DNA from: Schizochytrium sp. TIO01
Taxonomy: Eukaryota; Sar; Bigyra; Thraustochytrida; Thraustochytriidae
Direction: 5' to 3'
DNA: 64,000 bases
NCBI GenBank assembly: GCA_004764695.1
Contig: SMSO01000031.1
Span: 1,176,600-1,240,599, forward strand
The position numbers and the translations under genes are program-made. Positions 1 through 64,000 of this stretch are shown here, one piece after another. Numbering within the stretch: position 1 is the stretch's first letter; every line of letters starts with the position of its first letter. The notes under the pieces are model-generated. The model worked only from the letters and a program-made list of their open reading frames with translations. It was not told the origin of the DNA and did no database searches.

Positions 1-388
1 TGCTAATGATCAAATATATTAAACCTTAGTAGTAGCTTTGGTAAATTAGATTGATATGGAGAACATCAAAAGTTGGTATAACAGTCGCTGCCCATCCATC
101 GCGCGATCCCCAATCCTTAAACCTGCGCACTTCGTTGACTCGCCGAAAGCATCGGTGACGTGACGATCTGATCGGATAGCTTTGATACTTTGTCGTCGAG
201 CCCAGGCTTAGCTACACAGGGTTGTGTTGTCCGAGCGCAGCCCACGCGTTGTTGCCATCAGCATCGCCGTTTTACCCATTGTCGCTGGTGGCTTTGTCAG
301 CCTTTGTTCTAAAGCCTTTTCGTTTGTATTTGTGCAAACCGAATAACAGATTGCAGTTGAAGGGTGAGGCTTGCAAGCGAATTTTACC
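1..388. other. Upstream region and 5' UTR of the gamma-tubulin gene
   Basis: No gene is visible here. The stretch precedes the gamma-tubulin ATG at 389 and should hold its promoter and 5' untranslated region. Short open frames on both strands show no family resemblance. Confidence 0.5.
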
Positions 389-2120
389 ATGCCCCGCGAA
401 ATCATCACGCTTCAGGTGGGCCAGTGCGGTAACCAGAGTAAGTTGGATTTTTCCCTTATGCAACTTTCAAAGCTGACATTCGGACGCAGAATGTAAACAA
501 GATCTTATAATCTATTTGTGCAGAAAGCTGTTCCATTTGTAGGGAGCTGTTAGCCACGGTCTTGAAATTATGTAGACTAACTTTACTTGTCGTTGTCTAA
601 ATTGGTTTGCTGAAAATACAGTTGCGAGTGAATTCTGGAAACAAATTACTGCTGAGCATGGCATTTCCCCTGATGGTGTCTTGCAGCCGTATGCTATGAA
701 CGGCACAGACCGGAAGGATGTCTTCTTTTACCAGGCTGATGACGACCACTATGTTCCTCGTAACTTGATGATGGATCTGGAGCCCCGTGTGGTTGCAGGT
801 ATCTTGAGCAGCAGGTAAGTAGCACATGGCGATTTCCAGGCTTTGAGTGCAAAGAAAACAATAATTAACTTGAACAACTTGGGCCTAACTTTAAAATTAT
901 GCAATTGAAACAGCTACCGCAACCTTTACAATCGTGAGAATTGCTTCATGGGTGGCGGTGAATCTGCTGGTGGCGGTGCCGGAAACAACTGGGCATCTGG
1001 TTTCGCTCAGGGTGAGCAACTTCACGAAGAGCTTATGGATATGATTGATCGTGAGGCAGACAACAGTGAAAGTTTGGAGGGTTTTGTGCTGTGCCACTCC
1101 ATTGCCGGTGGTACCGGTTCTGGCATGGGTTCCTACCTTTTGGAGAGACTGAATGACCACTTTCCGAAAAAGCTTATCCAAACTTACTCTGTTTTCCCCA
1201 ATCAGTCCCAGGAAGGGTCATCTGGTGTTGGTACCAGTGATGTTGTTGTTCAGCCATACAACTCTCTTCTATCTCTTAAGCGCTTGGCTCTTAACGCAGA
1301 CTGCGTTGTTGTGCTTGATAACACCGCATTGAACCGAATTGCCACTGAGCGGCTCAATATCACGAACCCAAGCGTATCTCAGCTTAACTCTCTTGTCAGT
1401 ACAGTCATGGCTGCTAGTACCACAACCTTGCGGTACCCGGGTTACATGAACAATGATTTGATTGGTCTTGTAGCCTCTCTTATCCCGACTCCGCGCTGCC
1501 ACTTCCTTATGTGCGGTTACACCCCACTCACCTTACAGTCCCAAACCAGCTCGGTTCGGAAGACTTCTGTGCTTGATGTCATGCGCCGTCTTTTGCAGCC
1601 TAAGAATTCGATGGTTTCAACATCCACACGCCGCGGATGCTATATTTCCATCCTTAATATTATTCAGGGTGAGATTGATGACCCAAGCCAGGTGCACAAA
1701 TCGCTTCAACGTATCCGTGAGCGTAAACTTGTAAACTTCATCCCATGGGGCCCAGCTTCGATCCAGGTTGCTCTCTCGCGTAAGTCACCTTACGTCGAAT
1801 CCCAAAATAAGGTTTCTGGTATGATGTTGGCCAACCATACTTGCATGAAAGAACTTTTTCGCCGCGCAATTCGCTCCTACGATCGCCTGCGTAAGCGCAA
1901 TGCTTTCTTGGAGAACTACCGTCAACAACCCATGTTTTCTGACAGTCTCGAAGAGTTTGACAGCGCCCGTGAGATCGTTTCAAGCCTTGCTGAAGAGTAC
2001 CACGCAAGTGAGTCCCCGGATTACGTAAACTGGGGTCAGGACCCAATTGCTCAAGCTCATGGCCTTTCTGGCCCGCAAGAAAACGAAACAACAAGTCCAG
2101 GACTGGTTGGCGCCCTTTAA
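389..2120 (+). CDS. TUBG1: Gamma-tubulin (three exons)
   Basis: Gamma-tubulin binds GTP and nucleates microtubules within the gamma-tubulin complex at centrosomes or basal bodies. I read three exons: 389-437, 622-814 and 914-2120, joined through GTAAGT donors and AG acceptors, giving 482 residues. The N-terminus [16 protein letters not shown], the tubulin signature [10 protein letters not shown], the stretch [14 protein letters not shown] and the motif [16 protein letters not shown] are specific to the gamma class rather than alpha or beta. The protein is about 30 residues longer than human gamma-tubulin. It has an insert after the motif SVFPNQ (SQEGSSGVG before [10 protein letters not shown]) and a longer C-terminal tail ending GLVGAL. 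The start has the family's invariant first residues. The family assignment is certain; the exon joins follow from frame and homology and should be exact. Confidence 0.96.
438..621 (+). other. Intron 1 of gamma-tubulin
   Basis: The intron starts GTAAGT directly after the codons for GNQ and ends at an AG before TTGCGAGTG. Splicing restores the codon for Ile and continues as ASEFWKQ. It is 184 bases long. Confidence 0.9.
815..913 (+). other. Intron 2 of gamma-tubulin
   Basis: This 99-base GTAAGT...CAG intron splits a Ser codon. The joined reading gives [14 protein letters not shown], in frame with the long third exon. Confidence 0.9.
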
Positions 2121-2817
2121 GGAACAACACAAACGTGCAATTACATACCAGCCTAGTGTAGCTGCCAGGCCCCAGGAAGAGTTTGTGGGCAGCCGTGTGA
2201 CCTGAAACCAGAAGTTTAGTCAATTGTGAAGTGCCTCAAGTCTGCCTGGTTGCTTCTATTCTAATATTCGGCTATTCTTTACGCTTGTGCGCTCCCCCAT
2301 ACCTTCAATTCATCGTGACATACATTATACTAATACTTTCTCAAAAAATTAAGCCCCCGACTGGATTCTGTGTGGGCAACGACTTGTTTTCCAATTGTTG
2401 CGAACAAGGGAAAGTGGTCTGATCTTTCTATTAGCTGCTTTCGGGAGTTTTTCTGAGAGATCCTCCGCACTTTCTAAAAGTGGCAAGCGGAGATGTTGCC
2501 CTTGTTTTTCAGAGAAAAATAAAAATATAAAAAAATCCCTTTGCTTTTGTACCTACATACTACTATTCCTCGCTTCACAATTGAGAAGACCCCCTTAACA
2601 TGTTTGCACCGAACCATCTCGATCCTTTGCACGAGTGTAGAATCAACCGCAACCTAGTCGTAGTCACAGAGTGGGTATTGCCTGCGAGCTAAGAAAAGGC
2701 GCTGCAGACACCATAAAATATTTTCATAGCTACCATGGTACGTCTTTGACGCATCAGCGAGAACGGTCCCCGGGTTTACCCTACAAGCGGTTATGGCTTG
2801 TTCGCTTTCAAAATATC
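2121..2817. other. Convergent intergenic gap (gamma-tubulin / UBX protein)
   Basis: This 697-base gap lies between two genes that end towards each other, so it should contain two 3' UTRs. It has AT-rich stretches around 2513-2535 with AATAAA-like words. I see no gene. Confidence 0.5.
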
Positions 2818-4375
2818 TTAGTCGACCCACTTCACCTTGAGGTTTGCACGAAGCAAGTTTTCATCAGCAAAGGTCCTCTCCTTCTTATCTAGAAGCGACT
2901 TTGGTGGGAATCCTCCACTTATATCGAATGGCTGTGTACTTGTCTCGGGAACCAATGAGTGAACAAGGGAGAACAGCTGGGAGATTTTCTGACTAGTAAG
3001 GAAAGAGCGAACAATCATGCGACCATCAAACAGGCGAATCCGAACTTGGGTAACTCCACTCTGCGATTTGTCAGGTTCATCTTCGAGTGGTTCGTAAGCG
3101 ATGGCCAATGCAGGCGGAGGAGTTGGCGTCGAAGGCACTGCTGCAGGTTCAGGACGCGAAACAGCAGGGGAGAGCATGCTTTGCGAAGCCGGGGGAGTAG
3201 AAGATGAGCCCGGTGCAGGTGGAGGGGTGACACGAGCAGTTGGCTCCATCTGATGGGAGCTAAGAAAAGAATCTGCCTTCTCAATGAACATGAACTGCAG
3301 ATCATTTGGGTCCTTTTCGGCAGCACGTGTGTGAAGCTTCAAGGTCGAAACAAGCTCGCCTGTGCGAGGATCAATAATACCAACATGAGGGAATGTCTCT
3401 GGTTTGTACAAACGGATGTAGTTCTGAGCAACTGAATCGTTAAATTCTCGCTGGAAAAAGATGAAGGATTCACGAACTAAGCTCTTGATAACGTCAGCAC
3501 GCCAAAGATCTCGGTTGAGAACATATGAGAAGAACTCTCCGTCCTTTTGGATGTTAACCAGGAGCCATTTCTTTTGGGAGTGTGCTGCTGTGCGCGCTGC
3601 TTCGAAGTCTCCAGGAAACATGAGCTCGCGTGGAGGTTCGAAAATGGTCTGCAAGTTAGCATTACGACTCGTGTTGTCCTCATTCTCGTAGTCCATGTAG
3701 TTGCTTTCGTCCTTATCATCATCATCAGCATCGCCGTACATATTACTCTGCTGAATGGGGCCGCGCGGCATTGACTGTACAGGCACAGATGTGTTTCCAA
3801 GTCCATCACGAGCCCGGGCTTCCATTTCGCGGGCCTCCTGTTCGAAGTTGCGGAACGCAACCTGGCCTGGCGTACCATATGTCAGATTTGGATCCATGCC
3901 GAACAGAAATCCTGGATTGTGACTCTGGTCGAACAACCTTCCCGTGGTGCGAGCGATCGGAGCGCGAACATCATCCTCCGCGTCAGCTGGTGCGGAGGGG
4001 CCTTGTGCCTCCGCAATGGCCCTGGCTGTAAGTTCATCCACACCTTGCGATTCCATAATGCTGCGAACTTGTGCCTCCATCATTTGCGGACCCCCCTGTG
4101 CCTGAGGAAGTTGAACTTTGCTGAGCGCCTGATACCGAGGATGTCGCTGCTGCCGACGATGATGACGAAGATGAGGTTGCAGCAACCGGAGATGTAGCCA
4201 TGGCAGCGGATGCAGCCATAGCAGCATTGGTGCGTGAATTTCCACCATCGAAAAATAAGCTTACAGCCTCTTCGATTTGCCAACCGCTCGCCTCGAGGTA
4301 TGAGGTTGCCACCAACTCATCCTCCATGCTAGTGGTTTCCTGAAAGCTCTTGATGAGTGCTGCATGGTTCGACAT
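2818..4375 (-). CDS. UBA-UAS-UBX domain protein, Cdc48/p97 cofactor (UBXN7/Ubx5 type), frame broken once
   Basis: Proteins of this type link ubiquitylated substrates to the AAA ATPase Cdc48/p97. The N-terminus, starting at the ATG at 4375, reads as a UBA-like helix bundle (LIKSFQETTSMEDELVATSY ... EEAVSLFFDG). After a Ser/Ala linker comes a thioredoxin-like UAS domain (PRELMFPGDFEAARTAAHSQ ... KPETFPHVGIIDPRTGE) and then a C-terminal UBX domain (VTQVRIRLFDGRMIVRSFLT ... FADENLLRANLKVKWVD). The domain order matches UBXN7. The UBA part and the UAS-UBX part lie in two different frames that change between about 4080 and 4190, near a run of six G on the minus strand (4091-4096). Dropping one base there, or splicing a 34-base GT...AG segment just upstream, joins them. 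A sequencing indel is the simplest explanation. The function call is firm, but the exact protein near residue 95 is not. Confidence 0.85.
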
Positions 4376-5491
4376 CTTGAATTGGTCTCACCGATCTAGT
4401 GTGAATTTCGAGAACAGAACAGAAGGCAAATCGACACACACACAGTTAGATGGTGCACAAGAAGGTTTCAACAAAGTGCGATCGCCCAAACGCGGAGATG
4501 TGCGAGCCGAGCAAAGTATTTCCCGCGTCGTTAGGAAGAAGAACGAGAAAGATCTTTCGCCTCTCCCCGATTAAGGCTGGAGAAAGCTTCGCAGACACGC
4601 GGACGTACACACTGAAGGAATAAGAATGGCCAAGCCGCCTTAGAATGTCTCTTTGAAGGACCTCGAGCGGCAGAACGGTGACGGGAGTCTTGGTTTGGCA
4701 CCTGATCAGGTGTATCTGTTTGTATGTTGATGCTTCGCTTCATCATCACAGTCCCGGAATTCCGATCTGGCCCATTTTTTAAAAAGCCGGAATTCCGTGA
4801 ATAAATAAAGCTATCCGTTACAAGTGCCGCAAAGGTTCTCTGGGTAATCTAAATCAACCTGGCTCACAAAAGCACGTGCCGCGGCATATAAGAGGAGACT
4901 CAATAAAATAATCCTGGCAATGGAGTTTCGTTAATTTCTCCAATTGGATCTCGATTGTCCTGCAGAATTGTAGCAGTTTTTAGTCTGCTCTAAACGTTTC
5001 TTTCGTGGATCAAATCATAGTAGCACATGCAAATAATACTTGTAGTGTAGAAGACAGAGCTCTTTGCTATTGTAGACCAATTGCGTATTTTAAAGTTACA
5101 CGATGCTTGAGGTTTTGCAAATACTTACAACTTATGTTAGGACATATGCTCACACGAAAGGATAAATCAAGTGGAAGGCAGAGGAATGCACACAAAGAAA
5201 CGTGTTGATTGTATGATCTAGATTTGGGCCTGTTTATTAGGTTTTATGTTATTCCCTTAGATTGCACAAGGGAAAAAACTCCGCGCCCTAAGTGTGGCCA
5301 GCTGCATATTTCGTTGCTTTCTTCTTAGTACACAATAGGCAATAGGCTTAGTGTACATTTGCTACATTCCCAATCTGGTTGCAAAATATTAGAAAAGTAA
5401 ACACCGAATTTTGGCACTTCACATGGTAACTTATGCTCATGCATGCTGACCGTGAAGGCAAAGCACCCTTGTGAATTGTGGTAGCGCAAAA
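4376..5491. other. Divergent intergenic region between UBX gene and small unknown gene
   Basis: This 1.1-kb divergent gap should carry two promoters. It contains a pair of identical 10-base palindromes at 4755-4797, listed separately. No gene is supported in it. Confidence 0.5.
4755..4797. promoter_or_regulatory. Two copies of the palindrome CGGAATTCCG
   Basis: The perfect 10-base palindrome CGGAATTCCG occurs at 4755-4764 and again at 4788-4797, 33 bases apart (about three helical turns). The pair could be two binding sites for a dimeric factor, or the arms of a hairpin. It lies about 380 bases upstream of the UBX gene start. The function is inference only. Confidence 0.35.
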
Positions 5492-6277
5492 ATGAAGCGC
5501 AAGCGTTCGATTGATGTAGAATACCGCAATAGGTTTGAGCAGCCTGAGGGCTACCCAGCTGCAAGCGCCTGGAAAGGGCGCGAGGAGTTAGCTCGATTCG
5601 ATCCTGTCGTGATGGCAGAAAGCAGGACCATAGAGCTCATTAAAAAACGCGAAAAGATCTTAGCACGATGTAAGGAGTGTGGACCTCGGGATGAAGTTCG
5701 ATTTAAATATGCCATGGCTTTGAGAAAAGCCTCAGAGGATGTTTTTGCTGCGATTAAGTTATGGCAACAAGTGCGCTTTGCTGGTGGCGACTTAGATTTT
5801 GCTTGGAACGGGTTTTCATCGTATGGTGCGAAAATCTACGATGATGCTCAGCAGCTTAGCAAAAATTGGTCGGTTTCAGAGTCTAATTTTATTTCTCGAG
5901 AGCAGCGCATGCGATTTATGGCCAAGATCGCCACAAGTTCTCTTGTAGCAGAACAGACTTCATCTTTACCAGGTAGTCGTTACGTATATGCAATGAAGAG
6001 GTCGAGGAGCCTACCTAGTTTGGCGGGGGCTTCAACCCAGGGTAAGAATCAAGCTCAGAATGCCTCGGGGGCATCTTATGCAAATTTCATTCTCGCAGTT
6101 GGAAGGATTGAACTAGATCCCCCATCCCCATCAGAACATTTTCAAGCCTCCTGGGCCGATGACAAGAGACAAGATCAAAAAAAGCTATTGACTAGTTCAA
6201 GCCTCTTCAAAAAGGTACCTCTGGAGGAGCTCGTTAGCGCCAGATCTATGTCTTTATACTCTTTAAATCATGCATGA
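5492..6277 (+). CDS. Hypothetical protein, 261 residues
   Basis: I do not recognise this protein. The longer frame opens at 5471 with GTG, so I start at the first ATG, 5492, giving a basic start MKRKRSIDVEYRN. Residues about 45 to 110 look helical and resemble a short TPR-like hairpin (VRFKYAMALRKASEDVFAAI, then KLWQQV). That weakly recalls the fission factor Fis1, but there is no C-terminal membrane anchor, so I would not name it so. The second half is polar and Ser-rich (SRSLPSLAGA) and probably disordered. It stands alone, divergent from the UBX gene and converging with the CIA30 gene. Amino-acid composition and frame length support a real gene. Confidence 0.6.
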   Translation: MKRKRSIDVEYRNRFEQPEGYPAASAWKGREELARFDPVVMAESRTIELIKKREKILARCKECGPRDEVRFKYAMALRKASEDVFAAIKLWQQVRFAGGDLDFAWNGFSSYGAKIYDDAQQLSKNWSVSESNFISREQRMRFMAKIATSSLVAEQTSSLPGSRYVYAMKRSRSLPSLAGASTQGKNQAQNASGASYANFILAVGRIELDPPSPSEHFQASWADDKRQDQKKLLTSSSLFKKVPLEELVSARSMSLYSLNHA

Positions 6278-6665
6278 CAAAGTTGTCGGAGAGTGGATGA
6301 AAAGAATCATTGCATGATAAATTCTGCAGCATGGAAGCGCTTGGGACGCGCACACAAATTATGCTTCACTTATTTAAAGATGGCCAGGAAAGCATTTCAA
6401 AAGTAAATACTGGTAAAAGTCATTCCACATCTCGTAGGAAAATGCCGTTGTTATACGCTTGCTCAAAGACGCAACGCACACTTGGGTTAATTTGTACTCG
6501 TCAAAGTGGTGCATTGTATACAGGGCGCTACTGTCAAACCTTAAACCTTGGAGCTTTGCAACCAAAAACATGTAGACTATACTTTAAAGAAATGTTTTTT
6601 TAAAATTATCAGAAGAGAGAGCTAAAGATACAGGATTTTATGCACTAACAGTCAGCATTGAAGCC
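6278..6665. other. Convergent intergenic gap (unknown protein / CIA30)
   Basis: This short 3'-3' gap has no feature I can support. An open frame at 6310-6603 has neither family resemblance nor a clear start context. Confidence 0.4.
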
Positions 6666-7352
6666 CTAGAAAGATGTAGTAGTGGTGGAGGGCTTGAGAT
6701 TTTGAGTGCGTCCCCGAATAAGCTCTTCACTGTCTTCATCCCAACTGATGATGGCCTTAGCACTCTGAATCTCGAGATGGAAATCACCCTCAAAGTCACT
6801 CGCTGAGAAGCCAAGTGCGTCGATGATACGGTAGTCGAAGCTCCGCTGGTCTTGCTTCACCAGACCCCTGCCCATAAGCAAAAAGTTGTCGAAGGGGAGG
6901 ATGGCATCAAACCACTCACCGTGCATGGCTGGATTCTCTTGCATAAGGAAGCCTTGGTAAAGGTCATCCGGAATGATGCTGTCTGGCTTCACATTGACGG
7001 TATATTTGCTCTTGTCGAGTTTGATGCGCAGGCACAGCGCATCAAAGTCTGTCACGTCTCGAACTGCGTCTGGCATGACCAGCTGGACAGCTGCAAAGCC
7101 ACTCCGGGAGGTGCCCCTGGGCACGTACTGTGAAACACTGCCCTTGAAGATGGCTTTCCCGCCTTCTTCTTCCGAGCTCTCGAAGGTACACGTAGACTTG
7201 CCTCCCATAACCTCATCGCTCCACACCCGCCATTTGCCCTCGTCCACTTCAGCCCGATCCTCAGGCGCACGGAAATCGAAAAGCGTCATTTCCCGCACGC
7301 GATCCAATCCCAACGTGCGAGCAGCTCTCGCTCTCGACCACGCAAGCTTCAT
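6666..7352 (-). CDS. NDUFAF1: CIA30 / NDUFAF1-type complex I assembly factor
   Basis: CIA30 proteins form a jelly-roll, carbohydrate-binding-like fold. NDUFAF1 helps assemble mitochondrial respiratory complex I, and related plant and bacterial proteins have other roles. Here the 228-residue protein has the family hallmarks in order: FDF near residue 25, then WRVWSDEVMGGKSTCTFE, then GSVSQYVPRGTSRSGFAAV, DFDALCLRIKLD, and a C-terminal SAKAIISWDE. The first 20 residues (MKLAWSRARAARTLGLDRVR) are basic, Arg/Ala-rich and lack acidic residues until the end, which suits a mitochondrial presequence. The start is an ATG with that presequence directly behind it. It is shorter than animal NDUFAF1 (over 300 residues) and consists of little more than the CIA30 domain. 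The family is clear, but the complex I role is inferred. Confidence 0.85.
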   Translation of the reverse strand: MKLAWSRARAARTLGLDRVREMTLFDFRAPEDRAEVDEGKWRVWSDEVMGGKSTCTFESSEEEGGKAIFKGSVSQYVPRGTSRSGFAAVQLVMPDAVRDVTDFDALCLRIKLDKSKYTVNVKPDSIIPDDLYQGFLMQENPAMHGEWFDAILPFDNFLLMGRGLVKQDQRSFDYRIIDALGFSASDFEGDFHLEIQSAKAIISWDEDSEELIRGRTQNLKPSTTTTSF

Positions 7353-8356
7353 TCTTGAAGCAATTCAATAGCACTGGCACAACCACGCACGTCTCTGTTG
7401 CTTGGTTTGCCTTGATACGCTCCAGGCGCTTTGGTTTGCTCTTAGTGTGCTGCTTATCTATTTTGCTTCTTATTTGCTTCTTATCTCTTCTTGGCCAATT
7501 CGTGGTTTTTCATGCTTTTCAGCTTTCCAATCACTTCTCGCTTCTTTGAGATTGCAGAACCGGAAATCAGCGCTTGGCCGATTCGAGGCACCGAAAATCG
7601 GAGGCTTAAATTGCAGACAAACGCAAGCCGTCTCCAGCTGGTGTTCCCAGCAGCATCTGGTCCTGGCACTCGAAAAGCCTCGTAGACTTTTGCCTGCAGG
7701 CCAACAAAAACTCATGGCAAACTAAAAGTTGGCAAATTCAGGAATCGCAAATTCGCAAATTGGTTAAAAAACTCAAGCAACAGGCGGGGAATTGCCGTCG
7801 TGCTTTGGCAAATACTCCTACCCAGGCAAACCAGAGCAGACGTCAAAGCCCACCATGACGAGCTTAGCTCTGGCCCAGCCTCAGCTCTCCAGCTTTGCAA
7901 AGAGTCCCTCCTTTTTCGCAGCAGAGCTCGCAAAAGACAATGGAGACAGCAATTCTATGGCACCCGCACACCTATGAGAGCGATCAGAACAAACCACGAC
8001 GCACGGAGCTCAGGCAACGTGGCGATTCACGGTCTGCAGATCGTGTTGAAGAGCACGATAACCACGATAATGACATGGCGACGGTGGCGATGATGGACTC
8101 GAATGATACAGTCAGTACCTATTGGGCACCACGACGTGGTCCTATAAATCATATGGAGTGTTAAAGGGGCGCGTGCTTGGGCTCCTGAGCGACAGTTGTC
8201 GCCTCGAATCCATGCCGGTGCCACGACTCCAACGCCCAGAGTCTCTTCGACAGGAGAAGACACCGGGTACGACCTTCCTTGGCCGAAGGAGCTGCTCGAA
8301 ATTGGCTTTGGATGCGAAGAGCTCGCAAACGGACTCTAAGTTGGCCAGGTTCTTTC

Positions 8357-8435
8357 CATTCATTCATTCATTCATTCATTTATTCATTCATTTATTCATT
8401 CATTTATTCATTCATTCATTCATTTATTCATTCAT
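8357..8435. repeat. ATTC/ATTT tetranucleotide microsatellite
   Basis: About 79 bases are built almost only from CATT and TATT tetramers in a patterned alternation (runs of CATT broken by single TATT units). It lies in an intergenic region. Confidence 0.95.
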
Positions 8436-9536
8436 CGTTTATCAATGACTGTTTGAGAAGAAAGAAAGTGCACTATATAACTAATATAAACTGTACTCAT
8501 CGTCTGCAAAAACTGACTAGTGAAAAATGTTGAAAGCCAGGACCCGAAACACCAAATTTTTATGAGACAAACTAAGTTTGATTGAAAACAAAGCCAACCA
8601 ACCGACAGCAAAGACAAAAGCTACCAAGGAAGCTTATCAGGAGGTCATTCGGCCCAAACCTTGAGCAAGCTCTCGCCAGACGATTCTTGTTGGGGCTTCG
8701 AGGTCGCATCGCACCCCAATTGCCGATTTATGATAATTAGTTATTTAAAGTTATTTATTTATTCAAAGTTTTTTAATTTCAAGTTATTTACTATTTTGCG
8801 TTATGAAAAAGTAAATGAAACCATAGGCCCTTACAATACCAACACAAAAACAGCAGCGAAGAGACTACCTTTGATTCGCAGCAAACGAATAGAATTGAAT
8901 GAGCGAATTGAGGCGTGGAGGAACCCGCTAGGTAGTATTCCTTCTCCATCTTTCATGAAGAGACCATAAGCAAAACCATCTCGATAACCACCATCAGGTA
9001 AGGATGCTGATCTGAAATGCGTAGGTACCTGCATTCACGTGTGCCTAATAAGAACAGAACAACTTCTTCCGCAAATCGTTCAAGTTTCGACAGTTTATCC
9101 TCAGGTACAGTAATAGGTATTTGTAGAACCTAGCACAGCAGAGACTTGGATCATAGTGTTCATTTCATTTTCAACAGCCACAACTTAAGAAAGGTGCCGC
9201 ATTTCCTCTCTCCATGGCCACAGCACAAATGCGCAGGTGATCAGGCGTCCACAGAGAAAGGCGAACTCAGGAAACTGAAACCCAATTGAAGCATCGGTAA
9301 ACAGCACGAGAAGCGGAGCCATGACAGCCTCTTGAAGTTTCAAGTTTCAACAAACCTTGTTTGTTTACAGGAAAAGGAATTTGCCTCGCTAGGCGGCTAA
9401 TAGTAAATAGTACTAGTGTTTCTTTTGTTAAAGTTAAAAAAATATATATATAATTCTAAATTTGTAGCTTTAAAAAAAGTATGGTTATTGAAATTATACG
9501 GATAAAGTGAATTTAAAAAATTGTTATTTTGTTTTG

Positions 9537-9550
9537 ATCATGATCATGAT
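9537..9550. promoter_or_regulatory. 14-base palindrome ATCATGATCATGAT
   Basis: This perfect palindrome lies about 105 bases upstream of the ATG at 9656, inside an AT-rich stretch. It could be a dimer-binding site in the promoter of the Ser-rich gene. No function is shown. Confidence 0.25.
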
Positions 9551-9655
9551 AAACAACTTCTAAAAAAGAAATGAATTGAAAAACAATCAAAGCGAGAAAG
9601 AAATCCCACGCGACGGCACTCTGAATAGACAATCCTTCAACCGCTGCGGCCCAGC

Positions 9656-12600
9656 ATGGCGGAGCCTTCCGGCGGCTCGAGCTCCTCGCCCCTGGCACCC
9701 CCAGCCTCCATGGCTGCTGCTGGCCCCTCCAGCTCCACTCCGCAGGGCTCGTTCGTGCTCGAAGCGAACCCAATTAACAGTGGCAACAGCAACAGCAACA
9801 GCACTAACGCTAACTCCGCAAGCTCCGGCAACAGCATAAGTAGTGGATCTAATTTGCACATGCACCATCATCATCATCACATGCACCACCATAATATTGC
9901 CCAAAGCGGCGTTTCTGCCCGTTCGCAGGGCAGAAGCATCCCAGTACGGGCTATTCACCATCTTCACAGCACCCTCGAAGACGATACTTCCTCCTCGCAA
10001 ATCCACGCCTCGAATCCCAATTTTGCAGCTCCAAATTCAACCCACAACTCCGCTCCAAATCTTGCTGGGAATTCCCCAAACCCCTCAGCAATATCACCGA
10101 CACCAAGTTTTCAGTATTACACAAACTCCACATCATCTTCATCGACGTCTGCACTGCAAAACTTCTCAGCTTCATCTCAGGCCGCTTCATCCTTGAACAA
10201 TCCATCTTCCGGACACTTGCCTGGCTCCACAAGCACAACAAATTTTGCCAACAACACAGGCAATGCCGGGGTTTCAGGCGCTACCATTGTCAGTTCGCCA
10301 GCGACGAATGTGAACAATACTGGGGTTCCAACGATGGCGTCGACGACAATGACACCGAATGCGGCGATGCTGCCGGTTCCGCCCTCAACTGCATCATTAC
10401 CATTGTCGTCCTCATCTTCATCTTCGTTCTCTTCTGCCGCTGCCGCTGCTGCTGCTACTGCTGCTGCTGCCGCTGCTGCTGCAAATGTTTCAGGTGCTGG
10501 TCGTCGAAGCGGTAATCCTTCGCCCGTGGCAGGCCGCAAGTCACCCCGAGGATCGCCGCGAACGTCGCCGATGCCGCGAACCTCCCCAGCGCACGGGAGG
10601 TCTGCCTCTCCTCTGTACGTGAGCAGAACTTCGCCGAGGGCCTCGCCCGTGACTGCCACGGCTTGGAGTGGTCTGACTAGCTCCGGCGCTTCTCGCAATA
10701 AAAGCCCCCATCATCACGTCAGTGGAAATAGCAATGGCAGTGGAGGCAGTAGCAGCAACAACAGTAAGTCTGCGTTTAACAAGGTCAAACCTAAAAGAGG
10801 TCAGGCAATCACTCCGCAAGGCAACGCGGAACTGCAACAAATCCTGCAATCTCCGGATTCCAGCGCCTTCTCGGTGCCACAGGCACGAACAATCTCGGCG
10901 TCAACGGGGACGCCGACCGCCTCGAGAAGGTCCTCAAGCAGGAGCCCTGTATTAGTCTCTGGCGCGGCTCGCTCGAGGCTCTCACCAAGTAACAAGGCTT
11001 TCGGCACGTCTGTTTCGGCCTCTGCAGCAGCTGCTACTGCGACTTTGGCAAACTCTTCTTCTTCTTCTTCTTCTTCTTCTTCTTCTTCTTCTTCTTCTAC
11101 AACACCGACACCAACTTCAATTTCAACCTCACAGGGCAAAATCTCTGCAAGAGCTCTGTCGCAGGCGCCCCCATCTCCTTCGGTTTTGAGCACGTCGAGC
11201 GTCGTCTCTGCAAAGCCGAGCTACCAGCGGCAGGATCCCACAAGTCGAGACCTCGAGTTTCTTCTGCGAGGCCGTGACGGTGAAGGGCGTGCGGACGCAG
11301 CGCCAGTCGATGATCCCGGCTTCGGTAGCGACAATGAGCTTATGATGTATTCATCAACAAGCTTTGACGAGCACGGGCACAGACGAAGACCCTCGAGTTC
11401 TGGGTCGACAGAACCACCTGCAGTTTTTGCAACATATCAAGATCAGATGGGAAGTCAACGTGGTATGCATACCTCGGGAAGACCTAAGTCGTGTACGGGG
11501 TCCTTTTCGCGTCGCATGGCGTCTCCAACTTTTGAGGCTGCAGACAGAGCGAGATTGCATCAACTGCAGCACGCAGACAGTATTAACAGCATCAACAGCG
11601 CAAATATCAATAACAACCAGGTGCAAGATTATTTTACGCAACAGCCGCATGGTACCACTACAGCAGAAACAAAGTATGCTGAACTCTCATCTTCATCTTC
11701 ATCATTGTCATCATCGGCGTCCATATCCTCTTCGACAGCACCAAGCCCTGCAAACTTTGATCAACTACCTCTACCTATTCAGGGATCCCAACAAATTGCA
11801 ACTCAAGGACAGGCACAACATCGCGGACGTGGTCAGCTCAGTATGCACCCGCGCATGCGCTCCAATTCGCTGGACTCACCGCTCCGTGCAAAAACTGGAC
11901 GTGGGAAAATAAACGCAAGTCAGAGCCAAAATCAAAACATGGGTTGGACAGCGAATGCCCAGCAGCAGCTGCAACAGGCATCAGCACGCCGCCAGCAAAT
12001 CAAGCTCAATCAACAGCATGCGCTTCAAATGCAGCTGCTCGAACATCAGCATAATCATCAAATGCAGCAACGTCAGATTATGCAGCAAGAGTCAGGTGGT
12101 GGGGACCAAATGCTGATGGGTTCAGCAATACCCCCCACCAGCACAGCTAATGAGTCCCTGCGGTCCGGGCCATTTGCTGACGTAGATGAACTTACACTGG
12201 AGGAGATTTTTGAGTACGAACGTCGTCTTCACTCTCGTAAAGCACAACTCCTTCGGGAACGCGTTTTTGCTTCCCAACCTCAGGGATCTACATCACAGCA
12301 CGGATCTGATCTGGTTCATGTTGACCCAGGCATGTTGCAACGTACCCGGGAGTACGGAAGTATGTCCTCTCAAGAGTTTGAAGCCCTTATGGAAATGGAT
12401 TACCTTGCGGATCAAGCTCTTGGAGGCCATCCATCTACTCTCCATGCTCGTGATCGCTCCAATAGTGGAAATTGTATTCTTGACGACATTGATGACGCAT
12501 ATATTGCAGGCCCTATGGATTTCGACGATGGGGAGATGTATGCTGACATCCCGGACGGAGCTCGTGCTCCTAATGTAAAGATGTTTCGTTCATGTGATCG

Positions 12601-13072
12601 GAACGCCTCTGGGTATATCTCACCAGGTTCAATGGGCTCCGCAACCACACCGGTATCGGTCGAACTCGAAGGAGATACAGTTGAAGAATTACGTAACAAG
12701 ATTAGCGAGGGGTTTAGCAAGAATCTTAGTCGTTCTCCAGGCAACATTTCCTTTGTTAGCCGCTTAGCTGTCAAACTCGACTCCCGCCCTACTGTAGCAA
12801 GACTCAAATCACCTTCATCGAGTCAAGTGGAAGCTATGCGTCACCCTATCGAGACCAACACATTGTCACCCGAGCGTTCTAAAATAATTGGCAGCCTTCG
12901 CAGTCCACGTTCTGCCTTCAGTCGTGCTCAGAAGAACGAAGGCGTCATCGCGGGGTTTGGAAGTGTCTCATCTGTTTCCTCATCCTCTTCATCGAGGTTG
13001 TCTGCATCTCAGCCCCAACAGTCTGCTCAGCGTAAAGTTTTACGCACGCAGCGGAGCACAGGCGTACAATAA
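9656..13072 (+). CDS. Large Ser/Ala/His-rich low-complexity protein, 1,138 residues
   Basis: I do not recognise a catalytic or folded family domain. The frame is one uninterrupted exon starting at an ATG with a good context (CAGCATGGC). The first two thirds are low complexity: a His-rich run near residues 68 to 80, a poly-Ala run near 260 to 280, a cluster of SP/TSP motifs near 294 to 328 (for example GSPRTSPMPRTSP) and a run of about 20 Ser near 465 to 482 encoded by (TCT)n. A Gln-rich, probably coiled segment (QQQLQQASARRQQIKLNQQ) lies near 770. Residues about 841 to 872 (ADVDELTLEEIFEYERRLHS) look like the only conserved helix and may be a docking segment. The last 150 residues are Ser-rich and basic. 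Proline-directed kinases are plausible modifiers. It is probably a disordered cytoskeletal or regulatory protein. Confidence 0.75.
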   Translation: MAEPSGGSSSSPLAPPASMAAAGPSSSTPQGSFVLEANPINSGNSNSNSTNANSASSGNSISSGSNLHMHHHHHHMHHHNIAQSGVSARSQGRSIPVRAIHHLHSTLEDDTSSSQIHASNPNFAAPNSTHNSAPNLAGNSPNPSAISPTPSFQYYTNSTSSSSTSALQNFSASSQAASSLNNPSSGHLPGSTSTTNFANNTGNAGVSGATIVSSPATNVNNTGVPTMASTTMTPNAAMLPVPPSTASLPLSSSSSSSFSSAAAAAAATAAAAAAAANVSGAGRRSGNPSPVAGRKSPRGSPRTSPMPRTSPAHGRSASPLYVSRTSPRASPVTATAWSGLTSSGASRNKSPHHHVSGNSNGSGGSSSNNSKSAFNKVKPKRGQAITPQGNAELQQILQSPDSSAFSVPQARTISASTGTPTASRRSSSRSPVLVSGAARSRLSPSNKAFGTSVSASAAAATATLANSSSSSSSSSSSSSSSTTPTPTSISTSQGKISARALSQAPPSPSVLSTSSVVSAKPSYQRQDPTSRDLEFLLRGRDGEGRADAAPVDDPGFGSDNELMMYSSTSFDEHGHRRRPSSSGSTEPPAVFATYQDQMGSQRGMHTSGRPKSCTGSFSRRMASPTFEAADRARLHQLQHADSINSINSANINNNQVQDYFTQQPHGTTTAETKYAELSSSSSSLSSSASISSSTAPSPANFDQLPLPIQGSQQIATQGQAQHRGRGQLSMHPRMRSNSLDSPLRAKTGRGKINASQSQNQNMGWTANAQQQLQQASARRQQIKLNQQHALQMQLLEHQHNHQMQQRQIMQQESGGGDQMLMGSAIPPTSTANESLRSGPFADVDELTLEEIFEYERRLHSRKAQLLRERVFASQPQGSTSQHGSDLVHVDPGMLQRTREYGSMSSQEFEALMEMDYLADQALGGHPSTLHARDRSNSGNCILDDIDDAYIAGPMDFDDGEMYADIPDGARAPNVKMFRSCDRNASGYISPGSMGSATTPVSVELEGDTVEELRNKISEGFSKNLSRSPGNISFVSRLAVKLDSRPTVARLKSPSSSQVEAMRHPIETNTLSPERSKIIGSLRSPRSAFSRAQKNEGVIAGFGSVSSVSSSSSSRLSASQPQQSAQRKVLRTQRSTGVQ
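11050..11100 (+). repeat. In-frame (TCT)n microsatellite coding poly-Ser
   Basis: A run of TCT codons inside the Ser-rich gene codes for about 16 to 18 Ser in a row. Its length is likely to vary between strains without breaking the frame. Confidence 0.9.
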
Positions 13073-13664
13073 ATTAAATATTCAACTAGGACTACACAAT
13101 TAACAATTCCAAATATGTAAAAATCTTCATACCACTGCTTACCTACCACTCTGTCGTAAATAGTCACTAGTAAAATATCGCTCACACAATGTTCCAAAGC
13201 TGCATGTTTCTACATTATAAATGATGACCTGAATTTCTGCTTCAATTCCGTGCTGCTGTGTAGTACTAGTCACTGCTATCTAACTCCTATGCACATATAG
13301 GTCATAGACTGCATCCTTTAGATTGCTTATTATTCTGTCCCTTCTATCGACTTGAAGGCCCCAAACCATTTCATGGGAGAAGCAAAAAGCTCGTTCAACT
13401 GGTGTAGAAAGAGCCAAGGACTACGCTAAACTAGACTTTCAGATCCCACTTCAGCAAGCAAAAGATCGGGAAAGGTGGTCTTTTACCATTGTTCACGTGA
13501 GCCCAACTGTCTGATTGCAGACTCGTTTCACCATCGTGTTCTCCTTTCCCATCTGGCTTGAACTGATTTTTACGAACACCTCTCCCCTTTGTGTGTTTTC
13601 TTTAGTTGGTCGAAGCCGGACAAAGAAAGCTGTGTCTTTCACGTTCTCGACCACCTCAGGTCCT
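13073..13664. other. Intergenic gap between Ser-rich gene and channel-like gene
   Basis: These 592 bases lie between two genes on the same strand. They should hold the 3' UTR of one and the promoter of the next. The downstream frame stays open back to 13515 but has no ATG before 13665. Confidence 0.5.
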
Positions 13665-16040
13665 ATGTGTCGTTTGTGCTGCATCCTGGCAGCGTTGTTG
13701 TTACTGATTTCAACAAGTGTAGCTGCAACATCCCAGAACGGAGCCCAAGAAGTTGTGGGCCCCTTGACTAGTGTCGACGATGTCAAAATGCAGCAAATTA
13801 AAGCGTTGCAAGCAGCAGCAAATCTTAATCTTAAACGCACAAAATTTCACCTTGAACTCGTGAGTCCGTCTTCAGGCTCACAGAATGTCAGGAGTGAGTT
13901 ATCTGAGGTGGTTTTCGCATTTTCCAACGTTTCCATAGCTGAAGGAGCACCAACACCAGAGAACCCAATACTCATGAACTATATAGTAGAGCAAGCACGA
14001 TTTTTTGCAGAGCAAAGTGAAAATGCTGGCCAGAAAACCAATTTTACAGACGGGAACGCAAGCCCCAGCACTAATTTTACAAAAGCTACGTTTGCATACA
14101 AAAAGAATATGTGGCTTAAACTTGATGAAGTCAAAGACGGGGGCAAGCTAGGTCTAGTTACACAGCACAGTCTAAAACTAGAAAATCTTTGGTTTTCTAT
14201 GGAAAAGGAACTTTTCAAGATTCACATTGCTTTTAATTTAACAAAGGGGCTCAAATATGATCACACGTATAAATTGGAGCTTTCCGACGCTGCTTTTCAG
14301 GGACTAAATAGGCCTGATTTAAGACTTAGTGACTGGCGCTTTTCCACTGAAACCAAACCAGACGATCCTGGGGCGAACACGAATGTTGAAGTTTCCCGAG
14401 TCCAAGTATATGGGATAGGAGTGTTTATGCTTGATGTTGGAGGCGTGGATCTTCGCAAGGGCCTCTTCAATGCAGATCTACAACTCTTTCTCCTCAAGTA
14501 TTACCTTGACTTTGACAATGTCGAGACAGCTCGACGCGAGGCGATGTATGCTAACCGTACATGCAAGGATGCGCAACATGGCGAGAGATTCCAGTATTTA
14601 CATGACGAATCTTCTGATTCACTCTTATCCAAATTTAATTTTATTAACACTGCAACAAAGACAGTACCGGAGCTAGTATTTGCTCATGAGGGCCTCGAAG
14701 CTTTCGACCACTATCGAGTGCGGTCCTCATGGACATTTAGTCCCAAGGTGGCAAACTATCCTTTCCAGGACCAAGACATGGTGATTCAGCTCGAAATCGC
14801 TGGTCAGTCTGTTACGCGTGAGCCCACTGCTGTTCTTTGTGTTCTAGAAACATTTTCTGGCTTTGCACAGAATCTGTCATCACTAAGTCTTGTTGAAGCT
14901 GACACAAGGATTGGCCACGCTACATATACGAGCAGCTTTACAGTTTCAGAGCAGCGCCGCTGGCCACCTCTGTCTGGAAATTTCAAACCTCCTTATCGGT
15001 TTCCCCACGATGCAAACGTTGCACGTCAACCGATGCGTGGTTCTTCTCGGCTTCATTGGATCATAAGTCTGCACAGGCCACCCATCATCGGGGCGTTGGA
15101 GTTAGCCCCAGCACTCTTTGTCGCTGCGTCTGCGCTCGTTTCTTATTTCCTGCCAGTCTCCGAATTACGTTCACGTCTTACCACCTGCACAACTTCTTTG
15201 TTGGCTGCCGTGGTTCAGCACTCTTCTTTACGAAGCCGCATTCCAGAAAGAGCAGCTGTCACCAATGCTGACTTGGCAATGCTGGTAGTGTACACTCTGA
15301 TTTTACTGTCTGTCGTGTCGACAGTTATTGTTCTTGTTGCAATTCATCATCGCCGGTGGTCCATATTTGCTGAGAGGATCAATACGATGTTGCGTACATT
15401 TGGCATCATGTCACCCCTCCTGTTCTTAGTTTTCCCACTTGGTGGTAGTCGTGACGTGTCAACGTGGTTTGCTACGCTATTTTCAATCGCTCTTGGCACA
15501 TACTTTCTTCATGCATGCATATGGGGTGGGGCAAATAATTCGCTTCTCATCCGTGATGGAATTTCTTCATGTAATGTCTGGCTACGTCGGCTTTGCCGCC
15601 GATCTCCAAATGTTGATTACAACTACGCCCCTTTGAATGTGCTCAAGAACATGGAGGTTAATATGTGGACAGCGACGGAGGTAGCAATATGGATCGAAAC
15701 GTTGATTTTGCCAAGCTCTACGGAGGCAGATAGAAAACGCTATGCCGACGCATTTTTTGCCGAACGGATAGATGGCCCTGTTTTACACCGTCTTGATCTG
15801 AGTGCTGTAAGAAGTTTGCGAATTCCTTTAGGTCATAGTATGCGTATTCATGATGCAATTGCAGATTTAATGAGAGAGCAACAGAATCACGCATCTCAAT
15901 CTGTGACTACTAGTATTGACGAAGATGATATAGATGCCGAGGACACCGAAGAAGATCAATTGGTAGAGATCCGTAATTTGCAAGCACGCTCGCGTGAAAG
16001 AAACAACTCCTCTAACGGAGTTGAAATGATCATTAGATAA
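13665..16040 (+). CDS. Pentameric ligand-gated ion channel-like receptor with Big_5-like and SAM domains
   Basis: This 791-residue membrane protein reads as a receptor channel. I start at the ATG at 13665 because it opens a classic signal peptide (MCRLCCILAALLLLISTSVA); the longer frame begins at a TTG. Residues about 60 to 230 resemble a bacterial Ig-like Big_5 fold (LELVSPSSGSQNV ... YDHTYKLELSD ... DWRFSTE). Residues 243 to 470 match the beta-sandwich ligand domain of pentameric channels: GIGVFMLDVGGVDLRKGLFN, and ANYPFQDQDMVIQLEI at the place of the Cys-loop, without its two Cys, as in prokaryotic members. Membrane segments follow at about 473-496, 501-521 (pore-type LTTCTTSLLAAVVQHSSL), 536-560, 579-592 and 598-620. 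Residues about 665 to 737 form a SAM domain (MWTATEVAIWIETL ... FFAERIDGPVLHRLDL). Several N-glycosylation sites (NFT, NLT, NLS) sit outside. Ligand and ion are unknown. The channel call rests on pattern, not alignment. Confidence 0.72.
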   Translation: MCRLCCILAALLLLISTSVAATSQNGAQEVVGPLTSVDDVKMQQIKALQAAANLNLKRTKFHLELVSPSSGSQNVRSELSEVVFAFSNVSIAEGAPTPENPILMNYIVEQARFFAEQSENAGQKTNFTDGNASPSTNFTKATFAYKKNMWLKLDEVKDGGKLGLVTQHSLKLENLWFSMEKELFKIHIAFNLTKGLKYDHTYKLELSDAAFQGLNRPDLRLSDWRFSTETKPDDPGANTNVEVSRVQVYGIGVFMLDVGGVDLRKGLFNADLQLFLLKYYLDFDNVETARREAMYANRTCKDAQHGERFQYLHDESSDSLLSKFNFINTATKTVPELVFAHEGLEAFDHYRVRSSWTFSPKVANYPFQDQDMVIQLEIAGQSVTREPTAVLCVLETFSGFAQNLSSLSLVEADTRIGHATYTSSFTVSEQRRWPPLSGNFKPPYRFPHDANVARQPMRGSSRLHWIISLHRPPIIGALELAPALFVAASALVSYFLPVSELRSRLTTCTTSLLAAVVQHSSLRSRIPERAAVTNADLAMLVVYTLILLSVVSTVIVLVAIHHRRWSIFAERINTMLRTFGIMSPLLFLVFPLGGSRDVSTWFATLFSIALGTYFLHACIWGGANNSLLIRDGISSCNVWLRRLCRRSPNVDYNYAPLNVLKNMEVNMWTATEVAIWIETLILPSSTEADRKRYADAFFAERIDGPVLHRLDLSAVRSLRIPLGHSMRIHDAIADLMREQQNHASQSVTTSIDEDDIDAEDTEEDQLVEIRNLQARSRERNNSSNGVEMIIR

Positions 16041-16268
16041 AACTGACATGTGTCATATTCAATCATGCGTACCTAGTACAGTGGTGAATTAAACATGTTC
16101 ATTGTAAATTTAGATTCAGTACATTTTGATAAAGACTATCCCAGTAGATAATTGCTTTTTCCATTGATGTACAAAAAGTATACGTCCAAGTACAGTTTTG
16201 AATGACTCATGACATGAGCAAGGCGCATGATCTGATATTAATGAGTTAAGATAGATAATGCTGTGAAA

Positions 16269-18566
16269 TTACTGAAATGTCTGAGACGTGTCCGCAGCTG
16301 CTAGAAGTCTGTCCATACGTGGAAGTTGCTCTTCATCGGGGACTGGCTTACGCAGGTTAGGGGAAAGCTTGAGAGAATTGACGCCGCCGCGATCATCACC
16401 AACCAAAAGAATGGGCGCAACAGTGGAGAAAGCAAGATGTGTCAGCTTAGCACGCTTGACAACCTTTTGCTCGCAGAGGGGTTCATGCTTATTTTCGCTA
16501 AGATCAAATACGTGTACCTTGCCATCGCTAGTCACTGCTGCGAAAACAGTCGATGAGTACGGAGCCCAGGCCACTTCTCCAACCGGGTTTCCAAGGTCAA
16601 AACTCATGATCGGGTGTGGGAGGTTGTGGTCCCAGAGTTTTACTGTCCAATCAGCAGAGCACGAAAGGAAGACTCGAGGGTGGAATGGGTTCCACGCTAC
16701 CGCGTAGACAGCCATGTGGTGCCCTTCATAGGTTTGCAAGTACTGGCCGCTGTACGACTTGCTGCATTTTGCAATCATGCCCTCCTCTGTGCCCACAAGG
16801 AAGAGGTGCTCGGATTTAGTGTTAAAGGCGAAGCAGCATCCGCCCGCGAGGCCTGACAGAGTGGCATCCTCGTCAGCTTCGTCCTTGTCATTCAGCATTA
16901 GCTTCAGTTGCATCATAGGCTCCATTTTAAGGGAGGACTTTGACATGGACCAATTAGCAACCTGACCGTCTGAACTAATTGAGTAGAAGCTTGGTTCCTT
17001 AGCAACTTCCTCTTCTGTCCACTTCACTCCATAAACAGGGTCTGAATCTGTGTTTGCAGAATAATTGAAAAGTAAATAGATATGAGAGTAAATAAATATT
17101 CGAGCAAATTGCCCACGCACATTGACGAGATAACGGGTTAGTACATGTGTCTGTCGTTTTCATCTGGATGTGTAATCGGTGAAATAACCTCATATTATGT
17201 GAAACTTACGTTTGCCTGTCTTGATTGTAGAAATGTAAATCGGTTTGTTAAGTTTGCTGCGTACGTCAAAGACCATAACAGTACCATCGTAGCAGCCTAC
17301 TGAGAGCAGAGCACATCGTGCTGACTGGGGATGGAAATCTACAGACATCACACCGGATTCTGTTGTGAAAGAGTACTCCGGAGCAGATGTGTTCTTTAGT
17401 GAATAACAGCACACCATACCACTGCCCTGTCGCATAAAGTCATAACTTCCATAGCCAACGGCGAAAAGGTCTGGGAGCGCGGGATTCCAACAAACAGCGG
17501 TGACCTGCTTGCGCTTGACGCGGTCATGTGTGAACCGCCACAGCGGCAGTAGACTTCCTTCGCCATCTCTGAACTGATCACTTTGATCCTCCCAGTACTT
17601 ATAGTCTTCATAAATCTCCAACTCGGCATTCTGATTTACCATGCGCTCAAGAATCTTGAGCGACTTGCTCATATCCTCTCCGTGAACAAGATCGCTTTCC
17701 TTGCTTGATTTAGCCTTGTCCTCGCCAATACCGCCTTCGACAGTATCATATTCGGAGATAGAGGATGAAGTCATTGACCGACCATTCTTCTTTTTCTTTT
17801 TCTTTGCCGCTGCGTTCATGATTTCCTGGTCCTTAATGTTCTCAAGAAACTTTGACACGTAAAGGTCATAAATCTCCCATTGTGTCACGGAGTCCTGATA
17901 GTGTCGTAGTTCAGGCGGTTTGGTGCTTACACCACGATTCTTTTTCGGATTATTAAAGGTCTGTGCTGCGCGATCACTGTAGTTGAACTGATTTTTTGTG
18001 ATTTCCTTGGCTGGCGCTTGACTCTGGCTAGGTGTGTTCTGCGCGATAGGATCCTGGGTAATAATGTCTCCATCGACGCCAGGGATTCCACCAACTGCTG
18101 CTGCAGCGACTGCAGTGGGCGATGCCAAGCCCGCATTTGTGTCTTCTTCATCATCCTCCGCAGCTTTGCGTTCCTGTTCACGGCGCTTGTCGAGTGCCTC
18201 GCGCTCCCAAGCCTGTTGAGTCTGCGCAATTTGACTTTCCTTGTGCAATCTGCTGCCTCGCATGTCCAAATGCACCATAAGCTCTTGGTACTGAAGGGGG
18301 GGCTCCTCTACAAACTGGGAGCGAGAGTAATCATATTTTTGCGAGTTCGTCGGCACGTTAGGGTTCTTATTGCGCAGAACTATGGGCTCCGCAGGCGTGT
18401 CGAGCTCCTCAGCAGAAAGTTGAAGCTGCTCTGCAGGAGCAATCCACTCCACGCGTGGTTCTTCGTATCCCATACCCCAATCTCCACCAGCATCGTTGTA
18501 GTCTCCCCCTTCGTCGGCGTCGTCGTCATGCTTGGGCTTCTTGCCCTTGTCCTTGCCCTTGGCCAT
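16269..18566 (-). CDS. DNAI1: Axonemal outer-arm dynein intermediate chain (DNAI1/IC78 type), two exons
   Basis: This WD-repeat protein sits at the base of the outer dynein arm and anchors it to flagellar doublet microtubules. Exon 1 is 18566-17210 and exon 2 is 17047-16269, joined over a GTAAGT...ACAG intron to give 711 residues; the junction reads TIKTGK-H-SDPVYGVKW. The N-terminal part is charged, with a coiled segment (AWEREALDKRREQERKAAED). The motif NQFNYSDRAAQTFNNP is the typical DNAI1 signature before the WD region. The propeller begins near residue 330, with blades such as VTAVCWNPALPDLFAVGYGS, GVMSVDFHPQSARCALL and AVAWNPFHPRVFLSCSADWT. The ATG at 18566 has a Lys-rich, flagellar-type start. 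Its presence implies a motile flagellated stage. The two-gene look on simple translation is only the intron. Confidence 0.94.
17048..17209 (-). other. Intron of the dynein intermediate chain gene
   Basis: The 162-base intron reads GTAAGTTTCAC at its donor on the minus strand and ends in AACACAG. Joining leaves a phase-1 His codon and restores the conserved TGK-H-SDPV segment. Confidence 0.9.
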
Positions 18567-19320
18567 CTCAGAACACCCAAGCTAGCTTGTAACGCTCTCT
18601 ACAAATAACACCAAAAGTCTTATTCAAATCGCTCACAATCACGACGCAGACCCCCCAGTTTCTGCGACGTCCGAAGCCGCGCCTTCGCAAGAAAACTCGC
18701 TCGGCGATGCAGGAATGGTCAAAGAAACTCAAGGCGGCTGTTGCTTAATGAGCCACATCCTCAATCTCAGTGATACGCTAAAACCTTGAACGTGCAAGTT
18801 GGGACACCTCGATCATAAATGTTAGCAACTCAAAGGTTCAGGCGTACTCAACGGTCAATAATGATAGTGCAATATAAGAAAAGGAATTATTTACAAGAAC
18901 CAGGGGTTAATATTTGAAGAAAAAAAAAAAGGGTTCCTCTTTAATCGACACTCCAAGAATATGGGGAAAGGCGAGTAAGTGATAGCAGCAAACGAAGTTG
19001 TGATAGGCGTGCAAACGGTTTATACTTTGCAGATGCTTCCATGACAATAATCATAACAACAATAATCATGATAATTTTGTTTTTATTTCTATTTATTATT
19101 ATTATTGAATTACATATATAGGCTATATATGATTTCTTCTTTTACTCAAGCATTGTTTTGTTTTTTTGGTTGCCCTTGGTCATTCCCGAACAGAAGAAAG
19201 AGTCAGCATTGATCTCGTTAAGGAACAATACATAATCCATTATGGCTTTTGCGTTCTCGTCTTGCGATTCCACAGAGCGAGAGAAATAAGAAAGCAAAAT
19301 ACTGACGAGGAACAGAATAA
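18567..19320. other. Intergenic gap between dynein chain and ENT genes
   Basis: The gap is 754 bases and AT-rich at 18890-19140, with a run of A at about 18919-18929 and short TTA repeats. It should hold the dynein promoter and the nucleoside transporter 3' region. No gene is visible. Confidence 0.45.
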
Positions 19321-20667
19321 TTAATACAGTTCGAAGATCTTACAAACGATCGCAGCGAGGCCCACAGCCACGAAAAATGCGAGTTGAAGCGAAAGATTCA
19401 TGATCGTGCTTACCTGGCGCGTTATTGGGCTCGCAGGGTCTGAAACTGGCAGGAGCTGGAAACTTAATGTACTGAGATAACCTGATGTACCCGCAAATAT
19501 TGCGATTGCGATCGTAAAAATAGCATCATTACGAGGAAGAACGCAGTTGCCAAAGACATATAAGAAGAATAAGGGGACACATATTGCAAGTCGAATTACT
19601 GCAACAAGTAGCAAGACTGAGCGGCTGCGAATGATTTGCGGCAGTACCACCGTGGCAGGACGCGAAAGCGCATCAGTGAATGTCTTAGCATAGAACAAAA
19701 TTGAGGCTAGTTGTGCTTGCGATGCCTCATCGCCGCCACTTGATGGTACAAAAGAGTAGAATGGGAAAACAAACATTGAAGCTAATACTGTAAGAAATAC
19801 AGTAAGCGAGCACAATTCTGCTTGGCGAAATGCTTTCAACCAAAGAGCAGGAATGAAAATCCCAGGAATGGCTTCTTCACTAGAGTCGCTAGTGTTGCTA
19901 CTGCCGTTTGAATCTGACGGAACCTCTTCCCCAGTACTTTCCTCATGAAGAGGAGAGTCCTCGAGCATAGGCTCCTCTTCTGAAGATGATGCGCTACCCA
20001 AGGGCTGGTGGTAAAGTTTTTTTGCACATGTGACTGCAAAATAAAGCGTAGGAGCGATAAGCAGCAACGAGATTCCAGCAAGCGCGTAAAAGAAAGTAGT
20101 CACACCTTGTGCAGAAACAGGATCAAAGCCCGTTGCTAACTTCGCTCCGAGGCAAATCAAGCTTGAGGCTTGGTAACCAAAAAATAGCATGGCCTTCAGC
20201 TGTTCGCACCCCTGTGGATCGTCTCCGTTTAGCATCACCATCTGTAAAGAGTACTCCATGGCAACAGCGCTACAAACGCTAAATAACGTACACACGGCCA
20301 ATAATATCATCAAATCTGCCTTCACAAAAGGAGTAATAACAAGTGCTCCAGCTGAGGCAACAAAAGTCACAATTATTGAGCGCGCGTCGCTTTTCAACTG
20401 GCCCAGACGATCCGCATGATGACTCTGACTCGATAGCTTGGAAAGGATCAGAACCATAGGCAAGGATGGCAGGTATAATGCACATGTGATGAGTACAAAA
20501 GAGCCTTCACCAAGGTGGACTGAAAAATATCCAACTGCTGACAAAACAGCATTTAGGCCTAGCGAAGATCCGACGCCGATGGCCAGGCCTGTTGCCTTCG
20601 CAAGTCTCCCTATGCGTCTCCCCTCTTCGGATTCATGTTCGTCTATTACAGTTTCCATTGGTATCAT
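19321..20667 (-). CDS. Putative equilibrative nucleoside transporter (SLC29/ENT family)
   Basis: ENT proteins move nucleosides or bases across membranes down their gradient and usually have 11 membrane helices. The frame opens at a TTG (20673); the first ATG is at 20667, giving 448 residues with a short acidic cytosolic start (METVIDEHESEEG). Family-like marks are GLAIGVGSSLGLNAVLSAVG followed by YF in the first helix, an acidic Ser-rich loop near residues 235 to 275 in the place of the large ENT loop between helices 6 and 7, ILFYAKTFTDALSRPATVVL near 335 and GTSGYLSTLSFQLLP near 400. The match is divergent: the Pro-Trp-Asn of the usual first-helix motif is not kept. It could also be a related major-facilitator-like carrier. 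Substrate unknown. Confidence 0.65.
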   Translation of the reverse strand: MIPMETVIDEHESEEGRRIGRLAKATGLAIGVGSSLGLNAVLSAVGYFSVHLGEGSFVLITCALYLPSLPMVLILSKLSSQSHHADRLGQLKSDARSIIVTFVASAGALVITPFVKADLMILLAVCTLFSVCSAVAMEYSLQMVMLNGDDPQGCEQLKAMLFFGYQASSLICLGAKLATGFDPVSAQGVTTFFYALAGISLLLIAPTLYFAVTCAKKLYHQPLGSASSSEEEPMLEDSPLHEESTGEEVPSDSNGSSNTSDSSEEAIPGIFIPALWLKAFRQAELCSLTVFLTVLASMFVFPFYSFVPSSGGDEASQAQLASILFYAKTFTDALSRPATVVLPQIIRSRSVLLLVAVIRLAICVPLFFLYVFGNCVLPRNDAIFTIAIAIFAGTSGYLSTLSFQLLPVSDPASPITRQVSTIMNLSLQLAFFVAVGLAAIVCKIFELY

Positions 20668-22166
20668 TCGCAAGGCAAATACCTACCGCCTTTTGAGCCT
20701 TCGTGTATAAAACCTCTTTCGCCTTGTCAGAAAAAGCACTCAACGATCTTATCACAATGAGTTAATAAATGCAATTCACAAGCACCACTCACGTCGGTTT
20801 CAAGCTCTGCTTTGGCATGCACAAGTCCAAACGCTGGAAATGAGCAAAACTCAAAGGAAGGATGGACCAATTGCCGCAACAGGTCATCAAGCGAGGGCTT
20901 TCTTAGCCTCACGGGTCTGCAAGCAAGCGTTTAGCAGCGGCAAGACCACCTGGTGTTTGCAATGCAATTTATGTTCTGCTTGAGTGAGTGTTGCTTCGGT
21001 GAAACGAGACTCTCAAGCCGTTGGCTGGCTGACCTAGGGAACTTCGATTGCTTGCTCGCGACACGGCCGAGCGCGTGCTGCCTCCCGCAGCCTGACGAAC
21101 TCTGTGCTCGAGCTTCCTGTGACGCTGCGAGCTCAGTTTTAGGCCACAGCCGAAGCTCTCATTTCTGCTGCCAGCTGGGCGCGGCTTGGCTGCAGAGGCT
21201 CGGTGTATCTCTGCGTGGTGATGGGAAGCGGCGCTCTGATTGCGGGTCTGCTGGTCTCCTATATCGACAAGTCTGTTCAAAGTTATTATCAATGCGTTGA
21301 GGAAAATTATGGCAAAGAATTAATATCATTTTTCATTCATTTTTGTGAAAGAAGAAAATGACTTTTCTAGTACCTAATACATCGCCAAGTTCCTGATGGA
21401 CGAAGGTAGGCCAAGCGCATTCGAAGCCGGGACTTTGCACATTGGCCAAGCAGGTTCTCGCAGCTGCCACAACCTGCGTGAGGCGCAAGATAAGCTGCTA
21501 TCGCTTTGCAGGTTCTGGCAAGTGAGGCTTCTCTTTAGACTGAAAGAAGAGCTTCTCTGTACCTTTGAAAGAAAGTATGTGCGACTTCTTCTGCCTAGAG
21601 TTTCGCATAGCAGGAGGGTTTTAGATGCCGGTTAAAAACTTGAGAAACGTGGTACTCCTCCGCCTCGAGGACATCTAAATCGGCGGTCTCATGGCTTGTA
21701 TTTGAAAGTGCCCAGCTCGAAGGAAGGCAAATTGATTGGGAATTTCAGATAGCCCACTAAAGTATTATAATAGTCAAGTCAAATGTATGTATATCGCAAG
21801 GGAGAATGAGCGTTTTCCAAGGTTAGTGGGATGATGCGGCTACAAACTAACTGAAAATGGAACTTTTGATTGGAACTTGTGTCACTATAGGTCAATGATA
21901 AATAAATTGTGTGATAGTACCCTACCTACCTAAAGTAGGCTGTATCCTAAAGCAGAGACTGCCTCTAGAGTAGGATGCGGATTGATGCAGACTAGAGTAC
22001 ATGTTGCTCGTGGTGTTCCATAAGGGGAAAATAAGGATTGGGCACATCTTGGGCAATTTGACAAGGCATTACAAGCTTTCAACAGGTGTAATACATTGAA
22101 GAGTATCATGTAAATTAGATATAAAGTTAGGAAAGCGATCTACCTCAAGCGGTTGAACTTGATGAT
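20668..22166. other. Intergenic region, 1.5 kb, ENT to APH-domain gene
   Basis: I see no gene. The short open frames at 20953-21300 lack family resemblance. The stretch from 21640 to 22160 is AT-rich and contains TACCTACCTA words at about 21921-21932. Confidence 0.45.
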
Positions 22167-24216
22167 TTACATCTTGGAGAGCTCACTTGCAGCGGGTTCT
22201 TGCACGAGGAAAGCGCGACCACTTTGTTTGGGGATCACTTCGGAAAGAACATCCGTGTCTGCAGTGTTGCAGCTCACAGTCTTCACCGAAAATTTGAGAG
22301 AGACAATTTTATCCACAGACGTTGCAGAGCTACTCTCGAGTTGGATAACAGACCCGGCTACAGTATCAAGACGTAGTTTGAACTGATTGCTGCCTAATCG
22401 CTCAAGTTTTGCCGCGCGAACAAAGGTCACCTCTCCAGGTCCACCAAAACAAACGCCTTTACCGAAGCCCGCAGCATCAAGATGTACGGAAAACGTGGTG
22501 TTCGATTGGCCCAAGCGTCCACTTAAAGATTGTGTCCTACATAGTTGCCCATAATCAGATGGAGAACCCCATGTATGAGAGCGTACAGCCACTACACCTT
22601 GCAGTGGATTTCCAGCTCCTATTTCGTTAACATCTTTGGATGATGTTTGCGTGGTTGGGATTTGTCCTGTTACAGCGCAGGCAACCTCATATGACCCACT
22701 TTGGGAGGTCGGCTTGGCAAATGTCAAGGATGGACTTGTTGAGTTAAATACGAGGTCCAACCCTTGCTGCGCCGTCACCCGGATCTTCTGAAACGGTCTT
22801 TTGGTATCGACACGAACGCCGTCAGCCTCCCAACCATTATTTGTTGAAATCTTGGGTGTTGAACATTGTCGAAGAACGGAACGGTTTTCTTTGTCAAAGA
22901 CATAGACTTCACAGTTGGCATTGCCCTTTGGGCTATTGTTGATGATGCGCATGTATGCGGCGACCCCAGGAGAGAACACAGCCGCAGCCGTGCATTCCAA
23001 AAAGTCAGCAGCATCAGAGGGGACTTTGTGGCAGTATGCATCAGCAAACAATAATTTTGTTGAACCCACAAAACTAGGCAGAGGCGGAGGAACAAAGGTT
23101 TGCTCTAGACGATCAAGCAAAGTGCGAGCACTTTGAGCGAGCTGAATTGTCAAAGCCCCATAATCCCCTGCAGTTGACGAGCTTGCTTGGCCAGCAGCCT
23201 TGCGAGCCGCAATGCCCTGGGAAATGATGGCTCCTCGCCAGTGGTGGAATGCTTGATAAAATGGCCAAAATGGGTCAGGGTACGGCCGTCCCATTCGAGA
23301 AGAATAAGCCTGCATAAACTCCTCCATTGTGGGAATTCCGCTGTGATCAAAGTTTGGCATACCGTTGACACCAGCATAGGTCGTCGGGCTCGGGTTGGAG
23401 GTCCATGGAGTATCATAAAGAGCTGTGAAATTAGCAAGATCTGAGCTTGGGTGACCAATCGTTGAGAGCTCCCAATCTAGAACAGCAATTACACGAGGCT
23501 CGGTAGAGTGAAGAATAAAGTTGTCGAATTTAAAGTCACCATGACATAGGGCAACCTCATCGTCGGGCAGGCACTTGCGCATGCGTTCGACAAGCCGCTT
23601 CTGGTCCTTGATTCGCGGAACCTCTTCTGACACGGCTTCTTGCCGTTCGCTGACATGGGACAAACTAGAGAGCTGCCGGTCGTACATTCCGCCACATTTG
23701 CCATAGTCCTCGAGGCCAACGTGACGCCAGTCCACAGAGTGGATGCGGGCAAGGGTCTCGATCACGCTATTATAAGCCATGGTGCGCTCAGGAGGAGTCA
23801 TTTCATCTAGGGACGCCCGTTTAAAAATACGACCTCGTACAAACTCCATGACGTAGAATTCTGAGCCCAAAACGCTTTCATCAGAGCAATAAGCGTACAT
23901 TTTAGGTACAGGGACATCAGTGTTATCCGCGAGACACTTCATAACCCAGTACTCTCGGTCAGTGCGATGCGCAGTTTTGTTGGACCTTTGGCCAGGAGGT
24001 TGCTTACGAAGAACATAGATTCCATTCACAAGGTACGTTGGGTTTGATTGGCCAAGCGCAAACTTGCGAATTTTAGTGGGGCCTTCGTAGCCCGGCACCT
24101 CTTTTTTTAGAAAGGCATCGAGCTTGTCGATATCTAGCTTATGTGACTCTGGGACCTCGTATGTCTCCTTGGCCAGCAACCTCCTGTTGTTCAGCAGCCT
24201 CTTTCCTTTGCTCCAT
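22167..24216 (-). CDS. ACAD10/11-type aminoglycoside phosphotransferase-fold protein with unknown C-terminal half
   Basis: The N-terminal part is an APH-fold kinase domain of the kind found at the front of ACAD10/ACAD11, where it phosphorylates 4-hydroxyacyl-CoA in fatty-acid breakdown. Visible are the glycine-loop [20 protein letters not shown], the catalytic [12 protein letters not shown], and the metal-binding [15 protein letters not shown]. The C-terminal 300 residues are not an acyl-CoA dehydrogenase; they look beta-rich and I do not recognise them. The protein ends in SKM, a known variant of the C-terminal peroxisomal signal. The long frame reaches back to a TTG at 24344 with no ATG before the conserved domain. 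An ATG in a strong context (ACCATGG) at 24216 lies one frame off and would give [16 protein letters not shown] joined to [16 protein letters not shown] if one base near 24170 is dropped. The start is therefore uncertain. Confidence 0.8.
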
Positions 24217-27122
24217 GGTCGCAGTTCCTCTAAGCCCACGTGAAAGCCCAGGTCAACACAGGGGAATCTTTTTCCAAAGCGCTCAGTCGCCCCTCGCCCA
24301 CAATGCGTACACCTCGCCAGCCACCTCCTCGAAACAGAAAACAACGAGTCAGGTCTTAGAGAAGGATGGTGTAGAAGCTCAAGGTGACTTGTTCGAAGTC
24401 ACAAAACAGTTTTGAAGAAAGCGCTGTAGGTGCTTTCGCGCACAAGGTTCTTAGCGATGAGGGTTTGGACTGTTCGTGCCGGACTGCGGCAAAGTCCGAC
24501 ACGGGACACATGACATTAGTCCCGTATTATGTTTGGCTAGGATATCCTGGATTTAGGATTTTGATGCGAAAAGGGCAGTAAAAGGGTTGCCTGGCGGGTC
24601 TGGTTGACGAAGGATTGATCTGCATTCCCGTATCCATCAATTTGTTGGTCTATAATTTTGCAAACGGTTTGCGACGGATGCTTAACATTGAGAATTGGTG
24701 TAATAATCTTAGACAGAATGTGGAGAGAAAAGTAACATTGCCTTTTAGAATTGCGAAAATAAACTTGATGCGAAGGTTGCTCACAAGGTGATGGGATGGA
24801 AGAGGATGTTCTGGTGAAAAGAGCGAGATCTAGTCAAGCAAGTGTATTCGGAGAAATAGAAATTAACGACCATGTTCCTGGCATAAGTTAATGGCTTCAA
24901 ATTGATGGTTAAATGTTTTTTCGCAGAGAGGAGTCTCGGCAAGAAAAAATACCTCTGATTTCCACTTTAGCAGAAAGTAGAGCATCAACTTTTAAAGCCT
25001 GGGTATGAAATAAGCGTTCCCTCAAAACCTCGTTTGCTCAATGTGTCGTTGTTCGCCTTTAATTACAGCGATTGATTTAAAGTGTAAGGGAAAACGCGCT
25101 GTATTTTTCCAATTCATCTACTATAGATTTGGGTGATAAAAAAGCAAAAAACGTTCAGGCTTGAAGGGTAAAATTAAGTTTATCGCAGCTTACATGCTCC
25201 TTTCAAAGAACACCGTCAAAAGGAAACACGAATGAAATCTGCTTGAATTGGTATGAATTATAATTGGCCCAGCCCTGGGGAGGAACAAAATTACAACACA
25301 CTTACAAACTGCCACCGAAATAAAATGACACCAAAATGTACACGAGTTGTGCGACGGTGCTTATCTCTCGTCCTTGCGAGCTGAGCCGAAGTCTTTTACT
25401 ATTTTTAAATTTATTTTTTATACTACGGCATGATCGCTTCCATGGTAAATCATAAAATATAACGGACTATCCTTGCTTCATCGGAGTTTGCCTGTTCGAA
25501 CAAAAGGCGCTTAGCATACTTTACTTAATCATTCTACAAACAGGAATACCTGTCTCCCCCTCGCGTCGTTGATGGTCACTTCCTATTCCCATGTTTTCTC
25601 TAACCTATTCAATGAATGCAGTTCTATCTCGTCAGTTATATATTTCGCTTGTCTTTTAAGAAAACAGGCTGTCCTCAAAATATCTTCAGTTATACACCAC
25701 ATAGTAGACCAGAACTCCTTCATGGGCAATTTCATAGCCAATAGCTAGCCGTTATTGATTGCCTGAAATGCCGCACAAAGCATTCCAGAGCATGCAAGGA
25801 TCTCATATTTCCGTCCTGTTGATCATTTCACTAAGATATAAAACACCAAAGCTCATGAGCACTGTCCATCCTCCAGCGAGTACGATCGAATCCGCATTCA
25901 TTCATTATTACAACACATTTACATATATTTAGTAGGCACCTGGACCGTCAAAATCCCAATCTGGCTTCACTTATTATGCCCCAATTCTGCGTCTATCGGA
26001 GAATCCACGTGAGCTATCCACGAAGGATGGCTCGGGAGATCGGTCTCTGTTGCCTTCCATTCTTCAACGTCGGATTTCGCTCCACTGCAGCGACGGCCAT
26101 TTCGATTTCGATGCTTTCCTTTTAGTTTTAGTACCTAGGTAGTACTATGTACTCCGTCGAGAAATCCATAAAACATCCGAGTCTTCGGTAGACTCAACCA
26201 CCTCAATGTCTTTCATTCAGCACAATGAGCTCAACACTATACTTTACAGTGCACAAGTGAAGTATTTCTATACGTCACTGTAAGTGGATGAATGTACACT
26301 GCGTGATAATGGAGTAAGTGAGGTAGTTGGTACCGTAGGGGTCAGATAGACACGATTAGGAGTGTGCCTGAATAGAAGAGAAATGAGGGAAATGAGTGAA
26401 TGAGGGAGCACATGGAAATAAAAAGGAATGCAATCGATTGTTGCCAAGCCTGTTTGCGGAGCCTTGGCAGAGCCCTTTCGGGATCTTCGCGGCGTGACGC
26501 GTGCGGAAGGCGGGCGTTGCTGTCGTGGGGGCCTCTGTCGCGAGCTGTGCGACTCCCTCTCTCGGGGCGGGACAGGGTCGTGGAGAAATAGTCAAGCAAT
26601 AAGAAGGAAAAACTTATAGCTGCAGCAACGTTGGTACACGAAACTGCGTTTGAAAGCGCCAAAGACGAGGACCTGAGGTGCTGCAGCAACTCAAGACCTT
26701 GCACAGACTACTGGAGCAGCCTAAGGTCGAATCTCCACGCATTCAGAGCTCGTTAAGTGAAGGGGTGTGGACCAACGGCGGCAGATTTGCAAGCTTAAGA
26801 CCTTCAGACCAAGTTCTACGACTTGTGGCGTCTCAATTGCAGTGGACTTTTCAGCAAATCTCAAAAGAGTTTTGTGGAACAAGAAGAAGTCTCTTCAAGA
26901 TTCTTGGTTGAGTCAAGAAGGCAACGAGCGAAGTATTTTCGCCAGAGAATCAATAGGTCTGAAGATTCTATCGAGGAGGGTTTCTGCTAGCTAGGTGCCC
27001 TCATTTGACGAGCGTATTACCTCTTTGTGTATCTTTTGCCTATTCATCTAGTCAGCTTCGTGTTATTGAATTGTGACCCAGAGCAGTTAGTTGTGTGTAT
27101 GAAATTTTGAGCCATAACCCAA
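24217..27122. other. Divergent intergenic region, 2.9 kb, APH-domain gene to SET gene
   Basis: No protein gene is supported. From about 24600 to 26340 there is not even a short open frame of 60 codons in any frame. It should hold two promoters. I looked for tRNA B-box words and common snRNA words by eye and found none. Confidence 0.45.
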
Positions 27123-30100
27123 ATGCCGCGCGGAGTTAAAAAAAGTGAAGTAGGCCCGAAGCGTGGGGTCAAGCGTAGCGCCCGGGGTGGGCGTGCTGGC
27201 ACGTCTACGCGTGGTCGCAAGCGGAAGTCGCCTGGAAGATCGGAAACTCCGAAGAGGGGCACAGGCAAGCGCCCTGCCTCAGCAGATTCCAAGCGGGAAG
27301 ATGAAAACACGAACGTCAAAAAGGCGGAGCAGCAGGAGCTCCTGTTGAAAATGCCTCATCCCAAGCAGCGGGACCCTTACATTTCCACGAGTGGCTACAA
27401 GCAGCACATTGATAACAATATCGTGCGTGTGGAGAATGACATGGATGCCTCCGAAGCTGTAGTGAAGAGTGAAGAGGAACTTATTCAGGAGACATGCCGC
27501 CTACGTGCTGAACGTGATGCATTGATTACCATGGAAGCTCGAAGGTTTATTTGGACCATGAATATTGAACCGGTCTTGCAAAGCCTGAGCCGAGACACGG
27601 CCAAGGCTGCGCAGCGTAAGATGCAGGTTACGCCTTCCACATGTGGAGGCTGGTCCGGCAAACGGTGAAGCGGCCAATGGCACTTCTACAGATACCAGTA
27701 GTGAAGCAGAAGTTGGAGAAGATGCCGCCGAAGAGGAGCTTGATGCTAAATTTACCGCATTTGCAGCAGAGCCTTTTCAGGTTGGCATGGAACTTGAGGT
27801 GTTTCAAAAGAAGTGGAAAACGTGGTTTGAATCAAAAATTGAAGAAATTATATCTGTACCTGACAAGGATTCCGTGGAAAGTATTTCTAAGGATGGTGAC
27901 CCAGATGACAAGTTTCGTGTCCACATTCACTTTTTTGGATGGGCCAAAAAGCATCGTATTTGGCTTGATATTAAACGCGGTGATCTGGAGCCTGATAAGA
28001 TGCGCGAACTTGCTCAGTTTGCCCCTCCTCGAACCCATACAAGCGGTGTCAAGTTTGGATCTCGGCGCAGTGCAATGCTCAAAGAGAAGCGGCTTGAGCG
28101 AGAACGTGCCCTGGCTGAACGTAAGGCATTAGACAATAGCGATGATGAAGATGATGACGACAGCAATGAGGATGAGGATGAGGATGAGGATGAGAATGAG
28201 GATAGCGATGAGGATAGCGATGATGATGATGACAATGACAGTGAAGATGACGACGAGGAGAATTCTAGCAGTGGAAACGGAGATGGTGCCTCTTCTACTC
28301 CATCAAAGCGATCTGGACGTCGATCAGTTCAAGAGGTCCGTCTTGATGTGGATTTGTCAAATGTTGTGGATGGGCCACGTCAGCGACGCCGCGCATTAGA
28401 CAAAAAAATTGCTGTTCCGGTCGCTTTCAAAGAACAATCTGTCTGCTGCTTCTGTGGTGAAAAGCATTATAAGCGAGATCTTAATAGTACCGAGGAGCTA
28501 TGGGTGTGTCAGCTCGGGTGTGGTCGTGCCTTTCACGGACCTTGCTACAAGGAGATTACCGAAGAATCAATTGAAGCTGCAACCGTGCATGGGTCCTTGG
28601 AGTGTGCTCAATGTCGCAAAAACTCCCACAATTGTTACGCATGTGTTATGCAAGAGGACGCTGATGAAGAGGAAATCGATGCTGACCCCATGGAACTAGG
28701 TAGTAGTTCTAATGAAAAGGAAAGAGATGATGAAGATAGCAGCGGTAATGACAGCGATGATGATAGAAGTGAAGATCGAAAGAGCGAAGCGTCTGACTCG
28801 CAGGCGGCGTCCAAAGCTAGTGGACGCGCAAGTGCATCCACGGGCAGCAAAAGCCAGAATGGCGTCAAGAAGATCGAAAAGGAGGAGCAAGAAAGCGATG
28901 ATGACGATGAGGAAGACCCTGAGGACAAACCTATCAAATGCAGCGTTTCTGGATGTACGCACTTTTATCACCCATCCTGTGTATGGGATTTAGGAGCCCG
29001 CTGTCGTGTTATTGCACCAAATGGCAAGACCTACCCCGCAACAAAGGAGAACTTTAAGCGTGTAGCAACAAATTTACCAAATGGAATGATCTGTCCACAA
29101 CACGGTTGCCGTGCATGCTACGACCGGAATCCAAACTCGGAACAAGCTTTCAAGAAACCGCACAATTTGGTCCCGTGTATCACCTGCAACAATGCTTTCC
29201 ACGAGCGCTGTCTTCCTCATGGTGGTCTTCAGAATGGACTCGGGCTTGTATGTAATTCATGTGCTCGTGAATATGATGCACCATTGAGCGGAACTACCGA
29301 CACACATTTCTTAATGCAAAAAGCTGGACGGCGCTCAGGCCTGACAAAATTTGATCCGTGCCGGCATTTGCAATCCTTGTATAAGAATATGGATATGAGT
29401 GGCCCGTTGACAGCCCGCATGCGGCTTCCTGAATTACAGGAGTGGCACAATGAGATGGCCGAAAAGAGCGGAATCAAAACAAAAGAGCCTGCTCCAAAGA
29501 AGGTTAAGGTGAAGAAGGAAAAGCCCTCCAAAGCTCCCGGCAAGTCACGCATGCCCAAGTACAACCCCATCAAGTCCAACCTCTATGTGACACCTTGCAA
29601 GCCTATTCTCAATACCGACCTACTTGAATCCACCTGCAAGTGCAAGGATGTGTGTGGCGAAAACTGCGACAACCATATGCTCCGTATTGAATGCGTTCGT
29701 GAAGGCGACCGAGGATCAAAAAGTATTCCGGTGAATTGTACAGCTCGGGCGTGCAAAAATCAACAATTTCAACAAGGTAAAATCAAAGATGTCAAACCAA
29801 TTGAAACCCCGGGTCGTGGTTGGGGCCTAGAGCTTCGCGAACCGGCTCATGAAGGTGATTTCATCATTGAATATGTTGGCGAAGTCCTCACAGCAAAGGA
29901 TGCACGCCGCCGTATGGAGCAAGCAATGGCAAACAACGAACCTCATGTGTTTCAGTTGGACCTTGGAAATGATCAAATCATTGATGCCCGGCACAAGGGA
30001 AACCTTGCTCGTTTCGTCAACCATTCCTGCGACCCGAACTGTGCACTTCAAAAATGGAACGTTCGTGGTGTCACACGTGTAGGAATTATTGCTAAGCGCA

Positions 30101-30599
30101 GAATCGAGGCAGGTGAAGAACTCAGTTTTGACTATTCATTCGAGCAGAGCTCCGACTTACATTTTCATTGCCTGTGTGGTGCACCCAATTGTCGTGGTAC
30201 GCTAACTGCAATCTCTTCAAAGTCAAGTCAAGCTAAGTTGGAGTTAGAGCGCGTATGCCAAGATATTAATCGTCTCAAGAACCTTCGTGCGGATGTGAGA
30301 GGCGGTTTACTCCCTTGTCGCCAGTTGCGGCACTTGGTCAAGCAAGCCCGTTCGGACTGGGAGGATCTCCGAGAAAACAAGCCGCATACGAACGTCGTGT
30401 GAACTTGCGCATTAAACGTGCGCTACCTGCATCGCGTACTATGCTAGACGTATCGCGTATCACTTCTATGCAAAAACAGTCCACAGATGGTTACCCTCGT
30501 ACCGAGACTGGTGCATTGATATTTTTGCACCGTAATGTATCCACAGGAGCCGACATGCAACGTCGTGCCAAGCTATTCAAAGCTCACAAAAATAAGTAG
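27123..30599 (+). CDS. Histone methyltransferase: Tudor-like, PHD fingers, AWS-SET-postSET; frame changes twice
   Basis: This is an NSD/SETD2-like lysine methyltransferase; H3K36 is the likely but unproven target. It begins at the ATG at 27123 with a very basic tail (GVKRSARGGRAGTSTRGRKR). That frame stops at 27668, and the main frame runs from about 27643 to 30402. In that frame come a Tudor/chromo-like fold at residues 44 to 126 (FQVGMELEVFQKKWKTWFES), a long acidic run, a PHD finger at 268 to 335, an extended PHD with C5HCH-like part at 430 to 540, AWS at 660 to 708 (CKCKDVCGENCDNHMLRIEC), SET at 712 to 833 with the catalytic RFVNHSCDPNC and GEELSFDYSF, and postSET CLCGAPNCRGTL. A third frame, about 30370 to 30599, continues sensibly (YERRVNLRIKRALPASR). 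The first change needs one base dropped near 27640, the second one base added in the AAAA at about 30374. The function is firm; the breaks look like indels. Confidence 0.88.
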
Positions 30600-31265
30600 C
30601 TTGCCGAACCACGTGATTGTGTAAGCTTTTTTGAAATGACATGCCAGCATTTTTTAAAATCTGCAATTAAATATGTAGGTCCACCTTATTTTCTGATACT
30701 ATTCTAGATAATCAATCTAACCAATTTTCTTATTTTCAATTCGACTCACATCCGCGACACAGATCTTTTGCGAATTTATAGCAGAAATTAGTCGAAAATA
30801 ATCATTTAGGGAGAAGCAAGAAAGTAATGGCAAACAGATACCCACAGCGAAAAGATGACAATGATGGTTTGTTGAATGACCTTTATAGAATCTACATAGT
30901 CAGCCCCAACATTGATAACTTCGTGAACATTATATCAAGGCAAGAGGAGGAAAAGACAGGGAACACGTTTGTCTGGGAGATCAAGGATCCAAAATCTAAA
31001 GAGTAAAACGACATGATACACTTCATTTCCTAAATTAAAAAAAAGAAGAAAAGTACAACGCAGTCCAAGCTCACAGACGCGTGCGGGTCCAGGGCCTACG
31101 ACACAACTTTAAGAAGTGGTTTCGAGAACATTCTCGAAACAAACCGATTTCAGTGCTCCGGGGGCGAAACAATTTCATAGCAGTTGAAAGATCTGGAGAC
31201 CAGCGAACAGGCCTCGTGATAATGTACGAATCAGTAGCTTGCTTTTTTGTTTTTTGTCTTTTGTT
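30600..31265. other. Convergent intergenic gap (SET gene / SulP gene)
   Basis: This 666-base 3'-3' gap is AT-rich and has no gene I can support. It contains an 18-base heat-shock-element-like palindrome at 31121-31138, listed separately. Confidence 0.5.
31121..31138. promoter_or_regulatory. Perfect heat-shock-element-like palindrome
   Basis: The sequence TTCGAGAACATTCTCGAA is four alternating 5-base units (TTCnnGAAnnTTCnnGAA), the canonical heat shock factor site. It also lies within a 10-base inverted repeat, GTTTCGAGAA with TTCTCGAAAC two bases apart (31119-31140). It lies downstream of both neighbouring genes, so either it drives an unannotated transcript or it is a chance or RNA-hairpin element. 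Confidence 0.5.
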
Positions 31266-33695
31266 TTATCTAGATGCAGAATCCTGCTTAGAAAAATCTG
31301 ATGAAGATGCTGTAGCACCAGTTCCTGTGGAGTTAACACGGCAAATATTGGAGTCTCTATCGGTACTATCCTCATCCTCATCCTCCAGTTCCAAGCCCCG
31401 GTTCTCCTGGATTTCGATAATAGGAGGTGGGGTATTAAGGTCCACAATTTTATTCTCTGCGTAGTAGACGGCATGGTTCATGGTCACATACTCTTGCACA
31501 CAAATTCCAGAGCGTTTAAGAATATCACGGAAATGTCCACGGCAGTGGCACATGATAAGCTCAACGCCCATCTTGTCGAGTTCACGTTGAATTTTGGCAA
31601 GAGTTTTCAAACCCGAGGTATCGCAATCGGTGATAGATGATGCATCAAGAACAACTGAGTGAACCTTTGTGCGGCGCAAGTATTCCTCTTGTGCCTCATT
31701 ATCAGGAAAACGACCTTCTTCAACCATGTCCTCAAAACGGTCACTCTCGGCGACAATGCGCTCCTCAACAGCACCCATAAGGTGCACACGAAGGTCCTCA
31801 CGGTTAGCAAAGTGCAGGGCACTGTCAAAGCGAAAAACAACAACACCAGGCACCGGTACTGCCTCCCCAAATCGTCGTAAATCCTTGAAAAGGTTTGGCA
31901 TTTTCGGGAATCGGCCCATAACCGCGTAATGAGGATGAGATACTGTGTAAAGAAGCACAATAATGGAGTAGCCAACACCAACCGCTAGACCGTATGTGAT
32001 ACCGGCCAAAAGTACAGCAAAGAAAGTAACAAGCCAAATGGATAAGTCACGCTTGTCTGAGCGCCAGAGCTCACGGACTTCCTTGACCTGCATAAGCAAC
32101 CCCTTGAGAGAGTCAAAGATAATTGCCGATAAACAGGAGTATGGCAGGTTCTCGAGATAGGCAGTCATCACGTAAAGAACGAAAATAATAACACATGACG
32201 AAACAACATTATGAAGAGGTGTTTTAGCTCCAAGCTCGTGAACAATAGCGGTTCGAGAAAGTGACGAGAAGGCAGGGTGGCCATTGAAAATACCGCCTAG
32301 AAAGTTTGCGATTCCAAGCGCAAAGAGCTCCTGGTTTGAAGAAACTTCGTAGTTGTTTTTTGCAGCAAAGGTCTTGGACGTTGCAATCGACATTGCATAT
32401 CCAACAATCGAAATCACGACAACAGGTACAATGAGTTCTCCTGCAATGTCAAATGCTGTTGGAAAGTGAGGAGCAGGGATACCAGACTCCACTTCGCCAA
32501 GTACCTTTACACCATATTTATCATGCAAGTCAAATCCCCAGGTGATAACTGTCGAAACAACCATAACAATAAGCGCGATCGGCAGGTTGCGAATGTACAT
32601 GCGACGAGCGAGGTCGGTGGTTTTGAACTCTCGAAATGCAGTGAGAACAATATAGCTAATAATACCAATCAAGAAGGCTGCAACATTGGTATTTTTCAAC
32701 TGCTCAAAAATATGCACCCACTCTGGGAAAAAGTTCCCGCGTGGAATTGTGATACCAAAAAAATGGCTCATTTGAGATGTGACAATCAAAAAAGCACCAC
32801 CGGTAGTCAGGCCCGAAATCACTGGCATGGCCAAGAAGTTGACCAGTGAACCAAGCTGAAGAAAGCTCAGCAATGACAAGAAAATGCCTACAAGAAGTGA
32901 GCATGTGAGAACTGCCTCGATATAACGGTTTTGATCCTCATCAGGATCAACGATATCACCGACGGTACTAGCAATAAGAAGAGAAATGATAGCGAATGGT
33001 CCAATTTGGAGCTGGACACAGGTTCCGAGAAGACCGTACACGACAGGTGCCACGAGACAAGCATAGAGTCCGTATTGAGCGGGGAGATCTGCAAGCAAGC
33101 CATAACTGATTCCTTGAGGGATCAGAATAATACCGACAGTAACACCAGCGATTACGTCGCCCTTGAGGTTTTCCTTAAAATCATATTTTGGCAACCACTC
33201 CACAAAGGGGAAAAAGCCCTTGGCGTGTTTTTTGGTCTGGTATGAACATGATTCTTCCTTTCGGCGGCGCCTCCTGGTGCTCTGGCTTTCAGTGTCGAAG
33301 TCATCGTCAAAGTCGATCTTGCAGCAGCAGGAGCACATTTTTGCGCCTGGGACTTTCTTCCAGGCCTCTAGGAGATGGTTTTTCTTCGGGTGAGTCTCTT
33401 CGTAGAGCATTGCAACCTCCTGCTCCGTAACGACGTTCTTCATGAGGGAGACGCTTGCATCATTAGAGTTACGGCGTATCACGCTCACATCTGACAGAGT
33501 CTGCCGAGCACGAACGTGATTTCCAGACTCAAGCCCATTTTCGAGTTGTCTAGGAGTTTGATTGCGCATTTCGGTTGAGTTACCACTGTTTCCGCTGCTG
33601 CTGCTACCCATGCCATTGTATGGAATGTCTACGACCTCAAAAGTTCCCCCTGAGGTCCCCTCCTCCTCATGGTTGTTGTGCCCATTTGAGAGCAT
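31266..33695 (-). CDS. SulP/SLC26-family anion transporter with STAS domain
   Basis: SulP proteins carry sulfate, bicarbonate, oxalate or other anions across membranes. The frame opens at a TTG (33713); I start at the ATG at 33695, giving 809 residues. A polar, Cys-containing N-terminal tail of about 150 residues (with KMCSCCCKIDFDDDFD) leads into the SulP core, starting FPFVEWLPKYDFKENLKGDV and continuing AGVTVGIILIPQGISYGLLA, the family signature. Ten to fourteen membrane segments follow to about residue 590. A C-terminal cytosolic STAS domain is clear: GVVVFRFDSALHFANREDLR, then VVLDASSITDCDTSGLKTLA. The last 50 residues are acidic and Ser-rich. The domain set is complete and the frame intact. 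Substrate and membrane (plasma membrane or organelle) cannot be told from sequence. Confidence 0.93.
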   Translation of the reverse strand: MLSNGHNNHEEEGTSGGTFEVVDIPYNGMGSSSSGNSGNSTEMRNQTPRQLENGLESGNHVRARQTLSDVSVIRRNSNDASVSLMKNVVTEQEVAMLYEETHPKKNHLLEAWKKVPGAKMCSCCCKIDFDDDFDTESQSTRRRRRKEESCSYQTKKHAKGFFPFVEWLPKYDFKENLKGDVIAGVTVGIILIPQGISYGLLADLPAQYGLYACLVAPVVYGLLGTCVQLQIGPFAIISLLIASTVGDIVDPDEDQNRYIEAVLTCSLLVGIFLSLLSFLQLGSLVNFLAMPVISGLTTGGAFLIVTSQMSHFFGITIPRGNFFPEWVHIFEQLKNTNVAAFLIGIISYIVLTAFREFKTTDLARRMYIRNLPIALIVMVVSTVITWGFDLHDKYGVKVLGEVESGIPAPHFPTAFDIAGELIVPVVVISIVGYAMSIATSKTFAAKNNYEVSSNQELFALGIANFLGGIFNGHPAFSSLSRTAIVHELGAKTPLHNVVSSCVIIFVLYVMTAYLENLPYSCLSAIIFDSLKGLLMQVKEVRELWRSDKRDLSIWLVTFFAVLLAGITYGLAVGVGYSIIVLLYTVSHPHYAVMGRFPKMPNLFKDLRRFGEAVPVPGVVVFRFDSALHFANREDLRVHLMGAVEERIVAESDRFEDMVEEGRFPDNEAQEEYLRRTKVHSVVLDASSITDCDTSGLKTLAKIQRELDKMGVELIMCHCRGHFRDILKRSGICVQEYVTMNHAVYYAENKIVDLNTPPPIIEIQENRGLELEDEDEDSTDRDSNICRVNSTGTGATASSSDFSKQDSASR

Positions 33696-34760
33696 TCTAC
33701 GCAGTTTCTGCAAAACCCTTATTCTTCCTGCGATCTAGGAGCTACTAATTTGCTTTGCGTGAGTTTTCAATTCAGGGCAACAGCAGAATGACTTATTTCT
33801 CCTTTTACTTCGGAAATCTTTTTTGCAGTGTGTTTTTCTACACCTCCGCACGCGTCGCGACAAGCCAAGCTTTACACAAACTTTGTCGGGCTCAACGTTA
33901 CCTGCCTAGGTATCAGCCAGTATCTAATGTCGCAGCAAGTCAACAATCTTACTCTCACACACCTCACGATACGAACCTAAAGACAGTCAGGAAGCCACAG
34001 CGTCTCCACCCTGACACAGCAAACCGCCCGGTCTTTTGGCTCTCGTAGGTTGGTTTGAGTTTGCAGATATGGTTTTGCCGCTTCTTAGCTTTTGGATCCT
34101 AATAGCCACGCGTGCTGTCTGGCTTCTTCCCGTTGCTCAGGTCCTGGTCCCTCAAATGAAGTCGAGACTAGCTCTTTCGACTCCTTGAAACTCCAGTAAG
34201 CTCAGACGCACTCACAACCAGGCCGCCCTCGTCTACGTATGCTGGCCAGGTGACACCTAAGCTACTCTCCGTTTTGCTGCTGGTGGCGTTGCGAGGGCTT
34301 GAAGCGACGTAAGCTTTGGAGTTTGTCCAAATTTCGATGAACTGATTTTACTGTGATATGTCTGTTTGTTGGTTTTCAAGATTCAGGTGATGGAATGAAT
34401 CCGTGGCGCGGTTCTATGCGGCCGCCAGATAGACAGAAACGGGTTTGCCCCAGTCCGGCTCGCTGGTTGGATTGGTACCGTCTGCGAGCTCGTTTGTTGG
34501 TCTGGCTGGTTGCCCAGTAGGTTGGTTTCTTCGTGTGTTTGTTGTTTATTTTTTGTTTGTCTGTCTGGGTTTGCTGTTCGCATTTGAGAACTCTTCGGAA
34601 AGAATTTGAGACATAAAAGCGTCGCCAAAAACTTTAACTTTCTACGTAGAGTAGGCAAGTACTACTACTTTTTCTGTTCATCATAAATAACGAATGGTTA
34701 AAACACATTTTAACACGCTATCTCCTCCTTTGCAAACTGCCTTTTCGCAGATTTTATTAT

Positions 34761-34776
34761 TGATTGATTGATTGAT
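34761..34776. repeat. (TGAT)4 microsatellite
   Basis: Four perfect TGAT units lie in an AT-rich stretch. Related ATCGATTG words recur at about 34950-34968. Confidence 0.8.
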
Positions 34777-35351
34777 ATCATAAAATTTACATAATTAATT
34801 AAAAAAAGCAAAAAGAAGAGAAGTGAACAGTTCACTACGAAGTAATAGAAAATATAACTAAAAATCAATCAATCTAAGCAGAAACAACGAAAGAACTTAA
34901 AAGAAACTCTCAAGAAAATTTCAAACTCCATCCAAGCTCAGATATGACATGATCGATTGATCGATTGACGCAAAGGAGCATTTCTTCGCCAAGCCCCCCG
35001 CTTCGATCGAGGCGCGGGCCCAGCGGCACCCTCGCAGCAGGCTCGAGGCGCCCGGCTGTGCTCCGCGGGTCTCGAGCTCGAGGGCTCCGCAGCGCTGGCC
35101 GATGGAGCAGGCTTGCTTTCTTCGAGGGACTTACTTACTCCGAAGACTTTGGCCCGTCGAACGCCGAACGAGGCGGACCCGGGCAATCTGCGGCACGAGT
35201 TTTTGCCCGCCCAGGCCCAGTCAGCTGGAAGAGGCAGCGGACCACGCCACGCCACGCCACGCCTCGCCGTCCGACCTGAGGCCGCCGCTCGGCTGCGGAA
35301 TCCGTGAAGATCCCGTTGAAGCCATAATATCATTCGATGTTTCGAGAGATC

Positions 35352-36441
<1,090 letters not shown>

Positions 36442-37036
36442 AATTTTGGATTGAGAAGGAAAGTAACGTAGCGTGTCATAGTAGTGTTTACTTAGGAGCG
36501 CTTCATTCATTTAATTTAATGTAGAACAACAGTTAATAATGGTGATGATGATAATGATAAGGAGAAGAAGAAGAGAACTTCTTTATTCCTTTTGATCCTT
36601 CGAATTCTCTGCCTATGGCAATGAGAGAACACAGACAGGCGGAAGGATGCGGCTTCAGGGTTTCCTGGAAACTCGAGATTTGCGAGTCGACCGCCAAAGA
36701 AAAGGCCCGTCGCCGAGAAGGGCAGGTCCAAGGTCTCAAGATTCGAAATGTGGGTGCAAGAAACTAACTGGTGATGTGATAAGTCAGTACTCTGCCACTC
36801 CCCGTTTTGTAATGAACACAGCTGCCATTTCATTTGTGGCTTACTTTGCTTCAAGTTCTGCTTTTTTCTTTCTTCTCGCTTTCCTTTCATTTGTTTTACT
36901 TCTTCTACAATTAATTTTATTCTAAAATTAATGTTAACTTAACTTTAAAACTAAAACATAATATCTCAAACTCTGTTACGGCGACCAACACTTCACTGTA
37001 CTACGGCCCGTGTAATGTTTAGGATAGTACACCCCC

Positions 37037-37037
37037 A

Positions 37038-37068
<31 letters not shown>
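37037..37068. repeat. (AAAG)8 microsatellite
   Basis: Eight perfect AAAG units in the gene-poor region. Confidence 0.9.
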
Positions 37069-38264
37069 TTGAAAGGTTTTCATTCATTTTAAACGAAGAT
37101 AAACATTGGAAAAGGCGGCGAAAAGCAAAAGTGAAAGGAGAGAGAAAAAGGTTCCCAAAGGAAGCACGAGAAGCGAGAAATGCGTTAAAGCGGATCTCTG
37201 TGTAATTGCTGCAAATGCATGGGTTGCAAGCGACGTCAAAAGCAGACATGGCAGTCAATATGGCGCCAACTTGAAGGACGAACTGTAGGCGGATCCTAAG
37301 AGCAGCGCAGTGTGCGGCGCGGCGCCAAGCTTTGCGAGTGCTGCGGGAAACGAAAGCGTTGCAAACGGTCTGGGCGATGGCCGGGGTGGTTCTTTAACGA
37401 GGAACAACGCTCAGGTTTCGCTTTGGCAAACTTATAACGTTGCTGTCTCGAACTTGGTTCTATCAATGCACCTTTCATCAGCCTAAGGAGGCTCGAGGTA
37501 TGGAAGAGAGCAAAAGCAACAGAAGTCCACTCGAGATCTCGGCATGCATTCAGCACTGCTAGCGTTTAGGTTAGTGGGCGAGTAGGGTGCACAGACTTGT
37601 AAAACCTTGGCACAAGAAAACACTCGCTTGGGCTTACGGAGGAGCACCAGCGCCGCGCTGGAAAGCCACGCCTCGAGCAAACCCGCACGCGAGGGCGACA
37701 TGGGAAATGCAGGTGCCACGTTCACCGTGTAGAGAGGCCACAGCACCAAGCAGAGCGGCACCGGTGGCGCTTGGAGAGGGGTCGCACGGCCAAGTGCGAG
37801 GAGGCTTCCCGGGCGAATCGGAACACCGTGTCCAGCTGTGCAAAAGGGGTGGCATACACAGAAGCTATTCGGAGAGACTGCGACCTCGAATCGAACGAAA
37901 AGAGATTTTCACGCATCGAACTCTCGCTCGCTCGCAGAGACTTCGTCACCAATGGCCGTGGAAGAGGATGGGATTTAAGGCTGTGCTCGACGATGTTTTG
38001 TTTGATGCCCGCAAAGAGCTGCCGTGGATAAGCAGCGCATCTCACCGCTGCAGTGCCTGAATACAATACTCGCATCGCTCACAGTCTCGTGGTGTGGTGC
38101 TCTCAAGATCGCCGAGAATCGTATCGATATCGCCATCGTGGTCGATTCCCCCCTCGGTGAAATGCGCCCAAGCACGCCAGCTGAAAGTCCAGCACTGAAG
38201 AAGAAACCTAAGCACGCCTTGGAAGAGCCCGAGCTTTAAAAACTTGTATGCAAACCCTCATCCA

Positions 38265-38324
38265 CTTCTTCATCTTCATCATCATCATCATCTTCATCTT
38301 CATCATTATCTGCTGCTGCTGCTG
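38265..38324. repeat. CTT/CAT/GCT trinucleotide microsatellite
   Basis: An imperfect array of CTTCAT and CAT units is followed by five GCT/TGC units. It lies in the gene-poor region with no supported frame. Confidence 0.8.
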
Positions 38325-38674
38325 AATGAAGTCGGGAGCGACCGGAGCTTTTCAACTAAAAGCTTGCTGCTGAACTGGCGAAAAGCTGCGACCCAAATGT
38401 GCGAAGAAGCTGCTTCCAAATCGAGGCACACCCAGAACTCGCAGAGCGCACCTCGCGTGGCAACATAGATCTATTTGACCGGGCTTGGAGCTCCGAGATC
38501 TGAGTGGATGGAGGTTCTTGCGATTCCACTTAGCGAGGCTCCCCTTTTAAGCCTCTGAGGCCCATTACACCGAGCGCAACCCATTTTGATCCTACCACGC
38601 GGCCTAGTGCTCCCCTAGGCGTGGGCTTAGTTCGGAGATTTGTGGACGAAGTGGAGAATACTTAAGAATGTCCC

Positions 38675-38693
38675 AGGTAGGTAGGTAGGTAGG
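38675..38693. repeat. (AGGT)n microsatellite
   Basis: Almost five AGGT units in a row. The same word and its complement (ACCT) recur singly or doubled in many other gaps of this window. Confidence 0.8.
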
Positions 38694-41060
38694 CGCTGGC
38701 TATAGCGAGTTGAGGAATTTGGCTTGTGATAGATAAGCTCGCGAAGGAAACCCTGGCGAGAATGGGAGGTGGCTGGAGGGCTTGGAGCACCGGAGCGGTG
38801 ACGATAGACCGCATGCACTTCGAATCGATGGTGACGCAGCGAGGAGGAGATCACAGTCGCCACAATTTTAATCCTAGACACACTTCAAGTTCCATCTTCA
38901 TCGCAGTCTCTGCGCTCGAATTGAAGAAGGTATTACCGCTACTGAATAGGTAAGTACGTAAGTACCGACTGGCTGTGAGAGAATATTATTATTAATGAAA
39001 ACTTTTACTTTTGAACCATTTGTTTTGTTTGGTAGTCCAAGTAAAAAGGGCCTATTTGTCGGGGCTTTCTTTTCTTTTCTTTTCAGGGCAACGCAAAATA
39101 GAGCGATTTTGAGTTCTGATAAAAGCTGAGAGCGGGAAAGAACTGCGTCACGCTCAAGCAAAAAAAAAAAACTCTCTCCAGTTTCGATACACGCGTTTGA
39201 GCTTCACTCCGTCACAGAAATCGAGTCAGAGAATTGTTCAGGGGTTTGGGGGTCTGGGTAGATTTATCATGCGTAATTCTCCGTTGTCGCAAATGAACAT
39301 TTGGAGGTTCTTGCTGCGTGTCCAGGCAAACCCAAAGTTCTGTCAGCGCATGTAGCCTGGAAAGGAGAAATGGTGGATGATTTGGCGTTCCGAGAATTCG
39401 TCGCATCTCGAGACTAGGCCTTGAACTAAGGGGTTTCTTAGATTTCATGAGAAAACGTTGGCGTTCTCTATGAATTTGCTAGAGACAACTGGTGGATTGG
39501 CCTCCAAAAAACGACTTTTTGAGGTCCAGGTGCACCAAATACGATGCATTCTGTCAATCACACTTTGATCCGCTCCCTCATATAGGCTCGTGTGCCTTTT
39601 GGCTTTCCCTGAATGCAATATCAATATGCCTTACGCATAAAAACGGCAGTTGCTCTCTTTTTGTGTCAACAAAGGCACTTTTAGCTTCTCAGGCGCTTTT
39701 TCTGTTTTAAGCGTTCAGTCCGGCAAAGCCTGAATAAAATTGCAACACTAACTAGCTGGCAGGAGATCATAAAGAATGAGAAAAACAGAGAAACGAGAAA
39801 ATACGTAGACGAAGTTCGAGAAAAAAGAGCAATCCTACAATAGTCTTTTCGTCTCGTGAGCAACGCCTTCGACATTTTGAAAGATCTAAAGGAGAATATT
39901 GTGATGAACTAGATACGCTCGATAAAGCACTCCTTGGGCAACACAAGGGGTATTCATCAACCACAACGACCCGTGTCAGCTGAAGCATAGAAGATGCTTC
40001 GGCGATCATCTGTTTTATTTTCCAGTCCAGCAATCCACCCATGTACCACACAATAGGACTCACGATCGCACGTAATCCCTCGTGTTGTTGTCTTACTATC
40101 TGAAACAGGTTGCTACACTTCAAGGTTCAACTTTACGAGACCGAGTCGGGCAAACATTTTATTGTTCTGATTTTCCCTATGGCCGACGTGTATGGATGTC
40201 ATCAAGTTCTAATATTATCTCATAGTTACTTGAATGGCAAACTAGTTAGGACGAGAGGGAGATCTTCAGACTTTTTCTTGTTTTCTTCTCCTGGTGCCAA
40301 TTCGGCAAACCAGGAGTCTTCTTGGCGACTTTGACATAAATAAAGGAGTTTATTTAATCCTAAAAGAGATCCCTCTTTCGAATTAAAATGAACACGAAAA
40401 TGGAAAAGGCTGACAAAACGTAGAAAGTACAGGACTAAAGAAAGTCACATTCGAGATATAAATATTGCCCACTGAAGTGCTCAGAGATCTCACGGTAAAT
40501 AACGATTCGCTTCGTCCACTGGCACCATCTTGCTCTACACGAACCAGTACCTACAGGACCTAACAGAGACTTTTAACAACATGTTCCTTTCCTGTCAAAA
40601 TAAAACATCCTGCATGTTCTGACACGAACCAGTAGCCCTTGTGAGTACTACAACGTATCCAACTGTAAGACCCTGGAGTTGGTATTTGAGGCAAGTTTTT
40701 CCATACCCACTGCTACCGCTTGCTATCTACTTCTACCAAGGTCTCTATGATGGGCTGGTACGGGAAAAAACTAGGGAGAGTATAGTTTATTTAGTATGTC
40801 TGATTTCATCGTTGTTGTTTTTCCCCCTATCGCTACGAGGGACAACTTGAACTTCATCCAAGTAAGTATTGGCCATACTCTCATGCTGCCTGTGGCATGC
40901 AAGCTGCCAGAAGCTTCGGGTCTCCAGCACAGCACCCAAAGACTGCCTTGGCTTCGTGTTGGTGGGCTTAAGGCCGAAAAGCACCTACCTGCCTAGGAGC
41001 CTGAGGTAGTCGCAGTGGAAAGACCAACCTTCGTGAGCAAGTGCGAAAAGAGTCAACCAA

Positions 41061-41083
41061 TAGCTAGCTAGCTAGCTAGCTAG
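41061..41083. repeat. (TAGC)n microsatellite
   Basis: Five and a half TAGC units, self-complementary at each AGCT, lie about 500 bases upstream of the giant gene. Confidence 0.85.
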
Positions 41084-41585
41084 GTAGTTAGTATAGCCTA
41101 CTGTTAGTGGCCTTGAGATAAATGCGTATACTATAGAGTAAACGCCATCGCAAGTGGGGTATAGCTCGCGAAAGAGAGTTATGTGGCACAGCAAGTGGGG
41201 TATAGAAAGCGAGAAATGAAGAAAGGAGGAGAGTCGGGAGGAAAACAAGGAAATCAAATTCAAATCGTGACCGCTCTGTGGCAAGCAGCTGTCGACGCAT
41301 CTTTGTCTTTGCGCCCGCGAGAGCCTCCGGGCAGTACCGAGAGGGGTTGCCTGCCCCTCACCACCTGATACTGCACCGACAGCTTGCGGAGCGAGCCTGC
41401 TGTGCGGCCCGGTTCCGCCGGCGGCGCCATCTGTTATTGTCTGGCACTTAAGCTGGCCTTTGAATCCTTGGCGGACTCGGAGTACGAGGGAAACTGCGAA
41501 CCATCGTGACGATCTCTGGCCTTTGAAACCCGTAGAGGCCCATAAGCGTGGAAGCTTCTCTTCTGGTGTTCAAGCGGCCCTCGCA

Positions 41586-44500
41586 ATGGTCGCAGCTTCC
41601 AAAGCGATCGCGAGTAAGAGGCCTGCGAAAAGTCAAGAGCGCCCTCAAGCAGTCTTGAGCTCCAGGTCCGTAAATGCTAAGTCACCATCGAGAGCCTCTT
41701 CGAAGGCAAAATCAGATGCAACCTCCTCTTCGTCCTCATCGTCCTCTTCACCACCAGCTTCTGCTGGCGCTGTCGATGGCACGACTTTGAGGGATGAGGA
41801 TAAAGAAAACTCAGGCAAGCAAGTTCAGTTGCTGTATGACATGGTTTTGGAGTGCGTGAAGGGTTCTGGGTCGACAGTTGAATTGAGGTACTTTGAGAAG
41901 TCCAGGCCTGGAGCTCCTGGAAGTACGCAAGAGGCACTCAACAGGCGTCTGGAGCTTGTGGAGAAATGTATGGTGATGGGTGAAGATGGCGAGAACATCT
42001 TTGACTTAGATGCATGCGTGCGTTTGTCGAAAAAAGAATTTTTGATCGATGAGGCTAAAAATTTTAAGTTTCCGCGCTCAGCAGGACCGTACCTTGCTGG
42101 CTTAACCTATGAAGAATGGTGGAGTTCTGAAGAGGCCTTGCTGCTTATGAAACTTTTCTTGGCTGGTCCCTACGCTGAGCTTGTTGAAGCGCTTGAGAGC
42201 ACGCTGAAGGCCCTGCAGGGGCGTCGCCAGGAGGCTTTCTTGGACAATAAAGGTGTACCTGATTTTAGCCGTCTTAATCAAGCGATGCGCAACCAGCGCG
42301 AGATTGAGATTGAAAACATGCTTGACATTGAAGCAAATAAAGCACAGTTCCCTTGCGGATTGTTACGGTATGTACAAGTTCTGTACTTGCGGAACCTTTA
42401 TTCAGGGAAATGGAATAATGCAGAGCTCTCTCTTCTCGACGAGTTCGGTGTCTGTATGCGAGCTTGTACAGGGGCGGGCAAACTTGGAGCTGCTCTCCTC
42501 CAATCTCTTTTGCCAGCAAACTATATCCGTGCGTCATCATCGCTTCTGCAAAAAGCAAATTATGTTGACACCGATTTTGCTTCCCTCGCTGATCTTGTTC
42601 GTGCCAGTCGTAAGCTCGCCGCTCCGCAACCAGGACCATCCAAAGCCTTTCTTCGCGATGGAAATCTTGTCACTGAACGTAGTATTATTGCAAGTGCTTT
42701 CTCCAAGTCAATCTCAAATTTCAAGGAGAGTTTTTCAACAGTGAACCAAACTTTGACTGCATCACAAATTCAGAGTATTCTTGATAGTCAAAACGGGGGA
42801 ACCTTAGTTGGTCGTGAACCTGAAAATATCGGAAAACTTATTCATAGAAACTGGAAGGTTACTGTGGAGAAAAATGGGAGGTCGACGTGCGCAACGCTAG
42901 ACAAATGTAAGGTTGTAGCAAAGGGATTTTCAGGCGAAACGATTCGTATTATTGCGACCCTTCCAAACATTTTGAAGAAAATAAACTTTCGTGGTCATCC
43001 GCTTTCTGGCCTAGATGCTTTTTACATCCATTTTCTCAAACCAGACACCAGTCTTAACGGAGATGAACATGAAACTCCAAAGAGTGCTGCTTCATGGATG
43101 GTAGCCCTTGGTTCTGTGCAAGGCTTTAAATTAGAAACTTCGATTCTCAACTTCCCGGGCTTTGAAGTCTCTATGGCTCATTTTGACGAGGAGCTGGGAA
43201 TTGACACCAAACAGAGCGCAACACAAAGTAAGGCTCTGCTGTCACATATTCGGAAAACTACCTTTCAATTCTGGTTCTCAGCGACCACCGCGTTGTTCCA
43301 TTACTACAATAATGCTTTTTCCACTGTAAACTTTCGGGACTGTGTCAAATTCAAGTATCACAATCCAGAGTTCTTATGTAGCGAAGGCAACAAATGCACA
43401 CTCTGCTCAATCCAATGGGATGAATATCCTAACGGCTATTCTTTGGCTGATGCTGTCCGGGACGGTGCAATATCTAGTCTCTGGATCCTTCGGACCGATG
43501 GACACGAAAGCGTCAAGCTAGACGCTTGGTTTCACCTGTGCATGAACGTTCTTAATCTCGCATTTTCTGGGCAACGTCTTGACCAGGTTGATACGTCGAG
43601 GACACAAAACGATGACTCTAGTTCTTCCCCAAGTCCACAAACCCTTCAACAGGGTCATCGTAATGGGCAACTTCAGCAACTATGTTTTAAATGGGTGAAA
43701 CGCCGTGCTCTCTTTCACTTGCGAGACAACAACCAGATCAACTTTCTAATCAATCTGATCATGAAGTCAAAGTCTGCTTTCAGACTTGGTGGTACCAAGA
43801 TTGTATTTGGAGCTTTAATGCCTGGCCAAATTTGTGATCTCGTGAGGTTCAGCAAGAAAAATCGTGAGTATGTACGTGAAACTATGCCATCGGATGAGGC
43901 TATGCTGCAAAGTTTCCAAAAGGGCAAAGTCAATGTCTTATTTGTTGTCAACTTCCTGGATCGCGCGTATAGTGATCCTGGTCTGGCAGCTAGCTGTATG
44001 CAAGCCGCCTCAAGTACCGATGCCAAGTCTGAGCAGCGCGAGGGCCGCCTTCGTCGCACATTCCCAAATGATATGGACGACTATCTCCTGTCAGTAAAGG
44101 AAATGCAAAAACTTCAACCCAATGTTGCGAAAGAAAATCTCGCAAAGGAAAGAGAAAAAGTTCACAACTATACTCGCATTTGGTCAACAAAACTAGCTCT
44201 TGTTCCCCATCAGCGCTTTGATAGAATTAAGCGGAAGTCAGACTTTATTTTTGGAGACCAGCACACCGGAAAGCGCAGTTGGAGTCTCAAGAAAGGTCTT
44301 GTTGATGAATTTTTTGAGCCGTCAACATCAACAACCAGCGCGGCTTCGGGAAACCGGAGAACATTCAAGGTTCCCGACTTGATTAAGGCTATAGAAGCAA
44401 CAAGAAAAAAACCGCCTGCCCCCATTCCAGAGTGTACAATCCATTATGTTGCGAGGGAACCGGAGCAAATTCCAGTTGGTCCTGTGTCAGATTCTGTCGA

Positions 44501-47500
44501 TGTCGAAATGCATGATTCTGCTGAACATGAAGATTCTGTAGACGATCTTGACCGAAATGAGGCTGAGGGATCCAAGCAAAAGTCGGGAGAGGAGAATAAC
44601 CCAGTCAGAAACGATGAAGTCGTGGAGCCTACGCAATTCACTGAAATTGAATCCGTAGAACCAACACAATTTACCGAAAGTGAAAGTGTAGAACCAACCC
44701 AATTTATGAATGGGGAAACCAGCCCTGCTGGCGAAGAACAAAAGGAAATAAATGAAAATGATGATATCGATCAAGATAAGGGCCAGACGAAGAAGAATAC
44801 CTCTAGGAAAATGAGCATTGAAACGCATGCAGCACATTTGAGCAAAAAGAATATCGCAGATACAAGTATAGAAAATCCTACTTTGCATCGCAAGAAAGTG
44901 GCCAAAAAGGCAGGCATGCAAATCGTTGAAGAAAAGGCTGTTGAGGACACATCTGCTGATACCTCCAGGGGGAATCCTGCTCTATTAAGTAAAAGTCCGG
45001 CTCCCCGAATTGTAAGAAGAACCCGGCTGTCGATGAATCGACAAGAGGCGATCTTGGAAGAAGGCGCTGTGGACTCTCTGGTTATGTTGGTTGGTGACAA
45101 CACTGCCTCATCAGTTACAGCTTCCGTGCAGCCCTCAGTGGCACCCCCTGCACAGCAGGAAGTGGCAGGAAAAAAGATTACCGCAGCAAACTCCTCAACC
45201 TCAAGCTCTACTCCTTCGAATCGAGCCACACCCAAGCAGTTGAGAGAAGACAAGGCGCAGCAAGTACTGCAAGCAAAGTCTATTGTAGACGAAGAAATCG
45301 ATTCTCTACGGAAAGGATCTCTCAATGAATCTGCCGCTACGAAGAGTACTGATTTTTTCATGGAGCGCCTAAATTCAAAAAGGAGCAAGAGAAATTCAAA
45401 ATCTTCGTCTTCAGCAGTGGATCACCTTCAGGAATCACATGGGGGTCTCGTTGCGAAGATCAGCATGCGCCAGTCTGAAAATCCTAAGATGCTATCATCC
45501 CGTAGGAGGCAGTCTGAGTCTAGCAGACCCACGGAACCGAATGAGACATCTTCTTTGTTGGAAAAAACCTCGTCCTCTAGTTCAAGTCTGCCTGGAGATG
45601 CCCCTCCTCATCAGCCAAAGTCCAGCTCCATATCTACGAAAGCGAAGGAAAAGGGCTCCCAAACGCTACGCAAAGGAAGGAGCTCGGAATCTGAGCCATC
45701 GACAAACACTAAGAAATCCAAGTCCAACGATAAGGCTCCTGGGGAACCTGCGGAGTTGGACATCGCAGCAGTACCAAACAAGAAAAGTAAATCAAAGGAG
45801 AAGGCTGTTGAGGAAGCTGTGGAGCCTAAGGAAGCCGAAAATGTTGCACAGTCCAAAAAGACTGGTCGTAAAAAGCCCGCCGACGACCCAAAGGAAGTGG
45901 TACACGCAACACAGTCCAAAAAGTGTGGGCCCAAGGAGAAGGTCATGGAAGAATCTGTAGCTTCAACGCCATCCAAGAAGTCCAGCAATACGGGAAAGTC
46001 TGCTAAGGAACCTGTAGTCTCGACATCATCCAAAGAGTATAAAACGGGCAAATCTAAGGAGAAAAAGGTCATGGGAGAATCTGTATCTTCAACACCATCC
46101 AAGAAGTCCAGCAATACGGGAAAGTCTGCTAAGAAGCCTGTAGCCTCAACACCATCCAAAGAGTCCAACAAGAAGGGAAAGTCTGCTAAGGAACCTGTAG
46201 TCTCGACACCATCCAAAGAGTCTAAAAAGGGCGAACCTAAGGAGAAAAAGGTCATGGGAGAATCTGTATCTTCAACACCATCCAAGAAGTCCAGCAATAC
46301 GGGAAAGTCTGCTAAGAAACCTGTAGCCTCAACACCATCCAAAGAGTCCAACAACGAGGGGAAATCTGCCAAGGAGTCAGTGACATCACAACCGGCTAAG
46401 GACTCAAGGCCCGAGGAAGAGGCTGCTGAGGAACCTGAAGCCCCAGCACCATCGAAGGAGTCTAACTCCAAGGAGAAGGTTGTTGAGGAATCTAAAACAG
46501 CAGAAGAGGCTGACGACTCCAATGATGTAAATCTGGATGATCGGTATGAGGATGGTACACCAGACGATACGCAGGTAAACCATGATCCAAGACTTCTTGA
46601 AGTAAACGAAATACCTATCAAGAATGAAGTGGAGGTCAGAGCTCAACATTGTCCTCAGGGGCGGTCTCGCGCAACTCAGTTGCAGCGAATGGTAGTGGAT
46701 GATTCAACGCAAGACGAGGATGCAGATGGCCAACAGCTAGGACAGCAGGGAAGCAGAGTTAGGGTTAAGCCAGAACCTCATTTGGAAAGTGAGGCATCTA
46801 CAATGTCTAATCGAAACTCCCAAACGTCGTCCGATGGTGTCGCAATACAGGCTGACTTTTTAGAATCTAGCTCTCAGGAGAGTTTATCTGCTTCTTCAAA
46901 TATGGTACAAAGCGCTGCTGTTTCTTCTGAGGTGACACAGACAGTTGAAGACGTTACTCAGGACACAATGAAATTTCTCGCTAAAATAGAGGATGACCTT
47001 CCAAGCCAAAATGGAAGTAAAAGCCAGACTGGAAAATCATCGTCATCGTCATCATCGAGCTCCAGCACAGAAGACATACAAAAGGTTCAGGAGCAAAGGA
47101 AGAAATCTGCACTGACAGGCCCAACAGCTGGGCCAAAGAGTCGGTTGGGGGCGAATAAAATACCGGATGAGTTTCGTATTGTTAACTTTCTGAAACTCAA
47201 TCAGACGTTCAACTATGAAACCTTTTTTAATCGTTTATCTAATCTACCACCTAGCAAGGTTGAAGAAGAAGTTAATAGAATGATCGAAATTCGATCTATT
47301 AAGTCAAACAAAGATGGTAAACCTATGCGATGTGAGTGTGGAACCATCTTACTTGCTTACGATGGACAATCTAGCTGCTCCTTTCATGCATATGGTCTCA
47401 CTGGTTTGGCGATGGCAACATGCCGAAGCAAGATCACGCCCGAAGTTCAGCGGCTCCTTTCAAGTGCCCAGGTACTGGGAAAGGGGAAAAGCAAATGTGT

Positions 47501-49454
47501 CACCTGTGTGCACCAGTCTTCAAGGGTATCTAGATTGGACCCTAACAAGGGCATCATCAAGTCAGGTGACATCACTTTGAATTCTTCAGGCCGAGTTACG
47601 GCTGGTTCGCTTGCAGGTGCCATGTCGGCCACTGTCCATGCGGTGTCACAGGCATGTGTTTGTAGTGGCGAGGCTTCGAAAGGAAAGTGTGCAGGACCTT
47701 TTCAAAATTACGAACAGGGCAATGGTGACCAGCCTGTAAATTTATGCTCGGCACATGCTGTATGTATGGCATGTGTCGAAGAAAAGGGTGAGGATGGAGG
47801 GAAATTGGACAATCTTGACAACTTGCCCTGTGTATACTTTAGTCCTGATGGGTCAGTGCAAGTGTATTGCAAAGAACACAACAAGTGTAGTCAATGTGGT
47901 GAGCAATGTAAGCCATATGAGATTGTCTCCTGCGACTATTGTGAAGCCTCAGTATGTGCCAAGTGTTCGCAACACAGCTATTTTCGGGTCGTCCCAGGTC
48001 CTGGTGTTGAGATTGATTGCTGCCCGAAGTGTCTTAGCTGTATACATTGCAGTTCTTGTTTTAACTCCCCTGAAGAGGTTGCATGCTTTGTTGACAATCC
48101 CAGTCTCAGTAAAGAACATGCTCTTATATCAGATTATCCTTTGATGTTATGCCACGAACACTCCCGTTGTTCATTCAAGGGCTGCACTGATGTTGGAACT
48201 GAACGCTGCAATATGTGCTCTACAGTGGACGCTGAACGCAACGGTCACACTGATGCAAACAGCATTTGGCTGTGTTCCACACATTTTCATGGCAAGAAGA
48301 AGACTGAGGAAACACCTGATGAAAAGAATCGCTGTGAAAAGTGTAACATTCTGTCTTTGTTAGTTTGCGACAAACAGAACTATCCGCTCCTTGGTAGTAT
48401 TCTTGCAGAGCTGGAGTTCAAAAAGGACGAGACCTCGCCTGGAGAATGCTATTCATTTCTTGACTCGGCCTTTCAAGCATTATATTTGTATGTTCATGAT
48501 GATCATGTTGATCGTGACGTGGTAAAGAAGAAACCCGCTGGATATAACGACCAACGGAGTTACCAAAACATCCGCTCAACCTTTGATTCTCTACTTTCTT
48601 CGAGTCTTCTTGCGATGATGTTTGACATGAAAGTGCGTGGTATGAATCTCAAATGGGATCCTATTGAACTCTTGTGGGCTCGATTAGAGCAAGTTCTCCC
48701 ATTTTCATATTCGTTAAGTGGCAGCAAAGGGAATATTGCAGATGACCATGCCAGTGAACAGAGCTCGTCTCGACCACAACGTAAAAGTGCTGGACTAGCG
48801 CGAGCAATGATTGAAAAGTGCAGGGATGAGCGGATTGAGCAATTTCACCTACTATCTCCAATGAAAACTTTGCGCACAGCTTTGAAAGCGCAAGTGTCTA
48901 ACAATGTTCCGTTGGCGCAACACTTAGGAACAATCATTGCCCCTGTGCTCACCGAGCACGGTCGCTGGACGAAGTTTGTTTTGCAGGAAAAGCGCGGGAA
49001 GAGTACAGATATCGCCCTTTCACGCTCAAACAGAATTCTGCCTTTCAAAGGCATCTCTAGAGGCGAAGCGCCATCTACTCCTGCAGGAAAGAAGCGATCA
49101 CTGGACAAGGATAAAGCACCCATGAGTCAAAATAAGCGACAGCAATCAGCTTCTAAGTCTATGAGCGTTTCAAACGATAGTAACGTTGAGGAAGATCCCT
49201 ATTCAGCACATAGACCTGTTATAAATGAGGCTCTGCGGCACAAGTACCTGTATGGCATTGAAATTGAGCCGATAGAGAATTCATCGATCAACGTCATTAA
49301 CTTGCTGTCTTCAGATGAAGAAAGTGATTCAGAGGAAGATCAGCCCGTCAGCTCTCAAAAAAGTTCTGAATCTGGAAAGCGAAGAGCTTCCGCACCAACT
49401 ACAAACTCGCCTGCCTTGAAGCGTAAGCGTGTGCAAGCGTCTCGACGCTCCTAA
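41586..49454 (+). CDS. Giant nuclear-looking protein with Cys-rich zinc-binding block, 2,622 residues
   Basis: I do not recognise this protein as a whole. The frame extends back to a TTG at 41460; the first ATG is at 41586. It is one exon. Residues about 60 to 930 look folded and mostly helical (YEEWWSSEEALLLMKLFLAG), with no family I can name. Residues about 1015 to 1042 repeat VEPTQF three times, and further TQ/SQ sites follow (DDSTQDED, EVTQTVEDVTQDT), like the SQ/TQ clusters phosphorylated by ATM/ATR kinases. Residues about 1449 to 1638 are Lys/Ser-rich near-exact repeats (SSTPSKKSSNTGKSAK). Residues about 1910 to 2265 hold more than 40 Cys plus His in CxxC pairs (CSQCGEQC, CDYCEASVCAKC, CPKCLSCIHCSSC), probably several zinc-bound modules. 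Near 2568 lies INVINLLSSDEESDSEED, a typical SUMO-interaction motif. The basic tail ends KRKRVQASRRS. A role in chromatin or DNA repair is inference. Confidence 0.8.
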   Translation: MVAASKAIASKRPAKSQERPQAVLSSRSVNAKSPSRASSKAKSDATSSSSSSSSSPPASAGAVDGTTLRDEDKENSGKQVQLLYDMVLECVKGSGSTVELRYFEKSRPGAPGSTQEALNRRLELVEKCMVMGEDGENIFDLDACVRLSKKEFLIDEAKNFKFPRSAGPYLAGLTYEEWWSSEEALLLMKLFLAGPYAELVEALESTLKALQGRRQEAFLDNKGVPDFSRLNQAMRNQREIEIENMLDIEANKAQFPCGLLRYVQVLYLRNLYSGKWNNAELSLLDEFGVCMRACTGAGKLGAALLQSLLPANYIRASSSLLQKANYVDTDFASLADLVRASRKLAAPQPGPSKAFLRDGNLVTERSIIASAFSKSISNFKESFSTVNQTLTASQIQSILDSQNGGTLVGREPENIGKLIHRNWKVTVEKNGRSTCATLDKCKVVAKGFSGETIRIIATLPNILKKINFRGHPLSGLDAFYIHFLKPDTSLNGDEHETPKSAASWMVALGSVQGFKLETSILNFPGFEVSMAHFDEELGIDTKQSATQSKALLSHIRKTTFQFWFSATTALFHYYNNAFSTVNFRDCVKFKYHNPEFLCSEGNKCTLCSIQWDEYPNGYSLADAVRDGAISSLWILRTDGHESVKLDAWFHLCMNVLNLAFSGQRLDQVDTSRTQNDDSSSSPSPQTLQQGHRNGQLQQLCFKWVKRRALFHLRDNNQINFLINLIMKSKSAFRLGGTKIVFGALMPGQICDLVRFSKKNREYVRETMPSDEAMLQSFQKGKVNVLFVVNFLDRAYSDPGLAASCMQAASSTDAKSEQREGRLRRTFPNDMDDYLLSVKEMQKLQPNVAKENLAKEREKVHNYTRIWSTKLALVPHQRFDRIKRKSDFIFGDQHTGKRSWSLKKGLVDEFFEPSTSTTSAASGNRRTFKVPDLIKAIEATRKKPPAPIPECTIHYVAREPEQIPVGPVSDSVDVEMHDSAEHEDSVDDLDRNEAEGSKQKSGEENNPVRNDEVVEPTQFTEIESVEPTQFTESESVEPTQFMNGETSPAGEEQKEINENDDIDQDKGQTKKNTSRKMSIETHAAHLSKKNIADTSIENPTLHRKKVAKKAGMQIVEEKAVEDTSADTSRGNPALLSKSPAPRIVRRTRLSMNRQEAILEEGAVDSLVMLVGDNTASSVTASVQPSVAPPAQQEVAGKKITAANSSTSSSTPSNRATPKQLREDKAQQVLQAKSIVDEEIDSLRKGSLNESAATKSTDFFMERLNSKRSKRNSKSSSSAVDHLQESHGGLVAKISMRQSENPKMLSSRRRQSESSRPTEPNETSSLLEKTSSSSSSLPGDAPPHQPKSSSISTKAKEKGSQTLRKGRSSESEPSTNTKKSKSNDKAPGEPAELDIAAVPNKKSKSKEKAVEEAVEPKEAENVAQSKKTGRKKPADDPKEVVHATQSKKCGPKEKVMEESVASTPSKKSSNTGKSAKEPVVSTSSKEYKTGKSKEKKVMGESVSSTPSKKSSNTGKSAKKPVASTPSKESNKKGKSAKEPVVSTPSKESKKGEPKEKKVMGESVSSTPSKKSSNTGKSAKKPVASTPSKESNNEGKSAKESVTSQPAKDSRPEEEAAEEPEAPAPSKESNSKEKVVEESKTAEEADDSNDVNLDDRYEDGTPDDTQVNHDPRLLEVNEIPIKNEVEVRAQHCPQGRSRATQLQRMVVDDSTQDEDADGQQLGQQGSRVRVKPEPHLESEASTMSNRNSQTSSDGVAIQADFLESSSQESLSASSNMVQSAAVSSEVTQTVEDVTQDTMKFLAKIEDDLPSQNGSKSQTGKSSSSSSSSSSTEDIQKVQEQRKKSALTGPTAGPKSRLGANKIPDEFRIVNFLKLNQTFNYETFFNRLSNLPPSKVEEEVNRMIEIRSIKSNKDGKPMRCECGTILLAYDGQSSCSFHAYGLTGLAMATCRSKITPEVQRLLSSAQVLGKGKSKCVTCVHQSSRVSRLDPNKGIIKSGDITLNSSGRVTAGSLAGAMSATVHAVSQACVCSGEASKGKCAGPFQNYEQGNGDQPVNLCSAHAVCMACVEEKGEDGGKLDNLDNLPCVYFSPDGSVQVYCKEHNKCSQCGEQCKPYEIVSCDYCEASVCAKCSQHSYFRVVPGPGVEIDCCPKCLSCIHCSSCFNSPEEVACFVDNPSLSKEHALISDYPLMLCHEHSRCSFKGCTDVGTERCNMCSTVDAERNGHTDANSIWLCSTHFHGKKKTEETPDEKNRCEKCNILSLLVCDKQNYPLLGSILAELEFKKDETSPGECYSFLDSAFQALYLYVHDDHVDRDVVKKKPAGYNDQRSYQNIRSTFDSLLSSSLLAMMFDMKVRGMNLKWDPIELLWARLEQVLPFSYSLSGSKGNIADDHASEQSSSRPQRKSAGLARAMIEKCRDERIEQFHLLSPMKTLRTALKAQVSNNVPLAQHLGTIIAPVLTEHGRWTKFVLQEKRGKSTDIALSRSNRILPFKGISRGEAPSTPAGKKRSLDKDKAPMSQNKRQQSASKSMSVSNDSNVEEDPYSAHRPVINEALRHKYLYGIEIEPIENSSINVINLLSSDEESDSEEDQPVSSQKSSESGKRRASAPTTNSPALKRKRVQASRRS
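45955..46360 (+). repeat. Near-identical tandem repeats inside the giant gene
   Basis: The segment beginning CTGTATCTTCAACACCATCC recurs at 45955, 46081 and 46264 (spacing 126 and 183 bases, both whole codons). Copies match almost base for base, including third codon positions. Confidence 0.85.
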
Positions 49455-50222
49455 TTGTCTTTTTGTCAAAATAAACATTGAAATATCAACGTAATTGTGT
49501 TCCTTACCCTTGCACAAATTGAAGGCTTGAACTACAATGCTCTTTGAGATTGATAGATATTCAAGAGTAGCTTGAATTTCCGTTTTCAGCTAACAATGGC
49601 TGTTCTATAATCTATTAATGTGTATTCACTACATCCATACTTTCATACGTTCCAGCAGTTTCTTCATCTCCTCTTTACCATAAAAACAAACAAACTATTC
49701 ATGAAAAAAGAGACAACAACGAAGATCATAAAACATCACTGTAGTCCCCTCACTAGTTTTTAAGATGAACCAAAACAGCTACCTTGGAAGCCTTAGTACT
49801 ACCGAGTAGGGTATTTCTCACGTTTCGCGCAAAAATCACTTGAACTCTTTGTGTACTTTACCACCTTAAATAGGCATATTCATACAAATATAATTGAAAT
49901 GTATAAATAAGGTGGTATAATCTTCATTCACAAGGGGTGCACGCGCTAATATGATTGCTCCAGGACTATGAGGTCAATCCCGAGACAGTACCTACTTCCT
50001 CGCTGCGTGGGAGAGTTCACCCCTTAGCAAACGCAACACCGATAGGAATCTGCATTCGATTGTGCTACGGGCCCAAACTAATTTTGCGTGCTTAGCTGTC
50101 TTTAAGTGTACGGCGAGAGTCTTGAAGTGCTTGGAGTGGACACACCATCGTCAAGGCCCCAGTGTTTACCTTCCTCACGTATATTCTGCTTGACTGGTAC
50201 TAAAGCATCATCAGTACTCAGG
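49455..50222. other. Intergenic gap between giant gene and reticulon gene
   Basis: These 768 bases lie between two genes on the same strand. A polyadenylation-like AATAAA word follows the giant gene stop by about 15 bases (near 49470). No gene is visible. Confidence 0.5.
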
Positions 50223-50840
50223 ATGGCCACCGCTGAGACATGGGTAGACACTGCCGTAGAAGTTTTGGATCACCACCAGGTCCGTGATGATGTGGCTCAA
50301 GTACTTCTCTGGGAAAACCCTCTTCAATCAACCACCTATCTCTTGGCTGGGATTGGCATCTTTGTGCTGACGGAGGTCTTCAATGTGGGCATCATGATCG
50401 TTATGGGTTCCACTCTCATCTTGCAACTTCTTGTGTACCGTTTTGCTGCATTTTTGCAAGATCGGGATATTGCATTTGAGAACGTGGATCTCCGAGAGAA
50501 AATTGTACTTACACCCGAACCTAGCGCTGTTTCAACAACCGTAGAGATTGTTGGCGACCTTTTGCGGATTGTAGAGGAATCCATTAAAGACCTTTCGTTG
50601 ACTAGCGACTACTTTCGCCTAGCACAGGGATTTTCATTCCTTCTCTTTCTCTCAGCAGTAGGCCGTGTGCTGCCTCTTTCTGTCGTGCTTCTCATCTGTT
50701 GGGTTGGCGCATTTATTCTGCCCATGATCTATGTACACAATCAGGAGTTTTTTGATGGCCTTATGCAGCGTTCCTCCGAAGTTGTTCGTATGATGCTTGG
50801 AATGGGAGGTCGTCGCAAGAGGCGAAGCAAGGAGTATTAA
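50223..50840 (+). CDS. Reticulon-domain protein
   Basis: Reticulons insert hairpins into the ER membrane and shape its tubules. The frame runs back to a GTG at 50106, but the first ATG is 50223, giving 205 residues. The reticulon homology domain begins with the typical VAQVLLWENPLQSTTYLLAG, followed by a long hydrophobic hairpin to about residue 70. A polar 66-residue-type loop follows (with EKIVLTPEPSAVSTTVEIVG), then a second hydrophobic hairpin (FLLFLSAVGRVLPLSVVLLI), the family-like YVHNQEFFDGLM, and a very basic tail (GGRRKRRSKEY). The length fits plant and protist reticulon-like proteins, which are little more than the domain. The tail is the opposite of the usual di-lysine only in being Arg-rich. 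The assignment is solid. Confidence 0.87.
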   Translation: MATAETWVDTAVEVLDHHQVRDDVAQVLLWENPLQSTTYLLAGIGIFVLTEVFNVGIMIVMGSTLILQLLVYRFAAFLQDRDIAFENVDLREKIVLTPEPSAVSTTVEIVGDLLRIVEESIKDLSLTSDYFRLAQGFSFLLFLSAVGRVLPLSVVLLICWVGAFILPMIYVHNQEFFDGLMQRSSEVVRMMLGMGGRRKRRSKEY

Positions 50841-51760
50841 ATATTCATTGGAAATACGTGTGCTAAGACGCTAGATTCTTGATTGGGAGCCACGGATCTT
50901 GGCAAGAGCTTGGGCTTCTGCGACACGTAGGTCTATTCCCGTGGGCCTTGGCCATCTGTTGATTATTTGTATTGCTCAAGGTGCCTTGTCATTATTTTCT
51001 TCGGCAATGGTGAATTCGAGCTCAAATTCATTTAAACCGTGATCATAAAACGCACTCACTTCAATGTGACTTACACTTTTCCTTTCAATTTATTGATGAA
51101 AAGGGCGAAGATACTTTACGAGGCTCATAGCGAACAAGTTCCAGTGCTGTCACTCTGTAACTTTGGATGATGAACTCTTCCTGTGTTTGCAGGGCTTGGA
51201 CAAAATTTGCACTCCCTCACTCCTTTAATCCTTTGTAAGACACAGGTCAGTGTTGAAGGCAATGTTTGCGCTGTCGGCGAAGTTTACCTTTAATATATAA
51301 GTTTGCCAATATACCTGTTTCGCCGGTCCTTATTTTTATAACCCAAGCGAAAGAAAAGTTATATTGTTTACAACCATTGAATCAGTTTAAGAACTTCCTT
51401 TTGGAATGAAATCAATGACATCTCTTTTAAGGGATCAAACTTGCTCTACATTTCGTTGATGCGGAGAACATTTCTTCTTATAAATTATGCAGAGGATTTA
51501 ATCTTTCATTCTTTCAATTAATTTATTTTTAAATTGCACCAAAGCAACTTGAAGAAACTATATTTTAAACTTAACAAACAAAACCAAACCAAACCAAACA
51601 AAACCATTTTTATTCAAATAAAATTGTCACAAAAATCGATGAGATCTTAGCTTTATAAGCGTGGCCCTCCAAATCATTTACTTTTCTGAGGACGACCAAA
51701 AGTACTCTCTAGACTCTCTTGTAATGAGCAGAATAACAGCCAATAGGGTAACGAAGATAT
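50841..51760. other. Convergent intergenic gap (reticulon / anoctamin)
   Basis: This 920-base 3'-3' gap has an AT-rich second half with AACAAAACCAAACC repeats around 51580-51606. I see no gene. Confidence 0.5.
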
Positions 51761-54382
51761 TCAGGGCTTGGGGAAATTCGCTGAAACGTGCATTGGTCTT
51801 CGTTTCGTTGATTTTATCAAGCTTTTTGCGGTAGTAACGGGTGATTTTTCTGCACGGTGTCTTCGATCTTCTTGGTCCATAATCCATTGTAAAAGCATTG
51901 ACTCGTCTAACGAGCCTAACATTTCATCCAGATTGACGGACGTATGCTGATTAGCTTTAGTATTTGCTTCCTGTACAGCACTACCATTGCTCTGGGGATC
52001 CTCTGATCTCTCATCTCTATCTCCTGGCTTACCGCTTCCGGGCATAACAGATGAATTTGATCTGCTATTTTGTAGTGTATTGCGCAAAAGTTGTCTACCT
52101 TGGTCTGAAGTACTCCGAAATGCTAAATGCTTGCGGTCCTTGTGCAAAAGCTCCTGACAGTGTGAGCGCAGTTCAAAGTTTCGATTGATTTCCTTCTCTG
52201 CGGATTTATGACGTGCACGAACAATAAAGCTGGTTTCACTATCTAGGTCAGGCACTGTGTATGCGACGAGGGCTTTTAAGCCAATGACAAGATGCTCGAC
52301 GAAAACAAGCATCATTACCTTTTCCCATGCAGTCCAGTTTCCGAACCATTCCTTTACGAACTGGGACTCTCGGAAAATTAGGCCAACAAGAGCAACATTT
52401 GTCATCACACCGAGATAGCCTACAGTCTCAAATGCGACTACCCAAATACCGATGCCTGAGACGCGGCGACCAATACTACGTCGCTGAAATCGAAGCATCT
52501 TTAGAGCATCAGTCTTCATCTCCACCACGTTGTTCAGTAGAGCCATAAGCGGAGCGAGGGGGAAAACTGCCGCAAAAAGGGTAACTTGACTGAATTGGAC
52601 CCACATTTCCAAATATTCAGGGAATAAACTTTCTTGTGGTGCTAAAACAATATTAGAGCGGCCAACCGTAGAAAGCTTTGAGCCATTTTGATCATTATCC
52701 TGCTCTTCCGAATTTTTTTTATCAACACGTACTAGTCCAACAGCACCAGCGATAATCGTCGCAATAGGCTTTCCTACCTCCAAAACTTGCCCAAGCAGTT
52801 GTTGAACTGTTAGAAGACTAGCGATCGTGCTATAGAGCTTGGTCATGTCATGTTCAAGAAATGCAATGTACAACGGCGAAACATGGTAGTTGAAGAACTG
52901 AAGCGTTACAAGCTTTACAATACGCGCATTTTCGTGAGCACTTTCGGTGCGGTGCATCTCCAGGTTTGTAAGCCACTCTGCCAAATAAGTGTTCAGGGTA
53001 GAGAATAGTTGAATGAAGCAGATATAAGCGATCATCGGCATGTGCTGAGCAACTTGGTACAGACCACCATACTCTCTAAGCGATGCTTTTGCTTCTCGAT
53101 CTAAGTATAGGAATCCGGTCATGACGGCGCAAGCTGCTAGTGAAAGCCCGGTGCAGACAACAAATGAGACGACAAGAGCAGAGTAATGCTTGTAGGACGG
53201 GTAAACCCAGCGGTAGGCGTCGGCAGCTGGGTGGTATTCACGTTTCGAGGCTTCCTTAAAGGCAGGCCTTGTTTCTTCATCGTAGCCTTCGTATTCAAGT
53301 GAGTCCCAATGAAACGCAAGTGTTGCTTCTCGACGTTTCCAATATTCAGTAAAACCAGTAGACCAAAACGCCAGAAATCCAAGATATAACAGAGTGCTGA
53401 GGTTGTCAAAACCCTGGGACGAGACCTGTGCTTGGAACACAAAGATGCCAAGAATGGCAGCGGGGAGCAACCAGAAGGTATATGACCCTAGAAAAGCAAA
53501 GTAAAATCCACGTGCCTGTCCAAAGTATTTCATTACCTTGTCCAAAGGCTGGGGGCCGATCGACATTATCCAGCTATTGTAAAGTTCGTCTACTTCATCT
53601 GAGTTATGAAGTGGAACAAGGTGCATGACTACACGAATTGGGCGAGTAGTAAGCACTTTTTGTCCAAAAACTATGTTCCACATGGAGAAACCCTTGCTCT
53701 GTTGTTCTTGCTGCTGACGTGATTCAGACCCCGTATCGTTGGAGTCTGAGGAGCTGGAGTTCCCTTTGTTTGCATCTTCAGGTTCACTAGCTGCGTCTGG
53801 GTGCTCAAAGTCATTCGCGAATGTACGCAAACCTTGCGCACTTCGGATAAGAGGGTCATTTGGGATTAGCTGCTCCAGGAGCATGAGACGCTCTCCAGAT
53901 GAAAAGAACTTCTTAGGATCATCTGCGTTGGCGAAGTCAGCCTGGCGAGCAAGCGTGAATTTTGCTGTTTTCCCAATTTCCTTGCCTTCTTTCAGAGGCT
54001 TTCGAAGTTTGACACGTTCTGCTTGTTTGAACAATGTTTCGTTTTTTCCTCGCAATGCATACGCTACAGCTCCCTTTTTGCTCGAACAGACCTCACGAAC
54101 TTCAATACCATTTTGCTGCAGGCGGTCGAGTACCTTTGCTGCAAGTCTGTGCTTATTTATAGTGGCCTCACCGAGGTGTGATCCTTCATCATCTTTGTCT
54201 TTGTTCTGGCTGAGCTGCGACCTACGATCGGAAGCGCCCGACAGCCGTCGGGATCTTGATTCGTCACCCTTTGGGTCCACACCCGGGGCGAACTCGAGGA
54301 CGAAATCGTCTGAGTTTGATAGCGCTCTACCGCTCTGCGTCCGCTCTGGCTCGGACTTGACCACCTGAAGAACGGACTTCAT
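51761..54382 (-). CDS. Anoctamin/TMEM16 family protein (ANO10/ANO8-like)
   Basis: Anoctamins are calcium-activated lipid scramblases or chloride channels that work as dimers. The 873-residue frame starts at an ATG (54382) and is intact. The first 260 residues are a cytosolic domain with charged Ser-rich linkers. The membrane part follows (AFLGSYTFWLLPAAILGIFV onward). Family marks include FFNYHVSPLYIAF in helix 6, PEYLEMWVQFSQVTLFAAVF then PLAPLMALLNNVVEMK in helix 7, and VEHLVIGLKALVAYTVPD in helix 8. The two Glu of EYLE match the two helix-7 calcium ligands of animal TMEM16 proteins, so calcium gating is likely. A motif like VEHLV...K...AY.(I/V)PD is closer to ANO10 and ANO8 than to ANO1. 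The C-terminus is charged and polar. Whether it scrambles lipids or conducts ions cannot be read from sequence. Confidence 0.93.
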   Translation of the reverse strand: MKSVLQVVKSEPERTQSGRALSNSDDFVLEFAPGVDPKGDESRSRRLSGASDRRSQLSQNKDKDDEGSHLGEATINKHRLAAKVLDRLQQNGIEVREVCSSKKGAVAYALRGKNETLFKQAERVKLRKPLKEGKEIGKTAKFTLARQADFANADDPKKFFSSGERLMLLEQLIPNDPLIRSAQGLRTFANDFEHPDAASEPEDANKGNSSSSDSNDTGSESRQQQEQQSKGFSMWNIVFGQKVLTTRPIRVVMHLVPLHNSDEVDELYNSWIMSIGPQPLDKVMKYFGQARGFYFAFLGSYTFWLLPAAILGIFVFQAQVSSQGFDNLSTLLYLGFLAFWSTGFTEYWKRREATLAFHWDSLEYEGYDEETRPAFKEASKREYHPAADAYRWVYPSYKHYSALVVSFVVCTGLSLAACAVMTGFLYLDREAKASLREYGGLYQVAQHMPMIAYICFIQLFSTLNTYLAEWLTNLEMHRTESAHENARIVKLVTLQFFNYHVSPLYIAFLEHDMTKLYSTIASLLTVQQLLGQVLEVGKPIATIIAGAVGLVRVDKKNSEEQDNDQNGSKLSTVGRSNIVLAPQESLFPEYLEMWVQFSQVTLFAAVFPLAPLMALLNNVVEMKTDALKMLRFQRRSIGRRVSGIGIWVVAFETVGYLGVMTNVALVGLIFRESQFVKEWFGNWTAWEKVMMLVFVEHLVIGLKALVAYTVPDLDSETSFIVRARHKSAEKEINRNFELRSHCQELLHKDRKHLAFRSTSDQGRQLLRNTLQNSRSNSSVMPGSGKPGDRDERSEDPQSNGSAVQEANTKANQHTSVNLDEMLGSLDESMLLQWIMDQEDRRHRAEKSPVTTAKSLIKSTKRRPMHVSANFPKP

Positions 54383-56036
54383 CGTAGAATTTCACGCCAC
54401 CAAATCTTGCAATCGGAGTTTGATGCTCTGGTGCTGTTATATGATAATCTTGATGACAAAGTCAAGATCGGTCGGTGATCAGAACGAGCCCACGAATTCC
54501 CAGTTCGGTGTCTACTACCCAGTTGCTACCGAGTCTCTGGTTTCTTCTTCGCACTGGCCGCAGCCCGTTGCAAGTCTGCGAAGCCGAGCTTCTTCTTCAG
54601 GATCCTACAGACACAGTATTGCAGAGAACAGCAATGACCACAGTTTGTCCACAAACTTTGCGCAAGACGCCTCGGACGCGTCCAAACCCAAGACAGCTCT
54701 AATGCTGTATTTGGTATGCCGCATGCGACGCTCGCTGCGGTCACGTCGGAAGGGTTGGACTGCGGCGTGGGTGTCTATGGTCGCGCCGAGGCTCTGCTGC
54801 CTTCTTTTTGGGGGTTCCCAAAACCTGTTCTTTCTTTAGGACTAATTCGGCATCTTGAAAGTCAATTATAAATGGATATAGGATCAGGTCAGCCCAGATT
54901 AAATCAGATCAGACCATGTGCTTCGGTCTACTCCTCATCACGGCGATAGCTACTGCTGCCAAACATCTCTGCGACGTTGATCGCTTGCATCGAAAACTCA
55001 GTGACAGACAGACCAGTTGGATTATTCACATGGAGCAGGAGGATTTGCGTAATAAATCATGATTGGAATGAATGATCCATGCGAAGGGCAAATTCTCAGT
55101 CTCCAGACACGAAGCTCTTTCAGACTCGAGCACAGCAAGCAGTATTATACGCACTCTTTACACGGGGAGTCGACGCTTTACGTGGCCAGGCTGATGCACA
55201 ACTAGTATAAACTTCAACTTGTATAAACTCGCTCAGCGTCAACGTCTGTGGTGTTGTGAGTTGATCCACCCTTTACCTTAGCAATCGATCGATCAACTAA
55301 TCAATCAACTGATAATGAATTTTGCTGGAGAAAACCTGCTTGCTTTGGGCAAATAGTCGAAGCACACGCTCTTGGGCGTCACATGTTCCCTTCGAAAACC
55401 TTGAGCACCGCGGTGGTGCAGAAGTAGTAGGTTTGCGATGCTCTCCGCATTGCGATCTTCGGCCCCATTCGATGACGCAGACTTTCGACGAATCTATAAC
55501 AACTTTCCACCCTCCAGAGAATACTTTGATTTTAAAGGTAAATCAATTATGAAGAATAAAACGAATATGTATTCTTCTTCTTATTATTAATTTTTTATTT
55601 TTTATTGTATTGAAATAGTATGATAGGATACATGGATTATTTTTGGAGGCAAAGTAGATCATCAACTTTATAAAGCTCCCTTTAGTACTCTTTTGACAGT
55701 CCCTAGGTTGCTCTGCAGGTATTGGTAGCGTTACGTTGCTAGTAATTGTTTTTATCTTGAAATAAAGGCAAAGTCAATGAGTAAAGTTGGAAACAGTGAA
55801 AGAAAAGATTATATACACCGCCTGGGTTGATATGGAATCACACAAACGCAGGTATTCAAAGGCAGTTCGTCGTGTTCTCTCTCAACTTTAAAAGCCAACT
55901 TCTCCCCAGAAGCTGGTGCGCAGGATTCGGGCCCAAATGTCACATCTGCTGGAGAATATTGATGAAGACTATGCCTCAAGTTGCCAAAACTTTACCTTCT
56001 GATGCTTAAGAACTCTTGTCCAAGTTTTAAGTGCAG

Positions 56037-56099
56037 TTTTTTCTCCTTCTTTTTCCCTTCTTTTCTTCTTATTTCCTCTTTCTTTCCATTCTTCCTCCA
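56037..56099. repeat. Polypyrimidine tract
   Basis: About 63 bases are C or T with only two interrupting A. It could be a low-complexity relic or part of a transcript's control region. Confidence 0.7.
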
Positions 56100-56575
56100 A
56101 GCTCGAGCTGAGTTAAGCTATTCATGTTGAGAGCACATTGTCGCTCACCAATGTCGTATCTCTATGGCCGCCATCCACGCACTCTTCGAGTCACTGGTAT
56201 GCGACGGTCCAAAGTATTCATCATCGCCTCCATATCAGTCCTCAGTTGTCCAAGTTTGCTCTTATCGCAATCATCGAATCTCTTTTCGAAGTTTGCCCCC
56301 GCACTATTAGGGTTCCTAGATGTTTCCGTGTTCGTTCCTTCTCACTTTTCAGGTCCTTCACGAAGCAGCAAATACACGTTCGCGCTCGGTTTGTTTTAAT
56401 ACGTTGTGAAGGAGTCTGTCTCTAAGATCATTGGCCGTCTTGCAGACTTTGAGTGCATCTGTGCGCTCTCGCAGAGCTTTTGATGGATCGTCTTCAACGG
56501 TTGCGTGGGTTTCGATGAATTGCGCTGTGAAATTGCAAAATGTAAAACTATGAATTCTTAAACTATAACTTCTTA

Positions 56576-56654
56576 AATTATAAATTGTGAAATTATAAAT
56601 TGTGAAATTATAAATTGTGAAATTATAAATTGTGAAATTATAAATTGTGAAATT
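56576..56654. repeat. 15-base tandem repeat TAAATTGTGAAATTA
   Basis: Five units follow one another almost without change, preceded by diverged partial copies from about 56550 and ending in AATTGCACG. A related AATTGC word also precedes the array near 56531. Confidence 0.92.
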
Positions 56655-57115
56655 GCACGATGTTCGTCCCATTCATTCAAAGCACTTGCTTGTTTCCGAA
56701 GTTGAGGGAAGTTTAAAGGAAACAGAATCCATCGTCAAGACTTTGCTGGTCCCGGACGAGCAATGCAATGGCACCGTTCGTAGGTCCTACCTACGCACAA
56801 ACACGAAGAAGATCATCGCTTCCGACTTTTCTCGCTTCTGTCCGGAGCTGTGAAGAAACTCATTGAGAAGGACTCTGATTTCCGATGCCTGAACATGGAA
56901 TCGAAAAGGACCCATCATCTGGCCCACTTTTTTGAGGGTGTCGGCGAAAAATCCAAATTTGTAGTATTTCTTTCACGAACTGCACTTGAACTTCGTCATC
57001 GTCATCACAAAGACAAATCTGGTACATCGTGGCAGTACGATACATCGAGAACTCCCGCTACGACCAGGTTAATCGGAGTGATGGATTTTATCGTCATACA
57101 TATAGCTCGCCAGTG

Positions 57116-57160
57116 TTTCATTTTCATTTTCATTTTCATTTTCATTTTCTTTTTTTTTTT
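57116..57160. repeat. (TTTTCA)n repeat with T run
   Basis: About five TTTTCA units are followed by a run of T. It is a simple-sequence repeat in the long divergent gap. Confidence 0.85.
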
Positions 57161-58291
57161 CCTTTAAAAAAAATAGAATTTATATAAATATATAAATAAC
57201 ATGAATGATCACAATCATAATAAAAAAAGGTACGAACAAAACATGGAAATGAAACCTCTCGAGGAAACTAAACAGGGGCGGGATTGTCAGCCGCTGAACA
57301 GCTTCGAGTGATAGTCGGTGCTTTATCACCTTAATTCTCCGCCCCTTGTTGCCGCTCTTGGCTGTTTCCGAAGCTGCTCGTTGCGAAGAAAGTCGACTGT
57401 AATTGCATGTACTGCCTAATGACTAAGTAGGACTCTTTACGAGAATGAATGTGCATGTTGGAGCAATTTTAGCTTTCAGGCACAGAAAAAGCATTCTTGC
57501 AATAAAATAAATGATCGTCATACGTACATATAACCTAAGTAAGTAGTAGGCATCTACCTACCTGGAACCGTAGCGAGTAAGTAATAAAGGAGTAAAGTTA
57601 ATCAATCGGATTCTCAACAAACAACTTGAAAGAAACAAATACTTTTCCTGCTCGCCAGTCCCCTTATCCGCGAGGAAGGAGAGGGTCGTTTCCGTCGGTT
57701 GGTTGGCCGGTCGGTCATTCTGGCTTCGAACCTAGTTTGCCTCCAGACTTGGTTGCAGGCGTCGGAGGCTACGTTGAGGCTCTTCGTGAAGGCTTGGACT
57801 GTTTTCATCTCAGGTTGTTGTTCTTTGTTGTGCTGCTCTCGCTGCAAGGAAAAGCGCATCGTCGTAAAAGGTGCCTGCAGTCAGTCACCAACAGCAGACG
57901 TGGAGAGCCGGCGGAGCCTGAGGAGGTTCACCTATCTCTCGCTCCTGAGAAGGGCAAGCAACTCCGGAGAGGAAATTATTGGTATCTAGCCAGCTCACGC
58001 TTGTGCTTTGTTTGCTAGTTAATTCGAAGAGAGGAACGTTGAGTCACAGACAGACGCTTTGCGAAGCAGCAATTAAACTATATCTAATCCTCGTCAGGCC
58101 ATCTCTACATTTATTGGGCCGAGCAGACCCAGGAGCAAGAGGAAGCTGGTGTGGCTCCACGGTGGTGTGAGCAAACCTGCCCCGGGAAGCTTCGTCTGAA
58201 GAGGAAACGGAAAAGTGAAGCCATCACCTCGTTGAGCCTAAAAGTTGAAGAGAACAGATCGCTTTTAGAAAAGACAATCAATTCGCATAAA

Positions 58292-59776
58292 ATGGGGCAG
58301 AATCGCAATGGCGCTGGTAAAACGCTGCAGGTAGTGATCTGCAGCATTGCAGGTGGATTTTACTTTGGATATAACTCAGGAGTTGTAAGCGGTCTTACGA
58401 GCACGATTGTGCAATGCCATTTCTTCCCGACAGACCCAGTCTCTGTTGAAGAAACCACGATGCAGTCCACCTACCGTGGACTCTTCACAGCATGCATCCT
58501 CGTAGGTGGTATTTTGGGTGCAATTCTTGGCGTTCCATTTGCTGACATGTTCGGTCGCCGGCTAGGTTATATTGCATGCGGTGTTATTGGCAGCATTGGC
58601 ATTCTGCAAGGATTCATCGATAATTTTGCCATCCTTGTATTGATTCGCACCATCATGGGCGTTGCGGTAGGTGCCTTCTCTGTGATTGTTCCGCTCTTTG
58701 TCACAGAGACATGTCCGCCCGCTACCCGTGGTTCAACTGGCACGATCTTTCAAGTTGCAATTTGTTTCTCAATTTTTGTGAGCCAGGCTCTCAACTATGC
58801 CATGTACCCAGAATACTCCAATGAGACCATTGATAGCATGTGCGTTCCTACATGGAAGTGGAAGTTCCAGCTTGCGCTTGGTTGCTTACCTGCTACCTTT
58901 GCCATCATTCATGGGCTTATCTGGATGCCCGAATCCAAAGATTGGCTCTACCGTCAAGGCCGAATCGACCTCACCGAGGAATTTGCACGCTCTGAGAGCC
59001 ACCAAAGTCTTAATAATATGGATTCTGGTGACGTCCGACGTTTAGAAGCTCTTGATGAGTCTGCTCTTGAGACTGATCTCCCCGAACCTTTGCTCATTCG
59101 TGCACCTGCACCCGATAAAATTGGAAAGTTCACTTGGTGCGAGCTCCTTTTTTCTCAGTATGGCCTCGAATGGTCGGGTATTGGCGTCGGCTTGGCTATG
59201 TCAACGCAACTTACTGGCATCAACGCATTCATCTGCTACAGTCCTCAAATATTTAAGGACGCTGGCTTTACGAATGTGCTTGTCCTCACTGTTGTCGCGG
59301 TTGGCCTTTGGAACACTGTTAGTGTCTTTGCAGCCCTCAGCCTTGTTGATAGACTTGGTCGTCGACCCCTCATGCTGACAGCAGAAATTGGCATGACAAC
59401 CTGTGCAATGATTCTCGCTGCCTCTTACTCATTTCTTGATGAGGGCACTCTCAAATCGATTGTCACAGTCGTTGGCCTTATGGGATTTATTTTCTTTTTT
59501 GAGGTGGGCCCTGGCTCTTTGTTCTTTCTAATGGCATCTGAAACTTTTCCGCGTGTTGTTCGTTCAAAGGCACTTGTTCTGACGAACGTTTTCAACTGGA
59601 TTTTTAATATTTGTGTCACATTTGGGTTTCCCATTATTGATAAAGCCATTGGAACGAGTATGACATTTGCGCTCTTAGCCATGTTTGGTATGGCCAGTGT
59701 CACTTTTGTTTACTTTAAGATGCCCGAAACAAAGGGAGACCTTCCGCCTACACCTCTGTTGGACATATTCTCCTGA
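58292..59776 (+). CDS. Sugar porter (major facilitator superfamily)
   Basis: This is a 12-helix hexose-type carrier. The frame is open from 58151 (GTG), but the first ATG is 58292, giving 494 residues. Family marks in order are GGFYFGYNSGVVSGL in helix 1, ADMFGRRLGYIACG after helix 2, a helix-5 region VIVPLFVTETCPPATRG, the PESKDWLYRQGR motif before the central loop, QLTGINAFICYSPQIF in helix 7, VDRLGRRPLML after helix 8 and the final PETKG (MPETKGDLPP). All five standard sugar-porter signatures are present. It is likely a proton symporter or facilitator at the plasma membrane; the sugar is unknown. The gene stands alone between two long or convergent gaps. Confidence 0.95.
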   Translation: MGQNRNGAGKTLQVVICSIAGGFYFGYNSGVVSGLTSTIVQCHFFPTDPVSVEETTMQSTYRGLFTACILVGGILGAILGVPFADMFGRRLGYIACGVIGSIGILQGFIDNFAILVLIRTIMGVAVGAFSVIVPLFVTETCPPATRGSTGTIFQVAICFSIFVSQALNYAMYPEYSNETIDSMCVPTWKWKFQLALGCLPATFAIIHGLIWMPESKDWLYRQGRIDLTEEFARSESHQSLNNMDSGDVRRLEALDESALETDLPEPLLIRAPAPDKIGKFTWCELLFSQYGLEWSGIGVGLAMSTQLTGINAFICYSPQIFKDAGFTNVLVLTVVAVGLWNTVSVFAALSLVDRLGRRPLMLTAEIGMTTCAMILAASYSFLDEGTLKSIVTVVGLMGFIFFFEVGPGSLFFLMASETFPRVVRSKALVLTNVFNWIFNICVTFGFPIIDKAIGTSMTFALLAMFGMASVTFVYFKMPETKGDLPPTPLLDIFS

Positions 59777-60491
59777 GCAATCAGCCTTTCTATTTTGCAC
59801 ACAATCACGCCCTCACACTGGATCTCATCTGCGAATAATTTGCTAGTTTCTGCCACCTGTGCTCAATTTCTTATACCAAGAGCTTCGCAGATTGCCGCGG
59901 AGTGTGTTTCAAATGTGATTGTAATGACCACCGATGCATAGTTTGGCTTGTGCGATCATTCGAATTTTACCTCCCGATTACACTACCACTTCGTGTTTGT
60001 ACTACTACAGTTGTTTCGTAATTTTTTATAATTGAAGGTATATTTCTCATTTCTTTTCTACACAGTATCATGCATTTTAACATGCGCTTTTCAAAAAATA
60101 TAAAATCAGTGAAAATTTGTGCAGATCTGTAACGAAGTGTTTCAGCCTCGCCTAACCCCTAATTATAAAAAATGCCGTTCGCTCTACAGCTTTCAAAATA
60201 CACATAGGAATCGATCTTTGGAATATATATTGTTTAGTATTCAATCAATCTATATAAAAATATGAATTTCAAATAGAAAAAAGTAGTTATTCCAAGTCTT
60301 CGAAGAGCAAATTGCCTTTGAGCAAAGGCTGCTCCTATACTAAGACACTCAATCAGGAGGAGTAGGAAAGACGTTCTTTCCTCTGACATAGCTTAGTTTG
60401 AATGAAGTCCAGACGGGGAGAAGATGATAGAAAATCTTGTTGTCCTATTACTATAATTATTAAAAATGGAGGATCAAAACTGAAGACTCTA
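59777..60491. other. Convergent intergenic gap (sugar porter / RCC1 protein)
   Basis: This 715-base gap between gene ends is AT-rich at 60015-60290. No gene is visible. Confidence 0.5.
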
Positions 60492-63400
60492 TCAATGCAC
60501 GTTTGCTTCACGAGTAGCGAGAAATATAGTTGAAGATCTACCTGCGTAAACGTTGGTGGCATAGAGAGGTGCCTCGGGGTCATCTTCGTCAACAAGATGC
60601 ACTTGTCGTGGCTTGGAGACATATGTGGGGCAAACTTCAAGGGATACTGGATCCTGCAGAGGTAATCCGAGCTGTCCATGGGAACCAAGACCAAAAGTAA
60701 AGGCACGGCCATCTGTACTAACCACGGCAGAATGGCGGTGGCCACATGCAATCCGGCTCACACGAATTGATTTCTTAATAAAGTACTGGACGAGTGTTGG
60801 TTCGTACTTAGATGTTCGGTCTCCATGACCAAGTTCGCCAGCAACACCAGCACCCCAACTCAGAGTAAGGCCACCCAGGGTCAACGCCAGACAATGTTGT
60901 GAGGAGCTTGAAATCCGGGCAATATGGATGCGGTCGACGCCTGGGTACGGCGGAGGAAGCTTTACGAGAACTGGCATCGGCGAGCGTACAAACTCGTTAC
61001 GGGTCGAGCCGAGTCCTCGCGCAGCACAATCAGCACCCCAGGCGTACATTCTACCCTTTTCCGTCAAAATAAGAGAATGCTGGGAACCACATGCAACCTG
61101 GACGATCCTTGCCCGCTCTGGAAGATGCACAATACGGGGATGATCACGAGCAAAGCCTGTAGGACAAATAGCCTCACGTTCAGAGGGCTCTGGACCATAT
61201 TTTGCATGCAGTAAATCCAATAATTCCTGCTGACGATTTCCATACAAACGTAGCATAGTACTTAGAAAGCCCGGGTTCGTGCGAATCTTGTTCGGGTTGT
61301 ACTTAAGGTAGAAGCGTCGTACACGCGCAGCGAACTCAAGGTTTGCCGGGATACTCCCATCCTGGCCATTCATCATAGTATCTTGTGTTTCGGACCGGCG
61401 GCGTCCACTCTCGTCTAAGCCACGTCGGGCTCGAGCACCCGAGTTCTCCAAGCTTGCCATCGCAATGGGAACGTCAGAACCGATTTCGTAAGCAAGGCCA
61501 TCTGCATCGATAGCCAAAACATTATGGGCTCCAACTGCAACATCCCGCAAACGAATGTCGTCGTGCGGTGGCCACATTGTGGATGGAAAATAACTTGCAG
61601 AGGCTGATGGATGCTTCTTCCAGCCAGCATGACTAGCACGAGAGCCTGTGTAAGCCGGCCTATGATCTTTGTTCCACAAAAGCAAGTGTGCTGATCCAGG
61701 CTCGCGGGTTGCAGGATCACCAGCACTCTTGGCATTAGAAGCAGCATTGCGATCGGCCTGTGTTGCAGCATAACGCGGAACAAGGCCAACAGGTCCTGCA
61801 TTTTGCCCCTCCATTCCAGATCCTGGAGACATTCCAGTTGTTGGAGAACCGTGGGCTCCTGACTGGAAAGCTCGTTTGCGACTTTCCTCCATAGCACCAC
61901 GATCAACAATGCAACCAAACCAGCCATTCGATGTACAGCACGAGACCTTGAGGGATCGAGCTCCAGTCATAGCAAGCTCAGTTTGTTGTACTGGCCGTAA
62001 GTGGTCCGGGTTCCACTGGTACAGCTGACCATCCTTGGTGGTGAATCGCCAGTTATCCAAGTTACCGGCTGCACTTGTTATGACTTGACCAGAAAGTTCA
62101 CGAACAACAACAGGTGTCGCCTCGTAAATTGCAGGCATTGGTACAATTGTGAAAGGCGAACTTCCACTCACTGAAGCTGGTGAAGCAATTCCAGATGAAG
62201 TACGATCCATACTCTCGTCTGGCTTTCTATTTGACATAAGATCACCGGCACGAAGTAGAAGTTGCTCGTGATGAAACGCAAGCAGCTCTCTTGTATAGCA
62301 TACAACCGAAGGATCCTTATCCATGGCACCACAAAAGAGTACACGGAGGTTGTTTGAGTACTCCTTTTCATTAAAACGTGAGATGTCAAACGATGGTGTG
62401 GAGGGAGCATTTGCATGCATTGAATCGTCAACGTCAAGTGTTAAATGTACTCCATTTTCACCTTCTAAATCCCGTGTACGGGTATAATCTGGCTGCGAGC
62501 CATTATCTCCAGTATAGTGACTAGTCACCGTTCTAATAGAATTGACGGCAGGACGGACCTTGCGTGGCGGTAGCACAGCAGGCGGGGCATCATTGATAAG
62601 ATATAGGCCAGCAAAGTGAGATGCGTTGCTGTAGCACACCACATTGTGCAAATTACCAGACGCGAAAGCAACAACTTCGTGGTTCGACTCAATCTCCCGT
62701 GATTGACGGAAGCGCGTGGGGATCCGAGGGCCATTCTTTACAATTTCTGGGAAACCCCAGTAGAACAATTCGTCATCTTGATCAAGAGCCCATGTTGTAT
62801 TCGTACCACATGAAATATTCTTAATGCTAGTGCCTTCAGGTGCGACATCAGCAAATCGAACCATGCGGGGAATTGTCGAAAGATTAGTGGAGTCATCATC
62901 AACACCAAACTCTGAAACGACACCGAGCTGACCATTAACACCATCGCCCCAAGTCCATACACGTCCTTGATCATCTAAAGCGGCAGAGTGGTATGCGCCA
63001 CAGGCCACTTGGACCACCCGACGCATATCCTGCAGCAAGGCCACACGCTTAGGATCTAGACGATTTTGAGTGTCACCGTGACCAAGGGCGCCAGATTCAC
63101 CAAAGCCCCAAGAGTAGACAACACCATCAGCAGTTACTGCTAATGAATGCGCATCACCAGCACTAATGCCAACCACAACCTCATCCTCAAGATTTCGGCG
63201 AATCCACGTCGGCATAAGACGGTCTCGACCAGAATCACCCAGACCAAGTCGCCCGCATGTGGCGACTCCGCAGCTAAACACCATACCAGAGCGCGCCATG
63301 AGCAACGTATGCTCTCGACCACACGACACAGATACAATTTCTACACATGCGTCTGGCATTATGACGCTCTTGGTTTCGTCGATCATATAATTTTCAATCT

Positions 63401-63962
63401 TCGCTGGAATACTTTGAACTCCAACTTCCATTCCCTGGCCAAGACGACCAGCTTCACCCCAACCCCAAGCGTACACAGTTCCAGCAAGACCACCAGATGT
63501 CATACTCACAGCGGCGGTATGATCACGACCACAGTCAACTGAAGTGACAATGATTTCCTGCTCAATGAAGTATTCGACCACACGTGGCTCTGCTAAAGTC
63601 TCCTCGTCACCATGTCCAAGGCGACCAGCACCACCGTATCCGAACGTGAGCAAAACACCAGCACGTGTCACTAGGGCAGAGTGTCGGTTGCCACAGGCCA
63701 CTTGCACAATTTCAATCTGGTGAGGCAAGAGAGTTCCAGGGATAACCATACTACGTCGCAACAATGAGTTTCCAAATTCTGTCTTTTCTTCCTGGTCACC
63801 GTCATCCTCGTCTTCCTCTTCGTCAACAAGATTGTCGTTAGGATTGCTGTCTGGAGATGCAAGGCCAAAGCTCTCTTTGGATGCGGTTGAGTTTCTCCTT
63901 CCACCGCCGCTGTTCGATAAATCTTGAATCATCATCTGCTCGCGTTCCTGAGAAAGTCCCAT
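60492..63962 (-). CDS. RCC1-repeat protein with two propeller blocks, 1,156 residues or more
   Basis: RCC1 repeats fold into seven-bladed propellers that often act as exchange factors or scaffolds. The first block spans residues about 85 to 440 with typical blades (RHSALVTRAGVLLTFGYGGA, YAWGWGEAGRLGQG, CGRDHTAAV). A second block spans about 960 to 1,150 (VQVACGSQHSLILTEKGRMY, LSWGAGVAGELGHGD, FTFGLGSHGQLGLP). The 500 residues between are mostly polar and low in known motifs, with a stretch FYLKYNPNKIRTNPGFLSTM that may be a folded helical piece. The N-terminal tail is acidic (DEEEDEDDGDQEEK). I use the ATG at 63962, but the frame stays open to the window edge (it reads VTTFVSIHGLP before it), so the true start may lie outside. 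A specific partner cannot be named. Confidence 0.88.
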   Translation of the reverse strand: MGLSQEREQMMIQDLSNSGGGRRNSTASKESFGLASPDSNPNDNLVDEEEDEDDGDQEEKTEFGNSLLRRSMVIPGTLLPHQIEIVQVACGNRHSALVTRAGVLLTFGYGGAGRLGHGDEETLAEPRVVEYFIEQEIIVTSVDCGRDHTAAVSMTSGGLAGTVYAWGWGEAGRLGQGMEVGVQSIPAKIENYMIDETKSVIMPDACVEIVSVSCGREHTLLMARSGMVFSCGVATCGRLGLGDSGRDRLMPTWIRRNLEDEVVVGISAGDAHSLAVTADGVVYSWGFGESGALGHGDTQNRLDPKRVALLQDMRRVVQVACGAYHSAALDDQGRVWTWGDGVNGQLGVVSEFGVDDDSTNLSTIPRMVRFADVAPEGTSIKNISCGTNTTWALDQDDELFYWGFPEIVKNGPRIPTRFRQSREIESNHEVVAFASGNLHNVVCYSNASHFAGLYLINDAPPAVLPPRKVRPAVNSIRTVTSHYTGDNGSQPDYTRTRDLEGENGVHLTLDVDDSMHANAPSTPSFDISRFNEKEYSNNLRVLFCGAMDKDPSVVCYTRELLAFHHEQLLLRAGDLMSNRKPDESMDRTSSGIASPASVSGSSPFTIVPMPAIYEATPVVVRELSGQVITSAAGNLDNWRFTTKDGQLYQWNPDHLRPVQQTELAMTGARSLKVSCCTSNGWFGCIVDRGAMEESRKRAFQSGAHGSPTTGMSPGSGMEGQNAGPVGLVPRYAATQADRNAASNAKSAGDPATREPGSAHLLLWNKDHRPAYTGSRASHAGWKKHPSASASYFPSTMWPPHDDIRLRDVAVGAHNVLAIDADGLAYEIGSDVPIAMASLENSGARARRGLDESGRRRSETQDTMMNGQDGSIPANLEFAARVRRFYLKYNPNKIRTNPGFLSTMLRLYGNRQQELLDLLHAKYGPEPSEREAICPTGFARDHPRIVHLPERARIVQVACGSQHSLILTEKGRMYAWGADCAARGLGSTRNEFVRSPMPVLVKLPPPYPGVDRIHIARISSSSQHCLALTLGGLTLSWGAGVAGELGHGDRTSKYEPTLVQYFIKKSIRVSRIACGHRHSAVVSTDGRAFTFGLGSHGQLGLPLQDPVSLEVCPTYVSKPRQVHLVDEDDPEAPLYATNVYAGRSSTIFLATREANVH

Positions 63963-64000
63963 AGGAAGTCCATGGATTGAAACAAATGTTGTAACATCAA

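Follow-up and report, generated by a model that had tools for sequence, protein, structure and literature searches.

A predicted Cys-less pentameric ligand-gated channel subunit of Schizochytrium with a candidate fifth membrane helix and a C-terminal SAM domain

We analysed a 64,000-nucleotide stretch of Schizochytrium sp. TIO01 contig SMSO01000031.1 (hereafter the window), in which a reading frame at 13665-16040 (+) runs through 791 codons with no stop among them. Judged from its sequence, the encoded 791-residue protein, P0001, is a Cys-less pentameric ligand-gated channel (pLGIC) subunit that probably carries its own cytosolic assembly domain, a reading to which we assign a probability of about 0.6. 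Homology to pLGICs extends over both the ligand and the pore domain, SAM homology follows, and this order is common to two diverged relatives. Behind a hydrophobic leader, the chain passes through an N-terminal and a ligand-type domain into five hydrophobic segments, one of them the pore helix, and ends with a SAM domain and an acidic tail (Table 1). An earlier note on this DNA had proposed a pentameric-channel core and a SAM domain in one protein; the four sequence motifs it quoted are all present in the frame, and its proposal was upheld by agreement between profile methods and by the two clearly diverged relatives, which align in the same order.

Table 1. Features of the P0001 gene, in window coordinates
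Feature	Position	Strand	Basis
Putative signal peptide, residues 1-22	13665..13730	+	Hydrophobic stretch 4-22, Kyte-Doolittle 2.38; cleavage site not predicted
N-terminal extracellular domain, residues ~56-237, Ig/Big_5-like at best	13830..14375	+	Big_5 and hhalign
pLGIC-type extracellular ligand domain, residues 238-471	14376..15077	+	hhalign against 18 cyanobacterial pLGICs
C300, ligand domain	14562..14564	+	Invariant column, family alignment A1
Pro-loop YPFQDQ, residues 365-370	14757..14774	+	hhalign pairs YPFQDQ with YPFDAQ
C392, ligand domain	14838..14840	+	Invariant column, family alignment A1
M1, residues 472-497, with Pro482; pre-M1 Arg471	15078..15155	+	Kyte-Doolittle 2.10; aligned to bacterial M1
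M2 pore helix and flank, residues 502-527 (-2' to 23')	15168..15245	+	Pfam Neur_chan_memb 481-563
M3, residues ~534-562	15264..15350	+	Kyte-Doolittle 2.79; Pfam match
M4, residues ~572-594	15378..15446	+	Kyte-Doolittle 1.57; aligned to bacterial M4 up to 589-591
Predicted M5, residues ~600-622	15462..15530	+	Kyte-Doolittle 1.51; helix in very-low-confidence AlphaFold models
SAM domain, residues 667-735	15663..15869	+	SAM_1 match
C-terminal tail, acidic then polar, residues 736-791	15870..16037	+	Sequence; stop codon 16038-16040

A Neur_chan_memb search of the Schizochytrium genome (64 Mb, 37 contigs) scored seven candidates, of which one reached E 0.001 or better. Whole P0001 as query recovered its own gene and, in addition, a single weak hit (E 0.166) confined to SAM. 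Next to a universal 18S motif in this assembly stand an exact match to primer LABY-A and a match to LABY-Y with two mismatches, so that a labyrinthulomycete source is probable. Just downstream of the gene, on the opposite strand, lie two adjoining WD40-matching frames (16269-18566, -), by eye exons of a dynein intermediate-chain-like protein, for which Pfam gives WD40 and other beta-propellers only. Upstream lies a 1138-residue frame (9656-13072, +) rich in Ser and Asn, in which Pfam found nothing with E of 0.001 or below. Elsewhere in the window, about 273 tandem copies of TATT (35352-36441) produce long mechanical open frames that read as YLFI repeats.

At least three relatives of P0001 were found in a protein search (7996 candidates scored), namely P0002 (99% identical), P0003 (48%) and P0004 (37%). 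P0002 being near-identical to P0001, the family comprises three distinct sequences, P0001, P0003 and P0004, which are collinear in alignment A1 over the ligand domain, M1-M4, M5 and SAM. P0003 as predicted is without most of the N-terminal domain, and the P0004 sequence stops inside the SAM domain. Among the matches listed for a profile search with the family (7995 candidates scored) only P0002 and P0003 appeared, P0004 being missed, and a search with M1-M3 of P0003 gave only P0003 itself among 563 candidates. The number of relatives is thus a lower bound, and others may exist elsewhere in eukaryotes. Viral contigs yielded no match to the P0001 family or to bacterial pLGICs, and plasmids yielded none to GLIC.

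Pfam Neur_chan_memb matched residues 481-563 of P0001 with E 7.6e-6 and 26.8 bits in hmmscan (gathering cut-off 28.1), and with 28.8 bits, above the cut-off, in a six-frame search of the window. The hmmscan scores of the four family members were 26.8, 26.7, 23.6 and 14.4 bits, none of which reaches the gathering score. NCBIfam LIC gave E values of 2.9e-5 in P0001, 4.2e-7 in P0003 and 0.053 in P0004, with scores far under the model cut-off of 280. The Pfam score by itself was rejected as proof of a pLGIC, because cyanobacterial frames about 508-525 codons long, without a Pro-loop motif according to a script, score nearly as high (up to 26.1 bits in L008, most 19-22). The GLIC relative reached only 21.9 bits with the same model.

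For profile-profile comparison, a bacterial profile was built from 18 cyanobacterial pLGICs, comprising L005 and 17 of 30 loci. The remaining 13 loci had been dropped before the test because a suitably placed [FYWHI]Px[DEN] motif was missing from them; of the 18 sequences one, L041, is truncated by a stop codon. Aligned to this profile with hhalign, P0001, P0003 and P0004 together gave a probability of 98.4 over residues 250-589 (97.9 in an earlier comparison against seven bacterial sequences). The ligand domain by itself reached a probability of 94.5 and a score of 53.8, as against a maximum of 19.5 in 100 column shuffles, and the pore domain a probability of 96.1 and a score of 56.5, as against 21.7; 51 control segments from ten other window proteins, among which four are membrane proteins, reached no more than 19.2. 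The beta-sandwich ligand domain that the earlier note had recognised from the sequence is thereby supported, as are its pore helix and helix 3, which also lie within the Pfam match. With P0001 as a single sequence, M1-M4 still gave a probability of 96.3. The ligand domain on its own then reached no more than 20.1, with a score of 27.9 (no control above 16.1), and its homology therefore depends on the family profile. Neither the N-terminal nor the SAM piece matched the cyanobacterial pLGIC profile in hhalign.

Among solved structures, P0001 matched best a pH-gated chloride channel (9rgm, E 0.0014) and the pore domains of nicotinic receptors, and the best matches of the family profile were the chloride channel (E 2.8e-4), followed by nicotinic alpha-4 and glycine receptors. 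AlphaFold2 models of full P0001 (four sequences) and of residues 237-640 (five sequences, including the GLIC relative) had mean pLDDT values of 35.5 and 41.5; the structure check for a channel fold was therefore not passed, and the models were discarded as structural evidence. In Foldseek the best 50 of 1191 matches (E up to 10) to the 237-640 model were all pLGIC subunits, including GluCl, glycine, ELIC, GLIC, 5-HT3 and GABA-A structures, a result consistent with a pLGIC and no proof of one, because query TM-scores were 0.17-0.24 and the alignment included the GLIC relative.

Six of the seven positions tabulated as conserved across the pLGIC superfamily (Jaiteh 2016; PMC4795631, cited here from excerpts) are kept in P0001, namely Y365, P366, W433, R471, P482 and P527. 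The beta-9 Trp (W433), the M1 Pro (P482), the M2-M3 Pro (P527), a basic 0' residue (R504) and 9' L513 are all present; P0004 is without the M1 Pro. Y365 and P366 are invariant in alignment A1, and the Pro of the F/YPxD loop occurs in 100% of the Jaiteh 2016 set (PMC4795631). The pre-M1 Arg, found in 94% of that set (PMC4795631), was placed at R471 by hhalign; MAFFT by itself put the Arg of the GLIC relative elsewhere. The Asp of the F/YPxD loop is replaced by Q368 in P0001, by Asn in P0003 and by Gln in P0004, and the usual Asp-Arg gating salt bridge would consequently be absent. This Asp is not absolute in the published set (93%, with Glu in 3%), and nematode channels with a shifted YPFE motif indicate that departures at this site occur (PMC4795631). 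There is no Cys between C300 and C392 in P0001 and hence none beside residues 365-370, in agreement with the earlier claim that the Cys pair is missing from the Cys-loop site. C300 and C392 are themselves invariant in the ligand domain of the family, and it is possible that they form an alternative disulfide. As a separate observation, 13 of the 30 cyanobacterial loci (L049-L060, L064) matched pLGIC profile A2 at E 1e-33 or better and had no ordinary Pro-loop according to the script, in contrast to the Pro being reported as universal in the superfamily in the excerpts of Jaiteh 2016 (PMC4795631).

We numbered M2 by setting P527 as 23', the GLIC-type M2-M3 Pro, according to the hhalign alignment. 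P0001 then has R at -2', S at -1', R at 0', T at 2', T at 6', L at 9', V at 13', R at 19', R at 21' and P at 23'. The corresponding residues of P0003 and P0004 are K and R at -2', T and A at -1', and R and K at 0', and Arg occupies 19' and 21' in all three distinct sequences. The lack of a -1' Glu, together with basic residues at both ends of the pore, predicts an anion channel, and an anion-selective pore is in our judgement the probable outcome. A channel built in the same way but selective for cations appears considerably less probable. Selectivity is hard to read safely in distant pLGICs, the rules on charge having come from animal receptors and perhaps not carrying over to such proteins; moreover, -4' is acidic in all three sequences (E, D, E), and the best solved matches include nicotinic, cation-type pore domains, with scores about equal to those of chloride channels. 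Against this stand the residues at -2' to 0', 19' and 21' just described and the identity of the top solved match, a chloride channel. We regard as improbable a third reading, in which the protein is a pLGIC-fold receptor that does not conduct, and an outside ligand alters SAM clusters inside the cell in a metabotropic fashion. Such a use would suit the loss of the gating Asp from all three sequences and the attachment of a signalling or assembly domain. However, M2 is strongly conserved, with nine invariant residues in a row (LLAAVVQHS) in alignment A1, and the polar 2' and 6' positions, Leu 9' and Pro 23' match conducting channels. Besides the predicted anion channel, the window encodes an anoctamin (TMEM16) protein (51761-54382, -; Pfam E 4e-102).

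A second hydrophobic stretch lies between the M4 motif and the SAM domain in all three distinct sequences (Kyte-Doolittle 1.51 in P0001, 1.89 in P0003, 2.59 in P0004), and both AlphaFold models, at very low confidence, show it as a helix. The earlier note was silent on this helix, as it was on the missing F/YPxD Asp. Among the 18 bacterial profile sequences, to which this count is confined, 17 end after M4 and the other, L041, is cut short before M4. We consider it likely that the stretch forms a fifth span, M5, after M4, which would place the SAM domain in the cytosol; without a fifth span SAM would be extracellular, because an ordinary pLGIC ends outside the cell. Topology is nevertheless uncertain because M4 looks short, with about 17 hydrophobic residues by eye ahead of GGSRD, and M5 of P0001 is only moderately hydrophobic (Hessa sum +2.05). 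These two features would agree with a classical four-helix pLGIC, in which residues 600-622 do not span the membrane, or the first M4 segment is amphipathic and cytosolic, and SAM faces the extracellular space or the lumen of a vesicle. N-glycosylation sequons precede M1 in six of nine cases in P0001, eight of eight in P0004 and two of four in P0003, a distribution counted in favour of the main reading; the other two in P0003 fall in the SAM part, and a sequon NNS directly follows M5 of P0001 at 624, both of which would also suit four helices. We think that arrangement unlikely, since M5 is more hydrophobic in P0003 and P0004, M4 aligns to bacterial M4 through the Pro motif, the flank after M5 is basic (five K/R against two D/E in residues 622-660) and SAM domains are normally cytosolic or nuclear. 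Finally, an artefact in which two adjacent genes are read as a single frame was rejected and carries almost no weight: the frame is free of stops, and the same joint occurs in the 99% relative and in two distant sequences from other sources.

The SAM domain that had been noted behind the membrane part was recovered by SAM_1 in full P0001 (residues 667-735, E 4.7e-5, 24.1 bits, cut-off 23) and more strongly in the isolated piece (E 9.4e-7, 29.6 bits). P0002 also scored above the cut-off; P0003 fell below it (19.9 bits, E 0.00099), and P0004, the sequence of which ends within the domain, was at chance level (14.0 bits, E 0.069). The nearest solved SAM domains were those of SHANK2 (E 0.0065), MAP3K20 and DGK-delta for the P0001 piece, and of Scm and polyhomeotic for the family profile. 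In animals SAM is a module that often joins proteins into clusters. Several of the nearest solved domains polymerise, those of SHANK and DGK-delta being polymer formers, and there are also many SAM domains that do not polymerise. At least 32 SAM matches, P0001 included and several within one frame, were counted in the genome, so that SAM partners may exist. On balance, clustering or anchoring driven by SAM has, in our estimate, an even chance of being correct.

The domain ahead of the ligand domain was less readily assigned. Pfam Big_5 gave E 0.076 and 14.2 bits (cut-off 23.6), over profile positions 65-105 only, the second half of the model. Of 13 cyanobacterial Big_5 domains picked for comparison, two were dropped as cut off at contig ends; in hhalign against the other 11, the N-terminal part of the family gave a probability of 40.3% and a score of 27.9 over the last 39 columns (shuffles at most 17.4), that of P0001 by itself 10.6% and that of P0004 0.2%. 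The Big_5-like Ig domain described earlier is a weak candidate on these scores; an Ig-like fold is plausible.

We propose that five copies of P0001 would probably build one channel, a homopentamer being suggested by the single pLGIC gene found in the genome. A putative small extracellular ligand would bind the ligand domain at subunit interfaces, and movement would pass from the Pro-loop through pre-M1 Arg471 and the M2-M3 loop to open the M2-lined pore, through which anions could flow (basic -2', 0' and 19', no -1' Glu). The fifth helix would bring the chain back to the cytosol after M4, and the five SAM domains below each pore might bind one another, other channels or other SAM proteins, and the receptor could in this way be clustered or anchored with no additional scaffold. 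Classical pLGICs have their C-terminus outside the cell and expose the M3-M4 loop as their cytosolic part, and clustering for this reason needs separate scaffold proteins. If the proposal is true, a SAM-bearing pLGIC would represent receptor clustering independent of gephyrin, rapsyn or SHANK-type scaffolds, and a conserved M5 and SAM would be another clustering route, in an organism without nerves. Our most far-reaching suggestion, a five-helix pLGIC lineage with a cytosolic SAM domain as its own scaffold, where SAM polymers or contacts between SAM domains would collect the channels in patches although the cell has no synapses, is tentative and on present evidence doubtful.

Published pLGICs include those of protists, stramenopiles among them (Jaiteh 2016, excerpts; PMC4795631), and of diatoms (PMC11085791, excerpts). 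No pLGIC with SAM was found in the open-licence literature searched, in line with the earlier note, and an earlier description elsewhere is possible; among the open-licence matches listed, none by title fitted a pLGIC with a fifth helix or a cytosolic C-terminus, and of those listed on protists and thraustochytrids only the pLGIC surveys cited here are relevant. The view that this is an undescribed system thus needs dividing, since the channel family is known and the combination of fifth helix and SAM appears to be new within that literature. P0001 falls into a gap left by Jaiteh 2016, in which terminal parts beyond the two signature domains were discarded and a study of domain architecture was said to hold the prospect of much insight (PMC4795631, excerpts).

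Compared with known systems, P0001 resembles DeCLIC and the bacterial pLGICs with a PBP-I, MCP-N or Cache domain in front (Tasneem 2004, excerpts; PMC549065) in having an extra folded domain before the ligand domain. It departs from those channels in that its front domain resembles Ig at best and a further domain follows the membrane part. Two cyanobacterial pLGIC frames, L065 and L066 (794 and 751 residues), have large N-terminal extensions and end after M4. With Cys-less pLGICs such as GLIC and ELIC (Jaiteh 2016) P0001 shares the ligand domain and M1-M4, a Pro-loop without the Cys pair, the pre-M1 Arg, the M1 Pro, a basic M2 0', Leu 9' and the M2-M3 Pro. It differs from them in the change of the F/YPxD Asp to Gln or Asn, the predicted M5 and the C-terminal SAM, and in its family two Cys at other sites of the ligand domain are invariant. 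Animal anion-selective Cys-loop receptors have, as P0001 does, basic 0' and 19' residues and no -1' Glu, and such receptors (glycine, GABA-A, GluCl, 9rgm) are among the best-scoring solved pore domains, alongside nicotinic ones. Unlike them, P0001 has no Cys-loop, no Pro-Ala-Arg at -2' to 0' and no long M3-M4 cytosolic loop, having an extra C-terminal domain instead. The SAM domains of SHANK, DGK-delta and polyhomeotic, which are among its solved SAM matches, sit in soluble scaffolds or enzymes, whereas that of P0001 is part of the channel itself.
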